Origin: Halorientalis sp. LT38
GTDB taxonomy: Archaea > Halobacteriota > Halobacteria > Halobacteriales > Haloarculaceae
DNA: 64,000 nt
Assembly: GCF_037031225.1 (NCBI RefSeq)
Contig: NZ_JAYEZN010000001.1
Coordinates: 806,001 to 870,000 of the forward strand
Direction of reading: 5' to 3'
Below are positions 1 through 64,000 of this stretch, in pieces. The translations under genes and the position numbers were made by a program. Numbering within the stretch: the first letter of the stretch is position 1; each line of letters starts with the position of its first letter. The notes beneath the pieces were generated by a model, which was not told where the DNA came from, ran no database searches, and saw only the letters and a program-made list of their open reading frames with translations.

Positions 1-21
1 GAGGTCGTACGGTACTTGCAT
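1..21 (-). CDS. secE: SecE translocase subunit, N-terminal codons only
   Basis: The first 21 bases, read on the minus strand, encode ATG plus six codons (MQVPYDL). This resembles the N-terminus of haloarchaeal SecE, the single-span gamma subunit of the Sec61/SecYE translocon. The gene would continue beyond the left edge. In other haloarchaea secE lies directly downstream of ftsZ1, as here (known gene order, from memory). Only seven residues are visible, so the call rests mainly on synteny. Confidence 0.6.
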
Positions 22-113
22 GTCCGGGTGTAACCACCGGTCCTTTTTCTATCTATTGGTACTGGCCCCGTCGGACGAGTGAGCCAGCGGCGAGAAGAGA
101 GCGCTCGGAGGCG

Positions 114-1271
114 TTACTCGACGTAGTCGATGTCGTCGCCCAGGTTCTCGGCTGCCTGTTCGACCTCCGTCTCGTTCTTGCCGTAGATCTGTGGGCTCTC
201 GACGCCCGTGACGACGATCATGGTCTCCATTTTGCCCTCGAAGTCCTGGTTGACGCTGGCGCCCCAGATGATCCGCGCATCCGGATCGATCCGGTCGTAG
301 ATCTCCTCGACGACGCCCTCCGCTTCCTCGATGGACATGTCCGGCCCACCGACGACGTTCACGAGGGCGGAGTTGGCCCCGTCGAACTCCACGTCCAGGA
401 GGGGCGATCTGAGTGCCGATCTGATCGAATCCTGGGCCTTGTTCTCCGAGTCGGACTCGCCGAGGCCGATCATGGCGACGCCGCCGTTCTCCATGATCGT
501 CCGAACGTCGGCGAAGTCGACGTTGACGAGGCCGGGCTTGGTGATCAGTTCGGTCATGCCCTTGACCGAGCGCATCAGCACGCGGTCGCAGATCTTGAAG
601 GCGTCCTGCAGCGGCATGGAGGGCGCGTAGTCGAGCAGGCGGTCGTTGGGGACGACGATGACCGTGTCGGAGACGGCGCGCAGGCGTTCGAGGCCCGCGT
701 CGGCGTTGGCCCGCCGTCGCTCACCCTCCGCGGTGAAGGGGATGGTCACGATGGCGATGGTCAGCGCGCCGGCCTCCTGTGCGGCCTGGGCGACCACCGG
801 GGCCGCGCCGGTACCGGTCCCGCCGCCGAGACCCGCCGTGACGAACACCATGTCCGAGCCGTCGATGGATTGCTGGATGTCCTCGATGTTCTCCTGAGCG
901 GCCTCCTCGCCGATCTTGGGGACCGAGCCCGCGCCGCGGCCGCCGGTGCGCTTCTTGCCGATGAGGATCTTCGTGTCGGCCTTCACCTCGTCCGCGAGGT
1001 GCTGGGCGTCCGTGTTGGCGGCGACCAGTTTCGCGCCGTGGATGCCCTCCTCCATCATCCGGGTGACCGTGTTGCCGCCCGCGCCGCCGCAACCGACCAC
1101 CGTGATCTTCGTCTCGAGGTCCTTGACGACGCTCGCCAGTTCCTCGTCGGACATCTGTCCCGAAGTCGAGACGTCTTCGGCGGACGCGGTCCCGCTGTTT
1201 TCCGGTTCCTCCGGACTCTGTGCCGGCTCCTCCTCGCTCTCCTCCATGGCGTCGTTAATAATGGAGTCCAT
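114..1271 (-). CDS. ftsZ1: Cell division protein FtsZ1
   Basis: Tubulin-family GTPase of the cytokinetic ring, 385 residues. The first ~45 residues are an acidic, disordered-looking extension. The Rossmann start follows at about 56-66 ([10 protein letters not shown]), the tubulin signature [10 protein letters not shown] at about 149-158, and the T7 catalytic loop N250-x-D252-x2-D255. The C-terminus DDIDYVE and the secE neighbour favour the FtsZ1 rather than the FtsZ2 paralogue. An AT-rich box lies about 31 bases before the ATG, so the transcript is probably leaderless. In haloarchaea FtsZ1 is known to act with FtsZ2 in ring assembly; that partner is not in this window. Confidence 0.95.
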
Positions 1272-1297
1272 ATTTAAAGGGGAAATTGCAGAGCAGC

Positions 1298-1307
1298 ATT
1301 AATTATC
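1298..1307 (-). promoter_or_regulatory. TATA-like box of ftsZ1
   Basis: On the minus strand the AT-rich stretch GATAATTAAT is centred about 30 bases before the ftsZ1 ATG, the spacing expected for a leaderless haloarchaeal transcript. A second AT-rich run, TTTAAAT, touches the ATG but is too close to be the TATA box. Confidence 0.5.
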
Positions 1308-1367
1308 TTTCCCCTCCTGTCAGACGCTCGTCACACATTTCGCGCGGTCTGGTAGGGAGTAATTAAC

Positions 1368-2744
1368 TCAGAGGGGAAAGCGGTCCTCCCGTTGCGAGCG
1401 GACCTCGGCGGGCGGAATCGTCCGTCCGTTGACTTCCACGGGTTCGCCGGCTGACAGGCGACCGAACTTCGGGCCCTCCGGGACGCCCAGCGTCTTCGCC
1501 TTCCCGGGATCGAACGTCTCGGTCCGGACGACGACGGCGTCTGCCTGCCGCTCGACCGCGTCGTACCCCGCCTCCAGTAGGGAGACGATACCGTCGATAA
1601 TCGCCTCGTACGCTTCCCCGGACGCGAGGGCTGCGTCGCCCGCGACCCGGTTGCCGTTCTCGTCGGTCTCGAATGCCAGGGCCCGCTCGGCCACGATGGC
1701 CCTGGATCGATCCTGGTCGACCCCCTGGGCCGCCTCGAACAGCGCTTCGGGGAGCGAGACGGTCTCGAAGTCCGCGTCGGGCGCGGCGTCGCGAGCGGGG
1801 TCGCCGAAGCGGAGCCCCTCCGCGACCGGAGAGAGCGCCGCCTCGAGCCGCGTGGCGAGCGCGACGGGGACGCCGGTCACCTCCTGCACCCACGTCTCGC
1901 CGACGGTTCGGTATCCCAGCGCCTCGATCTCGGCGGCGAGGTCGGGGTGGTCGCCGTCGATCACGGCGTGGGTGGCCGCGCTCTCCGCGAAGGCGGCTTC
2001 GACGAGGTCCCGGTTCTGGGCCGGGTCGCCCATCGCGTCCAGTCCCCAGTCGGCGGCCAGGTGGCCGACCGCCCAGTCGGTCTCGCGGACGATCCGGGTG
2101 AACCGCGGCGCGTAGTGGTTGCCGCCGAACCCCACGAGGTGGCGGCGGACGGTTTCGGGGCCGGTTTCGCCCGTCGCAGCCGGGGTGGCCGGCTCCGGGT
2201 CGGCGTCGGGCGCGACCCCGCGGAGGTCGAGGATCGCCCGCGCCACGGCCTCGGCGGCGGCCGGATCCTCCCACTGGGGCTCGCCGCTACCGACCTCGAC
2301 GAACATCGACGGGACGCCCACGTCGGTCGGCCCGTGGTGGGTGCACTCCATCCCCACGTCGTAGTCCGCTGGTGCGTGCGTTTCGAGGGCCTCGAGGACC
2401 TCGCTGTGTGCGTGCGGACAGGCCCGCGCCAGGGCGTTCGGCTCGCCGCCGTGTTCGGCCGGTCCGAAGTTGCCCGTGTGATGGGCGGTGAGCAGCGGCC
2501 CCGTTTCACCGCTGTGGCGGGATGCGAAGACCAGGAGGTCGAGGTCGGCCTCGAACGCCCCGGCGATCCCGTCGAGTTCGAGGTGCCAGTCCTCGAACTC
2601 GCGGAGTTCCGCGCCCTCGGCCCGGTAGGCGGCGACCGCGTCCCCGTCGTCGGGGTCGATCCGGTCCCAGTCGAGCAGGTCGAGCAGGTGCTCGCCGACG
2701 TGTTCCGAGGCCCGGTCGGCACGGGAGACGACGACGCCGAGCAT
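1368..2744 (-). CDS. dtdA: D-aminoacyl-tRNA deacylase (DTD2/GEK1 family)
   Basis: 458 residues. Removes D-amino acids mischarged onto tRNA, a translation quality-control step in the archaeal/plant DTD2 family. Visible hallmarks are a 'FASRHSGETGPLLTAHHTGN' stretch near residue 73 and a 'MECTHHGPTDVG' segment near residue 135, both typical of the family's peptidyl-tRNA-hydrolase-like fold. It is longer than the ~280-residue family core: after about residue 190 comes a C-terminal half with its own histidine-containing motif (GFGGNHYAPRFT), as in other haloarchaeal members. The start overlaps the stop of the upstream exchanger gene by one base (TGATG), suggesting translational coupling. Confidence 0.9.
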   Translation of the reverse strand: MLGVVVSRADRASEHVGEHLLDLLDWDRIDPDDGDAVAAYRAEGAELREFEDWHLELDGIAGAFEADLDLLVFASRHSGETGPLLTAHHTGNFGPAEHGGEPNALARACPHAHSEVLEALETHAPADYDVGMECTHHGPTDVGVPSMFVEVGSGEPQWEDPAAAEAVARAILDLRGVAPDADPEPATPAATGETGPETVRRHLVGFGGNHYAPRFTRIVRETDWAVGHLAADWGLDAMGDPAQNRDLVEAAFAESAATHAVIDGDHPDLAAEIEALGYRTVGETWVQEVTGVPVALATRLEAALSPVAEGLRFGDPARDAAPDADFETVSLPEALFEAAQGVDQDRSRAIVAERALAFETDENGNRVAGDAALASGEAYEAIIDGIVSLLEAGYDAVERQADAVVVRTETFDPGKAKTLGVPEGPKFGRLSAGEPVEVNGRTIPPAEVRSQREDRFPL

Positions 2745-4129
2745 CAGTCGGCCCCCTCGAGATAGCGGGGGTCGCGGCCGAACGCGGTCCGGACCGCGTC
2801 ACCGGCCAGCCCGAACAGCCGCCGGAGCGCGCTGCGACGGTGGACGAACAGCGCCGTCCCGAGCAGGAGGTACAGGCCCGTGTAGGCGAGCAGGAGTTCC
2901 TCGCTCGAGATCGGCAGCGTCAGGACGTCCCTGATGAGCGCGAACTCGAGGACGACCTGGGAGATGAAGAGGGAGAAGAGGGCGATCGCCTCCCGGATCG
3001 AGATCTCGAAATTACAGAGGATCGCCAGCGCGAAGTACGACTGGGCGGCGGTGATCCAGATCTCCGCGGCCTGCCGGCTGTCGAAGGGGAGCGTGCCGTA
3101 CGCGCCCAGCGCGATCGAGTAGACGACCGCGATGGTCCCGATCAGGAGCGTCCACTGGTTGAGCTTCGAGGAGATGAGCGCGTTGAACCCGGCCGTCGAG
3201 CGGGCCTTGTTGACCAGCACCGCGACGACGATCAGCTCCGGTGACTCGCTGGCCAGCGGCGCGACCCACTGGATCATGAAGAACTCGGGGATCCCGTTCT
3301 CGAGCCCGATCAGTTCGAGGCCGTGCGCGAAGGGCTCGACGGCGGTGAAGATCATCACCCCGGAGTAGCCGAAGAGGACGAGGACGGCCAGCGGTCGCCA
3401 GGGCCGGGCCCACCCCTGGAGGTACCGCGGTACGCCGACGGTGTGATCGCTCTGCTCGACGTCGGACTTGAGGATCAGCCCGATGTAGGCGACGTAGAGG
3501 CCCACGAGGAACAGGGTGTCGAACAGGCCGATGCCGCCGCCGAAGGGGACGGCGAACGCCCACGCGGTCGCGAGGAAGAGGAAGGTGATCTCCGTCGCGA
3601 TGTCGTCGTCGAGCCGGACGGCGTCGCGCAGCCGACCGTCGCGCTGCTTTACCGCCGTGTCCTTCGTCTTGACCGCGCGCCAGACGGTGAACACGGCGAT
3701 GCCGGCCCAGCCGATCCCGATGAGGATCCGGTTCGCGCCGGTCATGTTGGCGATGGCGAGGTTGGCGTCGTGGCAGGCGGCGGCCACGGGAGTCGCCTGG
3801 GCCTCGACCTGGGCGGCCGTCAGCCCGGCGCAGGCCTCGGCCGTCGCGCCGCCGGCCCCGGCGTTCCAGGCGTAGAGGGCGTCGACCGCGTACTCCGGGG
3901 CGACCGCGAGCACCGCGAGGACGGCGATGGCGAACGATCGCGGGACGTCCTTCTCCGCGGTCTCCGCGCCCCAGGCGAGCAGAAAGGAGGCGCCGAGGAC
4001 GGCCACGCCGCTCAGAAGCACCGTCGTCGTCGTTCCCAGCCCCGTTCCCGTCACGCGGACGGCGACCCAGGGGAGCGTCAGCGACACCGTCGCCGCGACC
4101 GCGGTGAGCGGATGGCGAAGTCCCGTCAC
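2744..4129 (-). CDS. Sodium/calcium exchanger-like membrane protein
   Basis: 461 residues with about ten hydrophobic segments. The two inverted repeats typical of the Ca2+/cation antiporter superfamily are visible through paired Pro-Glu motifs: '[13 protein letters not shown]' near residue 75 and '[14 protein letters not shown]' near residue 295. A hydrophilic loop (about 170-190) separates the halves, and residues ~95-125 form a probable external loop with two cysteines. The inferred role is Na+- or H+-driven cation exchange; the transported ion cannot be read from sequence. It is first in a two-gene unit with dtdA, with no obvious functional link. Confidence 0.8.
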
Positions 4130-4292
4130 TACCCCGAGTCAACGGCCACCGGCAGGAAAAGGTTGCCAATCGGGGCCTCTCCGAGACGACGGCACACCGA
4201 CACCCGTCGCGCCGGTCGGCCGGCACGCCTGCGGGCAGGCCCACCGCGGCGGGAGCGGTGCGATTATGCCGGTCCCCCGACTCGTCGCCGGT

Positions 4293-5090
4293 ATGGACGT
4301 GTACGGACTGATCGGGAACCCGGTGGGCCACTCGCTGTCGCCGCCGATGCACGAGGCGGCCTACGCGGACCTGGGCATCGACGCGCGCTACGTCACATTC
4401 GAGCCGCCAGCCGACGCCGGGGCGGCCGCCGTCGAGGCCGCCGCCACGCTCGGCGTGTCGGGCCTGAACGTGACGATTCCGTTCAAGCAGGACGTGCTTA
4501 CAGCGGTCGATCCCGACCCGCTGGCCGAGCGCATCGGCGCGGTCAACACGATCGACTTCGCGACCGATCCGCCGACCGGCTACAACACCGATTCGGTCGG
4601 TGCGACCCGGGCGCTGCGGTCGGGCGGCGTCGAACTGGACGGCCGGGCGGTCGTCGTCGGCGCCGGCGGCGCGGGTCGGGCGGTCGCGTTCGGCCTCGCA
4701 GACGAGGGGATGACGGTGGATATCGCCAACCGAACGGAGGAGACCGCCCACGACCTCGCCGCCGAGGTGCCGGACGCGACGGGGCACGGCCTCGACGCGC
4801 TCGGGGATCTCGTATCGGACGCGGACGTGCTCGTCAACTGCACGAGCGTCGGGATGAAGGAAGACCGGTCGCCGGTCCCGGCCGAGGCGCTCCACGCCGA
4901 CCTCGGGGTGTTAGACGCCGTCTACGACCCGATCGAGACGCGGCTCCTGCGGGACGCGGCCGCGGCCGGGGCGACGACGGTCGACGGGGCCAGAATGCTG
5001 CTGTTCCAGGGCGTCGAGGCGTTCGAGCGCTGGACTGACCGCGACGCACCCGTCGAAAAAATGAACGTCGTTCTACGGGAGCGTCTTTAA
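4293..5090 (+). CDS. aroE: Shikimate dehydrogenase
   Basis: 265 residues. Reduces 3-dehydroshikimate to shikimate with NADPH in aromatic amino acid and chorismate synthesis. Seen: substrate motif [16 protein letters not shown] at the N-terminus, [10 protein letters not shown] carrying the catalytic Lys, nucleotide-binding GAGGAGRAV and the NADP-selecting NRTEE. The frame stays open further upstream, but the family N-terminus [11 protein letters not shown] begins at 4293. Chorismate made by this pathway feeds the pab genes less than 1 kb downstream. Confidence 0.94.
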
Positions 5091-5115
5091 GTATGCGGGT
5101 TGACTATATCCGACC

Positions 5116-5757
5116 ATGGGGCTGTTCAAGATACTGAAGTCGGTCATCGGACTCGGCGGTTCCGGCTCGCGGACGGCGTCCGGGACGGCCGAGCCCGCGC
5201 CCGACAACGTCGACGTATCGGTCGAACACGAACCCGAGCCCGACGCAGAGACCGAAGCCGCGGTCAAGGGCACAGACGACGCGACCGCGACCGAGTCAGC
5301 CGACACCGAAGCCGCATCGACCCCGGCCACGGGAAGCGACCCCGACGCGACCGGCGAACCTGAGGACGAAGCAGAAGACGCAACTGAACCGGACGTCGAG
5401 GCGGACGACGGTCTGGACGCGGACGCCGACGAGTCGGACGCGGATACCGAACCCGAAGCCGATACTGAGGCGGACGCCGACGTGGAAGCGGACGAGGCAG
5501 ACGTCGATGCGGACGCGGAGGACGCGGACGCCGACGTGGAGGCAGACGATGCGGACCTCGACCTCGAGAACGCCGACGCGGCCACGGACACGATCAAGGG
5601 CATCGGCCCGTCCTACGCGGAGACGCTGACGGATATCGGGATCGAGTCGGTCGGCGACCTCGCAGCGGCAGACGCCGCGGACGTGGCGGACCAGACCGAC
5701 CTCTCGGAGAAGCGCGTCGGGCGCTGGATCGCCCGCGCACGCGGCGAAGACGAGTAG
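5116..5757 (+). CDS. Acidic protein with C-terminal helix-hairpin-helix domain
   Basis: 213 residues in three parts. A short basic/hydrophobic N-terminus (MGLFKILKSVIGLG) could be an amphipathic membrane- or partner-binding helix. A ~130-residue low-complexity stretch of Asp, Glu, Ala and Thr follows. The C-terminal ~55 residues form two helix-hairpin-helix motifs (IKGIGPSYAETLTDIGI, then a second hairpin ending KRVGRWIARARG) like those that bind DNA non-specifically or mediate protein contacts. The acidic region is built of repeated GAC/GAG/GCG codons and is probably variable in length. Function unknown. It starts 25 bases after aroE. Confidence 0.8.
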   Translation: MGLFKILKSVIGLGGSGSRTASGTAEPAPDNVDVSVEHEPEPDAETEAAVKGTDDATATESADTEAASTPATGSDPDATGEPEDEAEDATEPDVEADDGLDADADESDADTEPEADTEADADVEADEADVDADAEDADADVEADDADLDLENADAATDTIKGIGPSYAETLTDIGIESVGDLAAADAADVADQTDLSEKRVGRWIARARGEDE

Positions 5758-5799
5758 AACCGCAAAACGGTTACTCCTGTATCCACTCTCTGCGGGTAG

Positions 5800-7347
5800 A
5801 TGACGACGCCGACGGTCGCGACCGACAGGGCCGCCTTTCGACGCGTCGCCGACGGCGTCGCCCCGGGGACGCGCGTCCCCGTCGAGTGCCGCGTCACCGT
5901 CGCCGACCCCTTCGAGGCCTACCGACGCGCCCGCACCGGGGACGGTGACGGGGGCACGTACCTCGAAACCACGGGCGGGCAGTCCGGCTGGGGCTACTTC
6001 GGCGTCGATCCGATCGACTGGGTGACCGTCGACCCTGGGGACGGCCCGGCGCTGGCCGCACTCGGCGAGCGCCTGGCCGCGGAATCGCTCGCCCGCGGCG
6101 ACTGCGAGGTGCCCTACCCCTGCGGCGGAATCGGCTGGCTCTCCTACGACCTGGTCCGCGACCTCGAGGCGCTCCCGAGCGACGCCGAGCGCGACCGCGA
6201 GCTCCCGAGGTTGCAGTTGGCGCTGTACGACCGACTCGCGTCGTGGGAGGAACCGCGCGGCGAGGAGACTGAACTGCGGGTCACGGCCTGTCCGCGGGTC
6301 GATCCCGACGGCGAGCGAGGGCGATCGGTCGACGCGGCGTACGATCACGGGCTCGCACGGGCAGAGGACCTGATCGAGCGAGCCACGGCCGGCGATCCGT
6401 CGGTGGGGTCGCCGCCGGTCGACGCCGAGACCGCCCGGTTCGAGAGCGACTGCGGGCGGGCGGCGTTCGCCGACCGCGTCCGGCGGGTCAAGGAGTACGT
6501 CCGCGACGGCGAGACGTTCCAGGCCAACGTCTCCCAGCGCCTCCGGGCTCCCGCGGCCGTCCACCCGGTCGAGGCGTTCGACGCGCTCCGGAGAGTCAAT
6601 CCCGCGCCCTACTCCGCGCTGGTGGAGTTCCCGGGCGTCGACCTGGTGAGCGCCAGCCCGGAGCTCCTGCTGGAACGTGAGGGCGACCGACTCGTGACCG
6701 AACCCATCGCGGGCACCCGGCCCCGGGGCGACACGCCGGGGGCAGACGAGCGGCTGGAACGGGACCTCCTGACCGACGAGAAGGAGCGGGCCGAGCACGC
6801 GATGCTCGTCGACCTGGAGCGCAACGACCTCGGGAAGGTCAGCGAGTACGGCAGCGTCGACGTGACCGACTACCGGCGCGTCGACCGCTACAGCGAGGTG
6901 ATGCACCTCGTCTCCGAGGTCCGCGGGCGACTCCGGGAGGGCGCGGACCTGGCCGAGGCCATCGCGGCGGTATTCCCGGGCGGGACCATCACTGGGGCGC
7001 CCAAACCCCGGACGATGGAGATCATCGACGAAGTGGAAGCCACGCGCCGCGGCCCCTACACCGGGAGCGTCGGGATCTTCGGGTTCGACGGGCGAGCGAC
7101 GCTGAACATCGTGATCCGGACGCTCGTGCGCTACGGCGACGAGTACCACCTCCGGGTCGGTGCCGGGATCGTTCACGACTCCGAGCCAGATAGGGAGTAC
7201 GAGGAGACCCTCGACAAGGCGCGGGCCCTCGTCAGCGCGGTCGACGAGGCGCTCGGCCGGCGGGGCGATCTGGCCGTCGAGCGCACATCGGCCGACGGGG
7301 CGGAGTCGGCCGGCGAGACCGAGTCCGACGGCGAGGTGGAGTCGTGA
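5800..7347 (+). CDS. pabB: Aminodeoxychorismate synthase component I
   Basis: 515 residues of the chorismate-binding TrpE/PabB family. Aminates chorismate to 4-amino-4-deoxychorismate using ammonia from PabA. Seen: the long family signature [15 protein letters not shown], the [10 protein letters not shown] segment, and [15 protein letters not shown] near residue 400. The product overlaps pabA and is followed by a class-IV lyase, so p-aminobenzoate rather than anthranilate synthesis is favoured. TrpE and PabB cannot be separated by motif alone. The last ~30 residues are acidic low complexity. Confidence 0.88.
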
Positions 7348-8039
7348 GAGTCCTCGTGATCGACAACTACGACTCCTTCGCCTACAACCTCGTCCAGTAC
7401 ATCGGTGACGTCATCACGTCACCGGGCACCCCGACGCAGTCGGGGGACGTGGGCGAGGTCCTGACCGACCCCCAGTGGGGCGTCGCGGACGATGGAGGGG
7501 CCGACGACGGCACTGGCGAGGTGCTCGTCCGCCGGAACGACGCCGTCACGATCGACGAGATCCGCGACCTCGACCCGGACGGGATCGTCGTCTCGCCTGG
7601 GCCCGGCACCCCGGAGGACGCGGGCGTTTCGGTCCCGATCTTCACCGACCTCTCGATTCCCACGCTCGGGGTCTGCCTGGGCCACCAGGCGCTTTGCGCC
7701 GCGAACGGCGCGGCCGTCGGCCACGCCGAGGCGGTCGTCCACGGCAAGCCCTCGACCATCGAACACGACGGCCGCGGGCTGTTCGCCGACCTGCCCGAGC
7801 AGTTCCAGGTGGGGCGGTACCACTCGCTGGCCGTCGAGCGCGGCGACCTGCCGGACGTCCTCGAAGAGACGGCCTGGACCGTCGAGAGCGGGACGGAACC
7901 GCGCGTCGTCATGGGTGTGCGCCACCGCGAGCGCCCCCACTACGGCGTGCAGTTCCACCCCGAGAGCATCCTGACCGACGCGGGCAAGCGACTGATCGCC
8001 AATTTCTGTACCCGATGTCAGCATACACCTACCACGTAG
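7344..8039 (+). CDS. pabA: Aminodeoxychorismate synthase, glutamine amidotransferase component
   Basis: 231 residues, class-I glutamine amidotransferase. It releases ammonia from glutamine for PabB. Seen: N-terminal [17 protein letters not shown], the oxyanion/nucleophile motif GVCLGHQAL with catalytic Cys, and HPES with the catalytic His-Glu. It starts at GTG overlapping the pabB TGA by four bases (GTGA). A ~35-residue insertion after the first strand ([10 protein letters not shown] onward) is not part of the usual fold and looks lineage-specific. Confidence 0.92.
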
Positions 8040-8908
8040 ACGGCGAACTGGTCCCGGCCGACGAGGCCACCGTCAGCGTCCGCGATCGCGGGTTCATGTA
8101 CGGCGACGCGGCCTTCGAGACGCTGCGGGCCTACGGCGGCACGGTCTTCGAGTGGGCGGCCCACGAGGACCGGCTCAGAAACACCTGTGACCTGCTCGGG
8201 TTCGCCGACGCGGTCCCGGACGACCTCCGCGAGCGCGTCCGGGCGACCCTCGACGCCAACGACCTCGCGGACGCCTACGTCCGGCTGTCGGTCTCCAGAG
8301 GGGTCCAGCCCGGGAAACTGACGCCCGATCCGGACGTGGACCCGACGGTGGTCGTGATCGTCAAAGAGCTCCCCCGGGGCGGCGTCGACGGGACGACGCC
8401 CTGGGACGATCCCGCCGTCGTCCAGACGGTCAAGACCCGGCGGACGCCCGACGCGGCGGTCCCCGCGGCCGCGAAGACGCACAACTACCTGAACGGGATC
8501 CGCGCCCGGCTGGAACTCCGCCGGGCCGCCACCGACGAGTTCCGGGCCGACGAGGCGCTCCTCCGGACGACCGACGACGCCGTCGCCGAGGGCGCGACGA
8601 GCAACGTCTGCTTCGTCGACGGCGGCGTCCTCAAGACCCCCAGCGAGGACTGCGACGTCCTGCCGGGCGTGACCCGTGACGTGGTCGTGGACCTGGCCCG
8701 CGAGGAGGAGTTCCGCGTCGAGACCGGCGAGTACGGCGTCGACGAGGTGCGCGAGGCCGATGAGGCGTTCCTGACGAACACGACCTGGGAGATCAGACCG
8801 ATCGCGAGCGTCGACGGCATCGAGATCGGGACCGGGCCGATGACGAAACTCCTGACTCGGCTGTTCGACGAGCGGGTCGAGCGGCGGCACTACCAGCGCG
8901 ACGAGTGA
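8015..8908 (+). CDS. pabC: Aminodeoxychorismate lyase (class-IV PLP enzyme)
   Basis: 297 residues, fold-type IV PLP enzyme. Eliminates pyruvate from aminodeoxychorismate to give p-aminobenzoate. Seen: VRDRGFMYGDAAFETLR, the PLP-lysine region AAAKTHNYLNGI, and the EGATSNVCFV cofactor-phosphate motif. It overlaps the pabA end by 25 bases, giving a tightly coupled pabB-pabA-pabC operon. Branched-chain or D-amino-acid aminotransferases share the fold; the operon context decides the call. The product feeds folate/methanopterin-type cofactor synthesis (compare folCP at 43.7 kb). Confidence 0.88.
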   Translation: MSAYTYHVDGELVPADEATVSVRDRGFMYGDAAFETLRAYGGTVFEWAAHEDRLRNTCDLLGFADAVPDDLRERVRATLDANDLADAYVRLSVSRGVQPGKLTPDPDVDPTVVVIVKELPRGGVDGTTPWDDPAVVQTVKTRRTPDAAVPAAAKTHNYLNGIRARLELRRAATDEFRADEALLRTTDDAVAEGATSNVCFVDGGVLKTPSEDCDVLPGVTRDVVVDLAREEEFRVETGEYGVDEVREADEAFLTNTTWEIRPIASVDGIEIGTGPMTKLLTRLFDERVERRHYQRDE

Positions 8909-8923
8909 GCCGAGGCGGCGGCC

Positions 8924-9976
8924 TCAGACCACGTCCTCGCGTTCGACGCCGGGGATCTCGAGGACCAGATCCGCGCCGTAGGCGCCGGCCGGCGTCTGGT
9001 AGCCGGCGGGGGCGTCGCCGTCGAGGACGCGCTCTGCGATTTCCAGGGACGACTCGACGGTGAGCTTGTAGGTTTCGGGCGTCTCCAGCCGCGAGACGGC
9101 GCGGTTGCCGTCCGCGTCGGTCACTTCCCCCCAGACGTACCCTCGCCCTCGTTCCCGGGTGCGCTCGCCCGGGCCTGACACGGCCGCATCGACGAGCCCC
9201 TGGAGCGTCGACTTCACCGGGCCGACGTCGAGCAGCGGTGCGAGGGGACGAGAGCCTCGCATCGCCCAGATAGCTGGCTCGGGGGCAGCCATGTACACCT
9301 CGATGTTGGGGATGCCGGTGGTGTGGTACCCGGTCACCACGTCGCCCCATGGAATGGTGACCGCCGAGCGCTCCCCCGAGCCGAAGTCGATCCGCCGGGT
9401 CCGGTAGGCGGTCGGCACCGACTCGAGCAGGCCGTCCCGGCGGACGTACCCGCCGTCGCCGGCGTAGTTCAGCATCGTCTTCATCGTCCCCGGCGAGATG
9501 TCGGCCAGCCCCTTGAACGCCAGCGCGAGGTGGGTGGCGTCGGGGAGTCGCTCCGCGAGGTGAGCGGCCAGGCAGTCCGTCGGAACCACGTCGAAGCCCA
9601 CGCCCGACATGAGCATCACGTCGGCCTCGGTGGCCCGGTCGTCGTACCCGGCGACGCCCTCGAACACGTCGATCTCGCCGGTGATGTCGAGGTAGTGCGT
9701 CCCGGCTTCGAGTGCGGCTTCGACCATCGGTTCGTAGGTCCGGACGAACGGGCCGGCGCAGTTGAGGACGACGTCGTAGTCCGCCAGCCGGTCTGCGACC
9801 GCGTCGACGTCGTCGAGGTCGAAGGCAGCCATCTCACAGTTTAACTCGGCGGCCTGCTCGGTGAGTTCGCGCTCGTCACGGCCGGCGAGCGTCGGGTCCA
9901 GCCCCCGTTCGGTCGCGACCTCTGCGATCAGTTCCCCCGTGTACCCGTAGGAGCCGTAGAGCAGCAGTTCGGACAT
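8924..9976 (-). CDS. Saccharopine-dehydrogenase-like NAD(P)-dependent reductase
   Basis: 350 residues. The N-terminal Rossmann fold begins LLYGSYGYTGELIAEVA, the nucleotide-binding turn of the saccharopine dehydrogenase/trans-acting enoyl reductase family. 'DYDVVLNCAGPF' and 'MLMSGVGFDVVPTDCLA' are also characteristic. Archaeal and mycobacterial relatives include enoyl reductases acting on lipid intermediates; the substrate here is unknown. The frame is open further upstream, but the family N-terminus MSELLLYGSYG fixes the start at 9976. Convergent with pabC, 15 bases apart. Confidence 0.8.
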   Translation of the reverse strand: MSELLLYGSYGYTGELIAEVATERGLDPTLAGRDERELTEQAAELNCEMAAFDLDDVDAVADRLADYDVVLNCAGPFVRTYEPMVEAALEAGTHYLDITGEIDVFEGVAGYDDRATEADVMLMSGVGFDVVPTDCLAAHLAERLPDATHLALAFKGLADISPGTMKTMLNYAGDGGYVRRDGLLESVPTAYRTRRIDFGSGERSAVTIPWGDVVTGYHTTGIPNIEVYMAAPEPAIWAMRGSRPLAPLLDVGPVKSTLQGLVDAAVSGPGERTRERGRGYVWGEVTDADGNRAVSRLETPETYKLTVESSLEIAERVLDGDAPAGYQTPAGAYGADLVLEIPGVEREDVV

Positions 9977-10096
9977 ACCGGGCTGTCGCGGGTCTCCCCC
10001 GTTAAGGTAGCGCCCCAATTCTCGCGTCCGGTTTAAACGACCGCCGCAACCGCGACGAACCGAGGCGTTGAAACACGGGACGTTCGACGATCCGGT

Positions 10097-10609
10097 ATGG
10101 ACGAGGACAGCCGGATCGCGGCCGTCGACGAGGTGCCGACGGACTCGACCTTCCTGTTCCGGGTCCGCGATCTGGACGGGGACGAGGAGCGGGAGGCGAT
10201 CCTGCTCCGGATCGTGGACGGCGAGGACGAGCGAGACGCGTACGAACGGAGTGAGTCCTCGGAACCGGCGAGCGGGGAGGAACGAAGTGACGACCCGCGA
10301 GACGACGCGGGCGAGATCGCCTGCTGGCTGAACTACTGCCAGCACTTCACGCACATCAAACTCGACAAGGGATCGGGCGCGCCGATGCGCGACGGGGAAG
10401 TCGTCTGCGCGAACCACGGGGCCTACTTCGAGGGCGATTCCGGCCTCTGTACCTACGGCCCGTGCGAGGGGGCGTACCTTGAGGGCGTCGAGGTCGAGGT
10501 CCGCGAGGGCGCCGTCTACCTGACCGACGCGGATTACGACTTCGTCGGCGTCGGGCCCGGCGAGGAAGACGATCTGGACCTGTCCTCGAAGTCGAACTAC
10601 GAGTTCTGA
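10097..10609 (+). CDS. Rieske [2Fe-2S] protein
   Basis: 170 residues. Rieske cluster motif C-x-H (CQH, about residue 79) followed after 20 residues by C-x2-H (CANH). There are no membrane segments, so it is probably a soluble Rieske-type electron carrier. Residues ~45-72 are a Ser/Glu/Asp/Arg-rich insertion (ERSESSE, EERSDDP) between the first strands and the cluster-binding lobe. The C-terminus YDFVGVGPGEEDD is acidic. No oxygenase partner is adjacent. The 3' end overlaps the convergent membrane-protein gene by 13 bases. Confidence 0.88.
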   Translation: MDEDSRIAAVDEVPTDSTFLFRVRDLDGDEEREAILLRIVDGEDERDAYERSESSEPASGEERSDDPRDDAGEIACWLNYCQHFTHIKLDKGSGAPMRDGEVVCANHGAYFEGDSGLCTYGPCEGAYLEGVEVEVREGAVYLTDADYDFVGVGPGEEDDLDLSSKSNYEF

Positions 10610-11091
10610 TCGGGACGCCGGTTCTGGCTCACCTGGAGGCCGCGAGCGGTCCCCACGAGCACCATCAGGGCGCCGACGAACACGAGCACGACGGTCCCCA
10701 GCAACACGAAGATGGAGTCGCCGAAGGTGAGACCGGCCGCGAGCAGCGCCGGCAGTCCGACCACGAAGAAGGCCCCGAGGAGGACCGAGACCCGTTGCGC
10801 TCTGGTGAACGGTTGCTCGCGCAGGAGTCGGTAGGGCGAGCGGCCGGGAACGGCGAGGCCGGCGGCGGTGACGGTCAGTCCACCGACGATGCCGACGAAG
10901 GAGACCAGCAGCGTGTCACCGCCCCAGCCGGGCGTCTGGCCGCGTTGCTGGGGGAGTCGCTCCTCCTGCCCGCTCTCCAGCAGGCCGGTCAGCAGCGACG
11001 GAAAGGCGAGCGTCACGATACCGGCGACGAGCACCGTGATCCCCCCGACCACGAGCGCCGTCCGCACGGTTGCGCCCAGTGTCCCGCGCAC
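10597..11091 (-). CDS. Four-helix membrane protein, unknown function
   Basis: 164 residues with four predicted membrane spans: about 10-33 (ALVVGGITVLVAGIVTLAF), 57-80, 100-122 and 126-148. A short loop (SGQEERLPQQRGQ) lies between spans 1 and 2. I do not recognise a family. It overlaps the 3' end of the Rieske gene on the opposite strand by 13 bases. Confidence 0.65.
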   Translation of the reverse strand: MRGTLGATVRTALVVGGITVLVAGIVTLAFPSLLTGLLESGQEERLPQQRGQTPGWGGDTLLVSFVGIVGGLTVTAAGLAVPGRSPYRLLREQPFTRAQRVSVLLGAFFVVGLPALLAAGLTFGDSIFVLLGTVVLVFVGALMVLVGTARGLQVSQNRRPDQNS

Positions 11092-11139
11092 GTTCCCCGT
11101 ATCCCCGTTGAACGCCCTATAGTTTGCTACTCGTGACTG

Positions 11140-11436
11140 TCACTCGATACGGAAGATCGGTTCCCCCACGTCCTCGCTCTTGCACTCGGGGCACCGACTC
11201 GGGCGATTCACCAGGTCGTCGAACTCCTCGAACCCGCAGTCGCGACAGGTCGGTGGCGCGACCAGCAACTGTTCGTCGGTGTGTTCGAGCGACTGAGCGA
11301 TGTGCTCGACGTGGGTGAGCGCCGTGCTCGTCACGATGTCGAACTCCCGGGCGATGGCGGCGGCGGCCATCGGCTCCTCGCGGAGTCGGTCGGTCACGCG
11401 CTGGCGGGTCGTCCGGTCCGTCTTCGCCTCGCGCAT
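11140..11436 (-). CDS. HTH/zinc-ribbon transcriptional regulator (COG3357 type)
   Basis: 98 residues. An N-terminal winged-helix-like segment (TRQRVTDRLREEPMAAAAIA, then a recognition helix near STALTHVEHI) is fused to a C-terminal zinc ribbon with CxxC pairs CRDC and CPEC. This matches the archaeal family of predicted regulators with an HTH plus Zn ribbon. I chose the ATG at 11436 because an AT-rich box (GTATGTG) lies 27 bases upstream; a longer frame would run through that promoter. Target genes unknown. Confidence 0.8.
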   Translation of the reverse strand: MREAKTDRTTRQRVTDRLREEPMAAAAIAREFDIVTSTALTHVEHIAQSLEHTDEQLLVAPPTCRDCGFEEFDDLVNRPSRCPECKSEDVGEPIFRIE

Positions 11437-11457
11437 GCCGGTCGTTTGGGTCCAATT

Positions 11458-11464
11458 CACATAC
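11458..11464 (-). promoter_or_regulatory. TATA-like box of the HTH/Zn-ribbon gene
   Basis: GTATGTG on the minus strand, about 25 bases before the ATG at 11436. It supports a leaderless transcript and the shorter start. Confidence 0.4.
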
Positions 11465-11566
11465 TTCTTCTGGACGGCGCAACCGGTGACGGCGCCGGGG
11501 AGGCGGCGTACACCCGTCAAACGGCGGTCCAAAAAGAACTTAGCCCCGTAGGGCGACCCACCGCGC

Positions 11567-12529
11567 ATGGAAGCTGTTGTTCTCGCCGGGGGTTACGCGA
11601 CGCGGCTGTGGCCGGTCACGAAGCATCGGCCCAAGATGCTCCTCCCGGTGGGGGAGACGACCGTCATCGATCGCATTCTGACCGAACTGGAGTCCGACGA
11701 CCGGATCGACGACGTCTACGTCAGCACGAACGAGCGCTTCGGCCCCGACTTCGAGGCCCACGTCGAGAAGGAGGGCTACGAGAAGCCCCAGCTGTCCATC
11801 GAGGAGACCACCGAGGAAGACGAGAAGTTCGGCGTCGTCGGTGCGCTCGCCCAGCTTGTCGAGCGCGAGGACGTCGACGACGACCTGCTCGTGATCGCTG
11901 GCGACAACCTCATGGGCTTTTCCGTCTCCGACTTTCTCGACTACTTCGAGGAAAAATCGTCACCGACGCTGGCGGCCTACGACGTCGGGTCCCGGGAGAA
12001 GGCCAAATCCTACGGCCTGGTCGAACTCGACGGTGATCGCGTGGTCGACTTCCAGGAGAAGCCCGACGAGCCCAACAGCACGCTGGTCTCGATCGCCTGC
12101 TACGCCTTCCCCGCCGAGAGCATCCGCTTCGCCGAGTACCTCGAGGGCGGCAACAACCCCGACGAGCCCGGCTGGTTCCTCCAGTGGCTCCAGTCCCGCG
12201 ACGACGTCTACGCCTTCACCTTCGACGACGCCTGGTACGACATCGGCACGCCCGAGAGCTACCTCGAGGCCGTCGCCTGGGAACTCGACGGCGGGCAACT
12301 GGTCGCCGAGAGCGCCACCGTCGAGGGCTCGACGATCGGCGAGAACGTCCACGTCCTCCCCCGCGCCGAGGTCCGGGACTCGACCGTCGAGTCCGCGGTC
12401 GTCTTCCCCGACGCCGTCATCGAGGACTGCGAGATTCGCGACTCCATCATCGACAAGGACACCCACGTCGAGAATCTGGACCTCGCGGGCGCGCTCATCG
12501 GCGCGCACACCCAGATCACCAACGGCTGA
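11567..12529 (+). CDS. Sugar-phosphate nucleotidyltransferase
   Basis: 320 residues. The N-terminal nucleotidyltransferase domain has the signature GGYATRLWPVTKHRPKMLLP, typical of NTP:hexose-1-phosphate transferases (RmlA/GlmU/GCD1 group), and the metal-binding 'VIAGDNLMG'. From about residue 245 the sequence shows hexapeptide-like beta-helix repeats (TVEGSTIGENV, VFPDAVIEDC). It probably makes an NDP-sugar for glycan or S-layer glycosylation. The exact sugar cannot be read from sequence. An AT-rich box, AACTTAG, lies about 28 bases upstream. Confidence 0.87.
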   Translation: MEAVVLAGGYATRLWPVTKHRPKMLLPVGETTVIDRILTELESDDRIDDVYVSTNERFGPDFEAHVEKEGYEKPQLSIEETTEEDEKFGVVGALAQLVEREDVDDDLLVIAGDNLMGFSVSDFLDYFEEKSSPTLAAYDVGSREKAKSYGLVELDGDRVVDFQEKPDEPNSTLVSIACYAFPAESIRFAEYLEGGNNPDEPGWFLQWLQSRDDVYAFTFDDAWYDIGTPESYLEAVAWELDGGQLVAESATVEGSTIGENVHVLPRAEVRDSTVESAVVFPDAVIEDCEIRDSIIDKDTHVENLDLAGALIGAHTQITNG

Positions 12530-12544
12530 CGTCCGATTCCGCCG

Positions 12545-13162
12545 CTACTTCTCGGCGGTCGCCGTCATCCGACCGGCGAGTTCGCTCGCGATAGCCAGCC
12601 CGTACTCCAGTGGCAACGGGGCGGTGACGGCGTCGCTCTCGGCCGCCCACTCACCGTAGGCGTCCCGGTCGACGAAGACGTTCCCGTACGGGCAGGTGTA
12701 CCCGTACATCTCCTCGGGCGCGTACGGCGGATCGCCCGAGGCCGTCGCGTCGACGCCGAAGGAGAACACGGCCGTCTCGGGCGTCGCGTGGACGGTGCCG
12801 TCCGCCGTCACCTCGAAGCGGACCGTCTCACCCGAGGTCGGACACTCCGAGGTGACGGTGCCGGCTTCGCCGGTGAGGAAGGGGACGATCATCGGGTCGT
12901 AGACGCACTGGTAGGCCTGGCGCTCGCCGTCGGCCGTCAGGACGTGGGGCGATTCCTCGGTCGTGCAGAGGTCTTCGGGGCCCAGCGGGTCCTTGGCCGT
13001 GGGTTCGACGGCGAAAGTCACCGCGCCCAGCAAGTCCGCCGCGGTCTCGACCCCGTCGACGCCGTACAATTCGGCGATCGCGTCGCCCAGTCGCTCGGGG
13101 AGTTCGACGGTCGCCGCGTCCGTCGTCGGTTCGATCCGTATCGCGTCAGTGTTCGTGGTCAT
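12545..13162 (-). CDS. Organomercurial lyase (MerB)-like protein
   Basis: 205 residues. Aligns by motif with alkylmercury lyase: C86-x2-D89 (YQCVYD), C107 and C157 (YGYTCPYG). E. coli-plasmid MerB uses Cys96, Asp99 and Cys159 for protonolysis of the C-Hg bond and has Cys117 at the same 21-residue spacing. A short N-terminal helical domain precedes. No merA, merP or merT is nearby, so mercury detoxification is plausible but unproven; an NosL/MerB-family metal or thiol role is possible. I chose ATG 13162; another in-frame ATG lies at 13177. Divergent from an HxlR regulator. Confidence 0.78.
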   Translation of the reverse strand: MTTNTDAIRIEPTTDAATVELPERLGDAIAELYGVDGVETAADLLGAVTFAVEPTAKDPLGPEDLCTTEESPHVLTADGERQAYQCVYDPMIVPFLTGEAGTVTSECPTSGETVRFEVTADGTVHATPETAVFSFGVDATASGDPPYAPEEMYGYTCPYGNVFVDRDAYGEWAAESDAVTAPLPLEYGLAIASELAGRMTATAEK

Positions 13163-13178
13163 GGATTCCGCCACCATT

Positions 13179-13195
13179 ACTTCGAAGACCGAAGT
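13179..13195. promoter_or_regulatory. Inverted repeat between merB-like and HxlR genes
   Basis: Perfect 6-base inverted repeat ACTTCG-(AAGAC)-CGAAGT immediately upstream of the MerB-like start and about 52 bases upstream of the HxlR ATG. The position suits an operator for the divergent HxlR protein. Binding is inferred, not shown. Confidence 0.45.
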
Positions 13196-13215
13196 TATTA
13201 AGCTGTGAAGTCCAA

Positions 13216-13221
13216 AGTATA
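13216..13221 (+). promoter_or_regulatory. TATA-like box of the HxlR gene
   Basis: AGTATA centred about 28 bases before the ATG at 13247, giving a leaderless transcript. The minus-strand CTTAATAA just to the left probably serves the MerB-like gene. Confidence 0.45.
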
Positions 13222-13246
13222 GGACCAACTGCGAGGACTCGAACTC

Positions 13247-13591
13247 ATGACGGAGATCAGCTGTGACCTGGAGGACGGCGGGTGTTACTGCCTGCTGTCG
13301 GACGTGATGGAACTGCTCGGGAAGAAGTACGTGATGGACCTGGTGTGCATCGTCGCGATGCACGGGCGGGCGCGGTTCGGCGAGATCGAGTCGCACCTGC
13401 CGGGCGCGAGCACGTCGACGCTCTCGACGCGGCTGGACGAACTGGAAGCTGCTGGGCTCGTCCGGCGCGAGCAGTACGACGAGATCCCGCCCCGCGTCGA
13501 GTACGAACTGACGCCGGAAGGAGCGGAACTCGGCGAGCGGCTGGAGCCCGTCCTCGAGTGGGTGCGCGAGTACGACGGCTCGAGCGGCTAA
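13247..13591 (+). CDS. HxlR-family winged-helix regulator with cysteine-rich N-terminus
   Basis: 114 residues. Matches the HxlR family: ELLGKKYVMDLVCIVAM, RFGEIESHLPGAS, LSTRLDELEAAGLV and PPRVEYELTPEG. C6, C13 and C15 near the N-terminus, plus C34, could form a redox or metal-sensing site; HxlR proteins often sense thiol-reactive compounds through a conserved Cys. Transcribed away from the MerB-like gene with an inverted repeat between them, so local control is likely. The stop abuts the stop of the convergent Dph6-like gene. Confidence 0.88.
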   Translation: MTEISCDLEDGGCYCLLSDVMELLGKKYVMDLVCIVAMHGRARFGEIESHLPGASTSTLSTRLDELEAAGLVRREQYDEIPPRVEYELTPEGAELGERLEPVLEWVREYDGSSG

Positions 13592-14314
13592 TTAGGCCAG
13601 CCAGGCGTCTTCGATCTCGACGTACCCACGCGACCCCTCCCACACCGGCTCGTACTCCAGTTCGATCGCGCGGTCCATGTGCGGGCCGTCGGTCACCAGC
13701 GTCTCGAACTCGCCGCCCTCGCCCAGAATGTGCACGCCGTACTCGTCGTTGAGCGCTTCGAGTTCCGCGAGTGCATCGCGGTCCAGCGTCCGGCCGAGCC
13801 AGGACTCGTCCAGCCCGTAGGCCGCCACCTGGACGATCCGGATCTCGAAGCCGGCGTCGAGCATCGCGTCGGCCAGTTCGCGCGGGTCCTCCTGCCAGAG
13901 CGGCGCGTACACCTCGGCGCCGAGCCGGTCGGCCATCGCCTCGATGCGGCTGGTCTGGTACTCGCTCTCGACCGCGCCCGCGGTCACCCCCGCGAGACCG
14001 CCGTCGAGGTCCTCATCCAGTTCCCAGAGCGCGGCCTCCAGCGGTTCGAGTTCCGCGTCGCCCTGGACCCCCGAATCGGTGGCCGCCTCGGCGTCGAAGT
14101 CCGCTGGCTCCACGCCGACGAGTTCGATCCCGACGCTCTCGGCGGCCAGCGCGGCCAGGTCCGTCGCCGGGACGTGGTACATGTACGAGTCGCCCTCGGG
14201 GTGGACGGTCACGAGGCGCTCGACCGGCAGGCCGCGTTCGAGCGCCCGGTAGAGCGCCCACGAGGAGTCCTTGCCGCCCGAGAAGAGACCGACCCACGCG
14301 CCCTCGGCTGCCAT
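13592..14314 (-). CDS. dph6: Diphthine--ammonia ligase-like ATP pyrophosphatase
   Basis: 240 residues. N-terminal PP-loop SGGKDSSWALYRALE marks the adenosine-nucleotide alpha-hydrolase fold, and the family segments 'GVTAGAVESEYQTSRIE' and 'GEGGEFETLVTDGP' match Dph6/DUF71. Known role: ATP-dependent amidation of diphthine to diphthamide on elongation factor 2. The frame runs far upstream through other genes; the family start MAAEGAWVGLFSGGKDS is at 14314. Confidence 0.87.
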   Translation of the reverse strand: MAAEGAWVGLFSGGKDSSWALYRALERGLPVERLVTVHPEGDSYMYHVPATDLAALAAESVGIELVGVEPADFDAEAATDSGVQGDAELEPLEAALWELDEDLDGGLAGVTAGAVESEYQTSRIEAMADRLGAEVYAPLWQEDPRELADAMLDAGFEIRIVQVAAYGLDESWLGRTLDRDALAELEALNDEYGVHILGEGGEFETLVTDGPHMDRAIELEYEPVWEGSRGYVEIEDAWLA

Positions 14315-14367
14315 GCCCGGGGCTTGTCGGCGGTCGCCTAAATCCACACCGGTCCGAGTCGGCGGCG

Positions 14368-15510
14368 TTACTGTCCCTCGACGACCTCCTCCTCGACGCC
14401 GTTGAAGTACGAGGAGAAGCGGACGCCGACCAGCGAGACGAATACTCCGGCGAGGATGAAGAGAAGCAGGTGGACGCGCGGTTCGAGCGTGAAGCCCTGG
14501 ATCGAGACGATCCCCAGGTCCATCGCCGGGATCGAGAAGGCGGGGAACACCTCGGCGGTCTCGAGGAAGTACGCGGAGAAGCCGCGGACGACCAATCCGA
14601 CCGCGAGCGCGACGAAGGGGAGGTTGACGTAGGCGCTGTGGACCCGGTCCCGGCGGAGGATCTCGTCCAGTAGCCGCCCGGTGCTGGCGGCGAAGGCGGC
14701 CGCGGTCACCCACGGGATGCTGTCGAAGGCGAACCGCGTCGCGAGGATGAACGGGACATCGTTCTCGGTCGCCGAGATGCCGATCGCGCCGGCGAACACG
14801 CCGATCAGCGCCAGCCCGACGGCCACGACGTAGGTGACCAGAGACACCTGCCCGGAGTAGAGCGCGTTCTGGATCTGCCCCGGCAGCGACGCGAGCACGG
14901 AGTCGATGCCCAGCCCCTTGTAGAGGAAGAAGACGCCGATGACCGCGGCGATCGCCCCCGCGGCGACCGCCGGGCTGTTGGCCAGCGTCATCAGCGCGGG
15001 GAAAGCGAGCAAGGCGACGCCGAGCGGGATCAGGATCGTCTTCCGGAGTTCCTCGTCGGCCAGGAACTGCTTGAGCAGGTAGTAGGTGGACTCGATGTCC
15101 CTGGCCTGGCGGACGACGACGCGGTCGACGGCGTCGACGCGCACCCGGCTCTCGACGATCGGCACGAGCCGCTCGTCCTCGGCGCTGTCGACGACGACGA
15201 TGGCCGATTCGAGGTCGTACTCGTCGTCCAGCTGGTCGGTCTGGCGCGCGACCAGCCGGTCGGCCGACACGGAGTCGCCCACCGCCGAGAGCACGGCCAC
15301 GACGACGTCTTCGCCCTCGTCGCGGAGGTCGCGAGTGACCCGGAGCGCCTCGAGGACGCAGTTGACGCGACTGTCCTCGGGATCGGCCACCCCGAGGTCC
15401 GTCACGAGCGACTGGACGGCCTCCCACCCGACGACCGGCGGCTCCGCCGTGAGGTCCCCCGTCCGGTCGATACACGCCACCAACGTGGTCACGTTCGACT
15501 GTTGGGACAC
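14368..15510 (-). CDS. DUF373 family membrane protein
   Basis: 380 residues. A cytosolic N-terminal domain (1-~150) begins TTLVACIDRTGDL and contains 'AVLSAVGDSVSADRLVARQ', characteristic of archaeal DUF373. Six or seven membrane spans follow from about residue 157 to 365. Function unknown; conserved across Euryarchaeota. It lies between dph6 and a membrane protease, all on the minus strand, with a 27-base gap to the protease gene. Confidence 0.85.
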   Translation of the reverse strand: MSQQSNVTTLVACIDRTGDLTAEPPVVGWEAVQSLVTDLGVADPEDSRVNCVLEALRVTRDLRDEGEDVVVAVLSAVGDSVSADRLVARQTDQLDDEYDLESAIVVVDSAEDERLVPIVESRVRVDAVDRVVVRQARDIESTYYLLKQFLADEELRKTILIPLGVALLAFPALMTLANSPAVAAGAIAAVIGVFFLYKGLGIDSVLASLPGQIQNALYSGQVSLVTYVVAVGLALIGVFAGAIGISATENDVPFILATRFAFDSIPWVTAAAFAASTGRLLDEILRRDRVHSAYVNLPFVALAVGLVVRGFSAYFLETAEVFPAFSIPAMDLGIVSIQGFTLEPRVHLLLFILAGVFVSLVGVRFSSYFNGVEEEVVEGQ

Positions 15511-15537
15511 CGACGGATAAAAAACATTGCAGGCGGG

Positions 15538-16539
15538 TCAACGACGGAAGTCGAACCCGTCGCCACCGCGGAACGCGCTCGCGACGCCCGCCCCGAACGC
15601 GTACGCGGTCGATTGCGCACCGCTGCGCAGGCGGTCCCGCAGCCCCAGCGACGGCGTGAACTCGCGGACGTCGATCGGCTCCTCCAGGCGCGCTTCGAGT
15701 CGCTCCTCGACGTCCTCGCGCGTCCCGACCTCGTCGACGAGACCCAGTTCGTCCGCCTCCGTCCCGAGGTAGATCCGTGCCTCGGTCTCCCGGATCCGCT
15801 CGGGGTCGATGTCCCGACCCGCCGCCACGGTCTCGACGAAGTCGTCGTAGTAGTCGTCGACGATCCCCTGCAGGTACTCGCGTTCGTCCTCCTCGAGGTC
15901 CTTGAGCGGGAGGCCCGCGTCCTTGTACTCGCCGGCGGTGAACTGCTCGTAGCTGATCCCGAGGTCCTCGGCGAGGTCGCTGACGTTGACCCGCGAGCCG
16001 ATGACGCCGATGGACCCGACGATGCTCCCCCGCCGCGCCCACAGCTCGTCGCAGCCGCTCGCGATGTCGTACCCGCCGCTGGCGCAGACGTCCGTGGCGT
16101 AGGCGACCGTCGGCCCGTCGAAGCGCTCGGCGGCCAGCCGGATGTCCTCGCTCGGGACGATCTCGCCGCCCGGCGTGTTGAGTTTCACCAGCAGCGCCTC
16201 GGCCGCGCTCGCGTCGGCCTGTTCGATCTGCTCGACGATCGCGTCCGCGTCGGCGCCGGTCGGCCGCGAGGCGATCCCGCCGCCCGCAGAGCGGGTGATC
16301 GGTCCCTCGACGGCCACCTCCGCGACGTTGTACCCCGGCAAGATGCTGTCCGCGAGCGAACTCCCGACCCGCACCGCCATCGGCGCCACTGACAGCACGA
16401 GCACCACCCCGAGCAACGTCGTCAGGTCCTGCGGGTACGCGACGAGTACGAACCAGGCGAGGGCGATCACCGCGACCCCCACGACGAGTGCGAGGACGAC
16501 GCGTCCGATCCCCCGCAGTCGCCTCCGTCCATCTGTCAT
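15538..16539 (-). CDS. sppA: Membrane-bound S49 serine protease (signal peptide peptidase SppA type)
   Basis: 333 residues. Two N-terminal membrane spans (about 10-30 and 35-55) are followed by an S49/ClpP-like domain. The catalytic Ser is in ATDVCASGGYDIAS, and the general-base Lys is probably in the TAGEYKDAG segment, as in SppA. Expected role: degradation of cleaved signal peptides or membrane protein fragments. An in-frame start nine codons upstream exists; MTDGRRRLRG at 16539 gives the usual short cytosolic lead before the first span. Confidence 0.87.
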   Translation of the reverse strand: MTDGRRRLRGIGRVVLALVVGVAVIALAWFVLVAYPQDLTTLLGVVLVLSVAPMAVRVGSSLADSILPGYNVAEVAVEGPITRSAGGGIASRPTGADADAIVEQIEQADASAAEALLVKLNTPGGEIVPSEDIRLAAERFDGPTVAYATDVCASGGYDIASGCDELWARRGSIVGSIGVIGSRVNVSDLAEDLGISYEQFTAGEYKDAGLPLKDLEEDEREYLQGIVDDYYDDFVETVAAGRDIDPERIRETEARIYLGTEADELGLVDEVGTREDVEERLEARLEEPIDVREFTPSLGLRDRLRSGAQSTAYAFGAGVASAFRGGDGFDFRR

Positions 16540-16668
16540 GCTCGGGCTTCGGTGTCGCGCGGCCAAAAAACCGTCCGGTACCCCGCCGGCGTCACCCTGC
16601 GGTCGACGCGGCCGAGGCAGTCGCTCCCCGACGTCGCGAATCGAGAAAACTGCAAATCAGCGAGCCGT

Positions 16669-17559
16669 CTAGAGCAGCCCCGTCTTCTGGAGCTTCATCA
16701 GGTCCTCGGTGTCGAGGGTCTCGCCTTCCTTGAACTTCTGGTAGATCTCCTCGGCCTCCTCGCGCGCGGCCTCCTGCTCTTCCTCGCGCTTGCTGCGTTC
16801 CTGCTCTTCTTCCTTCTTGTCCAGTTCGCGCAGGCGCTTCTGGACGGTCACGAAGTCCTCGTGGTGCTGGTCGGCCGCCTCCTGGGCCTCGACGAACTTC
16901 TCGTGCATCTCGTCGGCGTCGTCGCGGATCTCGTCGGCCTCGCGGTAGGCCTCGATCATCTGGTTGTGATGTTTCTGGGCCTCGTCCGCGAGTTCGGTCA
17001 CCTTCTGGTGGTGCTGGGAGGCTTCCGAGCGGATCTCTTCGGCTTCCTCCTTGATCTCCTCGACGTCACCGGTCTGATCGAGCTTCTCCTTTTTCTCCTG
17101 GAGCTTCTCGCGTTTGTCCTCGATCTTCTCGATGAGCTCCCGCTCCTCTTCCGGGTTGAGGACCTCCGTCTGCTGTTTGAACTCCAGATCCTCGATCTCG
17201 TCTTTGAGCTGGTCCATCGAGCTGCCCTCGTCCAGTTCGAGGTCGGACTTCATCTCCTCGACCTGGTCGAACAGCTCGTTGGCCTCGGCGTTGAGCTCGT
17301 TGCGCTTTTCCTTGTGCTCCTGGACCTCCGAGTTGAGCTCGTCGCGTTTCTCGCGGTGCTCCTGGGCCTCGTCGACCTTCTCGCGCGTCTTCGCGTTCAG
17401 GTCGTCTCGGCTGGACGCCCGCTCCGAGGCGAGCTGGTTCAGCTCGTTCCGTCGGTCGCGGAGTTGTCCGGCGAGTTTGATAAGTTCGCCTTTCGATTTG
17501 TTTTCGATGTCGTCGTCTGTTACTTCGATGTTGTCAGTTTCGTCGATTGACTCTGCCAT
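16669..17559 (-). CDS. Long coiled-coil protein (COG1340-like)
   Basis: 296 residues, almost entirely charged alpha-helical heptads rich in Glu, Lys, Arg and Gln from about residue 20 to 265, with His pairs at intervals (SQHHQKV, AQKHHNQM, DQHHED). No enzymatic motif. The C-terminus EGETLDTEDLMKLQKTGLL is conserved-looking in haloarchaeal homologues, which are sometimes labelled as phosphoserine phosphatase homologues without supporting motifs. A structural or scaffold role is inferred. A Shine-Dalgarno-like AGAGGTG sits 7-13 bases before the ATG, so this transcript has a leader, unlike most here. Confidence 0.82.
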   Translation of the reverse strand: MAESIDETDNIEVTDDDIENKSKGELIKLAGQLRDRRNELNQLASERASSRDDLNAKTREKVDEAQEHREKRDELNSEVQEHKEKRNELNAEANELFDQVEEMKSDLELDEGSSMDQLKDEIEDLEFKQQTEVLNPEEERELIEKIEDKREKLQEKKEKLDQTGDVEEIKEEAEEIRSEASQHHQKVTELADEAQKHHNQMIEAYREADEIRDDADEMHEKFVEAQEAADQHHEDFVTVQKRLRELDKKEEEQERSKREEEQEAAREEAEEIYQKFKEGETLDTEDLMKLQKTGLL

Positions 17560-17674
17560 GGTTACACCTCTATGCCATTACCGCTCCAGCTCGCGACAGT
17601 CGCCACTGCGTGGCGTCGGCCAGCACCTGATAAGTAGGGTTCCCTGTCATTCTACGGGCGTCGCACGATACTGC

Positions 17675-17697
17675 CGGAACGCTGGAGGCGTTCTGGT
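17675..17697 (-). other. Stem-loop in the coiled-coil gene leader
   Basis: Inverted repeat CCGGAACGC-(TGGAG)-GCGTTCTGG, a 9-base-pair stem with one G-U pair. If transcription starts at the AT-rich core at 17720-17730 on the minus strand, this hairpin lies near the 5' end of a leader of about 140 bases ahead of the coiled-coil gene. Confidence 0.4.
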
Positions 17698-17710
17698 AGG
17701 TGATAGTATT

Positions 17711-17743
17711 GGTGACGACAATTTAAATATTCCGGTCGTCACC
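17711..17743. promoter_or_regulatory. Inverted repeat flanking an AT-rich promoter core
   Basis: Perfect 9-base inverted repeat GGTGACGAC / GTCGTCACC separated by 15 bases that contain ATTTAAATAT. A TATA-like core enclosed by a dyad suggests an operator-controlled promoter. It faces the coiled-coil gene on the minus strand; no gene starts close by on the plus strand. The rest of the 17560-17849 gap shows no gene. Confidence 0.45.
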
Positions 17744-17849
17744 CCCCGCGGAACCGACTACCAAACGCCTGACGGCACCACGGTACGGTCACCCATACCG
17801 AGCCGGCAGGGTCGATACCGCACCCCGTTCGCCGACCGCGGCACCGCGA

Positions 17850-19724
17850 TCAGCGCAGGTCGTAGCTGTTCTCGACGACGCCGTTGGAAAGCTCGAGCGT
17901 GAGCGTCGCTGCGTCGGCGTCTCCCGGCAGATCCGCGGTGCCCGCCGTCGCCGTGGAACCGGGATCGACCGCGACCTCGGCCTCGCCCTCGGCGTCGCCG
18001 GCGACCCACTCGACGGTCGCGTCCACGGCAGCCGTGCCGTCGTTACAGACCGCGATCTCCGAGTGCTCGCCGGCTACGGGCGTCACCAGCGTCGCCTGTA
18101 CGGGCTCGTACGCGTCGCGTAACGCGTCGAAGGCGGCCTTCTCTGTCCCGTCCCGTTCGAGCAGGCCCATCCCCGCCTCGTCGACGTCCCGGAGCGTGTG
18201 GGCGGCGAACAACGCGGTTCCATCCCTGCGGAGACTCTCGGCGACCCGTTTGACGACGCCGGCCTGGTAGCGCTGGGAGGTGTCGACCCCCTCCTCGACG
18301 CGGGCGTCGTGTTTCGCCCGGTCGAACCCCGGTACGTCCTCGGGGACGACCGAGCCGAACGCGCCGGCGCCGAACTCCCCGATCACGTCGCCGACGCCGA
18401 ACGTGTCCCGGAGCCACGCCACGTCGCCCGATTCCCCGTAGTCCCACCCGGGGTAGAGCGCGGTCGCGTCGGCGTCGCTCCCCAGCGGCCCGACCACGGG
18501 CAAGACGATTCGATCCTCGGGAAACGCCGCGGCCACGGCGTCCGCGGGCCCGCGGTCGTAGCTGGTGCGCCAGGCCCGCCAGCGGAGGCGGAGCCGGTCG
18601 ATCGCGCCCGATCCCAGGGGGTCCGTGCAGAACTCGACCGGGTCGTCGTGCACGCTGTAGGCCGCGAGCGACGGGTGTCGCCCGTAGGTCCGGTCGATCG
18701 CGGCGGCGACGTCCCGCCCGCGCTCCGCGTCGAACGCGCCCGGCCCGGTCAGCGGGAGGTCCTGCCAGACCAGCAGGCCGGCCTCGTCACAGGCCTCGTA
18801 GACCCCCGGTTCGGGCGCGTGGGCGTGCATCCGAACGAGGGCGGCGTTGGCCGCGACTGCCCGCTCGACGTCCTCGGGCGTCCCGTCGAGCAGCGTCACC
18901 CCGCGACCCGGCACGCGCTCGCCGTTGATGACGAGGCCGTCGTCGTCTCGCGCTATCGAGCACAGCCCCGTGACGACCGTCCGGGTTTCGTCGCCGAGTT
19001 TCGCCCGGACCGCGTACCGGTGCTGGGGCCCGTGACCGCGCGGCCACCAGAGCGACGGGTCGCGGACCTCGATCGTGTGCTCGACGACGGCCTGCTCCCC
19101 GGCGGCCGCCTCGACGGTCGTCCGGTCCATCATGCCCCGGCTCTGGAACTCGCCCTCGGGGCGCAGCGAGAAGGTCATGCGGTCGTCGAGGTCCGTGTCC
19201 GTCTCGACGACGGCCCGGACGTCGATCTCTGCGTCGCCGTCGACCAGCCGGGGGGCGACGTCCAGGTCGAAGACGAAGGTCCCGGAATACGTCTCGATCG
19301 AGGCGTCCCACCAGATGCCGGGGACGCGATCGGATTCGGGGACCAGGTCGGTGTCGTGGACGCCGCCGAAGCGGTCCTCGGGGGCGCGACAGACCACGAT
19401 CAGTTCGTTCTCCTCGTCGGGTTCGAAGGCGTGGCGGAACGGCCGGAAGTACGCGTCGTGTTCGCCGACGAGTTCGTCGTTGAGCCAGATCCTGGCGTGG
19501 GCGAACAGACCGCGGAGTTCGACGACGGCGCGTTCCTCGTCACCCGACCGGGGATCGTCGAAGACGGAGCGATACGCGGCGGCGTCGGCGCCCGAAAAGA
19601 CCTGCGGACGGCCCGGTACCTCCACGGGCGTCCACACGTCCGGCTCGGGTTTGCCCGCCCCCGGCTCGACCGACGTCCCGGTCCACTCGCCCAGCATACG
19701 TGTCCGGGCGTCCGCCTCTGCCAT
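17850..19724 (-). CDS. Glycoside hydrolase family 2-like protein
   Basis: 624 residues with GH2 architecture: N-terminal jelly-roll (about 10-170, GLFAHARIWLNDELVGEHDA), immunoglobulin-like domain (about 180-270) and TIM barrel (about 275-520), then a C-terminal beta domain. The barrel keeps a candidate nucleophile Glu (IGEFGAGAFG), but the usual acid/base Asn-Glu after HPS is Asp-Asp here (HPSLAAYSVHDD). It is therefore uncertain that it is an active beta-mannosidase or galactosidase. No signal peptide. An internal ATG at 19697 sits at better spacing from the TAAAGG box and may be the true start. Confidence 0.75.
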   Translation of the reverse strand: MAEADARTRMLGEWTGTSVEPGAGKPEPDVWTPVEVPGRPQVFSGADAAAYRSVFDDPRSGDEERAVVELRGLFAHARIWLNDELVGEHDAYFRPFRHAFEPDEENELIVVCRAPEDRFGGVHDTDLVPESDRVPGIWWDASIETYSGTFVFDLDVAPRLVDGDAEIDVRAVVETDTDLDDRMTFSLRPEGEFQSRGMMDRTTVEAAAGEQAVVEHTIEVRDPSLWWPRGHGPQHRYAVRAKLGDETRTVVTGLCSIARDDDGLVINGERVPGRGVTLLDGTPEDVERAVAANAALVRMHAHAPEPGVYEACDEAGLLVWQDLPLTGPGAFDAERGRDVAAAIDRTYGRHPSLAAYSVHDDPVEFCTDPLGSGAIDRLRLRWRAWRTSYDRGPADAVAAAFPEDRIVLPVVGPLGSDADATALYPGWDYGESGDVAWLRDTFGVGDVIGEFGAGAFGSVVPEDVPGFDRAKHDARVEEGVDTSQRYQAGVVKRVAESLRRDGTALFAAHTLRDVDEAGMGLLERDGTEKAAFDALRDAYEPVQATLVTPVAGEHSEIAVCNDGTAAVDATVEWVAGDAEGEAEVAVDPGSTATAGTADLPGDADAATLTLELSNGVVENSYDLR

Positions 19725-19838
19725 ATCCTTTACGCGACACTCGACCCTCGAAGGCGCGGACCTGTTCGCCGGCGACCACTTTCACTTTCACTCCGCGGAC
19801 GGCTCGCCTTGATACCCCTCGCTGCCGAATTCGAGTGT

Positions 19839-19985
19839 ATGATCGAGGAACTGTCCTGTACCTGCCGCGGCTGTGATCGGGAACTCCACGACGGCGCGTG
19901 CCAGCTGACCTTCCGGACCGAAGACGGCGAGCGCCGGGCCTACGAGTGCGCCTGCGGTGCCGTCACGATCACCGTCGCCCGCTGA
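19839..19985 (+). CDS. Small cysteine-rich zinc-finger-like protein
   Basis: 48 residues with six cysteines (C7, C9, C12, C21, C37, C39). CxxC/CxC spacing and the C-terminus YECACGAVTI suggest a single zinc-binding knuckle pair. Haloarchaea encode many such short zinc proteins; the function here is unknown. It is 49 bases upstream of the DUF371 gene and could be co-transcribed. Confidence 0.6.
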   Translation: MIEELSCTCRGCDRELHDGACQLTFRTEDGERRAYECACGAVTITVAR

Positions 19986-20034
19986 CGCGACGGCGAAGCG
20001 ACCCCCTCAAGTGGGGCCGGCCGGAACGCCGGCT

Positions 20035-20448
20035 ATGGAAGAAGTCATTCGCGCACGCGGGCACGAGAACGTCTCGGCCCAGCACGCGAGCACGTTCGAG
20101 GTGACGAGCGACGACTACCTCACGCCCGCCGGCGACTGCATTCTGGGCGTCGAGGCCGACCGCACCCCGGCAGACTTCGATCCCGCGTTCCTCGATGCCT
20201 GCCAGTCGGGCGACGCGACCATCACCGTCGAACTCGCCGCCGGCGGCTCCACGGAGACCGTCACCGGTCGCGGCCACCCCGACCTCTCCTTCGAGAACGA
20301 CCGGAGCGCCGTCGGTCGGACGAGCGACTACGTGGACGACCGCACGGTGCTCGTCGACGCCGACGCAGCGGCGGCCGATCTCGACCGGGACCTCGTCGCG
20401 GCGCTGGCCGACGGCGCCGACCTGACCGTCACGCTGACCGTCGAGTGA
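20035..20448 (+). CDS. DUF371 family protein
   Basis: 137 residues. The N-terminus VIRARGHENVSAQHASTFEV and 'GHPDLSFENDRSAVGRTSDYV' match the archaeal DUF371 family, a small beta-rich protein of unknown function conserved in Euryarchaeota. No catalytic residues are evident beyond the conserved His in GHENV and GHPDL. It precedes endonuclease III by 75 bases. Confidence 0.85.
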   Translation: MEEVIRARGHENVSAQHASTFEVTSDDYLTPAGDCILGVEADRTPADFDPAFLDACQSGDATITVELAAGGSTETVTGRGHPDLSFENDRSAVGRTSDYVDDRTVLVDADAAAADLDRDLVAALADGADLTVTLTVE

Positions 20449-20523
20449 CCGGGACGAGGCGTCCGACCGGTGGTCGCGCGTCGATCCCGGTGCGCATTTT
20501 GCCCGGCGATCCCTAGCCTGGGT

Positions 20524-21339
20524 ATGTCCGAGGACCCCGAGCCGGCGGAGAACATCAGCGGGGGTGCGGCGGGCGGGGGCTACGCCGACACCTTCGACGC
20601 CGACGCGCCTGCGACCCGCGCCGAAGCCGTCGTCGACAGGCTGGGCGAACTGTACTGGCAGAAATCCTACGGCGGCCGGGACGCCTTCGAGTGTCTCGTC
20701 CGGACGATCCTCAGCCAGAATACGAGCGACGTGGCCAGTCAGCCGGCCCACGACTCGCTGATGGACCGGTACAGCTCTCGTGGCGACCTGGCCAACGCTC
20801 TCGCCGAGGCCGATCAGACCGAGGTCGCCGAGACGATCAGTTCGGCGGGCCTCTACAACCAGAAGTCAGAACGGATCGTCGACATCGCCGGGCGCATCCG
20901 CGAGGAGTACGGCGGCGAGGCGGGGTTCGACGAGTTCGTCCGCGAGGAAGATCCGACGGTGGTCAGAAACGCCCTGCTGGAGATGACCGGCGTCGGCCCG
21001 AAGACCGCCGACTGCGTGCTGCTGTTCGCCGGCGGTCGGCAGGGCGTCTTTCCCGTGGACACCCACGTCCACCGGATCGCCCGGCGGATCGGACTGGCGC
21101 CGGCGGACGCGGACCACGAGGGCGTTCGGGCGCACCTGGAGCGAGACGTGCCGGGCGAGAAGTGCGGCTTCGGGCACACCGCGATGATCCAGTTCGGGCG
21201 CGAGCACTGTTCGGCCCGCAAGCCGGACTGTCTCGACGATCCGGAGGCGTGTCCGATGGCTGATCTCTGTGATCAGGTGGGCGTCGAACCGTCGACGGGC
21301 GAGGTCGTCGATCCGTCGGAAGTGGAGACGGCGGACTGA
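20524..21339 (+). CDS. nth: Endonuclease III (DNA glycosylase/AP lyase)
   Basis: 271 residues, HhH-GPD superfamily. Removes oxidised pyrimidines and nicks at the abasic site in base-excision repair. Seen: LSQNTSD, hairpin LEMTGVGPKTADCVL with the catalytic Lys, and FPVDTHVHR with the catalytic Asp. The iron-sulfur loop has cysteines 229, 236, 243 and 249, spacing C-x6-C-x6-C-x5-C, four residues longer than the E. coli C-x6-C-x2-C-x5-C. A ~25-residue Gly/Ala-rich N-terminal extension precedes the core. A GCATTTTG box lies about 28 bases upstream. Confidence 0.92.
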   Translation: MSEDPEPAENISGGAAGGGYADTFDADAPATRAEAVVDRLGELYWQKSYGGRDAFECLVRTILSQNTSDVASQPAHDSLMDRYSSRGDLANALAEADQTEVAETISSAGLYNQKSERIVDIAGRIREEYGGEAGFDEFVREEDPTVVRNALLEMTGVGPKTADCVLLFAGGRQGVFPVDTHVHRIARRIGLAPADADHEGVRAHLERDVPGEKCGFGHTAMIQFGREHCSARKPDCLDDPEACPMADLCDQVGVEPSTGEVVDPSEVETAD

Positions 21340-21379
21340 CAGTCGGTGCAGTCGGACGCTTCGGGACGCAGGAGAGGGA

Positions 21380-21436
21380 GTCCCCGCTCGACGGTCGCTG
21401 GCCGGGTCAGGGGCTCGGGACCGATCGAGCGGGGAC
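21380..21436. terminator. Long imperfect hairpin between convergent nth and aCPSF1 genes
   Basis: GTCCCCGCTCGA pairs perfectly with TCGAGCGGGGAC, and an inner CGGTC/GACCG continues the stem past one bulged A. It lies in the 276-base convergent gap. It may end transcription from one side or be part of a structured RNA. No U-tract follows, so an intrinsic terminator in the bacterial sense is not supported. Confidence 0.4.
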
Positions 21437-21495
21437 AGGGGAGAGCGGGTGAAACCGCTGTGACCGTCGTCCCGGGGTCGTGGAGGGGCGAGCAG

Positions 21496-21529
21496 GCGAC
21501 ACGGGGGGTACCGCGAAGCGGTGTGTCGC
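21496..21529. other. Second hairpin in the nth-aCPSF1 gap
   Basis: Outer stem GCGACAC/GTGTCGC and inner stem ACCGC-(GAA)-GCGGT, with a one-sided bulge of Gs. A further self-complementary CCGCGGCCGCGG follows near 21550. No gene is seen in 21340-21615. Confidence 0.35.
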
Positions 21530-21615
21530 GCTCCCGCCTCGGTCGCTCCGCGGCCGCGGTCAGGTCACGGGCGAGGCTGGTCGCGGTTCGGGATATAAAG
21601 GTACGGCCGAAGGCC

Positions 21616-23541
21616 TCAGAGGAAGCGGAACGTCTCCAGGTTCTTCGGCGCGAAGGTCCGCATGTTGAACTCGTGGTAGAGCGCCGAGGAGAGGTCCTGC
21701 GTCGAGGACTCGTCACCGTGGACGCAGAGGACCTTCTCGGGGCGCGGGTTCATCGTCTTGACGAAGTTCTCCAGTCCCTGGCGGTCGGCGTGGCCGGAGA
21801 AGCCGTCGACGGTCTCGACGTCGCAGTTCAGCGTCAGCGAGTCCGACCGGCCGCGCCCCCGGCTGTTGCCGATCGGGACCTTGTCCTGGCCTTTCTGGAT
21901 GCGGCGGCCGAGGGTGCCCTGGGCCTGGTAGCCGACGAAGGTGAGCGTGGTGTCCGGGTCGGGGCCCAGGTGTTCGAGCCAGGACATGATCGGCCCGCCG
22001 GTGACCATCCCGGAGGTCGAGAGGATGATCGCCGGGCCGCCGTCGGCGACCTCCCGGCGCTCGTCCTCGCCGCCGTCGATGTGGTTGAACTGGTCGGCCA
22101 GGAACGGGTTCTCGTCCTCGTGGAAGATGCGATCGCGCAGGTCGTCGCGCAGGTACTCGGGGTACGTGGTGTGGATGGCCGTCGCCTCCCAGATCATCCC
22201 GTCCAGGTGGACTGGCATCTCGGGGATGTCGCCGTTGCGCATCGCCTCCTCGATGACGAGCATCATCTCCTGGGAGCGCCCGACGGCGAAGGCGGGGATC
22301 AGGACCTTCCCGCCGCGGTCGTGGGTGTCGCGGATGACCTGCTTGAGTTTGCGCTCCGAGTCCTTCTGGTCGGTCTGGTAGTCGTTGCGACCGCCGTAGG
22401 TGGACTCGAGGACGAGCGTCTCGACGCGGGGGAACTCGTTGACCGCGCCGTTGAACAGGCGGGTGTCCTCGTAGTGGATGTCGCCGGAGAAGGCGACGTT
22501 GTAGAGGCCGTCGCCGACGTGGAAGTGGGCGATCGAGGAGCCGAGGATGTGACCCGCGTTGTGCAGCGTGAGTTTGATGTCCGGGGCGATGTCGGTCACG
22601 TCGCCGTACTCCAGCGGGATGGTGTGTTTGATCGCCTCGCGGACCATCTCGCTCTCGTAGGGCGGCGTCCGGCCCTCCTTGGCGGCGACGTCGAGGTAGT
22701 CGAGCGTGAGCAGGCCCATCAGGTCGCGCGTGGGCTCCGTGCAGTAGATCGGGCCGTCGTAGCCGTACTTGAAGAGAAGCGGGATCAGCGCAGAGTGGTC
22801 GAGGTGGGCGTGCGTGAGCACCACCGCGTCGATCGAGTTCGCGCCCGCGCCCAGCGCTTCGGGAACCTGCAAGTAGGGCACCTCGTCCTCGGCGCCGGGT
22901 TTGTCGCCGCAGTCGACGAGGACGCGCGTCTCCGGCGTCGAGACGATGAACGCGGCGCGCCCGACCTCGCGGCAACAGCCCAGGGTGGTGATCCGCACCC
23001 ACTCGTCGTCGGACATCTCCTCGCGGTGGATCTGCCGGCCGATCCGCTCCAGGATGTCCCGGCGTTCGTCGCGTTCCTGCTTCAGGAAGTTCCGGACGTT
23101 CGAGACCGTCGAGGACTCGATGGGCGGCGTCCGGACGACCTCGGGCGTCCACCCCACCTTCTGGGTGATCTCACGCAGCGTCGAACCGTGGCGACCGATC
23201 ACCATCCCCGGTTTCTCGGCCTGGATGACGACCTCACCGGTGTCGGCGTGGAAGTCGAGGTCGGTGACCCCGGCCTCCTCCGGGGTCACCGCCATGATCT
23301 GCTCGCGGGCCTTCTCCGGGACCGACAGCACGTCCGGGTCCGGTCGGACCGTGATGCGTTTGCGCAACTGGCTGGCCAGCTGCCGGATGAGATCGCCGTT
23401 CTGGGCGAACTTCTTGGGATCGCGCGTGTACACGACGAGTTCCGGGCCTTCGTACTGGACGTCCGAGATGGAGATGTCGCTCGGAACCTCGTCGACGATC
23501 GCTGCTTTCAACTCGTCTAACTGATTGTCTACCGTGCTCAT
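21616..23541 (-). CDS. aCPSF1/FttA, KH-domain beta-CASP ribonuclease and transcription terminator
   Basis: 641 residues, the standard length. An N-terminal double KH region (1-~145; GxxG loop MVIGRHGS at 113-120) is followed by a metallo-beta-lactamase domain with zinc ligands H244-x-H246-x-D248-H249 (LTHAHLDH) and an inserted beta-CASP domain. C-terminal motifs TSGMVTGGP and VDGFSGHAD complete the site. Known role: 3'-end RNA cleavage and general transcription termination in archaea (FttA), homologous to eukaryotic CPSF73. I set the start at MSTVDNQLDE; the frame is open ~30 codons further upstream. Confidence 0.94.
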   Translation of the reverse strand: MSTVDNQLDELKAAIVDEVPSDISISDVQYEGPELVVYTRDPKKFAQNGDLIRQLASQLRKRITVRPDPDVLSVPEKAREQIMAVTPEEAGVTDLDFHADTGEVVIQAEKPGMVIGRHGSTLREITQKVGWTPEVVRTPPIESSTVSNVRNFLKQERDERRDILERIGRQIHREEMSDDEWVRITTLGCCREVGRAAFIVSTPETRVLVDCGDKPGAEDEVPYLQVPEALGAGANSIDAVVLTHAHLDHSALIPLLFKYGYDGPIYCTEPTRDLMGLLTLDYLDVAAKEGRTPPYESEMVREAIKHTIPLEYGDVTDIAPDIKLTLHNAGHILGSSIAHFHVGDGLYNVAFSGDIHYEDTRLFNGAVNEFPRVETLVLESTYGGRNDYQTDQKDSERKLKQVIRDTHDRGGKVLIPAFAVGRSQEMMLVIEEAMRNGDIPEMPVHLDGMIWEATAIHTTYPEYLRDDLRDRIFHEDENPFLADQFNHIDGGEDERREVADGGPAIILSTSGMVTGGPIMSWLEHLGPDPDTTLTFVGYQAQGTLGRRIQKGQDKVPIGNSRGRGRSDSLTLNCDVETVDGFSGHADRQGLENFVKTMNPRPEKVLCVHGDESSTQDLSSALYHEFNMRTFAPKNLETFRFL

Positions 23542-23813
23542 AGCTCGAAACTGACGAAAAAGCGCTCCTGCGTCCGAACGTGACGTCGCTGGTTGTCGGT
23601 CGGGGACGTCCCCACCCACTCCCGCGCGGCGGGACACAGGCTGTCTCCTGTAAGGGTCATAGTGGTTTCCGATATCGGTGGTCGATCCGCTACGTGCGGT
23701 CCGAACTCGTCGCTGGACGGTGAGTCCGGAAAACCGGCCTGTAACCGCTCTTTTGCCTCTTCATTATAAAAGCCTTCGCAAAGCAGTAGGTATTCGACGC
23801 CCTGCGGTCCCCC

Positions 23814-24296
23814 ATGGAGGTCTCACCCGCCATCGTCGCCGCCGAACACGAGTGGGTCCGCGAGCGCGCCCCGACGATCGTCGCGCTGATAAACACCGTC
23901 AGATCGGATCTCGGCGAACACTTCGGGGTCGAGGTTGGTGACGTCACCGTCGAGCAGTACCAGCGGGCGGCCGACGAGGTGTTCGCCGACGGCGACCTCG
24001 CGGTCAACGTCGCCGCCCTGGTCCGACTGCTCAGAGATCTCGACGTCGATGGCGACTATCCGGGGTTCGTCGTGGACGAACTGCTCGGCCGCGAACTGGC
24101 AGGGATGCTCGCCGGGAACCAGCCCCTGCGGTTGCTCGGCGAGGCGACCTTCCACTACGCGGACGTGCTGGCGCAGGGTGACCCGGGCGACGCCGCCGGC
24201 GCCGACGACCTCGACGCCGCACTGGCCGCCGGGTTCCAGACGCGACTGCCCGGCTGGGAGTGGACGGAGACGGAGAGCCCCTTCGTCAGCGAGTGA
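23814..24296 (+). CDS. Conserved haloarchaeal hypothetical protein
   Basis: 160 residues, soluble and mostly helical, acidic. Notable segments: EHEWVRERAPTIVALINTVR and QYQRAADEVFADGDLAVN. No catalytic motif recognised. A box CATTATAAAAG lies about 45-52 bases upstream, implying a leader of about 20 bases. Divergent from aCPSF1 with 272 bases between. Confidence 0.6.
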   Translation: MEVSPAIVAAEHEWVRERAPTIVALINTVRSDLGEHFGVEVGDVTVEQYQRAADEVFADGDLAVNVAALVRLLRDLDVDGDYPGFVVDELLGRELAGMLAGNQPLRLLGEATFHYADVLAQGDPGDAAGADDLDAALAAGFQTRLPGWEWTETESPFVSE

Positions 24297-24434
24297 GCGG
24301 CCGTGGCGCTGGAACCATCGAATGACAGAGAACGGCGAGCGCGAACTGGTGCCACCCTCGGAACCCCACCGGAATCCCCCAGTACCCCCCCAGGTACCGT
24401 CGCCAGGGAACCGGATCCCATTCCACGGGTCAGT

Positions 24435-24459
24435 CCCGATGGCCCCCTCAGCCATCGGG
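24435..24459. terminator. Hairpin between convergent genes
   Basis: CCCGATGGC-(CCCCTCA)-GCCATCGGG, a perfect 9-base-pair stem with a 7-base loop, in the middle of the 268-base gap between the converging hypothetical gene and the DICT-domain gene. The rest of 24297-24564 shows no gene. Confidence 0.4.
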
Positions 24460-24564
24460 CTACACGATACAACAGACGCTTCCGGGGTCTAACCTTCGCC
24501 GGATATAGAGGGCCATTTATTAGTCAGCTGATCGAGCGGCGACGCGCGGTCGCTCGGCCCGGCC

Positions 24565-25293
24565 TCAGTCGTCGCCGTAGGCCGTCCGGAGGTGGGTCAC
24601 CAGCGCCGCGACGCGATCGGGGTCGTACGTCCAGAACCCGTCGTAGGCGCCGGGCTCTCGTTCCCACGCGATCAGCGCGCACGCCTGTGACCGCGCGTCG
24701 GACCCGGCCGGCGAGAACGCGACGAACCAGTACTGGCCGAGTTCACCGTCGGACTCGGCGTGGGCGGTCACGTTTGGGATAGAGGGTTCGTCCCACTCGA
24801 CGTCGGTGTAGACGTGGACGTCGAGGTCGCTCTCGGCGAGACGTTCGTACACCGTCCGCTGGGCCGACAGCGCGGCCGGACGCTGAAAGCCCACGTGGAG
24901 TTCTCCCTCGCCCACACGCCAGGCGCGGTCCTCGATCTCGCGCGTCGCGGCCAGCAGGTGACGACGCTCGAAGGACCGAAAGAGCGTGTCGTCGAGGAGT
25001 TCGAGCAGCGGCTCCAGCGCGCCGGTCGCGGCGGGCTCCGGGTCGAGCAGTCCAGCGGGCGGCTCGAAGAGCGTGGCGACCGTCTCGAGGGTGACGCTCC
25101 CGAGGAAACGCTCGCCCTCGCGCACGGTGACGAACCCGGGGCCGGCACCAGGTGGCAGGCGGTCGAACCTGACATCGACGTTCCAGTCCCGGAAGCGCGT
25201 CTCGAGATCGTCCGGGGGGGCGTCGGCGTAGACGGTCACGGTCCGCCGGCGGGCAGCGAAGTCGTCGACGAACCCCCGGAGAGACTGGGTCAT
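24565..25293 (-). CDS. DICT sensory-domain protein
   Basis: 242 residues. The central helix-loop RRHLLAATREIEDRAWRVG followed by GELHVGFQ matches the DICT domain (found with diguanylate cyclases and two-component proteins), a proposed light or small-ligand sensor. The N-terminal ~80 residues form a small alpha/beta domain (TVTVYADAPPDDL). No output domain is fused. The start overlaps the stop of the upstream HTH gene by four bases, so the pair probably works as sensor plus DNA-binding protein. Confidence 0.78.
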   Translation of the reverse strand: MTQSLRGFVDDFAARRRTVTVYADAPPDDLETRFRDWNVDVRFDRLPPGAGPGFVTVREGERFLGSVTLETVATLFEPPAGLLDPEPAATGALEPLLELLDDTLFRSFERRHLLAATREIEDRAWRVGEGELHVGFQRPAALSAQRTVYERLAESDLDVHVYTDVEWDEPSIPNVTAHAESDGELGQYWFVAFSPAGSDARSQACALIAWEREPGAYDGFWTYDPDRVAALVTHLRTAYGDD

Positions 25294-25685
25294 CCGCCCA
25301 CCAGATCCCGGAGCGACTGCGGTGGTTCCTCAGAGGTGGCGACCTCGATCCGAAAGGCCTCGTCGAGGCACCGGTCGACCCACGCCGGGACCGCCTCGAC
25401 CGAGACGACGCCGGTGTCCGCGTCGTAACTGACGAAGCCCTCGGCCTCGAGTTTCGGGAGATGGACGTGTTGCAGTGCGATGTGGATGCGCTCGCGACCT
25501 CGCGCGTCCGCGTCGCTGCCAGTGACCGCGGCGAGCCAGCCGGTCAGCACGTCCGCCAGTTCCCGCCGCGTCGCATCTCCGTGTTCCCGGAGATAGTAGA
25601 GCAGGAACCGGCGCCGGTGGTCGGCGATCGCTCGAAAGCGAGCGTCGACGGCTTCGGGTGGGGTGGGTGTGCCAGTGTGGCTCAT
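25290..25685 (-). CDS. ArsR-like winged-helix regulator (DUF7344-type)
   Basis: 131 residues. A winged-helix core (FRAIADHRRRFLLYYLREHG, then DATRRELADVL and a recognition segment HIALQHVHLPKLEAEGFV) is typical of the haloarchaeal HTH family often partnered with DICT or Bat-like sensors. Translationally coupled to the DICT gene (4-base overlap). Divergent from proS; the AT-rich stretch TTCTTTTATTTATTT at 25708-25722 probably holds its promoter. Confidence 0.78.
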   Translation of the reverse strand: MSHTGTPTPPEAVDARFRAIADHRRRFLLYYLREHGDATRRELADVLTGWLAAVTGSDADARGRERIHIALQHVHLPKLEAEGFVSYDADTGVVSVEAVPAWVDRCLDEAFRIEVATSEEPPQSLRDLVGG

Positions 25686-25773
25686 ACTGGTTTCTCTATG
25701 GGGTATTCTTTTATTTATTTTTGCGGTGTAATTAGCAGGTACTTCGGTCGGAGCCGGGTGCGGACCGGGCGGG

Positions 25774-25780
25774 TTTATTA
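25774..25780 (+). promoter_or_regulatory. TATA-like box of proS
   Basis: TTTATTA centred 26 bases before the proS ATG, implying a leaderless transcript. The 14 bases just before the ATG (TCGGACTACCGTGT) match those before gltB at 13 positions. Confidence 0.5.
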
Positions 25781-25802
25781 CTCCCGTGTCGGACTACCGT
25801 GT

Positions 25803-27254
25803 ATGAGCGACACGCAGGATCTCGGGATCACCGAGAGCAAGGAGCACGCGACCGGTGAGTGGTACGCGGAAGTGATCCAGAAGGCCAAACTCGCCGACTA
25901 CGCGCCGATGGGCGGGTTCATTATCACCCGGCCCCGCGGCTACGCGCTCTGGGAGCGCCTCCAGGATCACCTCGATGCCTGGTTCAAGGACACCGGGGTC
26001 ACCAACGCGTACTTCCCGATGTTCATCCCCGAGTCCTACCTCGAGAAGGAGAAAGACATCGTCGAGGGCTTCGACCCCGAGGTGGCATGGGTCACCCACG
26101 GCGGCTACGAGGAACTCGAGGAGCGACTGGCCGTCCGCCCGACGAGCGAGTCCATCATCACGCCCTTCCTCGCCAAGTGGACCCGGAGCCACCGCGACCT
26201 GCCCCACCGCGTGAACCAGTGGTGCTCCGTGGTGCGGTGGGAGGCCACCGAGACAAAGCCCTTCTTCCGCACCAAGGAGTTCCTCTGGCAGGAGGGCCAC
26301 ACCGCCCACGCCGAGGAGGACGGAGCATGGGACGAGGCGATGACTCGCCTCGACCAGTACGAGAAGCTCTACGAGGAGGTCCTCGGCATCCCGGTCTTGC
26401 GCGGTCGCAAGCCCGACCACGACAAGTTCCCCGGCGCGCACACGACGACGACCGTCGAGGCGCTCATGCCCGACGGGAAGTCCGTCCAGGGCGCTACCTC
26501 TCACTACCTGGGGACCTCCTTCGCGGAGGCCTACGACGTGACCTACGTCGACGAGGACGAGGAGGAACAGACCGCCCACACGACTTCGTGGGGCCTGTCC
26601 TGGCGCTCGCTCGGTGCGCTGGTGATGACCCACTCGGACGACCAGGGCCTGGTTCTCCCGCCCGCGCTCGCACCCGAACAGGTCGTGATCGTCCCGATCT
26701 GGCAGGAGGACACCAAGGAGGAAGTGCTCGAGTACGCCGAGAACCTCGCGCTCGACCTGGACGAGCAGTTCCGCGTCCACCTCGACGACCGCGACGAGCG
26801 CAACCCCGGCTTCAAGTTCAACGAGTGGGAGCTGAAGGGCGTCCCCCTCCGGATCGAGGTCGGTCCCAACGAGGTCGCGGACGAGGAGGTCACGCTGGTT
26901 CACCGCCCGGACGGCGAGAGCGAGACCGCCGACCGCGACGGACTGGCCGACGCGGTGGACGAGCATCTGGACACGGTGTTCGCGAAACTGAAGGCCGCCG
27001 CGGAGGAGAACCTGGAGGAGAACGTCCGCGAAGCCGAGAGCCGCGAGGAGATCCTGGGCACCCTCGGCCAGCACGGCGGCTACGTCAAAGCGCCGTGGTG
27101 CGGCGACGAGGACTGCGAGGAACCGATAAAGGACGCCATCGCCGCCGAGATCGTGATGGTCCCGATGGACCGCGACGCGGAACCCACTGGCGACGAATGT
27201 GCGATTTGTGGCGACGACGCTGTCGAAACCGCATACTTCGCGAAAAGTTACTGA
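25803..27254 (+). CDS. proS: Prolyl-tRNA synthetase, archaeal/eukaryotic type
   Basis: 483 residues, class-II synthetase without the bacterial editing insertion. Seen: N-terminal YAPMGGFIITRPRGYALWE, RPTSESIITPFLAKW, motif-2-like CSVVRWEATETKPFFRTKEF and the C-terminal extension with four cysteines (CGDEDCEEP and CAICGDD), expected to bind zinc, ending in the terminal Tyr typical of this type. The frame is open upstream, but MSDTQDLGIT is the family start and has correct promoter spacing. Confidence 0.96.
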   Translation: MSDTQDLGITESKEHATGEWYAEVIQKAKLADYAPMGGFIITRPRGYALWERLQDHLDAWFKDTGVTNAYFPMFIPESYLEKEKDIVEGFDPEVAWVTHGGYEELEERLAVRPTSESIITPFLAKWTRSHRDLPHRVNQWCSVVRWEATETKPFFRTKEFLWQEGHTAHAEEDGAWDEAMTRLDQYEKLYEEVLGIPVLRGRKPDHDKFPGAHTTTTVEALMPDGKSVQGATSHYLGTSFAEAYDVTYVDEDEEEQTAHTTSWGLSWRSLGALVMTHSDDQGLVLPPALAPEQVVIVPIWQEDTKEEVLEYAENLALDLDEQFRVHLDDRDERNPGFKFNEWELKGVPLRIEVGPNEVADEEVTLVHRPDGESETADRDGLADAVDEHLDTVFAKLKAAAEENLEENVREAESREEILGTLGQHGGYVKAPWCGDEDCEEPIKDAIAAEIVMVPMDRDAEPTGDECAICGDDAVETAYFAKSY

Positions 27255-27270
27255 ACGGACGTCGATTATT

Positions 27271-27287
27271 CCGGCGCATATTGCCGG
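27271..27287 (+). terminator. Hairpin downstream of proS
   Basis: CCGGC-(GCATATT)-GCCGG 17 bases after the proS stop, followed about 12 bases later by CTCTTTTC. Possible transcript end. Confidence 0.35.
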
Positions 27288-27493
27288 CGAAATCCGCTCT
27301 TTTCGGGACGATCCGCGAACCCGTCTCCCAACGAACGTGAAACGGTTGGAATTGTGAATCGTGGCGAACTGACGGGAGCGGACGCCAGGGCCGCGCACGG
27401 CGAGGTCTCCCGATAGAATATCAGTATTATGGAGAATGTGTTTATATGCCCTTATTTGAGTTTAACAGACCCTTAGCCCTTGAGGGACAGTCT

Positions 27494-27499
27494 CTTAAC
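27494..27499 (+). promoter_or_regulatory. TATA-like box of gltB
   Basis: CTTAAC about 25 bases before the ATG at 27521 supports a leaderless start there. The AT-rich TTTATATG at 27440-27447 abuts a competing upstream ATG (27446) and cannot serve it at normal spacing. Confidence 0.4.
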
Positions 27500-27520
27500 G
27501 CGGCAGTCGAACTACCGTGT

Positions 27521-30500
27521 ATGGTTGGGCAACGGACTACTGATGAGTCTGCGAGCGAGGCCGGGCTCGCGGACCCTACTGACGTACGGTCTAACTGCGG
27601 CGTGGGCGTCGTCATGGACCTCGACGGGGGTCGAGCCAACGACGTCGTCGCCGACGGTCTAGAACTGCTCGAGAACCTCGAACACCGCGGGACGACGGGG
27701 GCCGAAGAGAACACCGGTGACGGTGCGGGGATCCTCCTCCAGACGCCACACGAGTTCTTCGCGGACGAACTGGACGCGGACCTCCCGCCGCGCGGCGAGT
27801 ACGCCGTCGGTTCGCTCTTTCTCCCTCGCGACGACGACGAAGCCGCCGCGGGACTGAAGGACCTGTTCGAGACGGAACTCGAAACCGAAGGACTCGAGGT
27901 GTTCGCCTGGCGGACGATCCCGACGGACAACGACTCGCTGGGCGCGACCGCCGTCGAATCCGAACCCCGCGTCGAGCAGGCGTTCGTCCGGCCGACGGAC
28001 GACGCCGACGAAGAAGAGTTCGACAAGCGCCTCTACGTCGCGCGACGGGTCGTCGAGAACACCGTCGAGGACGAGCAACCGGCGGGCGCCGAGCGCTTCT
28101 ACGTCGTCTCGCTCGACCGGAAGACGGTCGTCTACAAGGGCCTCCTGAAGGCCGAACAGCTCCCGGCGTACTACCCCGAACTCACCGACGAGCGGATGAC
28201 CTCCGCGTTCGCGATGGTCCACGCGCGCTTCTCGACGAACACGCTCGGCGCGTGGCACCTCGCACATCCGTACCGCAACATCATCCACAACGGCGAGTTC
28301 AACACGATCCAGGGCAACATCAACTGGATGCGCGCTCGCGAGACGGACCTCGCGGACGCGGACTACGGGGACGACATCGAGAAGATCAAGCCGATCATCG
28401 ACGACCCCGAGCAGTCAGACACCGCGAGCGTCGACAACGGTCTCGAACTCCTGCTCGAGGCGGGTCGGGACCTGCCCCACGCCCTGCGGATGCTCATCCC
28501 CGAGGCCTGGCGCGGCGAGGCCAACATGGTCTCCCAGGAGCGCCGGGACTGGTACGACTACCACGCCTCGCTCGTCGAGCCGTGGGACGGCCCCGCGCTG
28601 GTCGCCGCGACCGACGGCGAACGCGTCGGCGCGGTCCTCGACCGCAACGGGCTGCGCCCCTGCCGGTACGACATCCTCCAGAGCGGCCGCCTCGTGATGT
28701 CCAGCGAGGCCGGCGCGCTCGACCACGACCCGAGCGAGATCGAGGAGCGCGGCCGGCTCCAGCCCGGCCAGCTGTTCCTCGCCGATCCCGACGAGGGCCG
28801 CGTCGTCCCCGACGACGAGGTCTTCGAGTCGCTCACCGACGAGAAGTACGCCGAGTGGGTCGACGAGGAACAGGTGCACCTCGACGACATCGCGGACCAC
28901 GAGACGGCGCCCCAGGGAGAGGTGGAGGCGCTGCGCTCCTTCCAGGCGCTGTACGGCTACACCTACGACGAGGTCGACCACCTCATCCAGCCCATGGCCG
29001 AGAAGGGGAAGGACCCCGTCGGCTCGATGGGCGACGACACGCCGCTGTCGGTGCTGGCGGACCACAACCGGACGCTGTTCACCTATTTCAAGCAGCTGTT
29101 CGCACAGGTCACGAACCCGCCGCTGGACTACATCCGCGAGGAACTGGTGACCTCCCTCGAGTCCCGGCTGGGCTACCAGCGCAACCTGCTTTCCGAGAGC
29201 CAGGCCCACGCCCGCCAGCTGGTCGTGGACTCGCCGATCCTCACCGACGAGGAGACGACGGCGATCAAGGACCTGGACGAAAACGGCATGTCGACGGCGG
29301 TCGTCGACATCACCTACGACCCCGACGACGACCTGCGAACCGCCGTCGAGCAGGTCCGCGAGAAGGCCGACGAGGCCGCGAAAGAGCACGACGTCATCGT
29401 CCTCTCGGACCGCGGCGCGGGCGAGGACGCCATCCCGATCCCGAGCCTGCTCGCGGTCGGCGGCGTCCACCACCACCTCGTGCGCAACGGCCTCCGCAAT
29501 CACGTCGGCCTCGTCCTCGAATCGGGCGACCCCAGAACGGTCCATCACTTCGCGACGCTGATCGGCTACGGCGCGGGCGCGGTCAACCCCTACCTGGCCT
29601 ACCAGACCATCGAGGACCTCGTCGCCGGCCCGGACGGCGCGAACCTCGACTCCGCCATCGAGGCCTACGTCGGCGCCGTCGAGGACGGCCTCCTGAAGAC
29701 GATGGCCAAGATGGGCATCTCGACGGTCGAGAGCTACCAGGGCGCCCAGATCTTCGAGGCCGTCGGCCTCGATTCGGACTTCGTCGCCGAGTACTTCGAG
29801 GGGACGACCTGCCGCACCGAGGGCATCGAGATCGAGGACCTCGAATCGGACCTGCGGACCCGCTACGACGTCGCCTTCGGCGAGGACCCCGAGATCGAAC
29901 GCCAGGGCGAGTTCGAGCACCGCACCGGCGGCATCCACCACCAGTGGAACCCCGAGACCGTCGGCACGCTCCAGCAGGCCGTTCGCCAGGGCGACTACGA
30001 GAAGTACGAGGAGTTCGCCGAGAAGATCAACGACCAGAACCAGAACCTCCAGACGCTGCGCGGCCTGCTCGAGTTCGACGCCGAGGACCGCGAGTCCATC
30101 CCGATTGAGGACGTCGAACCCATCTCGGACATCGTCGAGCGCTTCGAGACGGCGGCGATGTCCCTGGGGAGCCTCTCCCCGGAGATGCACGAGAACAACG
30201 CCATCGCCATGAACCGGCTGGGCGCTAACGCCAACACCGGCGAGGGCGGCGAACCGCCAGAGCGCTTCGGCACCGAGAAGGAGTGCACGACCAAGCAGGT
30301 CGCCTCCGGGCGCTTCGGCGTCACCTCCGATTATCTCTCGGCCGCAGAGGAGATCCAGATCAAGATGGCCCAGGGATCCAAGCCCGGCGAGGGCGGCCAC
30401 CTGCCCGGGAAGAAGGTCAACGAGATGATCGCCCACGTCCGGTACGCGACCCCCGGTGTGGGCCTCATCTCCCCGCCGCCGCTGCACGACATCTACTCCA

Positions 30501-32068
30501 TCGAGGACCTCAAGCAGTTGATCCACGACCTGAAGGCGGCGAACCCCGACGCGGACATCAACGTCAAGCTCGTCGCCGAGGACGGCATCGGGACCATCGC
30601 CGCCGGCGTCGCGAAGGCCAACGCCGACGTGGTCCACATCTCGGGCCACGACGGCGGGACCGGCGCGTCGCCGAAGACCTCGATCAAGAGCGCGGGCCTT
30701 CCCTGGGAACTGGGCGTGGCGGAGGCCAACCAGATGCTCCGCGCGACGAACCTGCGCTCGCGGATCAAAGTCTCGACCGACGGCGGCATGAAGACCGGCC
30801 GCGACGTGGCCGTCGCCGCACTCTTTGGCGCCGAGGGCTACGCCTTCGGGACCGCCTCGATGGTCACCTCAGGCTGCGTCATGGCCCGGCAGTGTCACGA
30901 GAACACCTGCCCGGTCGGCGTCGCCACCCAGAACGAGAAGCTGCGTGACCGCTTCCCCGGCCAGCCCGAACAGGTCATCAACTACATGACCTTCGTCGCG
31001 CAGGAACTGCGCGAGATCATGGCCGAACTCGGCTTCGAGACCGTCGACGAGATGATCGGCCGGGTCGACCTGCTCCGCCAGCGCACGGACGTCGAGCACC
31101 CCAAGGCCAAGAAGCTCGACCTCTCCTCGATCCTGGCCGAGCCCGCGGGCGACGACGACCGCTACAAGACCCGCGAGCAGACCCACGAGGTCGACAAACA
31201 GCTCGACTGGGCGATTTTGGACGAGATCGGCGACGCCATCGAGACGGGCGAGCCGGCCTCCCTGTCGATGGACATCGACAACGTCGACCGGACGGTCGGC
31301 GCGACCCTCTCGAACCGGATCTCGCAGGAACACGGCACGCCCGGCCTGCCCAGCGACACCATCCGCGTCGACTTCGAGGGCGTCGCCGGCCAGAGCTTCG
31401 GTGCCTTCCTGCAGGACGGCGTCACCTTCGAGCTGACCGGCACGGCAAACGACTACGTCGGCAAGGGCCTCTCCGGCGGGAAGATGATCGTCAACACGCC
31501 CGCCGACGCGCCCTTCGAGCCCGAGGACAACACCCTGATCGGCAACGTCGCCCTCTACGGGGCGACCCAGGGCGAACTCTACGTCAACGGCCAGGCCGGC
31601 GAGCGCTTCGCCGTCCGCAACTCCGGCGTCCGCGCCGTCGTCGAATCGGTCGGCGACCACGGCTGTGAGTACATGACCGGCGGCGCCGTCGCCGTGCTGG
31701 GCGACACCGGAAAGAACTTCGCAGCCGGCATGTCCGGCGGCGTCGCCTACGTCCTCGACCGCGAGGGCGACTTCCCCGAGAAGGTGAATCGTGGGATGGT
31801 CTCGACGTTCGACACGCTCGACGAGCGCGACCGCTCGATGCTCCGCCGGCTGATCGAGAACCACGTCGCCTACACCGACTCCGACCGCGGCCAGTACGTC
31901 CTCGACAACTGGGAGGACGAACTGGACAACTTCGTGAAGGTCCTCCCCGACGCCTACGCGGAGATCATCGCCGACGACGACGAGGCCGACGTGCGGACCG
32001 AGCCGCCGGAGGCCGCCACCCCCAGTGCGGGCGTCAGCGAACCCGCGGCGGGGCAGGCTGACGACTAA
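27521..32068 (+). CDS. gltB: Glutamate synthase large subunit
   Basis: 1515 residues. Transfers the glutamine amide to 2-oxoglutarate giving two glutamates. The N-terminal Ntn amidotransferase begins at C26 (SNCGVGVV) after a 25-residue propeptide expected to be cleaved. The central domain and FMN-binding synthase barrel follow, with the 3Fe-4S motif C1119-x5-C1125-x4-C1130. The C-terminal GXGXG beta-helix domain (about 1270-1480; GGKMIVNTP, GGVAYVLD) completes it. No small subunit gene is adjacent, so the electron donor may be ferredoxin; this cannot be settled by motif. I prefer ATG 27521 over 27446. Confidence 0.94.
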   Translation: MVGQRTTDESASEAGLADPTDVRSNCGVGVVMDLDGGRANDVVADGLELLENLEHRGTTGAEENTGDGAGILLQTPHEFFADELDADLPPRGEYAVGSLFLPRDDDEAAAGLKDLFETELETEGLEVFAWRTIPTDNDSLGATAVESEPRVEQAFVRPTDDADEEEFDKRLYVARRVVENTVEDEQPAGAERFYVVSLDRKTVVYKGLLKAEQLPAYYPELTDERMTSAFAMVHARFSTNTLGAWHLAHPYRNIIHNGEFNTIQGNINWMRARETDLADADYGDDIEKIKPIIDDPEQSDTASVDNGLELLLEAGRDLPHALRMLIPEAWRGEANMVSQERRDWYDYHASLVEPWDGPALVAATDGERVGAVLDRNGLRPCRYDILQSGRLVMSSEAGALDHDPSEIEERGRLQPGQLFLADPDEGRVVPDDEVFESLTDEKYAEWVDEEQVHLDDIADHETAPQGEVEALRSFQALYGYTYDEVDHLIQPMAEKGKDPVGSMGDDTPLSVLADHNRTLFTYFKQLFAQVTNPPLDYIREELVTSLESRLGYQRNLLSESQAHARQLVVDSPILTDEETTAIKDLDENGMSTAVVDITYDPDDDLRTAVEQVREKADEAAKEHDVIVLSDRGAGEDAIPIPSLLAVGGVHHHLVRNGLRNHVGLVLESGDPRTVHHFATLIGYGAGAVNPYLAYQTIEDLVAGPDGANLDSAIEAYVGAVEDGLLKTMAKMGISTVESYQGAQIFEAVGLDSDFVAEYFEGTTCRTEGIEIEDLESDLRTRYDVAFGEDPEIERQGEFEHRTGGIHHQWNPETVGTLQQAVRQGDYEKYEEFAEKINDQNQNLQTLRGLLEFDAEDRESIPIEDVEPISDIVERFETAAMSLGSLSPEMHENNAIAMNRLGANANTGEGGEPPERFGTEKECTTKQVASGRFGVTSDYLSAAEEIQIKMAQGSKPGEGGHLPGKKVNEMIAHVRYATPGVGLISPPPLHDIYSIEDLKQLIHDLKAANPDADINVKLVAEDGIGTIAAGVAKANADVVHISGHDGGTGASPKTSIKSAGLPWELGVAEANQMLRATNLRSRIKVSTDGGMKTGRDVAVAALFGAEGYAFGTASMVTSGCVMARQCHENTCPVGVATQNEKLRDRFPGQPEQVINYMTFVAQELREIMAELGFETVDEMIGRVDLLRQRTDVEHPKAKKLDLSSILAEPAGDDDRYKTREQTHEVDKQLDWAILDEIGDAIETGEPASLSMDIDNVDRTVGATLSNRISQEHGTPGLPSDTIRVDFEGVAGQSFGAFLQDGVTFELTGTANDYVGKGLSGGKMIVNTPADAPFEPEDNTLIGNVALYGATQGELYVNGQAGERFAVRNSGVRAVVESVGDHGCEYMTGGAVAVLGDTGKNFAAGMSGGVAYVLDREGDFPEKVNRGMVSTFDTLDERDRSMLRRLIENHVAYTDSDRGQYVLDNWEDELDNFVKVLPDAYAEIIADDDEADVRTEPPEAATPSAGVSEPAAGQADD

Positions 32069-32073
32069 CCACC

Positions 32074-32114
32074 TTTTTCGCGAGGGGGTCGCGGGGCGAC
32101 CCCCTCGCCAAAAA
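32074..32114. terminator. Hairpin with T5/A5 arms after gltB
   Basis: A 13-base-pair stem, GCGAGGGGGTCGC with its complement around a GGG loop (32080-32108), is extended past one mismatch by TTTTT/AAAAA. The T5 tract begins six bases after the gltB stop and could itself act as the archaeal U-rich termination signal. Lies between convergent genes. Confidence 0.5.
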
Positions 32115-32122
32115 CGTGGGCG

Positions 32123-32157
32123 AAAAAGCCGCGAGCGCGTCGCCGACGCGCTCGCGG
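32123..32157 (-). terminator. Perfect 14-bp hairpin plus T-tract, minus strand
   Basis: CCGCGAGCGCGTCG and CGACGCGCTCGCGG are exact complements separated by one base (32129-32157). On the minus strand the stem is followed by GCTTTTTC, a hairpin-plus-U arrangement suited to ending transcripts of the 52-residue gene on that strand. Confidence 0.5.
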
Positions 32158-32237
32158 GTGCTGTGCTTGCCGTTCACCGCAACAACGGCTACCGAGCATC
32201 TTTTCGACTGCTTACCGCAAAAAATAGACCGACGGCG

Positions 32238-32396
32238 TTAGCTGCTGTTGCGGAGGTCCTCGATGCGCGCTTCGAGGTCGTCGATAGCCTCCGTGACGTC
32301 CTGCTTCGCCGACTCGCTCAACTGCTCCGCTTCTTCCGTCGCGGTGTCGAACGTGTCCCGGACGCGTTGCAGCGCTTTGTCGGTCTTGTCGGACAT
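32238..32396 (-). CDS. Small helical acidic protein, 52 residues
   Basis: Reads MSDKTDKALQRVRDTFDT, continues as one long amphipathic Glu/Ala/Asp helix, and ends DLRNSS. Heptad-like spacing suggests a small coiled coil. It has a TATA-like TGTAAAC about 30-36 bases upstream on the minus strand and codon bias like its neighbours, which supports it as real. No family recognised. It faces gltB, with the two hairpins between. Confidence 0.55.
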   Translation of the reverse strand: MSDKTDKALQRVRDTFDTATEEAEQLSESAKQDVTEAIDDLEARIEDLRNSS

Positions 32397-32525
32397 TGCG
32401 TCGGGCACGTGTCACTCGTCAGTTGTAAACGCTGTGGCAGAACCGTTCACGAGGCCCACAGAGTGGGCCCGATTCCGGGTCAGAACCCGTCGTGCTCGTC
32501 GTCGGTGTCTCGCCGGGCCCGGTGC

Positions 32526-32750
32526 TCACGGCTCACTGCGGTCGCCGTTCGCTCGGCCGGTGGACTCCCTTCGGTCGTCCACCCGTCGCTCGGCTGTCGC
32601 CCGGGAGTCGGCGCGGGCCGAGTCCTCGGCGCGCCGCCGATCCATCACGTCGGTGTCGTCGGTCTCGGACTCGATCAGGAGCCACAGCGCGACCGGCGCG
32701 ACGAGGGCGAACGCGAGGACGAGCAGGACGACGCCGCTTCCGGCGGCCAT
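32526..32750 (-). CDS. Small single-span membrane protein
   Basis: 74 residues. One N-terminal hydrophobic span (GVVLLVLAFALVAPVALWLL, residues ~5-25) is followed by a highly charged Arg/Asp/Glu tail. The ATG overlaps the TGA of the upstream zinc-ribbon gene by one base (TGATG), indicating translational coupling. Unknown function; possibly a membrane anchor or partner of the zinc-ribbon protein. Confidence 0.6.
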   Translation of the reverse strand: MAAGSGVVLLVLAFALVAPVALWLLIESETDDTDVMDRRRAEDSARADSRATAERRVDDRRESTGRANGDRSEP

Positions 32751-32965
32751 CAGCCCATGAACACGTCCAGCAGGTTGCTCGTGCCCGCGTCGGACTTGTA
32801 CAGCTCCGTGTACCCACAGTTCGTACAGGAGACGGTCTGGAAGCCGCGGTTCTGGATGTCGAACATCTTGCTCAACCCGCCGCCGGTGGTCGTGATCTTG
32901 TCCACCTCGGCGTCGTCGTGCCCGCACTTCGGACAGCCGTTCTCGGAGGGATCTTCAGGGGGCAT
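32750..32965 (-). CDS. Zinc-ribbon nucleic-acid-binding-like protein (DUF2082 type)
   Basis: 71 residues. Two CxxC pairs (CPKCG and CTNCG) flank the conserved GGGLSKMFDIQNRGFQTVS, matching the DUF2082 zinc-ribbon family that is found in bacteria and archaea. An AT-rich ACTAATATCGAT region lies about 20-32 bases upstream of the ATG. Operon with the small membrane protein. Molecular role unknown. Confidence 0.82.
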   Translation of the reverse strand: MPPEDPSENGCPKCGHDDAEVDKITTTGGGLSKMFDIQNRGFQTVSCTNCGYTELYKSDAGTSNLLDVFMG

Positions 32966-33016
32966 ACAACTACGTCTGGAACCTGTATCGATATTAGTAT
33001 TTTGCCCGGCGGCCGT

Positions 33017-34780
33017 TCAGGTGGCCCGCAGCAGTTCCATGCGCGTCATCGCACCCGACTCGGTGTTCGACCAGGTGACGGACCCGCCGGAGTTGCGCAC
33101 GATCCAGTCGATCAACCAGAGCCCGATCCCGCTGGCGTGGATCAACTCGGTCTCCTCGCCGCTCTCGAGGGCCTCCATCTCCTGTCCGGGGATGCCGGGC
33201 CCCTCGTCCCGGATGCTGAGGGTGACGGTCTCGTCGTCGGCCAGGACCTCGATCTCGACCGTCGGGTTCGGACCCGGATCGTGGACGATGGCGTTCTCGA
33301 CGGCGTTCTCGATGGCCGCGGAGAGGTACGCGTTCCCGCGGACGGAGATGCCAGACGGCACGTCGGTGGTGACGGTCGCATCGGGGAAGTCGACCCTGAT
33401 GTCGGCCAGCGTGTCCGCGAGCAGGGATTCGAGGTCGATCTCGATCAGGTCGGTGTCGGTGCCGACGACGCGGTCGACGATGCGGGTCTTGCGACTCGTG
33501 GTCGCGAGGTCCTCGGCAGTGGCGACGATCTGGTCGGCGCGTGCCACCACGTCGTCGCTGTCGGCGTTTTCGGCGATCCACTCGGCGTTGCCCTGCACGA
33601 CGTTGACGTCGTTGCGGATGTTGTGTCGGATGATCCGCGAGAGGACCTGCTTGAGCGTCTGGAGTTCACTCTCCCGGTCCCGTAACCGCTGTTCGCGCCG
33701 CTTCTGATTCGTGATGTCGTTCATGACGACGGCGCGGCCGACGGTTCGGCCGTCCTCGCCGGTGATCGCCGAGACGTTGACGTCGTAACAGTAGCGCCCG
33801 CCGTCGGCACTCTCGACCCAGCTTTGCTGGCGGCTCTCGCCTGCCGGCAGTCCGTCCTCGAAGTACTCCTCGAGGTCGACGACCTCGTCGATCGCCTTCC
33901 CGATGAGGCGCGTCCGCGTCCCGAGCATCTGCTTTGCCATCTTGTTCACGTCGACGACGTAGTCGGTCGCGTCGAGGATGACGACCCCGCTGTCCATCTC
34001 CTCGACGACGAAATCCCGTGCCAGCGGGACGACGTCACCCGATCGCGGGTTGAGGAGTTGGAGGAACCTGTCGACCGGCAGCGACCGCACGAACCGCCTG
34101 CTGGCCAGCACGACGAGGCCGAGGACGCCCCAGAACAGGAACACCAGCGGGACGAACATCATGTGCGGAAGCGGGCTGTAGCCGGTCACCGAGAGGACGT
34201 TCGCGAGCCAGATGGTGAGGCTGGCCACCAGCAGGAGAAACGTGAAGGTTCGATAGAGGTTGCGTGAGCGACGGAACTTCTTGAACAGGACGACGTGGGT
34301 GAGCGCGTGGATGGCGTAGACGATCAGGATGGAGAGCCACAGACCGGGGCCCCACTGGTGTCCGATACTGACCCAGTCGCCGGTCCGGTCGACCGTCTGT
34401 GTGACGAAAACGAGGTCGTGGAGCGGGTTCGAGACGGTGAGCGCGGTGATGGACGCGACCGCGACGCCGAAGGCGGTAAAGAGCGGCCACGACAGCCACC
34501 GCTCGTAGCCGCTGTAGCTGAGACAGAACAGACACCATGTCGCTGTCGTCAGCGCGGCAAAGCCCAGAACGGCCCCCACCAGCACGCGCGTCACGAGCGG
34601 GTCGACTACGGTCAGCGCGGCCGCAGAACCCGCGGCCCAGAGGAACATCGCCACCATCGCCCACGCGTACATGCTCGCCGAGAGCCGGTCGCTCTGGCGC
34701 CGGACGTAATACGCACTGAGGACGGCGAGCAACGCACTCGCGATCAGTGGGACCGTGTACGGCGTGTGCTGGAGCCTCAT
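33017..34780 (-). CDS. Membrane histidine kinase (7TM-PAS-HisKA-HATPase)
   Basis: 587 residues. Seven N-terminal membrane spans (to about residue 230) form a HisKA_7TM-like sensor. A PAS domain (about 255-355; VVEEMDSGVVILDATDYVVDV) follows, then a coiled linker. The phospho-acceptor is H386 in RIIRHNIRNDVNVVQGN. The ATPase domain has the N-box (IENAVENAIVH), DEGPGIP and SGIGLWLIDWIV. No response regulator is adjacent, which is common for haloarchaeal orphan kinases. The frame extends upstream through the intergenic region; MRLQHTPYTVPLI begins the first span. Confidence 0.9.
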   Translation of the reverse strand: MRLQHTPYTVPLIASALLAVLSAYYVRRQSDRLSASMYAWAMVAMFLWAAGSAAALTVVDPLVTRVLVGAVLGFAALTTATWCLFCLSYSGYERWLSWPLFTAFGVAVASITALTVSNPLHDLVFVTQTVDRTGDWVSIGHQWGPGLWLSILIVYAIHALTHVVLFKKFRRSRNLYRTFTFLLLVASLTIWLANVLSVTGYSPLPHMMFVPLVFLFWGVLGLVVLASRRFVRSLPVDRFLQLLNPRSGDVVPLARDFVVEEMDSGVVILDATDYVVDVNKMAKQMLGTRTRLIGKAIDEVVDLEEYFEDGLPAGESRQQSWVESADGGRYCYDVNVSAITGEDGRTVGRAVVMNDITNQKRREQRLRDRESELQTLKQVLSRIIRHNIRNDVNVVQGNAEWIAENADSDDVVARADQIVATAEDLATTSRKTRIVDRVVGTDTDLIEIDLESLLADTLADIRVDFPDATVTTDVPSGISVRGNAYLSAAIENAVENAIVHDPGPNPTVEIEVLADDETVTLSIRDEGPGIPGQEMEALESGEETELIHASGIGLWLIDWIVRNSGGSVTWSNTESGAMTRMELLRAT

Positions 34781-34949
34781 CACTGGAACGGCGCCCGGAA
34801 CGCCCGGAGACGTAACCGCCGGAACAAACGGTAGAGCGCCGATAAAAGGTTGGCCGTGTGTTGAAAGCCGATACCGAATCCGGTCCCGGCGGTGCCGGGA
34901 TGGGGTTCGTGGACCGAACTTTTTCACCCGGGCCGTCGTGGAGTTGGAT

Positions 34950-35936
34950 ATGACGCAGGCGCTGGTCGTCGGGGGGACGCGGTTCGTCGGTCGCCACACC
35001 GTCACCGAGTTGCGCGACCACGGTTACGACGTGACGATCTTCAACCGCGGGGACCACGAGAACCCCTTCGCCGACACGGACGTCGAACACGTGCAGGGGG
35101 ATCGAACGGACGACGGCGACCTGGCGGCGGCCGCCCGCGCCGTCGACCCGGACCTGGTGATCGACTGCGTGGCCTACCACCCGCGCGAGGTCCGCACGGC
35201 GACCCGGATCTTCGACGACGCCGCGGCCTACGTCTACGTCTCCAGCGGAGCGGCCTACGGCGAGGAGGCCATCCCGAAACGCGAGGGCGAGACTGCACTC
35301 TGTGAGTGCACCGACGAGCAGGCCACCGACGACTCGACGGCCAGTTACGGCCCCCGAAAGGCCGAGGGCGACCGTGCGGTCTTCGACGCCGCGGCCGAGG
35401 GGTGCAACGCGATGAGCGTCCGACCCTGCAATATCTACGGTCCCCACGACTACACCGGCCGGGTGGACTACTGGATCGAGCGCGTCTCGGAGCACGACCG
35501 GGTGCTCGTCCCGGGCGACGGGACGAACGTCTGGCACCGGGTTTACGTCGAAGACGTGGCGCGGGCGCTCCGGATCGTCGCCGAGGACGGCGAGCCCGGC
35601 GAGGCGTACAACGTCGGGGACCGGCGGGCGACGACGCTCGACGAACTGGTCGAGGGGGTCGCCACGGTACTGGGCGAGTCGGTCGAGATCGTCCACGCCG
35701 GGCCGCGCGAGCTAGCGACCGGCGAGATCGACCCGGGCGAGTTCCCGCTCTATCGCGACTATCCCCATCTCGTCTCGACCGCCAAACTGGCGGGGCTCGG
35801 CTGGGACTCGACGCCACACGAGGCGGCGCTCGCGGCGACGGTCGACCAGTACCTGGAGAGCGACCGCGACGGCAGCGAGTACGGCCCGGCGCGGGCGGAC
35901 GAGGAGCGAGTGCTGGGCGTGCTCGACACGCTGTGA
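34950..35936 (+). CDS. NAD-dependent epimerase/dehydratase
   Basis: 328 residues, extended SDR. Nucleotide motif GGTRFVGRH at the N-terminus, 'VYVSSGAAYGEEA' and the YxxxK-type active site represented by SYGPRKAEGDRAVF (Tyr then Lys four residues later). 'RPCNIYGPHDYTGR' and 'YNVGDRRATTLDELV' are typical of nucleotide-sugar epimerases and of chloroplast RNA-binding-like SDRs. Substrate unknown. A CTTTTTC box about 28 bases upstream supports the start. Confidence 0.82.
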   Translation: MTQALVVGGTRFVGRHTVTELRDHGYDVTIFNRGDHENPFADTDVEHVQGDRTDDGDLAAAARAVDPDLVIDCVAYHPREVRTATRIFDDAAAYVYVSSGAAYGEEAIPKREGETALCECTDEQATDDSTASYGPRKAEGDRAVFDAAAEGCNAMSVRPCNIYGPHDYTGRVDYWIERVSEHDRVLVPGDGTNVWHRVYVEDVARALRIVAEDGEPGEAYNVGDRRATTLDELVEGVATVLGESVEIVHAGPRELATGEIDPGEFPLYRDYPHLVSTAKLAGLGWDSTPHEAALAATVDQYLESDRDGSEYGPARADEERVLGVLDTL

Positions 35937-35981
35937 GTGCGGGGCGCCACCCGGATTCCCCGACCGCGGGAGGGGGAAACC

Positions 35982-35987
35982 ATTAAT
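35982..35987 (+). promoter_or_regulatory. TATA-like box of egsA
   Basis: ATTAAT centred 25 bases before the ATG at 36010, implying a leaderless transcript. Confidence 0.45.
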
Positions 35988-36009
35988 CCGTGGGCCGACA
36001 GGTGCGAGT

Positions 36010-37065
36010 ATGTTCGAGAAGTCTTCGTGGATTCGCCTGCCCCGGAACGTCGTGGTGGGGCACGGCGTCCTCGACGAGACGGTCGACGCCGTCACGGAGT
36101 TGCACCTCACGGGTCGGCCGCTGGTGGTGACCAGTCCCACGCCGAAGGAAGTGGCCGGCGACCGCGTCGTCGAGGGGTTCGCGGCGGAGGGGACCGACCC
36201 CGCCCTGACGACCATCGAGGAGGCCAGCTTCGAGGAGGTCGAGCGGGTGATCGAGACCGCCCGCGCCGAGGAGGCGGGCTTCCTGATCGGCGTCGGCGGC
36301 GGGAAGGTCATCGACATCACGAAGATGGCCGCGGACGAACTGGGCCTGGGATTCGTCTCGGTGCCGACGGCGGCCAGCCACGACGGCATCGTCAGCGGCC
36401 GCGGGTCGGTCCCCGAGGGCGACACGCGCCACAGCGTCGCCGCCGAACCGCCGCTGGCCGTCGTCGCCGACACGGAGATCCTCGCCGAGGCCCCCTGGCG
36501 GCTGACGACCGCGGGCTGTGCAGACATCATCAGCAACTACACGGCGGTCAAGGACTGGCAGCTGGCCCACCGGCTGAAAAACGTCGAGTACTCGGAGTAC
36601 GCGGGGGCGCTCTCGCAGATGACCGCGGAGATGCTCGTCCAGAACGCCGACTCGGTCAAGCGAGGGCTCGAGGAGTCGGCCTGGGTCGTCGTCAAGGCGC
36701 TGGTCTCCTCGGGCGTCGCCATGTCCATCGCGGGCACCTCGCGGCCGGCCAGCGGGGCCGAACACCTCTTCTCTCACCAGCTCGACCGGCTCGCGCCGGA
36801 CGCCGCACTGCACGGCCACCAGGTCGGCGTCGGCTCGATCATCACGGAGTACCTCCACAGCGGCGAGGCCGAGTGGCAGTCCATCCGGAACGCGCTGGCG
36901 GGGATCGGCGCGCCCACGACCGCGGCGGAGCTAGGGATCGACGAGGAGACGGTGATCGAGGCGCTGACGACCGCCCACCGCATCCGCGACCGCTACACGA
37001 TACTGGGCGACGGCGTGAGCGAACCGGCGGCCCGCGAGGCGGCGCGGGCGACCGGCGTCATATGA
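36010..37065 (+). CDS. egsA: sn-Glycerol-1-phosphate dehydrogenase
   Basis: 351 residues. Reduces dihydroxyacetone phosphate to sn-glycerol-1-phosphate, setting the archaeal lipid stereochemistry. Seen: FLIGVGGGKVIDITK nucleotide motif, VSVPTAASHDGIVSGRGS, and zinc ligands expected as Asp in AGCADIISNY and His in GAEHLFSH and LHGHQVGVG. Standard length. The 3' end overlaps the convergent Nudix-like gene by eight bases. Confidence 0.95.
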   Translation: MFEKSSWIRLPRNVVVGHGVLDETVDAVTELHLTGRPLVVTSPTPKEVAGDRVVEGFAAEGTDPALTTIEEASFEEVERVIETARAEEAGFLIGVGGGKVIDITKMAADELGLGFVSVPTAASHDGIVSGRGSVPEGDTRHSVAAEPPLAVVADTEILAEAPWRLTTAGCADIISNYTAVKDWQLAHRLKNVEYSEYAGALSQMTAEMLVQNADSVKRGLEESAWVVVKALVSSGVAMSIAGTSRPASGAEHLFSHQLDRLAPDAALHGHQVGVGSIITEYLHSGEAEWQSIRNALAGIGAPTTAAELGIDEETVIEALTTAHRIRDRYTILGDGVSEPAAREAARATGVI

Positions 37066-37537
37066 GCAACTGACTGTCGGGCGGCTCGGCCCGCCACTCC
37101 GACGCCCGCGACGGCGTCCCTGCGACGCGCTGGCCCGTGAACACCACGAGGAGCCGGTAGATCGGATTCGCGTCCGCGTCGTCCTCGTGCTGGACGCCGG
37201 CGATCGTGACCCCGGCCAGCCCGTCCAGTCGACACTCCACGCCCAGCGACCGGGTCACGGCTCGCCGCGCGCCTTCCTCCAGGGACTCCCCCGCGGCGAC
37301 GATCGCGCTCGGCGCGCGTGGCCCCTCTTCGTCGGTGCTGACGAGTACCTCTCCGGCGTCGTTGCGCACGTGGACGTCCGCTCGCGCAACCTCCTGTCGC
37401 CACTTCCGGGCGATGGGGTCGTACGTCTCCGACGGCACGCTCACCGTCGTCTGGGTGACCGGGAAGGACTCGTAGCTGTCGTCGAGGGCCGAGAGCAGGC
37501 TCTCGACGTGGTCCCGGGAGCGACCGGCGAGGTTCAT
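37058..37537 (-). CDS. Nudix-fold-like protein with degenerate Nudix box
   Basis: 159 residues. The middle section resembles a Nudix domain (ADVHVRNDAGEVLVS, then AAGESLEEGARRAVTRSLGV), but the catalytic REUxEE is replaced by RAVTRS, so none of its three catalytic Glu remain. It is therefore unlikely to hydrolyse nucleoside diphosphates; a ligand-sensing or structural role is possible. Found head-to-tail against egsA with an 8-base overlap. The assignment rests on motif layout only. Confidence 0.6.
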   Translation of the reverse strand: MNLAGRSRDHVESLLSALDDSYESFPVTQTTVSVPSETYDPIARKWRQEVARADVHVRNDAGEVLVSTDEEGPRAPSAIVAAGESLEEGARRAVTRSLGVECRLDGLAGVTIAGVQHEDDADANPIYRLLVVFTGQRVAGTPSRASEWRAEPPDSQLLI

Positions 37538-37667
37538 GCATCAATCGAACGACCGTCCGGGAATAAACCCGTCACATCTTTTCGACCCCTGCAGAACGAC
37601 ACAACACGGGATTGACGCGGGAAGGGAGTCGGACGGTATCGAGCGGTGAGTCGACCGGAACCGGTGG

Positions 37668-38531
37668 TCAGCCGAGGTCGGCGTCGCGGAATCGCAGGTA
37701 GCTCACCGCCGCGGCGACGCAGATCCAGGCCGCGAGTACGAGGAGCATGGCCCACCCGGAGAGGTAGACCGGGACGCTCTCGCGGGCCCCGAGCAGGGCC
37801 ATCACCGGGATGCCGTCCATGCCCAGATCGGGGATCGGAACGTCGACGCCGACCACGCCGTGCAGCAGGCGGGCGTAGGCCGCCGACGGGCTGAGCAGAC
37901 GGGCGAACAGGTACCAGTCCGGGGCGCCCGTCGGCGAGAACGCACCTGTGACGGGAGAGGCGACGAGTCGCGTCACACCGCTCCAGACCAGGTTGAACAG
38001 GGCGTAGAGCCCGATCGCGGCGATCATCGCCCGGTTACGCGTCGTCGACAGCGCGGAGACGCTCACGGCGAGGCTCGCGTACACCAGCCCGAGCACCGCG
38101 GTCGCGACGAACAGGCCGAAGAGGCCCACCAGCGGCACCGAGCCCATGACCACGAGGGAGAGGGCCGCGGCGACGAGGAAGCCGACGGCGACGCTCACGA
38201 CGATGACGCCGCTGCGCCCGACGATCTTGCCGAGCAGGACGTCGGCGCGGCTGACCGGCACCCCCAGCAGGAGTTTGAGACTGCCCGACTTGCGCTCGCC
38301 GACGACGGAGACGTAGCCCGCCACCAGCGAGACGATGGGGACGAACCAGACGACCGGGACCGCGAAGAGCGAGAGCAACTCCCGCGCGGACAGCGCGGGC
38401 CGGATGAGCGTCGTGAGCACGACGAATCCCAGCAGCGCGCCGAGGAACGCGCTCGACGCCCAGAGCGTCCGCGAGCGGATCGCCTCGTCGAAGTCCTTCC
38501 AGGCGAGGACGCCGATCCGCCGGGCGCTCAT
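37668..38531 (-). CDS. ABC-2 type transporter permease
   Basis: 287 residues with six membrane spans. The N-terminal cytosolic lead VLAWKDFDEAIRSRTLW and 'YVSVVGERKSGSLKLLLGVPVSR' are hallmarks of ABC-2 permeases. Partner of the ATPase whose gene overlaps its start by four bases. Probably an exporter; substrate unknown. Confidence 0.9.
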   Translation of the reverse strand: MSARRIGVLAWKDFDEAIRSRTLWASSAFLGALLGFVVLTTLIRPALSARELLSLFAVPVVWFVPIVSLVAGYVSVVGERKSGSLKLLLGVPVSRADVLLGKIVGRSGVIVVSVAVGFLVAAALSLVVMGSVPLVGLFGLFVATAVLGLVYASLAVSVSALSTTRNRAMIAAIGLYALFNLVWSGVTRLVASPVTGAFSPTGAPDWYLFARLLSPSAAYARLLHGVVGVDVPIPDLGMDGIPVMALLGARESVPVYLSGWAMLLVLAAWICVAAAVSYLRFRDADLG

Positions 38532-39493
38532 GGCGCCGCCTCCGCGGAGTCCTCCCCCTCCGCGACTCCACCGTCCGCCTCGTCCGCGTCCGTCCCCGAC
38601 GCGGTGATCGTGGCGAACAGCTCTTCGAGCGAGGAGTTCGTCGTCTCCAGATCCAGCACCGTCGCGCCGGCGGCCTCGACGCGGTTGATGGCCCTGGCCT
38701 TGGCCGTCGGATCGGTGCAGGAGATCAGGAGGGTGCGCCCGTCGGTCGTGACGCCGCCGACCCCCTCGACGTCCGCGAGGGAGACCTGCGGAACGGCGTC
38801 GACGGTCAACTCGAGCGTCGAGCCCAGGCCGGTCTTCTCCCGGAGGTCCGCGAGCGACGCGACCTCGACGAGTCGGCCCTCGTTCATGATCCCCACGCGG
38901 TCACAGACCGCCTCGACCTGATCCAGGATGTGGCTGGAGAAGAAGACGGTCGTGCCCCGGTCGACCTCCTCGCGGATGAGCCGGCGCATCAGCCGGATGC
39001 CGTTGGGATCCAGCCCCGTCGAGGGCTCGTCGAGGATCAGTAGTTCGGGATCGTCCACGAGCGCCATCGCGAGGACGAGGCGCTGGGCCATCCCCTTGGA
39101 GTAGCCGCCGGCGTTGCGTCGCGCGGCCGCGCGGTCGAGTCCCACCCGATCCAGGAGCGCGTCCGGGTCGTCGTCGGCGTCCCTGGCGTCGATCACGAAC
39201 TCCAGGTGCCGACGGCCCGAGAGCCGGTCGTACAGCGAGAAGCCGTCCGGGAGCACCCCAACGCGCTCCCGGATCGCGACCGACTCCCGCCGCGTGTCCA
39301 GCCCGAACACTCGCGCCTCCCCCGCCGTGGGCGGCGTGTAGTCGAGCAGCATGTTGATCACCGTCGACTTCCCCGCGCCGTTGGGCCCGAGAAAGCCGAA
39401 GGCCTCCCCCTCTGCGACCGTCAGGTGCACGTCATCGACGGCGACCACGTCGCCGAAGCGCCGCGTCAGGCCGGTCGTCTCGATGGCTGCCAT
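38528..39493 (-). CDS. ABC transporter ATP-binding protein
   Basis: 321 residues. Walker A GPNGAGKSTVINML, Walker B LLILDEPSTGLDP, and a signature loop reading YSKGMAQRL, as usual in ABC-2 drug/polymer exporters. The C-terminal ~90 residues form the accessory domain ending in an acidic tail (DADEADGGVAEGEDS). ATG overlaps with the permease (ATGA) indicate one complex. Confidence 0.92.
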   Translation of the reverse strand: MAAIETTGLTRRFGDVVAVDDVHLTVAEGEAFGFLGPNGAGKSTVINMLLDYTPPTAGEARVFGLDTRRESVAIRERVGVLPDGFSLYDRLSGRRHLEFVIDARDADDDPDALLDRVGLDRAAARRNAGGYSKGMAQRLVLAMALVDDPELLILDEPSTGLDPNGIRLMRRLIREEVDRGTTVFFSSHILDQVEAVCDRVGIMNEGRLVEVASLADLREKTGLGSTLELTVDAVPQVSLADVEGVGGVTTDGRTLLISCTDPTAKARAINRVEAAGATVLDLETTNSSLEELFATITASGTDADEADGGVAEGEDSAEAAP

Positions 39494-39532
39494 CGTTCCC
39501 GGGTCACCGTCCCGGACTACAAACGTTGCGCT

Positions 39533-41344
39533 CTAGACGTGTTCGTCGAGGAAGTCGACGACGGCGGTGTAGGCCTCGATCTTGTTCTCCAGTTTCGAGA
39601 TGCCGTGTCCCTCGTCCTCGAAGATCAGCTTCTCGACCGGGACGCCCCGGTCCGCGACGGCGTCCGCGATCTGTTCGGCCTCGCCGACCGGTACCCGCGG
39701 GTCGTTCGCCCCGTGGAGGACGAACAGCGGCGCCTCGATCCGGTCGGCCCGGTTCAAGGGGCTGATCGACTCCAGGAACTCCCGGTCCTCGGCGAGGGAG
39801 CCGTACTCGGCCTCGCGGTGTTCGCGCCGCCACGCACCGGTGTTCTCGAGGAAGGTGACGAAACTGGCGATGCCGACCACGTCGACGCCGGCAGCCCACA
39901 GGTCGGGGTACTCCGTCAGCGCAGCGAGCACCATGAAGCCGCCGTAGGAGCCGCCCTTGGCGACGATCCGGTCCGGGTCGACGTCCGGGCGGTCGGTGAG
40001 CCAGTCGACCCCCGCCCGGAGGTCCCGCACCGAGTCCATCCGCTTCTCGACGTCGTCGAGGTGGGTGTAGGCCTTCCCGTAGCCCGTCGATCCGCGGACG
40101 TTGGGCTCGAAGACCGCGTAGCCCCGCGAGAGGAAGTACTGCGTGAGCCCCGAGAAGGAGGGCCGGCGCTGGCTCTCCGGCCCGCCGTGGACGTCGACGA
40201 TGACCGGGAGGGCGTCGCCGTCGGCCGAGTCGGCGGTTCCCGCTTCGGGCAACGTGAAATAGGCCGGAATCTCCCGGCCGTCGAAGGTCTCGTAGTGGAC
40301 CAGTTCCGGTTCGCGGAACGAGTCGCGGGGGATGCCCGCGGTCGACGCTTCCGTCCAGCGCCCGGTCTCGCCCGTCTCGAATTCGCTCACGTAGACGTTC
40401 GTGTTGACCGAGCGGCTCGACGCCGAGAGGGCGAAGCGCTCCGCGTCGGGGTCGAAGCTGACCCCGCCGGCGATTCCCCCCGGGAGGGTCGGCGCGGGCC
40501 GGGTCTCGTACTCGGTCGGTCCCGTGAGTTCGCCCACCGTCAGATCGGTGTAGCCGTCGACGTTCCGGGAGAAGGCGAACCGGCCGGTATCGTCGTCGAG
40601 GGCAATCCCGTCGACGTTCCACTCACCGCCGGATTCGACGACCGAGAAGTCGAGGGTGTCCAGGTCGAGCCGCTCGAGTCTGAGGGTGTCGCTGTCCCGG
40701 TCGGTACAGCAGTAGATCGCATCGCCTTCGGGCCCCCACGCTGGGCTGTTGTAGCGCACGTCGCCCTCGTGGGGCGTGACGTGCTCCAGGTCGCCCGAAT
40801 CCAGATCGAGGACGTAGAGGTCCTTGTCGAAGGAGGAGGCGTGTTCGGTGACCAGCAGGCGGTCGTCGTCGGGGCTCCAGCCCGCCAGCGCGAGCCAGCC
40901 GTCGCCCTCGTGGACCAGCCGGGCGTCCTCGCCCTGCTCGGTCCGCGATTGCACGTAGACGTCGAAGACGGACTCGTCGCGGCGGTTGGCGGCGAAGGCG
41001 ATCCGGTCGCCGTCGTGGGACCAGCCGCCCCAGTAGTGGATGGCGTCGGGGGTCGCGGTGAGCGGGTGGATCGTCCCGTCTTCGGCGTCGAGGCGGAACA
41101 GCTGGGTGAACTCGTCGCCGCCCTCGTCCATGCCGAAGGCGAGTTCGCGGCGCTCGGGCGACCACGTGCAGAAGGTGACTCGTTCGTCGTAGAAGGTGCG
41201 TTGCTCGGGCCAGGCGCCCGGTTCATCGAGCGTCCAGATCTGCGGCGTCCCGGTCGCGTCCATCAGGAAGGCGACGGTCCCCTCGGGCCCGTTCGACGCG
41301 CCGTAGGCGCTGCGGACGTTGAGGTACCGCTCCAGGTCGTGCAT
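39533..41344 (-). CDS. S9-family peptidase (acylaminoacyl-peptidase/prolyl oligopeptidase type)
   Basis: 603 residues. An N-terminal beta-propeller (about 1-330; repeated WSPERRELAF, GWSHDGDRIAF-type blades) gates a C-terminal alpha/beta hydrolase. Catalytic Ser in AKGGSYGGFMVL, Asp expected in LHGANDPRVP, and His in FEDEGHGIS. No signal peptide, so probably cytosolic peptide degradation or removal of N-acylated residues. A TTTACGTTTTAT box lies about 25-36 bases upstream, supporting the start. Confidence 0.92.
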   Translation of the reverse strand: MHDLERYLNVRSAYGASNGPEGTVAFLMDATGTPQIWTLDEPGAWPEQRTFYDERVTFCTWSPERRELAFGMDEGGDEFTQLFRLDAEDGTIHPLTATPDAIHYWGGWSHDGDRIAFAANRRDESVFDVYVQSRTEQGEDARLVHEGDGWLALAGWSPDDDRLLVTEHASSFDKDLYVLDLDSGDLEHVTPHEGDVRYNSPAWGPEGDAIYCCTDRDSDTLRLERLDLDTLDFSVVESGGEWNVDGIALDDDTGRFAFSRNVDGYTDLTVGELTGPTEYETRPAPTLPGGIAGGVSFDPDAERFALSASSRSVNTNVYVSEFETGETGRWTEASTAGIPRDSFREPELVHYETFDGREIPAYFTLPEAGTADSADGDALPVIVDVHGGPESQRRPSFSGLTQYFLSRGYAVFEPNVRGSTGYGKAYTHLDDVEKRMDSVRDLRAGVDWLTDRPDVDPDRIVAKGGSYGGFMVLAALTEYPDLWAAGVDVVGIASFVTFLENTGAWRREHREAEYGSLAEDREFLESISPLNRADRIEAPLFVLHGANDPRVPVGEAEQIADAVADRGVPVEKLIFEDEGHGISKLENKIEAYTAVVDFLDEHV

Positions 41345-41460
41345 GTCCGTCGGTCGGCGGGGCGGGCTTTACGTTTTATGTGAGCCGCCCTCCCGACGGG
41401 CCCGAATCAGCGTCGGACGAAGGACAGGGATTTTTGAGCGGTGGCTGTGTCAGCCTGCCT

Positions 41461-42519
41461 ATGCGGGTCGCCTTCGTGTCGGAGCGGACGGTGTTCCACG
41501 AGCCCACGGAGGGCCGAGAACGCCTCCACCGGATCGCGACGAACCTCGACGCTCGCGGACACGACGTCCGCGTCTACTGCGCCCAGTGGTGGGACGGCTA
41601 CGAGGAGCGGATCGAACACGAGGGCATCACCTACTGTGGGGTCACGCTGACGCCCGATAGCGCTGCCTTCGCGACGCGAATTCCGTGGGTCGTCGCGCTG
41701 GACCGGCCGGACGTGATCCACGCAGTCCCCGAACCGCCGACCGCCGTCGCGGCAGCGAAACTCGCCTCGGTCCCGTCCCGCGCCCCGCTCGTGGTCGAGT
41801 GGTTCGGCGACGAGGACCTCGGCGACTCGCGAGTGACGTCCTACGCCGCGCGAGCGCCGGACGCCGTGATCACCCCCTCCGAGTTGGTAAGGACGACCGT
41901 CCGCGAGCTGGGCGCGACCGGCGAGAACACCCGGGTCGTCCCCGAGAGCATCGACGCGTCGCTGATCGACGACACCGAACCCGTCGACGACGCGGACATC
42001 GTCTACGCGCGCGAACTGGACGCCGACGCGAACGTCCAGACGCTTTTGCTCGCGCTGGCGGAACTTCGGGGCCGAGACTGGTCGGCGACCATCGTCGGCG
42101 ACGGCCCACGGCGCGCGGCCGCCGAGGAGCAGGCCGAAGACCTCCGCATCGACGACCGGGTGACCTTCGCCGGGAACCTCGACCGCGAGGAGCGGGTGGC
42201 GCTCTACCGCGGTGCGCACACGTTCGTCCACACCGCCTTCCGGGAGAACTTCGCGACCGAGCTACTGTGGGCGCTGGCCTGTGGCTGCATCGGCATCGTC
42301 GAGTACCAGGCCGACTCGAGCGCCCACGAACTCATCGAGACCTACCGCCGGAGTTTCCGCGTCACCGACGACGAGGAACTGACCGCGGCGATCCAGGAGG
42401 CCGCGGGGATGGAGCGCCTGGACCGGGACCCCGCGATGGACCGGTTCGATCACGAGGAGGTCCTGGAGCGCTACCTCGAGTGCTATCGGGACCTGCGCGA
42501 AGCACAGGGGCTGTTCTGA
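41461..42519 (+). CDS. Family 4 glycosyltransferase
   Basis: 352 residues, GT-B fold. N-terminal MRVAFVSERTVFHEPTEGRE, then the C-terminal donor site with 'SATIVGDGPRRAAAEEQAED', 'VTFAGNLDREERVALYRGA' and the E-x7-E-like 'HTAFRENFATELLWALACG'. Probably transfers a sugar in surface-glycan or glycolipid synthesis. Upstream GATTTTTG is at leaderless spacing; the longer frame would begin inside that promoter. Confidence 0.85.
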   Translation: MRVAFVSERTVFHEPTEGRERLHRIATNLDARGHDVRVYCAQWWDGYEERIEHEGITYCGVTLTPDSAAFATRIPWVVALDRPDVIHAVPEPPTAVAAAKLASVPSRAPLVVEWFGDEDLGDSRVTSYAARAPDAVITPSELVRTTVRELGATGENTRVVPESIDASLIDDTEPVDDADIVYARELDADANVQTLLLALAELRGRDWSATIVGDGPRRAAAEEQAEDLRIDDRVTFAGNLDREERVALYRGAHTFVHTAFRENFATELLWALACGCIGIVEYQADSSAHELIETYRRSFRVTDDEELTAAIQEAAGMERLDRDPAMDRFDHEEVLERYLECYRDLREAQGLF

Positions 42520-42544
42520 GGGAGCGGGGAGGCCGCGACGGGAG

Positions 42545-43594
42545 TCAGAGACCCGCCAGCAGCAACTGGACGGCCTTCGGGATGGCGATGCTGAGCAGCA
42601 GTTGCGACCAGATGTTGAACGTGGCGGGGTACTCGTTCGTGGCGCTGACCATGTCCATCCGGTGGCGGAGACGTTCGACCTCCTCGCGGCGCTCGTCCGG
42701 GATCGAGAACGCCGCGACGTCCCACCGGTCCTCGACACTGTCGTTCACCAACGCCGTGAGCCGGCGCAACTCGGCGCGTTTCTCCCGGTGCATGAACCGG
42801 TGGAGGACGAGGACGGCGAAGGCGACGCTGGCGATCGTCACGACCCAGGCCGCGGTGAACACCGCGCCGGTGAACGCCGTCGCGCCGTAGAGCGGCGTGT
42901 CGACGAACGGCGAGTAGAGGACGAGCGCGAACGCGACGAGGCCGACCGCGAGGTAGTAGTAGGCGTGTTTGACCAGTTCGCCGACGGGCCTGAGCCCGCC
43001 CAGTCCCTCGGGGTCCAGGAAGTCGATGCCGACGTCCGAGCGCGAGAGCCGCCAGGGCAGGCGGACCTCGACGGACAGGTAGACGGCCAGGAACTGCGCG
43101 CCGATGGGCGTGAAGACGAACGGGTTGATCACCAGCCAGGCGACCAGCCCCGGATACCCCGTGGTCTCGACGATCGTCGGGAGCCCGACGGCGACGACGG
43201 CGCGAACGAGGCCGAACACCGCACCGACCACGAAGAACAGCCACGGCAGCCACTCGGGGACCACGTCGTACAGTGCGTCCGGGTCGGACGCGCGTTCGGC
43301 GACCGCCATCTCGTCCAGCGCGCGGCGGGCGCGCATGGTGAGCCGCCGGGACCCGTACACCGCCGCGAACAGCACGACCGGCTGAGCGAGCATGTAGGGG
43401 TTCCTGACGTAGGTCATCGGATAGCCGGCGAAGTACTTCCAGGTCGTGTGGGCGATCGAGAGGAGGCCGACCGTCACGATCGCGTAGACGTACGACGGCG
43501 GCAGGTCCCCCGGGAGTCGGTCGGCGAGCCACCCGCAGCCGAGCCGGCGGGCGAACCGGTCGAGCCAGATCTCGGTCGCGTCGCTCCGCTGCAT
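42545..43594 (-). CDS. Multi-span membrane protein, unknown function
   Basis: 349 residues with about seven hydrophobic segments (for example around residues 35-55, 65-85, 112-137, 145-170, 210-230, 240-265 and 330-348). Charged loops include a long C-terminal cytosolic helix region (HREKRAELRRLTALV). No catalytic or transporter motif recognised. Between a glycosyltransferase and folCP, with no clear link. Confidence 0.65.
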   Translation of the reverse strand: MQRSDATEIWLDRFARRLGCGWLADRLPGDLPPSYVYAIVTVGLLSIAHTTWKYFAGYPMTYVRNPYMLAQPVVLFAAVYGSRRLTMRARRALDEMAVAERASDPDALYDVVPEWLPWLFFVVGAVFGLVRAVVAVGLPTIVETTGYPGLVAWLVINPFVFTPIGAQFLAVYLSVEVRLPWRLSRSDVGIDFLDPEGLGGLRPVGELVKHAYYYLAVGLVAFALVLYSPFVDTPLYGATAFTGAVFTAAWVVTIASVAFAVLVLHRFMHREKRAELRRLTALVNDSVEDRWDVAAFSIPDERREEVERLRHRMDMVSATNEYPATFNIWSQLLLSIAIPKAVQLLLAGL

Positions 43595-43729
43595 CTCGTT
43601 CGTGTCGTCCAGCGGACCTGTTAAAGTAGCACGGCCGAAAACGCGAGTCGAAAAGGCGGAACGGGGCGCAGGGGCGTGGAGCAGGCCGGCGATCCACCGC
43701 TCGTCGCGGGGCGGCGGACCGCCCAGCGC

Positions 43730-46171
43730 TCACTCCCCGGTGGGGTCGTGGTCGTCGGCCGCCGCGACGGTCCGGACGGCGGCCACGTTCTCCCGCACGT
43801 CGTGGACCCGGACGATATCGGCCCCGCGCTCGGCGGCCAGGGCCGTCCCCGCCACGGTCGCTGCGCCGCGTTCGTCGGGCCCGCGACCGATCTGCCCGAA
43901 CAGCGACTTGTGAGAGTGACCGACCAGGATCGGACAGCCCAGGCCCCGGAACTCGTCGATCCGGCCCAGCAGTTCGAAGTCCTCCGCGGGGGACTTGCCG
44001 AACCCAAGTCCGGGGTCGACGACGATCTGTTCCCGGTCCAGACCGGCCTTCTCGGCCAGCAGGATTCGCTCGGTCAGTTCGTCGAGCACGTCCGCGACCA
44101 CGTCGTCGTACTCTCGCTCGGTGGCAGGGTCGACCGGCGCGTCCAGGCTGTGCATCACGACGACGGGGACGTCGTGCGCTGCCGCGACCAGGCGCATCTC
44201 CGGATCGTCGAGGCCCGAGACGTCGTTGAGGAGGTCCGCGCCCGCGTCCAGGGCCGCCCGGGCGACGTCGGCCTTCCGGGTGTCGACGGCGATCATCGCG
44301 TCGAGATCGGCGATCCGCTCGATCACCGGAACGATCCGGTCGATCTCGGCCTGGGCGGGGACCGGGTCCGCACCGGGGCGGGTCGACTCCCCACCGACGT
44401 CGACGATGTCTGCGCCGGCGGCGACCATCTCCTCGGCGCGGGCGACGGCCTCGTCGCTCCCGTCGAACTCCCCGCCGTCGTGGAAGCTGTCGGGCGTGAC
44501 GTTGAGGATGCCCATGACGGCCGTGCCGTCCTCCCAGGGGTAGCCCCGCGACTCCGGCCCGTGACCTTCGATCTCCAGGGCCGTCCGGAGTTCGTCGGCC
44601 AGCGGCGAGAGGCCGTAGGGCTGGTCGTCGAGTTTGGCGACGAGGCGCTTGAACTGCGCCAGCGTCCCCATCGCGACGACGTCGACGAGTTCGCGGTCCT
44701 GGTCTGCCAGTCCGGAGACGGCGCACTCCCCGCCCAGCGAGAGCAGTTCCTCCTTCAGGTACCGGGCCTGTCGGGGCTGGACGCGGGTCTGCAGGACGCG
44801 GTGGACGCCCTTCCCGCCCATCCGCCAGGCGCCGGCGTCGGTGACGTGTGCGCGGTCGAGCGCCTCGCGGGCCTCGGCCACGGAGTCGACGCGTTTCGGG
44901 ATCTTCGGCCGCGTCCAGGCGGTCCGGGCCTCGGCGACGCAGTAGAGCGAGCCTGTGACGAGCACGCAGTCGTCGGGGCCGGCCGCGTTCCGGGCCGTCT
45001 CGAAGGCACCGGCCACGTCGCTGCGGGTCTCGACGGTCGCGTCGGTCTCGGACTCGAACGCGCGCGCGAGTACGTCGTCGGCCTCGGCCCGGTCGAGATC
45101 CGGTTCGCAGGCGATCACGCGGTCGGGCTCGGGGAGCGCCGCGGCGATCCCGCGGTGGTCCTTGTCGCTCATCGCGCCGACGACGAGGTGGAGGTCGTCG
45201 TAGTCGAAGGAGTCGAGGGTCTCGGCGACGGCCGCGCAGCCGCCGGGGTTGTGCGCGCCGTCGAGCACCACGAGGGGGTCCCGTCCCATCACCTCGAAGC
45301 GGCCCGGCCAGTGGGCGTTGCGCAGGCCCCGGGCGATATCCGCGGGCGCGACGTCGGTGACCTGCCGGGCCAGTTCGGCGGCGACGCCAGCGTTGCGGGC
45401 CTGATGTTCGCCCAGCAAGGGGAGGTTGGTCTCGACGGCCCAGTCGTCGCCTTCGAGGGAAACAGCGGCTTCCAGCCCCTCGCGGCCGCCGTAGGCGACG
45501 GTACAGTCCTCGGCCGAGTCGGTGCCGACGGTCAGCAGGTCGCCAGCGACGTCGCGGGCCGCCGCGCGGGCGTCCCCGGTCGCCCCCGTCACGAGTGGCC
45601 CGTCGGCGGGCGCGACGTGAGCCTTGTCGCGCGCGATCTCGGCGACGGTGTCGCCCAGCAGGTCGGTGTGTTCGAGGGTGACGGTGGTGACCGCGCTGGC
45701 GACGGGGTCGACGACGCTCGTGGCGTCGTGTTCGCCGCCGATGCCGACCTCGAGGACGGCGACGTCGACGTCGGCGCGGTCGAAGGCCCAGAGCGCGAGG
45801 ACCGTCAGCGTCTCGAAGAAGGTGGGCGCCTCGCCGTCGGCCGCGCGCTCGGTGACGTACGGTTCGACCGTCTCGACGAACTCGACCAGGGCTGATTCGG
45901 TGAGTTTGTGGCCGTCGATCCGGACGCGTTCGCGGACGTCGTCGAGGTGCGGAGAGGTGTAGATGCCGACGTCGAGGCCGGCCTCACGGAGGACGCGTTC
46001 GGTCATCCGCGCCGTGCTGCCCTTCCCGTTGGAGCCGGCGACCTGGATCGCCCGGACCGACTCCTGGGGGTCGTCGAGGTGGGCGAGAAAGTCCCGCGTG
46101 GCCGCGATACCGGGCCGCGGCGGATACCGCCGGAGGTCGAATAAGAAGTTCGCCGCGTCGTGGAACTCCAT
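43730..46171 (-). CDS. folCP: Fused folylpolyglutamate synthase and dihydropteroate synthase
   Basis: 813 residues. N-terminal FolC ligase: ATP motif GSNGKGST at 46-53, 'DVGIYTSPHL', 'ALWAFDRADVDVAVLEVG' and HNPGG. A ~110-residue linker region (about 430-545) follows. The C-terminal dihydropteroate synthase begins with MGILNVTPDSFHDGG at residue 553 and contains VDVGGESTRPGADPV. It would join pterin to p-aminobenzoate and add glutamates, consuming the pabABC product. This fusion is known in haloarchaea. Confidence 0.93.
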   Translation of the reverse strand: MEFHDAANFLFDLRRYPPRPGIAATRDFLAHLDDPQESVRAIQVAGSNGKGSTARMTERVLREAGLDVGIYTSPHLDDVRERVRIDGHKLTESALVEFVETVEPYVTERAADGEAPTFFETLTVLALWAFDRADVDVAVLEVGIGGEHDATSVVDPVASAVTTVTLEHTDLLGDTVAEIARDKAHVAPADGPLVTGATGDARAAARDVAGDLLTVGTDSAEDCTVAYGGREGLEAAVSLEGDDWAVETNLPLLGEHQARNAGVAAELARQVTDVAPADIARGLRNAHWPGRFEVMGRDPLVVLDGAHNPGGCAAVAETLDSFDYDDLHLVVGAMSDKDHRGIAAALPEPDRVIACEPDLDRAEADDVLARAFESETDATVETRSDVAGAFETARNAAGPDDCVLVTGSLYCVAEARTAWTRPKIPKRVDSVAEAREALDRAHVTDAGAWRMGGKGVHRVLQTRVQPRQARYLKEELLSLGGECAVSGLADQDRELVDVVAMGTLAQFKRLVAKLDDQPYGLSPLADELRTALEIEGHGPESRGYPWEDGTAVMGILNVTPDSFHDGGEFDGSDEAVARAEEMVAAGADIVDVGGESTRPGADPVPAQAEIDRIVPVIERIADLDAMIAVDTRKADVARAALDAGADLLNDVSGLDDPEMRLVAAAHDVPVVVMHSLDAPVDPATEREYDDVVADVLDELTERILLAEKAGLDREQIVVDPGLGFGKSPAEDFELLGRIDEFRGLGCPILVGHSHKSLFGQIGRGPDERGAATVAGTALAAERGADIVRVHDVRENVAAVRTVAAADDHDPTGE

Positions 46172-46213
46172 ACGGCGACCGAGCGCTGCAGCGCGCTTTA
46201 GACTGTCGGACTC

Positions 46214-46870
46214 TCAGTCCGGGCCGACCTGGGAGATGATGCGCGATTCGATCTTCCGGAGGTGTTCGCCGACGGTGCTGGTCGAGCAGTCCAGGTCCGC
46301 GGCGATGTCCTCGTTGGTCGCCTGGCGGGGAATCTCGTAGTACCCCTTCTCGAGGGCGACCTCGAGCACTTCGAGCTGGCGCTCTGTCAGCATGGTCGTG
46401 ACGTCGACGCGGTCGACGCCCCCCGAGTCGTCCTCTTCGAGTTCGATATCGAGCTGCCCGGGCCGCATCTGGGCGGCCTCCCTGATCTTCTTGAACTCGC
46501 CCGCGACCTGCATGTGGAGCCCGCCCTCGTCGTCGATATCGACGGGCGGGTCGACGATCAGGTCGTACTCGTCCATCAACTGGATCATCGCCGACAGGAC
46601 CGTGTTCGCCGCGAAGCGGACGTGCGCGCGGAGGCCGTCCCCCTCGACCTCGAACACGTCGTAGGAGAGCGCACTGTCTTCCGCGGCGAGGATGGCCTCG
46701 AGGTCCTCGGCGTCGCCGTCGATGTGGTAGAGCAGGACGCTCGTCCCGTCCGGCATCAGGTCGAAATGTAGCGCGGCCTCGCGGGACAACTCAGGGTGCT
46801 CGACGATGGCCTCGTCGAGCGGGTTGTACGTGCCGTCCTCCGCACGGAGGACGATATTGAACTCCCGCAT
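46214..46870 (-). CDS. Bacterio-opsin-activator-type HTH-10 regulator
   Basis: 218 residues. The C-terminal HTH-10 domain (about 165-218) has LTERQLEVLEVALEKGYYEIPR and 'CSTSTVGEHLRKIESRI'. The N-terminal ~150 residues are a ligand- or signal-sensing domain of unknown type. The gene is divergent from the R2-like oxidase operon, with a 14-base palindrome between them, so it is the best candidate local regulator. Start MREFNIVLRAEDG; an in-frame codon nine residues upstream is less likely. Confidence 0.85.
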   Translation of the reverse strand: MREFNIVLRAEDGTYNPLDEAIVEHPELSREAALHFDLMPDGTSVLLYHIDGDAEDLEAILAAEDSALSYDVFEVEGDGLRAHVRFAANTVLSAMIQLMDEYDLIVDPPVDIDDEGGLHMQVAGEFKKIREAAQMRPGQLDIELEEDDSGGVDRVDVTTMLTERQLEVLEVALEKGYYEIPRQATNEDIAADLDCSTSTVGEHLRKIESRIISQVGPD

Positions 46871-46927
46871 GGGCGTCAGTTCTAACCAGGAGGACAAAAG
46901 GGGTTCGCCCGTGATGTGAGGTGAGTG

Positions 46928-46941
46928 GCCCGGTACCGGGC
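46928..46941. promoter_or_regulatory. 14-base perfect palindrome
   Basis: GCCCGGTACCGGGC is fully self-complementary. It lies 58 bases upstream of the HTH-10 regulator start and about 130 bases before the R2-like operon's TATA box. Candidate operator for the divergent regulator. Confidence 0.4.
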
Positions 46942-47072
46942 GACAGGGGCGCTTACTCTCCCGTTCGATGATGAAAGACTCGCCGGCACGTGGCGATCCC
47001 GTCCCGTGACACTTATCAGCACGGCCGGACGTATCGGGTTCTCAACGGCTGCATCCGCCATTTCCCCGCTGC

Positions 47073-47099
47073 TTAAAAATATCCCCACATTATCGGGGG
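47073..47099 (+). promoter_or_regulatory. Promoter of the R2-like operon with shared element
   Basis: TATA-like TTAAAAATAT is followed directly by CCCCACAT, five bases, then GGGG. The same layout occurs at 48873, 49827 and 51290. The predicted transcript start is near 47103, so the first in-frame ATG (47111) or the one at 47138 would both have short leaders. Confidence 0.5.
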
Positions 47100-47137
47100 T
47101 ATATGTATGGATGCGTCTGTCGTACGGTGACACGGGT

Positions 47138-48169
47138 ATGGACGCCAGTACCGATCAAATCAAGGCGGGGCGGATCGACACCGACAATACGTACTACGAG
47201 TTGTATCAGAAGTCCGTCGAGTTGGGGACCTGGGACGCGGAGAAGCTGATGCACAAGGTCGGCTTCGAGGGGGACCGTGAAGTCTGGAACTCGCTCGAGG
47301 ACGACGAGAAAGAGCAGTGGGCGCGGCTCATTTCGTACTTCATCGACGGCGAACACGCGGTGGCACAGGACGCGCGTCGCATCATGAAGACGGTGTCCTC
47401 GCCGTGGTTCGACCGGTCCATCGAGAAGGAGATGTTCGCCTCCGCGCTGGCGCTGGAGGAGGCAAAGCACACGCAGTTTTTCGACCTGTACCTGACGAAC
47501 GTGATGGTCGACAAGTTCCCGCAGTACGAACTCGATACGCGCCGCGGGGGCATCCAGATCCCGCGGACCGAGGCCTGCGGGGCCGGGAAGATGTTCGAGC
47601 GCCAGGGGACGCTCCAGGCACAGGCCGCCGACGGCGGCGACCCGACCGACATCGCGCGTGCGGCGACGAACTACCACATCGGCGTCGAGGGCATCCTCGC
47701 CCGCGGTGGGTACTTCGCCAAGAACCGGATGATGCAGGAAGCGCCGCTGACGCTGCTCAACAAGGGCTTCCAGTTCATCAGCACCGACGAAGGCCGACAC
47801 ATTACCTTCGGCCTCGAAGTGCTGAACGAACTCATCGAGAAGGAGCGAGAGGGGATCCCGGAGTACCAGGGCGTCGAGAACGCCATCTGGGAGCAGGCCA
47901 TCGAGGACATCGGCTACATCACCGACACGGCGTACTTCATCACCGAGTCGGTGGGTGACCCGCTCAACGTGGACTTCTCCGAACTGGTCAACCGCGGTGC
48001 GCGCCTGGCCGGCGACATGATGTTCGACACGCTCGACCTGGACGCCGGGAGCGCGAACGAGTTCATGAGCGCCTCCGCCGACGCGATGGAGGAGGCACAG
48101 GGCAGCGACTACGAAGCGGTCATCGAGAAATACGACCACATCTACTCGCAGAAGATGGCGGGTGACTGA
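47138..48169 (+). CDS. R2-like ligand-binding oxidase (R2lox-type diiron protein)
   Basis: 343 residues, ferritin-like R2 fold. Metal ligands E72, E108-x2-H111, E184 and E218-x2-H221 are all present. V75 (three after E72) and Y179 (five before E184) occupy the positions that form the Val-Tyr cross-link in R2lox proteins. The radical-Tyr position of ribonucleotide reductase R2 (H111+4) is Phe115. It is therefore better called an R2lox-like oxidase than an NrdB. Known R2lox proteins bind a long-chain fatty acid at a Mn/Fe site. First gene of an operon with a small protein and a ferredoxin. Alternative ATG at 47111. Confidence 0.8.
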   Translation: MDASTDQIKAGRIDTDNTYYELYQKSVELGTWDAEKLMHKVGFEGDREVWNSLEDDEKEQWARLISYFIDGEHAVAQDARRIMKTVSSPWFDRSIEKEMFASALALEEAKHTQFFDLYLTNVMVDKFPQYELDTRRGGIQIPRTEACGAGKMFERQGTLQAQAADGGDPTDIARAATNYHIGVEGILARGGYFAKNRMMQEAPLTLLNKGFQFISTDEGRHITFGLEVLNELIEKEREGIPEYQGVENAIWEQAIEDIGYITDTAYFITESVGDPLNVDFSELVNRGARLAGDMMFDTLDLDAGSANEFMSASADAMEEAQGSDYEAVIEKYDHIYSQKMAGD

Positions 48170-48171
48170 TC

Positions 48172-48432
48172 ATGACGGCACTCACAGACATCGAAGGGGC
48201 GGACTTCACGGCGTCGGACGAGGAGATCGAAGAGGCAGTCGAGGAAGCGGCCGAGGAACTCGGCATGACGCCCGAGAAACTCCAGGAAGAGGTGGCCTAC
48301 ATCCTCGACTCCGGCACCGGCCGGGCCAACAACGAGGGCGTCGCCGGCGCGGCGGCGAGCGACAACGTCGACACCAACAACGACCCCCGACTCGAGGCAT
48401 TGGAGATGTACAAGCTGCGCCAGGAACTATGA
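48172..48432 (+). CDS. Small acidic protein of the R2-like operon
   Basis: 86 residues. An N-terminal Glu/Ala-rich helix (EEIEEAVEEAAEELGMTPEK) is followed by a Gly/Asn-rich middle (GTGRANNEGVAG) and a short C-terminal helix (LEALEMYKLRQEL). No family recognised. It starts two bases after the oxidase stop and overlaps the ferredoxin start by four bases (ATGA), so all three products are probably made together. It could be an accessory or docking subunit. Confidence 0.75.
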   Translation: MTALTDIEGADFTASDEEIEEAVEEAAEELGMTPEKLQEEVAYILDSGTGRANNEGVAGAAASDNVDTNNDPRLEALEMYKLRQEL

Positions 48433-48791
48433 GCGGACGCGCAGACACGCCGGACGAGGCTGCGCCCGAGCCCGCCACCGACGGTGGCGAGTACGAGGTC
48501 GACCTCGTCCACGAGGGCGAGGAGATCACGCTCAGCGTCGACGAGGACCAGTACATCCTCGACGCCGCCGAGGAGGCGGGCCTGGAACTGCCCTACTCCT
48601 GCCGGATGGGCCAGTGCACCTCTTGCGTCGGAACGGTTCAGGAGGGCGAGATCGACCAGAGCGAGGGCGCAGCCCTCGACCCCTCCCAGGAGGAAGACGG
48701 GTTCGCACTGCTCTGTGTCGCCTACCCCGAATCGGACTGCAGCGTCGAGACCGACACGCAGAGCGACCTGTTCGGCGGCGACATCCTCTAG
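48429..48791 (+). CDS. Plant-type [2Fe-2S] ferredoxin
   Basis: 120 residues. Cluster ligands C58-x4-C63-x2-C66-x29-C96 (YSCRMGQCTSC, LLCVAYP). An acidic N-terminal extension of ~20 residues (ADTPDEAAPEPATDGG) and a C-terminus ending DLFGGDIL flank the fold. Encoded immediately after the R2-like oxidase, so it is the likely electron donor for O2 activation. Distinct from the longer main haloarchaeal ferredoxins with an inserted domain. Confidence 0.92.
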   Translation: MSGRADTPDEAAPEPATDGGEYEVDLVHEGEEITLSVDEDQYILDAAEEAGLELPYSCRMGQCTSCVGTVQEGEIDQSEGAALDPSQEEDGFALLCVAYPESDCSVETDTQSDLFGGDIL

Positions 48792-48872
48792 ATTCGCTGG
48801 CATCGGGTTTCAGTATCCTCGTATCGGCGGACCGGCGTTTATACGTAGAACCGCCGCCCCGCGGTAGCGGAC

Positions 48873-48896
48873 TTAAACGACCTCAGATAGACGGGG
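48873..48896 (+). promoter_or_regulatory. Promoter of first SCP2 gene with shared element
   Basis: TTAAACGA, then CCTC, then AGATAGA, then CGGGG. Three bases shorter than its relatives but with the same order of parts. The ATG at 48987 is 114 bases from the box start, as for the acyl-CoA dehydrogenase gene. Another TATA-like TTTATA lies at 48837. Confidence 0.4.
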
Positions 48897-48986
48897 CCAG
48901 TACTTTCGGGATGGTCGGTGTTCGTTGGGGTGGATCCGTTGGCGGACGCTCGATGGGGGACGCGACCGCACGACGGGAGTGATATC

Positions 48987-49718
48987 ATGAGTACACAGGG
49001 ACAGCAGTTCGAACTCGACGATTACTTCCCGACCACGGCATGGCTCGACAGGTACCAACAGGCGCTCGACGACAGCGAGGAGCTGGAGGAGACCGGCGCC
49101 GGTTGGGGCGTCGACTGGAACGGGGACTTCGTCTTCGAGATGGAGAACCTGCCGATCGAGGAGCGGACGGTGAACGACCTGCCCGAGGAGGTGTGGGAGG
49201 CCCTCGAACAGGGGATCACCCAGCTCCCGGAGGACACGCTCGAGACCGTCCTCGAGGACGCTCCGGAGGACGTCCGCGAGGGGATCGAGTCACGCGAGGG
49301 GCCGCTGCCCGAGCGCGCAGCCGCTGAGTTGCTCGAGACGAGCGTCTCGGAGGCGCCCGAGAAGGTCTGGCCGGGACTCCGCCGGGTCATGCCGGACATC
49401 ATGGACGACCTGCTCGACGAACTCGAGGAGAACGTCACCGACGACGGCACCGTCTACGCCTGGATCGGCCTCGAAGACGGGGGCTGTTACGACACGGCGA
49501 CCATGCGGAGCCTGGACGAACGCGACTACGGGTTCGTCCTGACCGGTGACTTCGACGAGTGGGTCGACCTGGTCAGCGGCGACCTGGACGTCGTCGAAGC
49601 GATCATGTCCGGCAAACTGGAACTGGACGGGGACATGCAGAAGATCCTCCAGTACTCCGACGCCGCCCTGTCGATGACCGACGTGGCCAGCGGCCTGGAC
49701 AAGCGGTTCCTGTTCTGA
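48987..49718 (+). CDS. SCP2-type lipid-binding protein with acidic insertion
   Basis: 243 residues. SCP2 sterol-carrier-like halves: an N-terminal strand region (about 14-56, WGVDWNGDFVFEMENLP) and a C-terminal region (about 153-243) with the SCP2 signature WVDLVSGDLDVVEAIMSGK and LELDGDMQKILQY. Between them sit ~95 acidic helical residues. Expected to bind hydrophobic ligands such as fatty acyl chains. A GGGAGTGAT Shine-Dalgarno-like sequence precedes the ATG, so the transcript is leadered. The gene follows the ferredoxin by 195 bases. Confidence 0.78.
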   Translation: MSTQGQQFELDDYFPTTAWLDRYQQALDDSEELEETGAGWGVDWNGDFVFEMENLPIEERTVNDLPEEVWEALEQGITQLPEDTLETVLEDAPEDVREGIESREGPLPERAAAELLETSVSEAPEKVWPGLRRVMPDIMDDLLDELEENVTDDGTVYAWIGLEDGGCYDTATMRSLDERDYGFVLTGDFDEWVDLVSGDLDVVEAIMSGKLELDGDMQKILQYSDAALSMTDVASGLDKRFLF

Positions 49719-49826
49719 CTGTCGGATACCAGATATTTTCTTTCGACGTGATCGCCGCTATCAGCGCGACCGAGCGGTAAATTTCCCACGTGTTTTGCAA
49801 CAAATCGGACGTTTCGGACGACCGCA

Positions 49827-49853
49827 TATAAAGCCGCCTCACATGCGATGGGG
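49827..49853 (+). promoter_or_regulatory. Promoter of second SCP2 gene with shared element
   Basis: TATAAAGCC, one base, CCTC, two bases, ATG, one base, GA, one base, GGGG. It matches the element at 51290 at 22 of 27 positions. Predicted transcription starts near 49856, leaving a leader of about 72 bases containing CCCC-TAC-GGGG and TACC-TATG-GGTA stems. Confidence 0.55.
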
Positions 49854-49928
49854 TACCCCTACGGGGATAGCCGGGATACCTATGGGTAGCCATCGGCCAC
49901 AGGGTGCCGGTGGGGATAGGGCGAAACT

Positions 49929-50492
49929 ATGACAGACGAACTCATCACACGCGTCGAAGCAACGCTCGACAAGGACGAAGCACAGCTCAAGGAGGACCTG
50001 CCGGACCTGCTCGACGACATCGAGGGTCAGGAAGAGGAGCTCATCAGCGAGAACCCGGACCTGTTCGCACAGGTCATCGGCCGCATGGGCGACATCGACA
50101 TCGCGGCCTTCTACGAGGACGAGCCCGAAGCGGGAGACCAGTTCCAGGACCTGCTCTGGACGGGCGTCAACATGCTCGTCGAGGAGAACCCCGAGATCAA
50201 AGACCAGATCGCCGCGGACATCACGGCGAACTTCGAGGCCGACGACTGCCCGATGGAGGGCCACCTCGACGTGGACGCCGGCGAGGAGACGATCACGGGC
50301 GGCTCCGGGACCGTCTCGGACGCCGACCTGACGCTCTCGGGTCCCGCCGACACGCTGACGGGCCTCATCACCGGCGGCATCGACCCGGTGCAGGGCTTCA
50401 TGCAGCAGCAGTACGAGCTCGACGGCTCGGTCCAGAAGGGCACCCAGCTCGCCTCCGTCATGGGCGAGATCACGGACAACGTCCCGAGCTGA
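49929..50492 (+). CDS. SCP2-type lipid-binding protein
   Basis: 187 residues. The N-terminal ~75 residues are acidic and helical (LKEDLPDLLDDIEGQEEELI), then a region of beta strands (GHLDVDAGEETITGGSGTV) and the SCP2-like C-terminus (LTLSGPADTLTGLITGGIDP, then QGFMQQQYELDGS). Probably binds an acyl or sterol-like ligand. A second SCP2 relative encoded next to a first suggests a division of labour, such as two ligands or a carrier and a regulator. No membrane span or signal peptide. Confidence 0.72.
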   Translation: MTDELITRVEATLDKDEAQLKEDLPDLLDDIEGQEEELISENPDLFAQVIGRMGDIDIAAFYEDEPEAGDQFQDLLWTGVNMLVEENPEIKDQIAADITANFEADDCPMEGHLDVDAGEETITGGSGTVSDADLTLSGPADTLTGLITGGIDPVQGFMQQQYELDGSVQKGTQLASVMGEITDNVPS

Positions 50493-50574
50493 TCGGGCAC
50501 GTCGGCACGCCTCTCCGACCGGTCCGGGCGCTCCCGGATCGATCTGCGACCTGAACCTGGGACTCCACGTCGGT

Positions 50575-51240
50575 TTACGCGCTTCTCTTTCGCACCCGTT
50601 CGACGACCAGTCGCATCGCGACCAGCGCCGCCATCCCGACCAGCGGCGCGATCCGCGGCGGTCCCTCCCGCGTCGTCTCGTCGCGCGTCGTGCCGTCGGC
50701 CTCCGTCCCCCTTTGCTCGTCCGCATCGGTGGTCCGGTCGGCCTCGAACGTTCTGATCGTCGTCCCCGCGGCGGTCCCCGACTCCGCCTCGACGTCACCG
50801 GTGTCGTCCGTCGAAGCGGCCGCCTCGGATTCGCTCGCGGAGGCGGCGGATTCGCCGGCTTCGGGATCGGTCTCGCCGGCTTCGGGATCGGTCTCGCCGG
50901 CTTCGGCGTCGGCCTCGCCGACGATCTCGACGGTGCCACCGGCCACGTCCTCGTCCGACCCGGGCAACCCGGCGTCGGCCCTGGGAGTGTCCGTCGAGGA
51001 CTCGTCACCCCGACCCTGCAGATATCGCAGCCCGACCCCGACAGCGGCGAGGCCGAGGCCCGCGACGGTCAGGAGCGTCGGCAGTCGGCTCCCGCTGTCG
51101 CTATCACCGCCGTCGCTCGCCTGGACTGTCACGTCGTCGATCGTCGGTTCGGTCGGGTCGTCGTCCGCGTCGGAATCCCCGCCCGGGAGGCGGCTGGCGA
51201 GCGGGTCGGGGAGGCGGCCCCGGAGGTCGGGTCGCTGCAT
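50575..51240 (-). CDS. Two-span membrane protein with acidic repeat linker
   Basis: 221 residues. One span near residues 52-72 (LPTLLTVAGLGLAAVGVGLR) and one near the C-terminus (APLVGMAALVAMRLVVERVR). Between them is a Glu/Ala/Ser/Thr-rich linker with three copies of a 7-residue repeat (EAGETDP). A membrane tether or signalling role is possible; no family recognised. It is the only minus-strand gene inside the lipid cluster. A GTAATGC box lies about 27 bases before its ATG. Confidence 0.6.
   Translation of the reverse strand: MQRPDLRGRLPDPLASRLPGGDSDADDDPTEPTIDDVTVQASDGGDSDSGSRLPTLLTVAGLGLAAVGVGLRYLQGRGDESSTDTPRADAGLPGSDEDVAGGTVEIVGEADAEAGETDPEAGETDPEAGESAASASESEAAASTDDTGDVEAESGTAAGTTIRTFEADRTTDADEQRGTEADGTTRDETTREGPPRIAPLVGMAALVAMRLVVERVRKRSA
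50851..50913. repeat. Three 21-base tandem repeats
   Basis: Units start at 50851, 50872 and 50893 and share CTCGCCGGCTTCGGGATCGG with few changes. In frame in the two-span membrane protein, giving the EAGETDP repeat. Likely to vary in copy number. Confidence 0.75.
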
Positions 51241-51289
51241 GCCGGAGCATACGACGGCCAGTGCATTACGCTTGGGGCCGGGTGGCGAG

Positions 51290-51316
51290 TATAAAGCCCC
51301 CTCGTATGTGACGGGG
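51290..51316 (+). promoter_or_regulatory. Promoter of the acyl-CoA dehydrogenase gene with shared element
   Basis: TATAAAGCC, one base, CCTC, two bases, ATG, one base, GA, one base, GGGG. Nearly the same as at 49827. The ATG at 51404 is 114 bases from the box start, so the mRNA has a leader of about 85 bases. Confidence 0.55.
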
Positions 51317-51403
51317 CAGGCATTACGCGGTTGCACGACAACGAGTGTCTAACCCGGCAGTTCGACGCGTCGCGCGTCGAGACGCCACGGGGGAGACGAT
51401 ACC

Positions 51404-52609
51404 ATGGAATTCGACAAGACACACGAGATGTTCCGGGACTCGCTCCGGGACTACCTCGAGACCGAGATCGCACCGGACGTCCAGAAACTGGACAAACAGG
51501 AGATGACCAAGGAGGAGGCCGTCGGCTACCTGCGGGACCTCCGGAAACTGGGGATCGGCTTCGACAAGGAGACCGCCCAGGACTACTTCGGCGACCTCTC
51601 GTACTACGTCATCGGTTCCGAGGAGATCGCCCGCGTCTGGCCGAGCCTGAACGTCATGCTCAACATGTCGTTCCCGGCGATGTTCGCCAACTGGGCCAGC
51701 GAGGAGACCCGCGACGCGCTGGGCGACAAACTCGAGAAGGGCGAGGCCATCGGCGCGCTCGGCGTCACCGAACCCGGATCGGGCAGCCACTCCAGCAAGC
51801 CCAACACCGTCGCACGGAAAGACGGCGACGAGTACGTCATCAACGGCGAGAAGACCTGGGTCAGCAACGCCCAGATCTGTGACCTGACGATGATCGTCGC
51901 CTGGGACGAGGAGAACGACGCCCAGGACATGTTCATCGTCGACCAGGAGAACTCGCCGTTCGACACCCGCAAACTCGACAAACTCGGCTGGAAGGGGTCG
52001 CCGACGGGCCAGATGTTCTTCGACGACGTGCGCGTGCCCGAGGACAACAAGCTCTCGAACGCCATCCGCAACCTGATCCTCGAACACGGCGACCTCGCGG
52101 AGGCGCTGCCCTTCCCGAACGAGATGGTCGACCTGTTCCTCAGCCACAAGCCGCTGAACGCCATCTTCTCGTTCATGCGGACCGGCATGGCCGCGATGGC
52201 CGTGGGCATCCAGCAGGCCGCCTACGAGGACGCCCTGGAGTACACCACGGATCGCGAAACCTTCGGCAAGCCCATCGCCCAGCACCAGCTCGTCCAGAAC
52301 CGCCTCTACAAGATGAAGGCCAACGTCGAGACCTCGCGCCTCCTGACCCACGAGGCCGTCGAGAAGCTCTCGAACGCCGACGAAGAATCGAGAATGTACT
52401 CCTCGCTGGCGAAGGGCTACGCCTGCGACAAGTCCGTCGAGACCGCCCGCCACGGCGTCGAACTGTACGGCGGTAACGGCCTCTCGACCGACTACCCGCT
52501 CGAGCGCTACTACCGCGACGCCCAGACCATGACCATCCCCGACGGGACCGAGGAGATCATGAAGCTCATCGTCGGCTACGAGATGACCGACCTGTCGGCG
52601 TACGCCTGA
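51404..52609 (+). CDS. Acyl-CoA dehydrogenase
   Basis: 401 residues, FAD-dependent. N-terminal helical, central beta (GALGVTEPGSGSHSS, then TWVSNAQICDLTMIVAW) and C-terminal helical domains. 'TTDRETFGKPIAQHQLVQ' and 'GVELYGGNGLSTDYPLERYYRDAQ' are family hallmarks. The catalytic Glu of medium-chain enzymes (in YEGT) is Asp380 here (IPDGT), a substitution I recall in other haloarchaeal members. Acts on an acyl-CoA of unknown chain length, plausibly a ligand of the SCP2 proteins next door. Confidence 0.93.
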   Translation: MEFDKTHEMFRDSLRDYLETEIAPDVQKLDKQEMTKEEAVGYLRDLRKLGIGFDKETAQDYFGDLSYYVIGSEEIARVWPSLNVMLNMSFPAMFANWASEETRDALGDKLEKGEAIGALGVTEPGSGSHSSKPNTVARKDGDEYVINGEKTWVSNAQICDLTMIVAWDEENDAQDMFIVDQENSPFDTRKLDKLGWKGSPTGQMFFDDVRVPEDNKLSNAIRNLILEHGDLAEALPFPNEMVDLFLSHKPLNAIFSFMRTGMAAMAVGIQQAAYEDALEYTTDRETFGKPIAQHQLVQNRLYKMKANVETSRLLTHEAVEKLSNADEESRMYSSLAKGYACDKSVETARHGVELYGGNGLSTDYPLERYYRDAQTMTIPDGTEEIMKLIVGYEMTDLSAYA

Positions 52610-52692
52610 TCGGCGGCCGACAGAACCCGAACGGTCGGGCCAGTCCGCTCCGTCTGGGGGCAATCCGGGAACCGGCCCGATTCGAGGTGGTG

Positions 52693-53016
52693 CTACGCCG
52701 ACTCGTCCTCGTCGACCTCGGTTGCATCGGGGCTGGAACCACCGCGGTCGGAGTACCCCTCGCGGCCGACGGCGTCGCTTGGCATCAGGTTCAGGACGCT
52801 CTGGCGGACCTCCTCCTTTGATTCGAAGGTGTCCTCGCCGGTGCCGGCGAACACCTCCTGTATCGTGATGGGGTCGGCGTTCGTCCGTTCGATGGTCTGG
52901 TCGCCGTACTCGGCCACGAACTCCGCCATCTCGATTGGATAGTCGATGTCGTCGAGGACGGGGTCGATGGTCTCGAAGTTCACGCCCTCCTCTCGGTCGG
53001 CGCCACCGTCGGACAT
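52693..53016 (-). CDS. DUF5789-like small protein
   Basis: 107 residues, very acidic. A conserved-looking core VLDDIDYPIEMAEFVAEYGDQTIERTNADPITIQEVF followed by a disordered C-terminus. This resembles haloarchaeal DUF5789/DUF2795-type small proteins; function unknown. Convergent with the acyl-CoA dehydrogenase gene (83 bases apart) and 82 bases downstream of purNH. Confidence 0.65.
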   Translation of the reverse strand: MSDGGADREEGVNFETIDPVLDDIDYPIEMAEFVAEYGDQTIERTNADPITIQEVFAGTGEDTFESKEEVRQSVLNLMPSDAVGREGYSDRGGSSPDATEVDEDESA

Positions 53017-53098
53017 GGATCTACGTCCGGGCAGAGTCACAAACCGCTTGTCCCTGCAAGTGAAGCGGAACGACCCGGGGCCGCGGCTCGGCCACGAT

Positions 53099-54712
53099 TC
53101 AGTCGTGGCGGAACGCCCGACTGCCGGTGAAGACCATCGCCATGTCGTGTTCGTCGGCGGCCGCGATCACGTCGTCGTCGTTGACCGACCCGCCGGGCTG
53201 GATCACGGCTTCGATGCCGGCCTCGGCGGCGGCCTCGATGCCGTCCGGGAAGGGGAAGAAGGCGTCCGAGGCCATCACGGCGCCGTCGGCCGATTTGCCG
53301 TCGGCGTCTCGCTCGGCTTTCATCTTCGCGATCTCGACGGCGTCGACCCGGGAGACCTGCCCGGCCCCGACGCCCACGGTCTCGGTGCCGTCCGCGAACA
53401 GGATGGCGTTCGACTTGACGTGTTTGATCGTCCGCCAGGCGAACAGCATGGACTCGATCTGCTCGTCCGTAGGCTCCCGGTCGGTGACGACCTCCAGGTC
53501 CTCGCGCTCGGGGGCCTGCGTGTCACGCTCCTGGACGAGGGTCCCGCCGACGAGGTCCTTCTCGGTGACGGGTTCGGAGACGTCGTAGCTGTCCGCGACG
53601 TCCAGGACGCGGAGGTTCTCCTTCTCGAAGAGCGTCTCGAGGGCGTCGTCGGTGTAGCCGGGGGCGACGACGACCTCCTTGAACGAGTCGACGATCTGGG
53701 TGGCGGTCGCCTCGTCGCACTCGCGGTTGAGCGCGACGATGCCGCCGAAGGCGCTCTTGGCGTCGGTCGACAGGGCGTCGGCGTACGCCTCGGCAAGCGA
53801 GTCGGCCGTCGCACAGCCGGCGGGGTTGGTGTGCTTGATGACCGCCGAGGCCGGTTCGTCGAACTCCTTGACCAGGTTGAGGGCGGCGTCGGTGTCGTTG
53901 TAGTTGTTGTAGGACATCCCCTTCGCGCCCTCGTTCAACTGGTCGGCGCCGACGACGCTGGCTTCCTCGCAGGTGCGGTCGGCATAGAGGGCCGCGTCCT
54001 GGTGGGGGTTCTCCCCGTAGCGCAGGTCGGCGTGGCGGTCCTCGCTGGTGAGTCGGCGGGCCGGGAACTGGCCGCCGTCGTCGTCCGCGACGCTGACCCG
54101 GTTCGCGTCCCAGTCGACGTCCACGCGGTCCTCGGCGAACCACTTCACCGCTCGCGGGTACGCCTTCATCTCGCCCTGGTAGAGGACGCGCTCTTTGAGC
54201 GTCTCGACGTCGTCGCCCTCGTAGACGGGGATCGGTTCCTGGGTGACGACGGGGCCGCCGTCGACTTCCGCCTCGATGAGAGAGCCGTCCTCGGCGACGG
54301 CGTTGGTGACGGCGTGGACCGTACAGCCGACGACGTCGACGCCGTACTCCAGCGCGTCGCCCCAGGCGTCCGTGCCGGGGAACGCGGGGAGCAGGGACGG
54401 GTGGACGTTCAGCGTGGTCGGCATCGGGTCGAGGAAGGTGTCGGAGAGGACGCGCATGTAGCCGTCGAGGCAGACGAGGTCGACGTCGTAGCCCGAGAGG
54501 GCCTCGACGACGCGCGCTTCGTGCTCGCGTCGGCTCTCGTTTTCGCCCCGGACGACGGTCTCGGTCGGAATGTCCCGTTCGGTGGCCGCCTCGACGACCG
54601 GCGCGTCCTCGCTGTTCGTGAGGACGACGGCGAGTTCCGCCCCGCCGGGCGCCAGGTCGTGAACGTTCAGGAGATTGCGGCCGCGATTGCTGGCCATGCC
54701 CGCTAGCTTCAT
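53099..54712 (-). CDS. purH: Fused phosphoribosylglycinamide formyltransferase and AICAR formyltransferase (PurN-PurH)
   Basis: 537 residues. Residues 1-~195 are a PurN-type GART domain (MASNRGRNLLNV, NVHPSLLPAFPG with catalytic Asn-His, and VDGGPVV with catalytic Asp). Residues ~205-537 are the AICAR transformylase part of PurH (LRYGENPHQDAALYA, IKHTNPAGCAT, SAFGGIVALN). The N-terminal IMP cyclohydrolase domain of bacterial PurH is absent. It performs two formyl transfers in purine synthesis; a separate PurO-type cyclohydrolase is expected elsewhere. The frame is open 70 codons further upstream, but MKLAGMASN is the family start. Confidence 0.93.
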   Translation of the reverse strand: MKLAGMASNRGRNLLNVHDLAPGGAELAVVLTNSEDAPVVEAATERDIPTETVVRGENESRREHEARVVEALSGYDVDLVCLDGYMRVLSDTFLDPMPTTLNVHPSLLPAFPGTDAWGDALEYGVDVVGCTVHAVTNAVAEDGSLIEAEVDGGPVVTQEPIPVYEGDDVETLKERVLYQGEMKAYPRAVKWFAEDRVDVDWDANRVSVADDDGGQFPARRLTSEDRHADLRYGENPHQDAALYADRTCEEASVVGADQLNEGAKGMSYNNYNDTDAALNLVKEFDEPASAVIKHTNPAGCATADSLAEAYADALSTDAKSAFGGIVALNRECDEATATQIVDSFKEVVVAPGYTDDALETLFEKENLRVLDVADSYDVSEPVTEKDLVGGTLVQERDTQAPEREDLEVVTDREPTDEQIESMLFAWRTIKHVKSNAILFADGTETVGVGAGQVSRVDAVEIAKMKAERDADGKSADGAVMASDAFFPFPDGIEAAAEAGIEAVIQPGGSVNDDDVIAAADEHDMAMVFTGSRAFRHD

Positions 54713-55074
54713 GTGCGGAGGGGGGCGGGCCGGGCGCAAAGGCGTTGCGAATCGCTCACTGTCGGCGTCGCTGGCGTCGAACGGAAACGAGGGGACGGAG
54801 GTGTGGGGGGAGCGGGAACGAGAGAGAGGGGAGTGAACCGCACTCGGGGTGTCCGTAACCCCATCGAGACCTACTGCCGAGCACTTATCATTGTTTCTAA
54901 CTCCGTTGATTTCACCGTACACTGTTCGATATAAGATGCCGAACGATAGATTGTGGAAGACATAGTTCCGGGGACGGTGGTCCCGGAACGTCTCCGACCG
55001 GCGGCGCGCGCACCGGATCGTGGTCGGCGGCCCGCTTCGACACCCCTATGGGCCGTTGCCGCCCATCCGGAGGT
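54713..55074. other. Gap between divergent purNH and purB
   Basis: 362 bases with no convincing gene. The purNH side is purine-rich and GC-rich. From 54885 to 54965 the DNA is unusually AT-rich for this genome and contains a plus-strand GATATAAG box at 54938. An 8-base inverted repeat follows (separate entry). Just before purB is CCCTATGG at leaderless spacing and a GGAGGT abutting the ATG. Confidence 0.6.
54965..54989. promoter_or_regulatory. Inverted repeat upstream of purB
   Basis: GTTCCGGG-(GACGGTGGT)-CCCGGAAC, a perfect 8-base dyad starting 27 bases after the GATATAAG box, so it overlaps the predicted transcription start. It could be an operator for purine genes or a 5' hairpin of the purB leader. 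Confidence 0.45.
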
Positions 55075-56463
55075 ATGACAGATCGCAGTCCGCTCTCGGC
55101 CGTCTCGCCGCTGGACGGGCGGTACGCTCGCTACACGGAGCCGCTCGTCCCCTACGCGAGCGAGGCCGCGCTGATCCGCGCTCGCGTCCGCGTCGAGGTG
55201 GAGTACCTGATCGCACTCGCCGACCTCGAGGCCACGCCGCTCGCAATCGACGACGGCCAGCGCGCGCACCTCCGCGCGCTCTACGAGAAGTTCGACGACG
55301 AGGACGCTGAAATCGTCAAGGCACTCGAGACGGAAGGCTGGAAGAGCTACTCGGCCACCAACCACGACGTCAAGGCCGTCGAGTACTTCGTCCGGGAACA
55401 CCTGCCGGAGGGTCTCGACGCCGCCCAGTGGATCCACTTCGGCCTCACCAGCGAGGACGTGAACAACCTGGCCCAGCGCCTCCTGGTCAAGCCCGCCGTC
55501 GAGGACGTGCTCGTCCCCGCGCTCCGGGACGTCCGGGACGCGCTGGCGGAGATGGCCCGCGAACACCGGGACCTGCCGATGCTCGCCCGTACGCACGGCC
55601 AGCCGGCGACCCCCACGACGTTCGGCAAGGAGATGGCCGTCTACGCCGCCCGCCTGGGCCGAGCCCTGGGGCGGATCGAAGCCGCTGCTGACGGGCTCTC
55701 CGGCAAACTCGCCGGCGCCTCGGGCACCTACGCGGCCCACGACGCCGCCTACCCCGACGTGGACTGGCCGGCTTTCTCCGAGTCGTTCGTGACGGGGCTG
55801 GGACTCGAGCACACCCCCCTGGCGACGCAGGTCAACCCCTGCGACGACCTGGCGGCGCTGTTCGACGCGCTCCGCGGCGCCAACGACGTCCTGCTCGATC
55901 TGGATCTGGACGTCTGGCTCTACGTCTCGGACCGATACCTCGGACAGGAGGCCGCCGCGGGCGAGACCGGCTCGTCGACGATGCCCCACAAGGTCAACCC
56001 GATCGACTTCGAGAACAGCGAGGGGAACCTCTCGAAGGCCAACTCGGATCTTGTCTTCCTGGCCGACTACGTCACGACCTCGCGGCTCCAGCGGGACCTC
56101 TCGGACTCGACGGTCAAGCGCAACGTCGGCGCGGCGCTTTCCCACTGCCTGATCGGCTACCGGAAGTGCGAGACGGGTCTGGGGAAGGTCGTTCCCAACG
56201 AGCAGGTGATGCGGGACGAACTGGAAGCGACCCCCGAGATCATCGGCGAGGCCGTCCAGACCATCCTCCGGCGGGAGGGGCACACCGACGCCTACGAGCG
56301 CGTGAAGGACCTGACCCGCGGCCGGCGGGTCACCATCGAGGACTTCCGGGACCTGTTCGCGGATCTTGACGTGAGCGAGGACGTGCGGGCGGAACTGACC
56401 GCGCTGACCCCGACCGGCTACGTCGGCGTCGGGAGCGAACTGGTCGACGAGATCGAGGACTAA
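55075..56463 (+). CDS. purB: Adenylosuccinate lyase
   Basis: 462 residues, fumarase/aspartase superfamily. Cleaves SAICAR to AICAR and adenylosuccinate to AMP. Seen: AVSPLDGRYARYTEPL at the N-terminus, 'WIHFGLTSEDVNN', 'ARTHGQPATPTTFGKE' with catalytic His, and the mobile signature loop GSSTMPHKVNPIDFEN with catalytic Ser. AICAR made here is the substrate of the divergent purNH product. Confidence 0.96.
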   Translation: MTDRSPLSAVSPLDGRYARYTEPLVPYASEAALIRARVRVEVEYLIALADLEATPLAIDDGQRAHLRALYEKFDDEDAEIVKALETEGWKSYSATNHDVKAVEYFVREHLPEGLDAAQWIHFGLTSEDVNNLAQRLLVKPAVEDVLVPALRDVRDALAEMAREHRDLPMLARTHGQPATPTTFGKEMAVYAARLGRALGRIEAAADGLSGKLAGASGTYAAHDAAYPDVDWPAFSESFVTGLGLEHTPLATQVNPCDDLAALFDALRGANDVLLDLDLDVWLYVSDRYLGQEAAAGETGSSTMPHKVNPIDFENSEGNLSKANSDLVFLADYVTTSRLQRDLSDSTVKRNVGAALSHCLIGYRKCETGLGKVVPNEQVMRDELEATPEIIGEAVQTILRREGHTDAYERVKDLTRGRRVTIEDFRDLFADLDVSEDVRAELTALTPTGYVGVGSELVDEIED

Positions 56464-56517
56464 CTGGACCGACGCGGTACCAAACGCATATGCTGGTCGG
56501 GCGCAATCACTGAGCAA

Positions 56518-57168
56518 ATGCGCTACGTCGAGGGTCTGCTGACGCCGGAACGGGGGTGGATCCACCCCATCGAACGGCGCATCCAGCAGGCGCCGGGGAT
56601 CAAGAACGAACGCATCCTCCAGATGGAACTGCTCGACGACGGCACGGTGACGACGATGTACGAGCTGAGCGGCGACCGCGAGGTCATCGAGTTCGCCGCC
56701 GAGTACGTCCCCGAACTCATCACCTACCAGGTGTCGCCGATGCAGGACCGGATCATCACCTACGCCCACCTCGAATCCAACGAGATGCTCACCGGCCTGC
56801 TCGAACTGCCCCACAAGTTCCAGATCGTCCCCGATTTCCCCATCGAGTTCGCCAGCAACGGCGGCATCAAGCTGACCGTCGTCGGCGACGAGGGCCAGAT
56901 CCGCGAGGCCATGAACGCCGTCCCCGACGGAATCTCCGTCGAACTTCAGAAACTGGGCGACTACGCGCCCGAGAACGAACGCCTCCTCTCACGGCTCACC
57001 GACCGCCAGCGCGAGGTGGCCGAGATCGCCGTCGAGATGGGCTACTACGACACGCCCCGGCAGGTCACCTACGACGACATCGCCGACGCCGTCGACGTGG
57101 CGCCGGGCACCGTCGGCGAGATCCTCAGAAAAGTCGAGTCCCGCTTGCTGAACGCGCTACTCGGCTGA
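56518..57168 (+). CDS. Second bacterio-opsin-activator-type HTH-10 regulator
   Basis: 216 residues, same architecture and length as the regulator at 46.2 kb: an N-terminal sensor-like domain (about 1-150) and C-terminal HTH-10 (LTDRQREVAEIAVEMGYYDT, then APGTVGEILRKVESRLL). A CGCATATG box about 30 bases upstream indicates a leaderless transcript. The target is unknown; purB lies 54 bases upstream on the same strand. Confidence 0.85.
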   Translation: MRYVEGLLTPERGWIHPIERRIQQAPGIKNERILQMELLDDGTVTTMYELSGDREVIEFAAEYVPELITYQVSPMQDRIITYAHLESNEMLTGLLELPHKFQIVPDFPIEFASNGGIKLTVVGDEGQIREAMNAVPDGISVELQKLGDYAPENERLLSRLTDRQREVAEIAVEMGYYDTPRQVTYDDIADAVDVAPGTVGEILRKVESRLLNALLG

Positions 57169-57627
57169 TTAGCGGCCGAAACCGCTCTTCTTCTGCGACC
57201 GGATCGACAGTTCGTTCCAGTGGTTGATGCCCCAGTACCCGAAGCCGGTAGCGATCATCCCCGCCGCGAGGAAGTAAAAGAGCAGGTGGGAGGTCACCAG
57301 CGCCTCCGGGTTCTGGATCGCGTGCAGCACGCCCTCGCCGCCAAGCGTCAGGACGACGAAGGTCCCGAGCGCCGTCGCGCCGGCGGCCGCGATGACTGTG
57401 CGCCCGTCCAGTCCCTGGGCCTCCGTCAACAGCACCGCGCCGACGAACGCCGTCGCCATCCCGAGGACGTACACCGGCAGTCGCTGGCTCAGGCCGGCCG
57501 TCTCGCCCGACACGAGCGCCACCAGCCCGACGAAACTCGCCGTGAGTATCAGGGTACAGGTCGCGACGAGCGCGCCCGCTCGTCCGATCGACTCCGCGTC
57601 GAACCGCCGCCCGCGTGCAGTCGCCAT
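57169..57627 (-). CDS. Four-span membrane protein, unknown function
   Basis: 152 residues with four hydrophobic segments (about 16-38, 48-68, 76-97 and 113-134) and a basic C-terminus (IRSQKKSGFGR). No family recognised. Its stop abuts that of the HTH-10 gene on the other strand. Confidence 0.65.
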   Translation of the reverse strand: MATARGRRFDAESIGRAGALVATCTLILTASFVGLVALVSGETAGLSQRLPVYVLGMATAFVGAVLLTEAQGLDGRTVIAAAGATALGTFVVLTLGGEGVLHAIQNPEALVTSHLLFYFLAAGMIATGFGYWGINHWNELSIRSQKKSGFGR

Positions 57628-57718
57628 ACGCTACCTCTCCGACTGGCCGACAAAAACGTTTACGCGGCGTCTGACGGGCGTCTGCCGGCCGAATGCCGTA
57701 GAGTATCAGCGCTGGGAA

Positions 57719-58798
57719 TCAGGAGAGCAGCGATTCGACGGCGGCCGTGACGATCTCGCCCGCGCGCTCGACGTCAGACCGGTGGACGTACTCGCGCTCG
57801 GCGTGGGCGACCGCCCCCTCGTCGTCTGCCAGATCGCCGGGGCCGAACACGACGGTCGGGGCGTCATTCGCGAAGTAGGAGGCCTCGGTCGCCGCGCCGA
57901 ACGGGCGGGCCTCGCCCGCGCCGGCCTCCCGGAGCGCCCGGACCACGTCCGCATCCGCAGGCGTGGCGAACGCTTCCAGGAACGGCGTCTCGCGCTCGGT
58001 GTACTCGAAGGACAGGGTCATCGAGTCCGGAATCCATCCCTGGAGGTGGGCCTCCAGTTGCTCGCGAAAGCCCTGCTGGGTCTCGGGGGGCACGCTCCGC
58101 CGGTCGACGGTGATCCGGCACGCCGCCGGGATCTGGTTGGTCGCCTCGCCGCCTTCGATCACCGTGGGTTCGAGGGTCGGCCGTCCGAGCGAGTCGTGTT
58201 CCGGCGGCCCGACCGTCTCGTCGTAGGACTCGATGGCCTGCAGGACGGGTGCCACGGCACGGATCGCGTTCGCGCCGCTCTCCGGTTCGGCGGCGTGGGC
58301 GGCCGTCCCGCGGATCGTGACGGTCCCCTCGAAGCGGCCCTTCGCGGCGGTGCAGACGTCCAGCCCCGTCGGCTCGCCCACTATATAACTGTCCGCGTCC
58401 AGGTCGAGTGCCGCCGCACCCGTCGAGTACACCTCCTCGTCGGGCGTGATCGCGAGCGTCAGTGTCCCCGATTCGATCTCGGCCCCGAGGAAGGCGGACA
58501 GGAGCGCCGCGAGCGGCCCCTTCGCGTCGCAGGCGCCCCGCCCGCGGACCACGTCCCCGTCGACGTCGAGGGGGACGTGGGGCGGCACCGTGTCGATGTG
58601 CGTGTTGAGGACGAGATGGGGTCTGTCGTCGCCCTCGGCCCCCTCGCGAGTGGCCAGCGTGTTGCCGGCGTCGTCGACGCGGGGGTCCGCGCCCGCCGAT
58701 TCGAGCGTCTCGACGAGGAACTCGCGCATCTCGGTGACGTCCTCGTGTGAGGGGATCGAGACGGCTCGCTCGTGGAAGGCGAGGGGGTCGAACGTCAT
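57719..58798 (-). CDS. dapE: Succinyl-diaminopimelate desuccinylase-type M20 deacylase
   Basis: 359 residues, M20 metallopeptidase family. Metal ligands in LNTHIDTVPPH and RGACDAKGPL, the Glu pair in ITPDEEVYSTG, and 'HAAEPESGANAI' at the dimerisation-domain His. Last gene of the dap operon; its start overlaps the dapF stop by one base. ArgE/LysK-like deacylases share these motifs, so context supports the DapE call. Confidence 0.88.
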   Translation of the reverse strand: MTFDPLAFHERAVSIPSHEDVTEMREFLVETLESAGADPRVDDAGNTLATREGAEGDDRPHLVLNTHIDTVPPHVPLDVDGDVVRGRGACDAKGPLAALLSAFLGAEIESGTLTLAITPDEEVYSTGAAALDLDADSYIVGEPTGLDVCTAAKGRFEGTVTIRGTAAHAAEPESGANAIRAVAPVLQAIESYDETVGPPEHDSLGRPTLEPTVIEGGEATNQIPAACRITVDRRSVPPETQQGFREQLEAHLQGWIPDSMTLSFEYTERETPFLEAFATPADADVVRALREAGAGEARPFGAATEASYFANDAPTVVFGPGDLADDEGAVAHAEREYVHRSDVERAGEIVTAAVESLLS

Positions 58799-59706
58799 CA
58801 GTCGTCACCGGTGACGCCGTCGAGTTCGACGTCGAACGTCGTCGGATCGACGACGGTGACGGTTCCGGTGTACTCGCGCTCGACGGGGCCCTGGAGCAGG
58901 GCGTCTCGCTCGGTCAACTGGACGACCAGCCGACCGCCCGGCGGGTGGACGGGGACGCGCTGGCCCCGTTCGACCTTCCCGAGGCGCTCGGCGACCGCGA
59001 CGATGGCGACCGCGCCGGTCCCGCAGGAGTCGGTCTCGGCCTCGACCCCGCGCTCGAAGGTCCGCTGGTCGAAGCCTCTGACCGTGCCGTCCGCATCGGA
59101 ACCGTCCGCGCGTGGTGCGGCGAAGTTGACGTTCGCCCCCTCCGGGAACACGTCGGCGTCCCGAACCGCGGGTGCGACCGCCTCGACGTCGACCGTCGTC
59201 ACGTCGTCGACGAAGGCGACGGCGTGGGGGACGCCGGTGTTGACCGCCGTGACGGTCAGGCCCTCGACCTCGCGTTCGATCAGCGGTTCGTCCCCGACGA
59301 CCGGGACCCGATCGGGGTCGAACACTGGCGCGCCCATCTCGATGGTGACGCCCTGGTCGCCGACCTGGGCGCGGCGCGTGCCGGCCTGCGTGTCGATCAT
59401 GACCTCGTTCGCCCCGACGCGTTCGGCGACCCACTTCGCCGCACAGCGGGCGCCGTTGCCGCACATGGCGGCGACGCTACCGTCCGGCTGGACGAGGGTC
59501 ATGACCACCCGCGGCGGGGAGTACTCCGATTCGAGCGCCAGGAAGAGGACGCCGTCGGCGCCCCGCTTGCGCGCGTTCGGATGCGAGAGGCCGGTCTCTC
59601 GGTCGCACAGCTCGGCGGCGAACGCCCGTCGATCCGGAACCGTCTCCGTCGCGTCGACGATGATGAAATCGTTGCCCGTCCCGTGGTACTTCGCTACTTG
59701 GACCAT
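58798..59706 (-). CDS. dapF: Diaminopimelate epimerase
   Basis: 302 residues. Converts LL- to meso-diaminopimelate without cofactor, using two Cys: MCGNGARCAAKW and DSCGTGAVAIV. The N-terminus KYHGTGNDFIIVD is the standard family start. It overlaps lysA by 13 bases. Confidence 0.95.
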   Translation of the reverse strand: MVQVAKYHGTGNDFIIVDATETVPDRRAFAAELCDRETGLSHPNARKRGADGVLFLALESEYSPPRVVMTLVQPDGSVAAMCGNGARCAAKWVAERVGANEVMIDTQAGTRRAQVGDQGVTIEMGAPVFDPDRVPVVGDEPLIEREVEGLTVTAVNTGVPHAVAFVDDVTTVDVEAVAPAVRDADVFPEGANVNFAAPRADGSDADGTVRGFDQRTFERGVEAETDSCGTGAVAIVAVAERLGKVERGQRVPVHPPGGRLVVQLTERDALLQGPVEREYTGTVTVVDPTTFDVELDGVTGDD

Positions 59707-60941
59707 GTTTCCAGTTCTGTGATGTCCGCGACCGTCTCCCGCCGGACAGCGGGCCGAGCCGTCTCGCCGTCGATGGCGACGACCGCCGGCCGCGGCCGGG
59801 AGTTGTAGTTGCTGCTCATCTCGTACCCGTATGCACCCGCGTTACCGACCGCGAGCAGGTCCCCGCGCTCGGGGTCGGGGAGCGACCGATCCTCGCCCAG
59901 CACGTCCGCCGTCTCGCAGATCGGGCCGGCGACGGTCGCCGAGGTCGTCTCCCGCGCGCCCGCGTCGGGAGCCAGCGAACGGATCGCGTGGTAGGAGTCG
60001 TACATCGCCGGGCGAACCAGGGTCGTCATCCCGGCGTCGACGCCGACGACCGTCGTCTCGGGCGTCGGCTTGACCGTGTTCACCCGAGTCAGGAGCACAC
60101 CCGCGTCCGCGACGAAATAGCGACCGGGTTCGATACCGAGCGTCGCCTCGACGTCGCCGAACGCCTCCCTGGTCGCAGCCGCAACCGCCTCCAGATCGAG
60201 CGGCGATTCGTCCTCGCGATAGGGGACGCCGAGGCCGCCGCCGACGTTGACGAACTCCAGACGTCCCACCTCGTCGATCACGGTCCGCGCCAGGTCACCC
60301 ATCCGTGCGACCAGTTCGCGGTGGGCCTGCAGGTCCTCGCCCGAAATGCCGCTGCCGGCGTGGGCGTGGAGGCCCACGAGGTCGAACCCGCGGTCGACCG
60401 CCTCGCTCGCGAGTTCGGGCACGCGATCCAGCGGGACCCCGAACTTCGGCGCCGCGCCGGTCGAGACCTTCTCGTGGTGGCCGGCACCGACCCCGGGGTT
60501 TGCCCGGATGCAGAGCCGACCCGAAAAGCCCCGTTCGGCCAGCCGATCGAGGGTGTCCGCCGCGCCGATCGTCACGATCAGGTCGTGCTCGGTCGCGGCC
60601 TGGACCACGTAATCGAGGTCCTCGTCCGGCGGGTTGACCGCCGTGTACCGCACGTCTCCTCCACCGAACCCCGCGGCGAGCGCGCGTTCGACTTCGCCCG
60701 CGGAGGCACATTCGGCCCCGACGCCCGTGGACTCGATCGTCTCCAGTACCGGGCGAGTGGTGTTGGCCTTGGCGGCGTAGCTGATCTCTTCCGCGTCGAA
60801 GGCGGCCCGGAGCCGAGCGGCGTTCTCGCGCACCCGGTCCAGATCGAGGACGTACAGCGGCGTCTCGTACTCGCCGGCGAGGGCGCGCAGTCGCTCGGCG
60901 TCCCAGTCGGACAGCCGGCGGACCGCGGGCCCGGACCTCAT
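59694..60941 (-). CDS. lysA: Diaminopimelate decarboxylase
   Basis: 415 residues, fold-III PLP enzyme. Last step to L-lysine. PLP Lys in ISYAAKANTTRPVL, 'VGLHAHAGSGISGEDL', 'FVNVGGGLGVPYREDE', the phosphate-binding 'EPGRYFVADAGVLLT' and 'CETADVLGEDR' with the dimer-interface Cys. Overlaps dapD by four bases and dapF by 13 bases. Confidence 0.96.
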   Translation of the reverse strand: MRSGPAVRRLSDWDAERLRALAGEYETPLYVLDLDRVRENAARLRAAFDAEEISYAAKANTTRPVLETIESTGVGAECASAGEVERALAAGFGGGDVRYTAVNPPDEDLDYVVQAATEHDLIVTIGAADTLDRLAERGFSGRLCIRANPGVGAGHHEKVSTGAAPKFGVPLDRVPELASEAVDRGFDLVGLHAHAGSGISGEDLQAHRELVARMGDLARTVIDEVGRLEFVNVGGGLGVPYREDESPLDLEAVAAATREAFGDVEATLGIEPGRYFVADAGVLLTRVNTVKPTPETTVVGVDAGMTTLVRPAMYDSYHAIRSLAPDAGARETTSATVAGPICETADVLGEDRSLPDPERGDLLAVGNAGAYGYEMSSNYNSRPRPAVVAIDGETARPAVRRETVADITELETWSK

Positions 60942-61768
60942 TCTCTCAGTGCGTCTTCGCGCTCGGTGCCTTCGAGGGTTTCGGTCTCGATGTCCGTCGC
61001 GACGACGGCGGGCTTGTAGGCCGCGCCCGGGATCAGGTCCTCGTCGCTGACCGAAGACTCCACGTAGCGGGCGAAGGCACGGCGCTCCGGCGGCAGTTCG
61101 CCGTACAGGACCTCGTCCTCGACCAGGTCGTAGACCGGGATCCGAGGTGTGAGGAGCGTGTTCTCACCAACGATGGAGTTCTCGCCGACGCGGAAGCCGG
61201 AGGTGACGCGAGAGCCCGCGCCCAGCGAGACGCCGTCCTCGACGATGACGGGGTCGTTCTCGACCGGTTCGAGGACGCCGCCGATCAGCGTGTTGGCGCC
61301 GAGTTTGACGTTCTCGCCGATCTGCGCGCAGGAGCCGACGGTGTCACAGGAGTCGACGAGGGTCCCGTCGCCCACGTGGGCACCGATGTTGACGAACGAG
61401 GGGCTCATCATGATCGCGTCGCTGCCTACGTAGGCACCGCGGCGGATGACCGTCCCGTCCGGCGTGTTGCGGGAGCCACGGTCGCCGATGTCGGCGGTGT
61501 CGCGCAGGGGGAGCACGTCGTGGTAAGCCACGTCGCCGTACTCGCGGGCCTCGATCTGTCGGAGGCCGAAGTTGAGCAGGATGCCCTGCTTGACCCACTC
61601 GTTGACCTGCCAGTCCCCGTTCGCGGGTTCGGCGGCGCGGACCTCGCCCCCTTCGAGGGCTTCGAGTAACGCGTCGAGCGTGTCGGCGTCGTCGGCCGTC
61701 GCGTCCTCGGCGGTGAGGCCGTCGTCGTAGCGGTTCCACAGGGCTTCGATGTCGGTTTGCAGACTCAT
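60938..61768 (-). CDS. dapD: Tetrahydrodipicolinate N-succinyltransferase
   Basis: 276 residues with left-handed beta-helix hexapeptide repeats (about 105-230; GAYVGSDAIMMSPSFVNIGA, GTLVDSCDTVGSCAQIGENV). Succinylates tetrahydrodipicolinate, committing to the succinylase branch. I chose ATG 61768, preceded by GAGGAG at about 10 bases, over a GTG three codons upstream. Confidence 0.93.
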   Translation of the reverse strand: MSLQTDIEALWNRYDDGLTAEDATADDADTLDALLEALEGGEVRAAEPANGDWQVNEWVKQGILLNFGLRQIEAREYGDVAYHDVLPLRDTADIGDRGSRNTPDGTVIRRGAYVGSDAIMMSPSFVNIGAHVGDGTLVDSCDTVGSCAQIGENVKLGANTLIGGVLEPVENDPVIVEDGVSLGAGSRVTSGFRVGENSIVGENTLLTPRIPVYDLVEDEVLYGELPPERRAFARYVESSVSDEDLIPGAAYKPAVVATDIETETLEGTEREDALRE

Positions 61769-61780
61769 ACTGGACACTCC

Positions 61781-62542
61781 TCAGGCGTCCCCGATAACGT
61801 CCCCGAAGTCGTACCGGCCCGGGTCCTGGGTCTCGATCCAGACCGCCGCGTCGAGCGCGCCGGCCGCGAAGACGCTCCGGTCCTCGGCGTGATGGGAGAG
61901 CGAGAGCACCTCGTCGTTGCCCGCCGCGATCAGTTCGTGTTCGCCGCGGATGTCGCCGGCCCGGCGGGCGAAGACGCCGATCTCGTCCTCGTCGCGTGGG
62001 GCGTGGCCCTCGCGACCGTAGACCGGCTCGACGTCTCGCTGTGCCTGGACGGTCTCCAGCATGGTCTTGGCCGTGCCGGAGGGGGCGTCGATCTTCCCGT
62101 TGTGGTGGGTCTCCATCAGTTCGAGGTCGTAGTCGGGCACCGCTGGCAGAGCCTCCTCGATCGCGCGCAGGAGCGCGTGGATCCCGCGGGCGAAGTTGGT
62201 GGCCTTCAGGAGGGGGACCGACTCGGCGGTCTCGTCCAGTGCGGCGAACCCGTCCTCGTCGAAGCCGGTGGTGCCGACGATCATCCCGACGCCAGCCTCG
62301 GCGCAGGCGTCGGCGAGCGAGCGGGTGGCTTCCGGGACGGTGAAGTCGACGACCACCGCAGGCTCGTACTCGGCGAGCGCGTCGGCGGTCTCGGCCGCGT
62401 CCACGACCGGCACGCCCTGGACTTCGTCGGGGCCGTCGACGTCGAACCCGACGACCACCTCGACGTCGTCGCGGTCCGCCGCGGTCTCGACGACGGTTCG
62501 GCCCATGCGTCCCGCGGCGCCGTTGACCGCGACCCGCGTCAT
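61781..62542 (-). CDS. dapB: 4-Hydroxy-tetrahydrodipicolinate reductase
   Basis: 253 residues. NAD(P) motif VAVNGAAGRMGR, VDFTVPEA, GTTGF, and the substrate/catalytic motif ETHHNGKIDAPSGTA. Start MTRVAVNGAAG at 62542 overlaps the dapA stop by four bases; the longer frame upstream is the antiparallel shadow of dapA. Confidence 0.95.
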   Translation of the reverse strand: MTRVAVNGAAGRMGRTVVETAADRDDVEVVVGFDVDGPDEVQGVPVVDAAETADALAEYEPAVVVDFTVPEATRSLADACAEAGVGMIVGTTGFDEDGFAALDETAESVPLLKATNFARGIHALLRAIEEALPAVPDYDLELMETHHNGKIDAPSGTAKTMLETVQAQRDVEPVYGREGHAPRDEDEIGVFARRAGDIRGEHELIAAGNDEVLSLSHHAEDRSVFAAGALDAAVWIETQDPGRYDFGDVIGDA

Positions 62543-63459
62543 CGCTGGGCCTCCGCCGGTTCGGGGGCCGACCCGTCGTCCAGGTCGTCGAGCGTCTCGC
62601 GCAACGCCGCGAGCGTCTCGTCGGTCGCGCGAGAGAGGGGCGAGCGCATCCGGGGCGAGTCGTAGTGGCCCCGGATCGCCATGGCCTCCTTGACCGGGAT
62701 CGGGTTGGTCTCGGTGAACAGGACCCTGAAGAGCTCGCCGAGTTCGTGGTGGTACTCCCTGGCGCGCTCGTAGTCGCCGGAGATGGCCGCGCCGACCATC
62801 GCGCAGGTCCGGGCCGGCTCGATGTTCGCGGAGACGGAGATACAGCCGCTCCCGCCGGTGGCGATAATGGGCAGCGTCATCGCGTCGTCGCCCGAGAGGA
62901 CCGCGTAGTTCTCCTCGCGTGTGCGCTCGATGACTTCGGTGATGCGGTTCATGTCGCCGGAGGCGGCCTTGTAGCCGACGACGTTCTCGTGTTCGGCCAG
63001 GTTGACCGCGGTCTCGACGGCGATGTTGCGGCCCGTTCGCGAGGGGACGTTGTAGATGATCTGGGGCAGGTCGACGGCGTCGGCGACCTGGCGGAAGTGG
63101 TGTTCCATCCCGGCGGGCTCGGGGGTGTTGTAGTACGGCGAGATGAGGAGGAGGCCGTCGGCGCCGGCGTCGGCGGCGCGTTCGGAAAGTTCCAGGGCCT
63201 CGCGGGTGTTGTTGCTGCCGGAGCCGGCGATGACCGGGACGTCGTCGAGGGCGTCGATGACGGCCTCGATGACCTCCACGTGTTCGTCGTGGGACATCGT
63301 CGAGCTCTCGCCGGTGGTGCCCATCGGGACGACGCCGTCGACGCCGCGGGCCTCGAGCCACTGGGCGTGCTCGCGGAGCCGTTCGAAGTCGATGCTCTCG
63401 TCCTCGTGGAACGGCGTGGTCATCGCGGGGAACACGCCGGTGAATGTGTCGTGTGTCAT
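62539..63459 (-). CDS. dapA: 4-Hydroxy-tetrahydrodipicolinate synthase
   Basis: 306 residues, TIM-barrel aldolase. Condenses pyruvate with aspartate semialdehyde. Schiff-base Lys in VVGYKAASGD, catalytic Tyr in ISPYYNTPEP, and GTTGESSTMSHDEH phosphate-like loop. First gene of the six-gene operon dapA-dapB-dapD-lysA-dapF-dapE; aspartate kinase and semialdehyde dehydrogenase genes are not in this window. Confidence 0.94.
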   Translation of the reverse strand: MTHDTFTGVFPAMTTPFHEDESIDFERLREHAQWLEARGVDGVVPMGTTGESSTMSHDEHVEVIEAVIDALDDVPVIAGSGSNNTREALELSERAADAGADGLLLISPYYNTPEPAGMEHHFRQVADAVDLPQIIYNVPSRTGRNIAVETAVNLAEHENVVGYKAASGDMNRITEVIERTREENYAVLSGDDAMTLPIIATGGSGCISVSANIEPARTCAMVGAAISGDYERAREYHHELGELFRVLFTETNPIPVKEAMAIRGHYDSPRMRSPLSRATDETLAALRETLDDLDDGSAPEPAEAQR

Positions 63460-63465
63460 GGCTGT

Positions 63466-63497
63466 GGTGTGTCGTGGTGTGATCGCTGGGGTGTGAT
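63466..63497. repeat. Three short direct repeats upstream of dapA
   Basis: GGTGTGTC (63466), GGTGTGAT (63476) and GGTGTGAT (63490) on the plus strand, i.e. ATCACACC facing the dapA start. They occupy the 7-38 bases immediately before the ATG and may be a binding site or part of the leader of the lysine operon. Confidence 0.45.
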
Positions 63498-63753
63498 AGT
63501 TCGCGCGCGAGACAACGAGGACGGCCCGCGACGGGGCGCTACGCCCGCCGTGAGCCTACCGCGCGCGTTTGGGTTTCGCAATGCCCCGAGAACGGACCGC
63601 GCCACACCAGGAGCTGACGGAGACGCCAGCGCGACCCGGAGTGGCCCGTTGCATAGGCGTGACACCGATACGAGACGACTTAGAAGTTTCGAGACGGAGC
63701 AACGCGTCCGCGCGGTCTGGGCCGAGTCACTGTCAGCGGGACACGTACCAGTA

Positions 63754-63759
63754 TTTATA
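63754..63759 (+). promoter_or_regulatory. TATA box of the NYN-domain gene
   Basis: TTTATA centred about 27 bases before the ATG at 63784, implying a leaderless transcript. Confidence 0.55.
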
Positions 63760-63783
63760 CTACGCCGACCGCTACGTCCTCGC

Positions 63784-64000
63784 ATGACCGACGTGCATCC
63801 CGGGCAACGCGTGGCCATGCTGGCCGACGCGCAGAACCTCTACCACACGGCCCGGAGCCTCTACACCCGAAACATCGACTACGCCTCGCTCCTCGAGGAG
63901 GGAGTCGACGGTCGCGAACTCACCCGCGCCATCGCCTACGTGATCCGCGCCGAGGCCGAGGACGAGGAGACGTTCTTCGAGGCGCTGGTCGACATCGGCT
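63784..64000 (+). CDS. NYN-domain (LabA/DUF88) nuclease-like protein, 5' part
   Basis: The first 72 residues are visible before the window ends. 'RVAMLADAQNLYHTARSLY' is the start of the NYN/PIN-like domain, with the first metal-binding Asp in LADAQN. 'IDYASLLEEGVDGRELTRAIAYVIRAE' follows as in LabA-like proteins. Predicted RNA-processing or regulatory nuclease; the remaining active-site acids are off the edge. Confidence 0.82.
   Translation, partial: MTDVHPGQRVAMLADAQNLYHTARSLYTRNIDYASLLEEGVDGRELTRAIAYVIRAEAEDEETFFEALVDIG

Follow-up and report, generated by a model that had tools for sequence, protein, structure and literature searches.

The question raised by this locus is whether an R2-like gene of Halorientalis sp. 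LT38 encodes a subunit of ribonucleotide reductase (RNR) or an R2lox-type oxidase and, in the latter case, with which other proteins the oxidase might work. The gene lies in a stretch of 64,000 nucleotides (the window; positions 806,001 to 870,000 of contig NZ_JAYEZN010000001.1), to which the coordinates given here refer. Such genes are usually mislabelled as RNR genes, and haloarchaeal plasmid copies of R2lox are annotated as ribonucleotide-diphosphate reductase subunit beta. An earlier note on this DNA had read the residues of the product as those of an oxidase. We refer to the protein and its close relatives as R2h.

47138..48169, + strand: R2h, an R2lox-type dimetal oxidase of 343 amino acids, with ligands E72, E108, H111, E184, E218 and H221 and the predicted cross-link pair V75/Y179

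All of the residues named in the earlier note (E72, V75, E108, H111, F115, Y179, E184, E218 and H221) lie at R2lox positions. HMMER alignments with the chains of solved R2lox structures bring the E-x-x-V and Y-x4-E segments of R2h into register with the ligands and the cross-linking residues, the GEEAV and TYNHIVEG-type segments aligning to the chains of M. tuberculosis (PDB 3ee4) and Geobacillus R2loxI (PDB 4hr0), such that V75 and Y179 match the cross-linking valine and tyrosine of both structures, where the note had placed them. The residues it had assigned as metal ligands (E72, E108/H111, E184 and E218/H221) are 100% conserved among 94 R2lox-type proteins and, together with V75 and Y179, make up eight positions that are invariant in 94/94. 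The nine genuine R2 subunits compared, which come from E. coli, plasmids and phages, instead carry Asp at 72, Gln, Ile or Ala at 75, Tyr at 115, Val, Ile, Ser, Met, Leu or a gap at 179, and Phe at 188. Because these nine proteins differ in those columns, the pattern is neither chance nor a generic R2 feature. Two of the differences, Asp in R2 versus E72 and Phe in R2 versus A188, go beyond those described before. The phenylalanine reported four residues after H111 is present (F115), and the radical tyrosine of class Ia/Ib R2 is accordingly absent, but F115 is not diagnostic inside the R2h clade, where the position is Phe in 10/23 and Leu in 13/23 sequences. An in-frame extension of the reading frame to 46925 is probably non-coding, since the homologues share the methionine region at which the 343-residue protein begins.

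The assignment to an oxidase rather than an RNR subunit is backed, besides these residues, by profile scores, PDB matches, Foldseek, phylogeny and the RNR content of the genome. Five R2lox models are the top NCBIfam matches to R2h, at 69-103 bits versus 21 bits for the RNR beta model. The best of these scores is 102.8 bits against a cut-off of 194, and all five models score under their cut-offs; ordinary haloarchaeal R2lox proteins, at 122-147 bits, fall short as well, so archaeal proteins lie outside what these cut-offs cover, and we set them aside as an uninformative criterion of R2lox membership. The best PDB sequence matches are R2lox proteins (54-63 bits), with class Ic R2 at about 24 bits. 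Structure prediction and phylogeny had both been proposed as checks of the original claim. An AlphaFold2 model derived from an alignment of the clade (pLDDT 88.7, pTM 0.89) was compared with the PDB, and the R2lox fold was nearest: Foldseek ranks 1-24 are all R2lox (7qbp, E 1.4e-7, TM 0.71/0.83), and C. trachomatis R2c appears from rank 25. Phylogenetically, the R2lox-type proteins stand apart from R2 with support of 100/100, in a tree without class Ic R2. The window protein is an oxidase-type relative of R2lox, and its placement in the oxidase class is well supported.

The RNR reading takes R2h as an R2 subunit, for example one of class Ic, which like R2h combines the R2 fold with the lack of a radical tyrosine at H+4. 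It draws on the Pfam profile Ribonuc_red_sm, which R2h matches barely above the cut-off (36.4 versus 33.6 bits), and on the presence of C. trachomatis R2c among the fold matches (TM 0.66-0.68). The Glu at the first ligand position, the V75/Y179 pair and A188 are nevertheless R2lox states, the R2 sequence scores are much lower than the R2lox scores, and R2h scores lower against class Ic R2 than against R2lox in both sequence and fold. Moreover, the host genome contains a single homologue of the RNR large subunit (one PF02867 match), which is assigned to NrdJ with 728 bits against the NrdJ_Z cut-off of 400; no class I large subunit, and hence no R1 partner, was found in that genome, its only PF02867 match being the class II NrdJ. 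Class II NrdJ reductases depend on adenosylcobalamin (B12) and need no R2. With no class I R1 and with both residues and scores contrary, we reject identity as an RNR subunit, which we consider extremely improbable.

Within the R2lox family, R2h stands as a separate haloarchaeal clade. Its members are 45-58% identical between branches and only about 25-30% identical to ordinary R2lox, and 23 sequences form one clade with an SH-aLRT of 99 (100/100 in a smaller, careful tree). The clade may be nested among haloarchaeal R2lox (a 99/98 branch) or be sister to all other R2lox (AU p 0.122); R2h and ordinary haloarchaeal R2lox, which carry the same active-site signature and occur in the same genomes, may share ancestry. 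Full-length relatives of at least 45% identity are present in 19/294 genomes of the class, in which ordinary R2lox is commoner. When about 85,000 species genomes were scanned with two clade-specific motifs, the full-length members that emerged were confined to haloarchaea and to a few MAGs with the label Euryarchaeota, although motifs this specific may miss distant bacterial kin. Among the matches listed for the host genome, four are R2-like: the window gene, a paralogue with 57% identity, one ordinary R2lox and one further place. Our literature search, which did not cover Kumar 2020 or Diamanti 2022, found neither the clade nor the genes around it described.

Some further R2-like genes were seen in these genomes. 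A third haloarchaeal R2lox-type group (FYDGEEDV... NYMGIVEA; L063, L065 and L066) lies close to R2h in the tree, with modest support (90/73). Ordinary R2lox is present as several paralogues per species in Halorientalis (for instance in H. persicus and in H. marina), and Halorientalis regularis (L072 / L101) holds a truncated remnant of R2h, the class-search match having an in-frame TGA.

The solved R2lox proteins of M. tuberculosis (3ee4), G. kaustophilus (GkR2loxI, 4hr0), S. erythraea (7qbp) and S. acidocaldarius (6qrz/7qbk) share with R2h the predicted fold, the six ligands, the Val/Tyr pair, A188 and the lack of a radical tyrosine. In contrast to them, R2h forms a separate long-stem clade, has a different C-terminal part and a dedicated partner gene, and varies at two second-sphere positions, Y192 (Y175 in GkR2loxI) and G71 (G68), which are fixed in 71/71 other R2lox proteins. 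In the 23 R2h sequences the former is Tyr in ten, Phe in eight, Ser in four and Ala in one, and the latter is Gly in 19/23 and Leu in four, including the paralogue in the host genome; the window R2h itself retains both G71 and Y192. In GkR2loxI, Y175 forms a hydrogen bond to the Mn1-bound water (PMC6060897), and the G68L variant, with its looser metal selectivity, accepts Mn more readily at site 2 (PMC7239806).

The genes around R2h further set the clade apart. In the window they are as follows:

46214..46897, - strand: divergent transcriptional regulator of 227 amino acids (HVO_0513_N and HTH_10), a possible cluster regulator
48172..48432, + strand: small partner protein of 86 amino acids, with three predicted helices (low confidence) and a conserved C-terminal DPRLEALExYKLRQ motif
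48429..48791, + strand: plant-type [2Fe-2S] ferredoxin of 120 amino acids (CX4CX2C...C; Fer2; TIGR02008 117 bits, cut-off 81)
48987..49718, + strand: SCP2-domain protein 1, a putative lipid carrier (PF02036 33.7 bits, cut-off 21.3; start codon read from the sequence)
49929..50492, + strand: SCP2-domain protein 2, of 187 amino acids (PF02036 33.9 bits)
51404..52609, + strand: acyl-CoA dehydrogenase of 401 amino acids (PF00441, PF02770 and PF02771 above cut-off)

Neighbourhoods were compared in 22 clade loci and in 26 intact named R2h loci versus 50 ordinary R2lox loci, the two R2h sets overlapping. The small-protein gene, which begins 2 bases past the R2h stop, lies immediately 3' of R2h in 22/22 and 26/26 loci and beside ordinary R2lox in 0/50. 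A profile search of the class recovered 23 copies in exactly the 19/294 genomes that carry R2h, each adjoining an R2h gene, and none in the 275 genomes without R2h. The small protein is therefore the obligate partner gene of R2h, linked to it one to one. It matches no Pfam family above cut-off, and its AlphaFold model is weak (pLDDT 68, pTM 0.58).

The ferredoxin, whose ATG overlaps the stop of the small-protein gene (ATGA), adjoins R2h in 19/22 and 24/26 loci compared with 6/50 ordinary R2lox loci. SCP2 protein 1 is found near R2h in 17/22 and 23/26 loci (ordinary R2lox, 2/50), SCP2 protein 2 in 13/22, and the acyl-CoA dehydrogenase, which in the 22 clade loci usually follows SCP2 protein 2 directly, in 13/22 and 13/26 (ordinary R2lox, 2/50). 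A ferredoxin or SCP2 gene is thus rare at ordinary haloarchaeal R2lox loci, and the small partner is absent from all 50. Like the residue pattern and the clade, the gene linkage is strong; Fisher tests of R2h against ordinary loci are extreme, but inflated by the relatedness of the genomes. In Natrialbaceae, a Zn-alcohol dehydrogenase (ADH) and an aldehyde dehydrogenase (ALDH) adjoin the R2h cluster. Second-copy R2h loci in Halorientalis are reduced, with nothing retained but the partner and, in some cases, the ferredoxin; at the host paralogue (G000:C1:3131024) the partner is present and no ferredoxin was found within the 7 kb searched.

Regulators related to that of the window lie near some R2h loci and many ordinary R2lox loci. 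An HVO_0513_N/HTH_10-type regulator is near almost half of the ordinary haloarchaeal loci (e.g., L102, L118, L125, L129 and L137), in most cases no more than about 1 kb upstream, as is also seen for the window R2h. The window further has a 253-amino-acid open reading frame (50575-51336, - strand) in the gap from SCP2 protein 2 to the acyl-CoA dehydrogenase, with matches in three loci only. The Natrialbaceae clusters (L044 5257-5874; L046 3765-4388) encode a conserved protein of about 207 amino acids, of no known family and with a AGGLAGGFQAALLIQ motif, in six loci.

Taken as a whole, these results make it reasonably probable, in our view, that R2h is a divergent R2lox serving as the O2-activating part of a ferredoxin-fed multicomponent oxygenase that acts on an aliphatic or lipid substrate. 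We infer the following scheme. A dimetal centre, Mn/Fe or Fe/Fe, would be held by the six ligands of R2h, and activation of O2 at this centre would join V75 and Y179 by an ether link, in the manner of other R2lox proteins. The adjacent [2Fe-2S] ferredoxin could feed electrons to R2h, and the 86-amino-acid partner could bind to R2h and serve as its effector, in docking or in assembly. A long-chain aliphatic or lipid substrate might be bound or handed over by the SCP2 proteins, and its oxidized product would be taken up by the alcohol and aldehyde dehydrogenases, the acyl-CoA dehydrogenase or both. That no reductase is linked to R2h poses no problem for the scheme, because haloarchaeal 2-oxoacid oxidoreductases reduce ferredoxin. 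Several observations speak against an oxygenase: the acyl-CoA dehydrogenase is absent from half of the R2h loci and the ADH and ALDH from most, the NCBIfam score is under the cut-off, Y192 and G71 are variable, and the second-copy loci are reduced. Soluble methane and phenylacetyl-CoA type diiron oxygenases, with a dimetal oxygenase, a [2Fe-2S] donor and possibly a small effector, offer a working comparison only, since the R2h system is not homologous to them; its small protein belongs to no recognized family, the cluster lacks a fused reductase, and an R2lox-type protein takes the place of the oxygenase. A bolder version, which we put forward tentatively, is that R2h, the obligate small protein and the ferredoxin make up a hitherto undescribed multicomponent monooxygenase of R2lox type. 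The small protein would then be indispensable to it as a subunit for regulation or coupling, and the loosened second sphere (Y192F/S/A, G71L) would adjust the choice of metal and the reactivity so that R2h could turn over a substrate brought by the SCP2 proteins.

Two other readings accept the R2lox identity and differ in what the protein does. R2h could process itself without catalytic turnover, forming its Val-Tyr cross-link once and then having a lipid-binding, redox-sensing or structural role, with the ferredoxin and the partner used for assembly or reduction of the metal centre, like YfaE for E. coli NrdB. The invariance of the cross-link pair fits such a protein, the physiological function of R2lox was called unidentified in 2019 (PMC6399176), and YfaE, a [2Fe-2S] maintenance ferredoxin, is encoded directly 3' of E. 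coli nrdB. The window ferredoxin is weakly similar to the YfaE model, but at 28 bits versus 117 bits for TIGR02008, and the linked genes (SCP2, acyl-CoA dehydrogenase, ADH and ALDH) suit metabolism better, such that we regard self-processing as an unlikely explanation, if one to be kept in mind. Alternatively, R2h could be an acyl-CoA- or lipid-specific desaturase, epoxidase or hydroxylase that modifies membrane lipids or carotenoids rather than serving hydrocarbon catabolism. The host genome has four SCP2-domain genes in all, and the two best-scoring lie in the R2h cluster; the acyl-CoA dehydrogenase adjoins SCP2 protein 2, and no FA_desaturase/AlkB-type protein was found in the genome at E 0.001. 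Since the ADH and ALDH of several clusters suggest oxidation of alcohol to acid, and no conserved lipid-synthesis genes are nearby, we judge lipid modification to be rather improbable.

The oxygenase reading has parallels elsewhere in the family. Independently of the haloarchaea, Rhodococcus plasmid R2lox genes (L153 and L154) are accompanied by a ferredoxin, an FAD reductase and an NDMA-dependent alcohol dehydrogenase, with an aldehyde dehydrogenase also at L153, and a Mycobacterium plasmid copy lies in a region of acyl-CoA dehydrogenase, ligase and ADH genes. GkR2loxI, whose gene comes from an ADH/ALDH/beta-oxidation cluster, was reported to consume alkanes, in crude lysate and with only partial loss of activity in a ligand double mutant (PMC10867098). 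The same paper cites a hexadecane-induced R2lox gene in Halorientalis hydrocarbonoclasticus, which may correspond either to R2h or to another R2lox gene of the genus.

In summary, the earlier note missed both the clade and the cluster, and it is the clade-specific partner gene and this cluster that lift R2h beyond routine re-annotation. The physiological role of R2lox has been open, from the unidentified function of 2019 (PMC6399176) to the alkane hydroxylase claim for one member in 2024 (PMC10867098). The natural variation of R2h at two second-sphere positions is ready material for questions of metal selectivity. The invariant partner, the linked ferredoxin and the genes for lipid and alcohol oxidation put names to the missing components, and thereby offer a concrete reconstitution and a testable lead to the function of R2lox.
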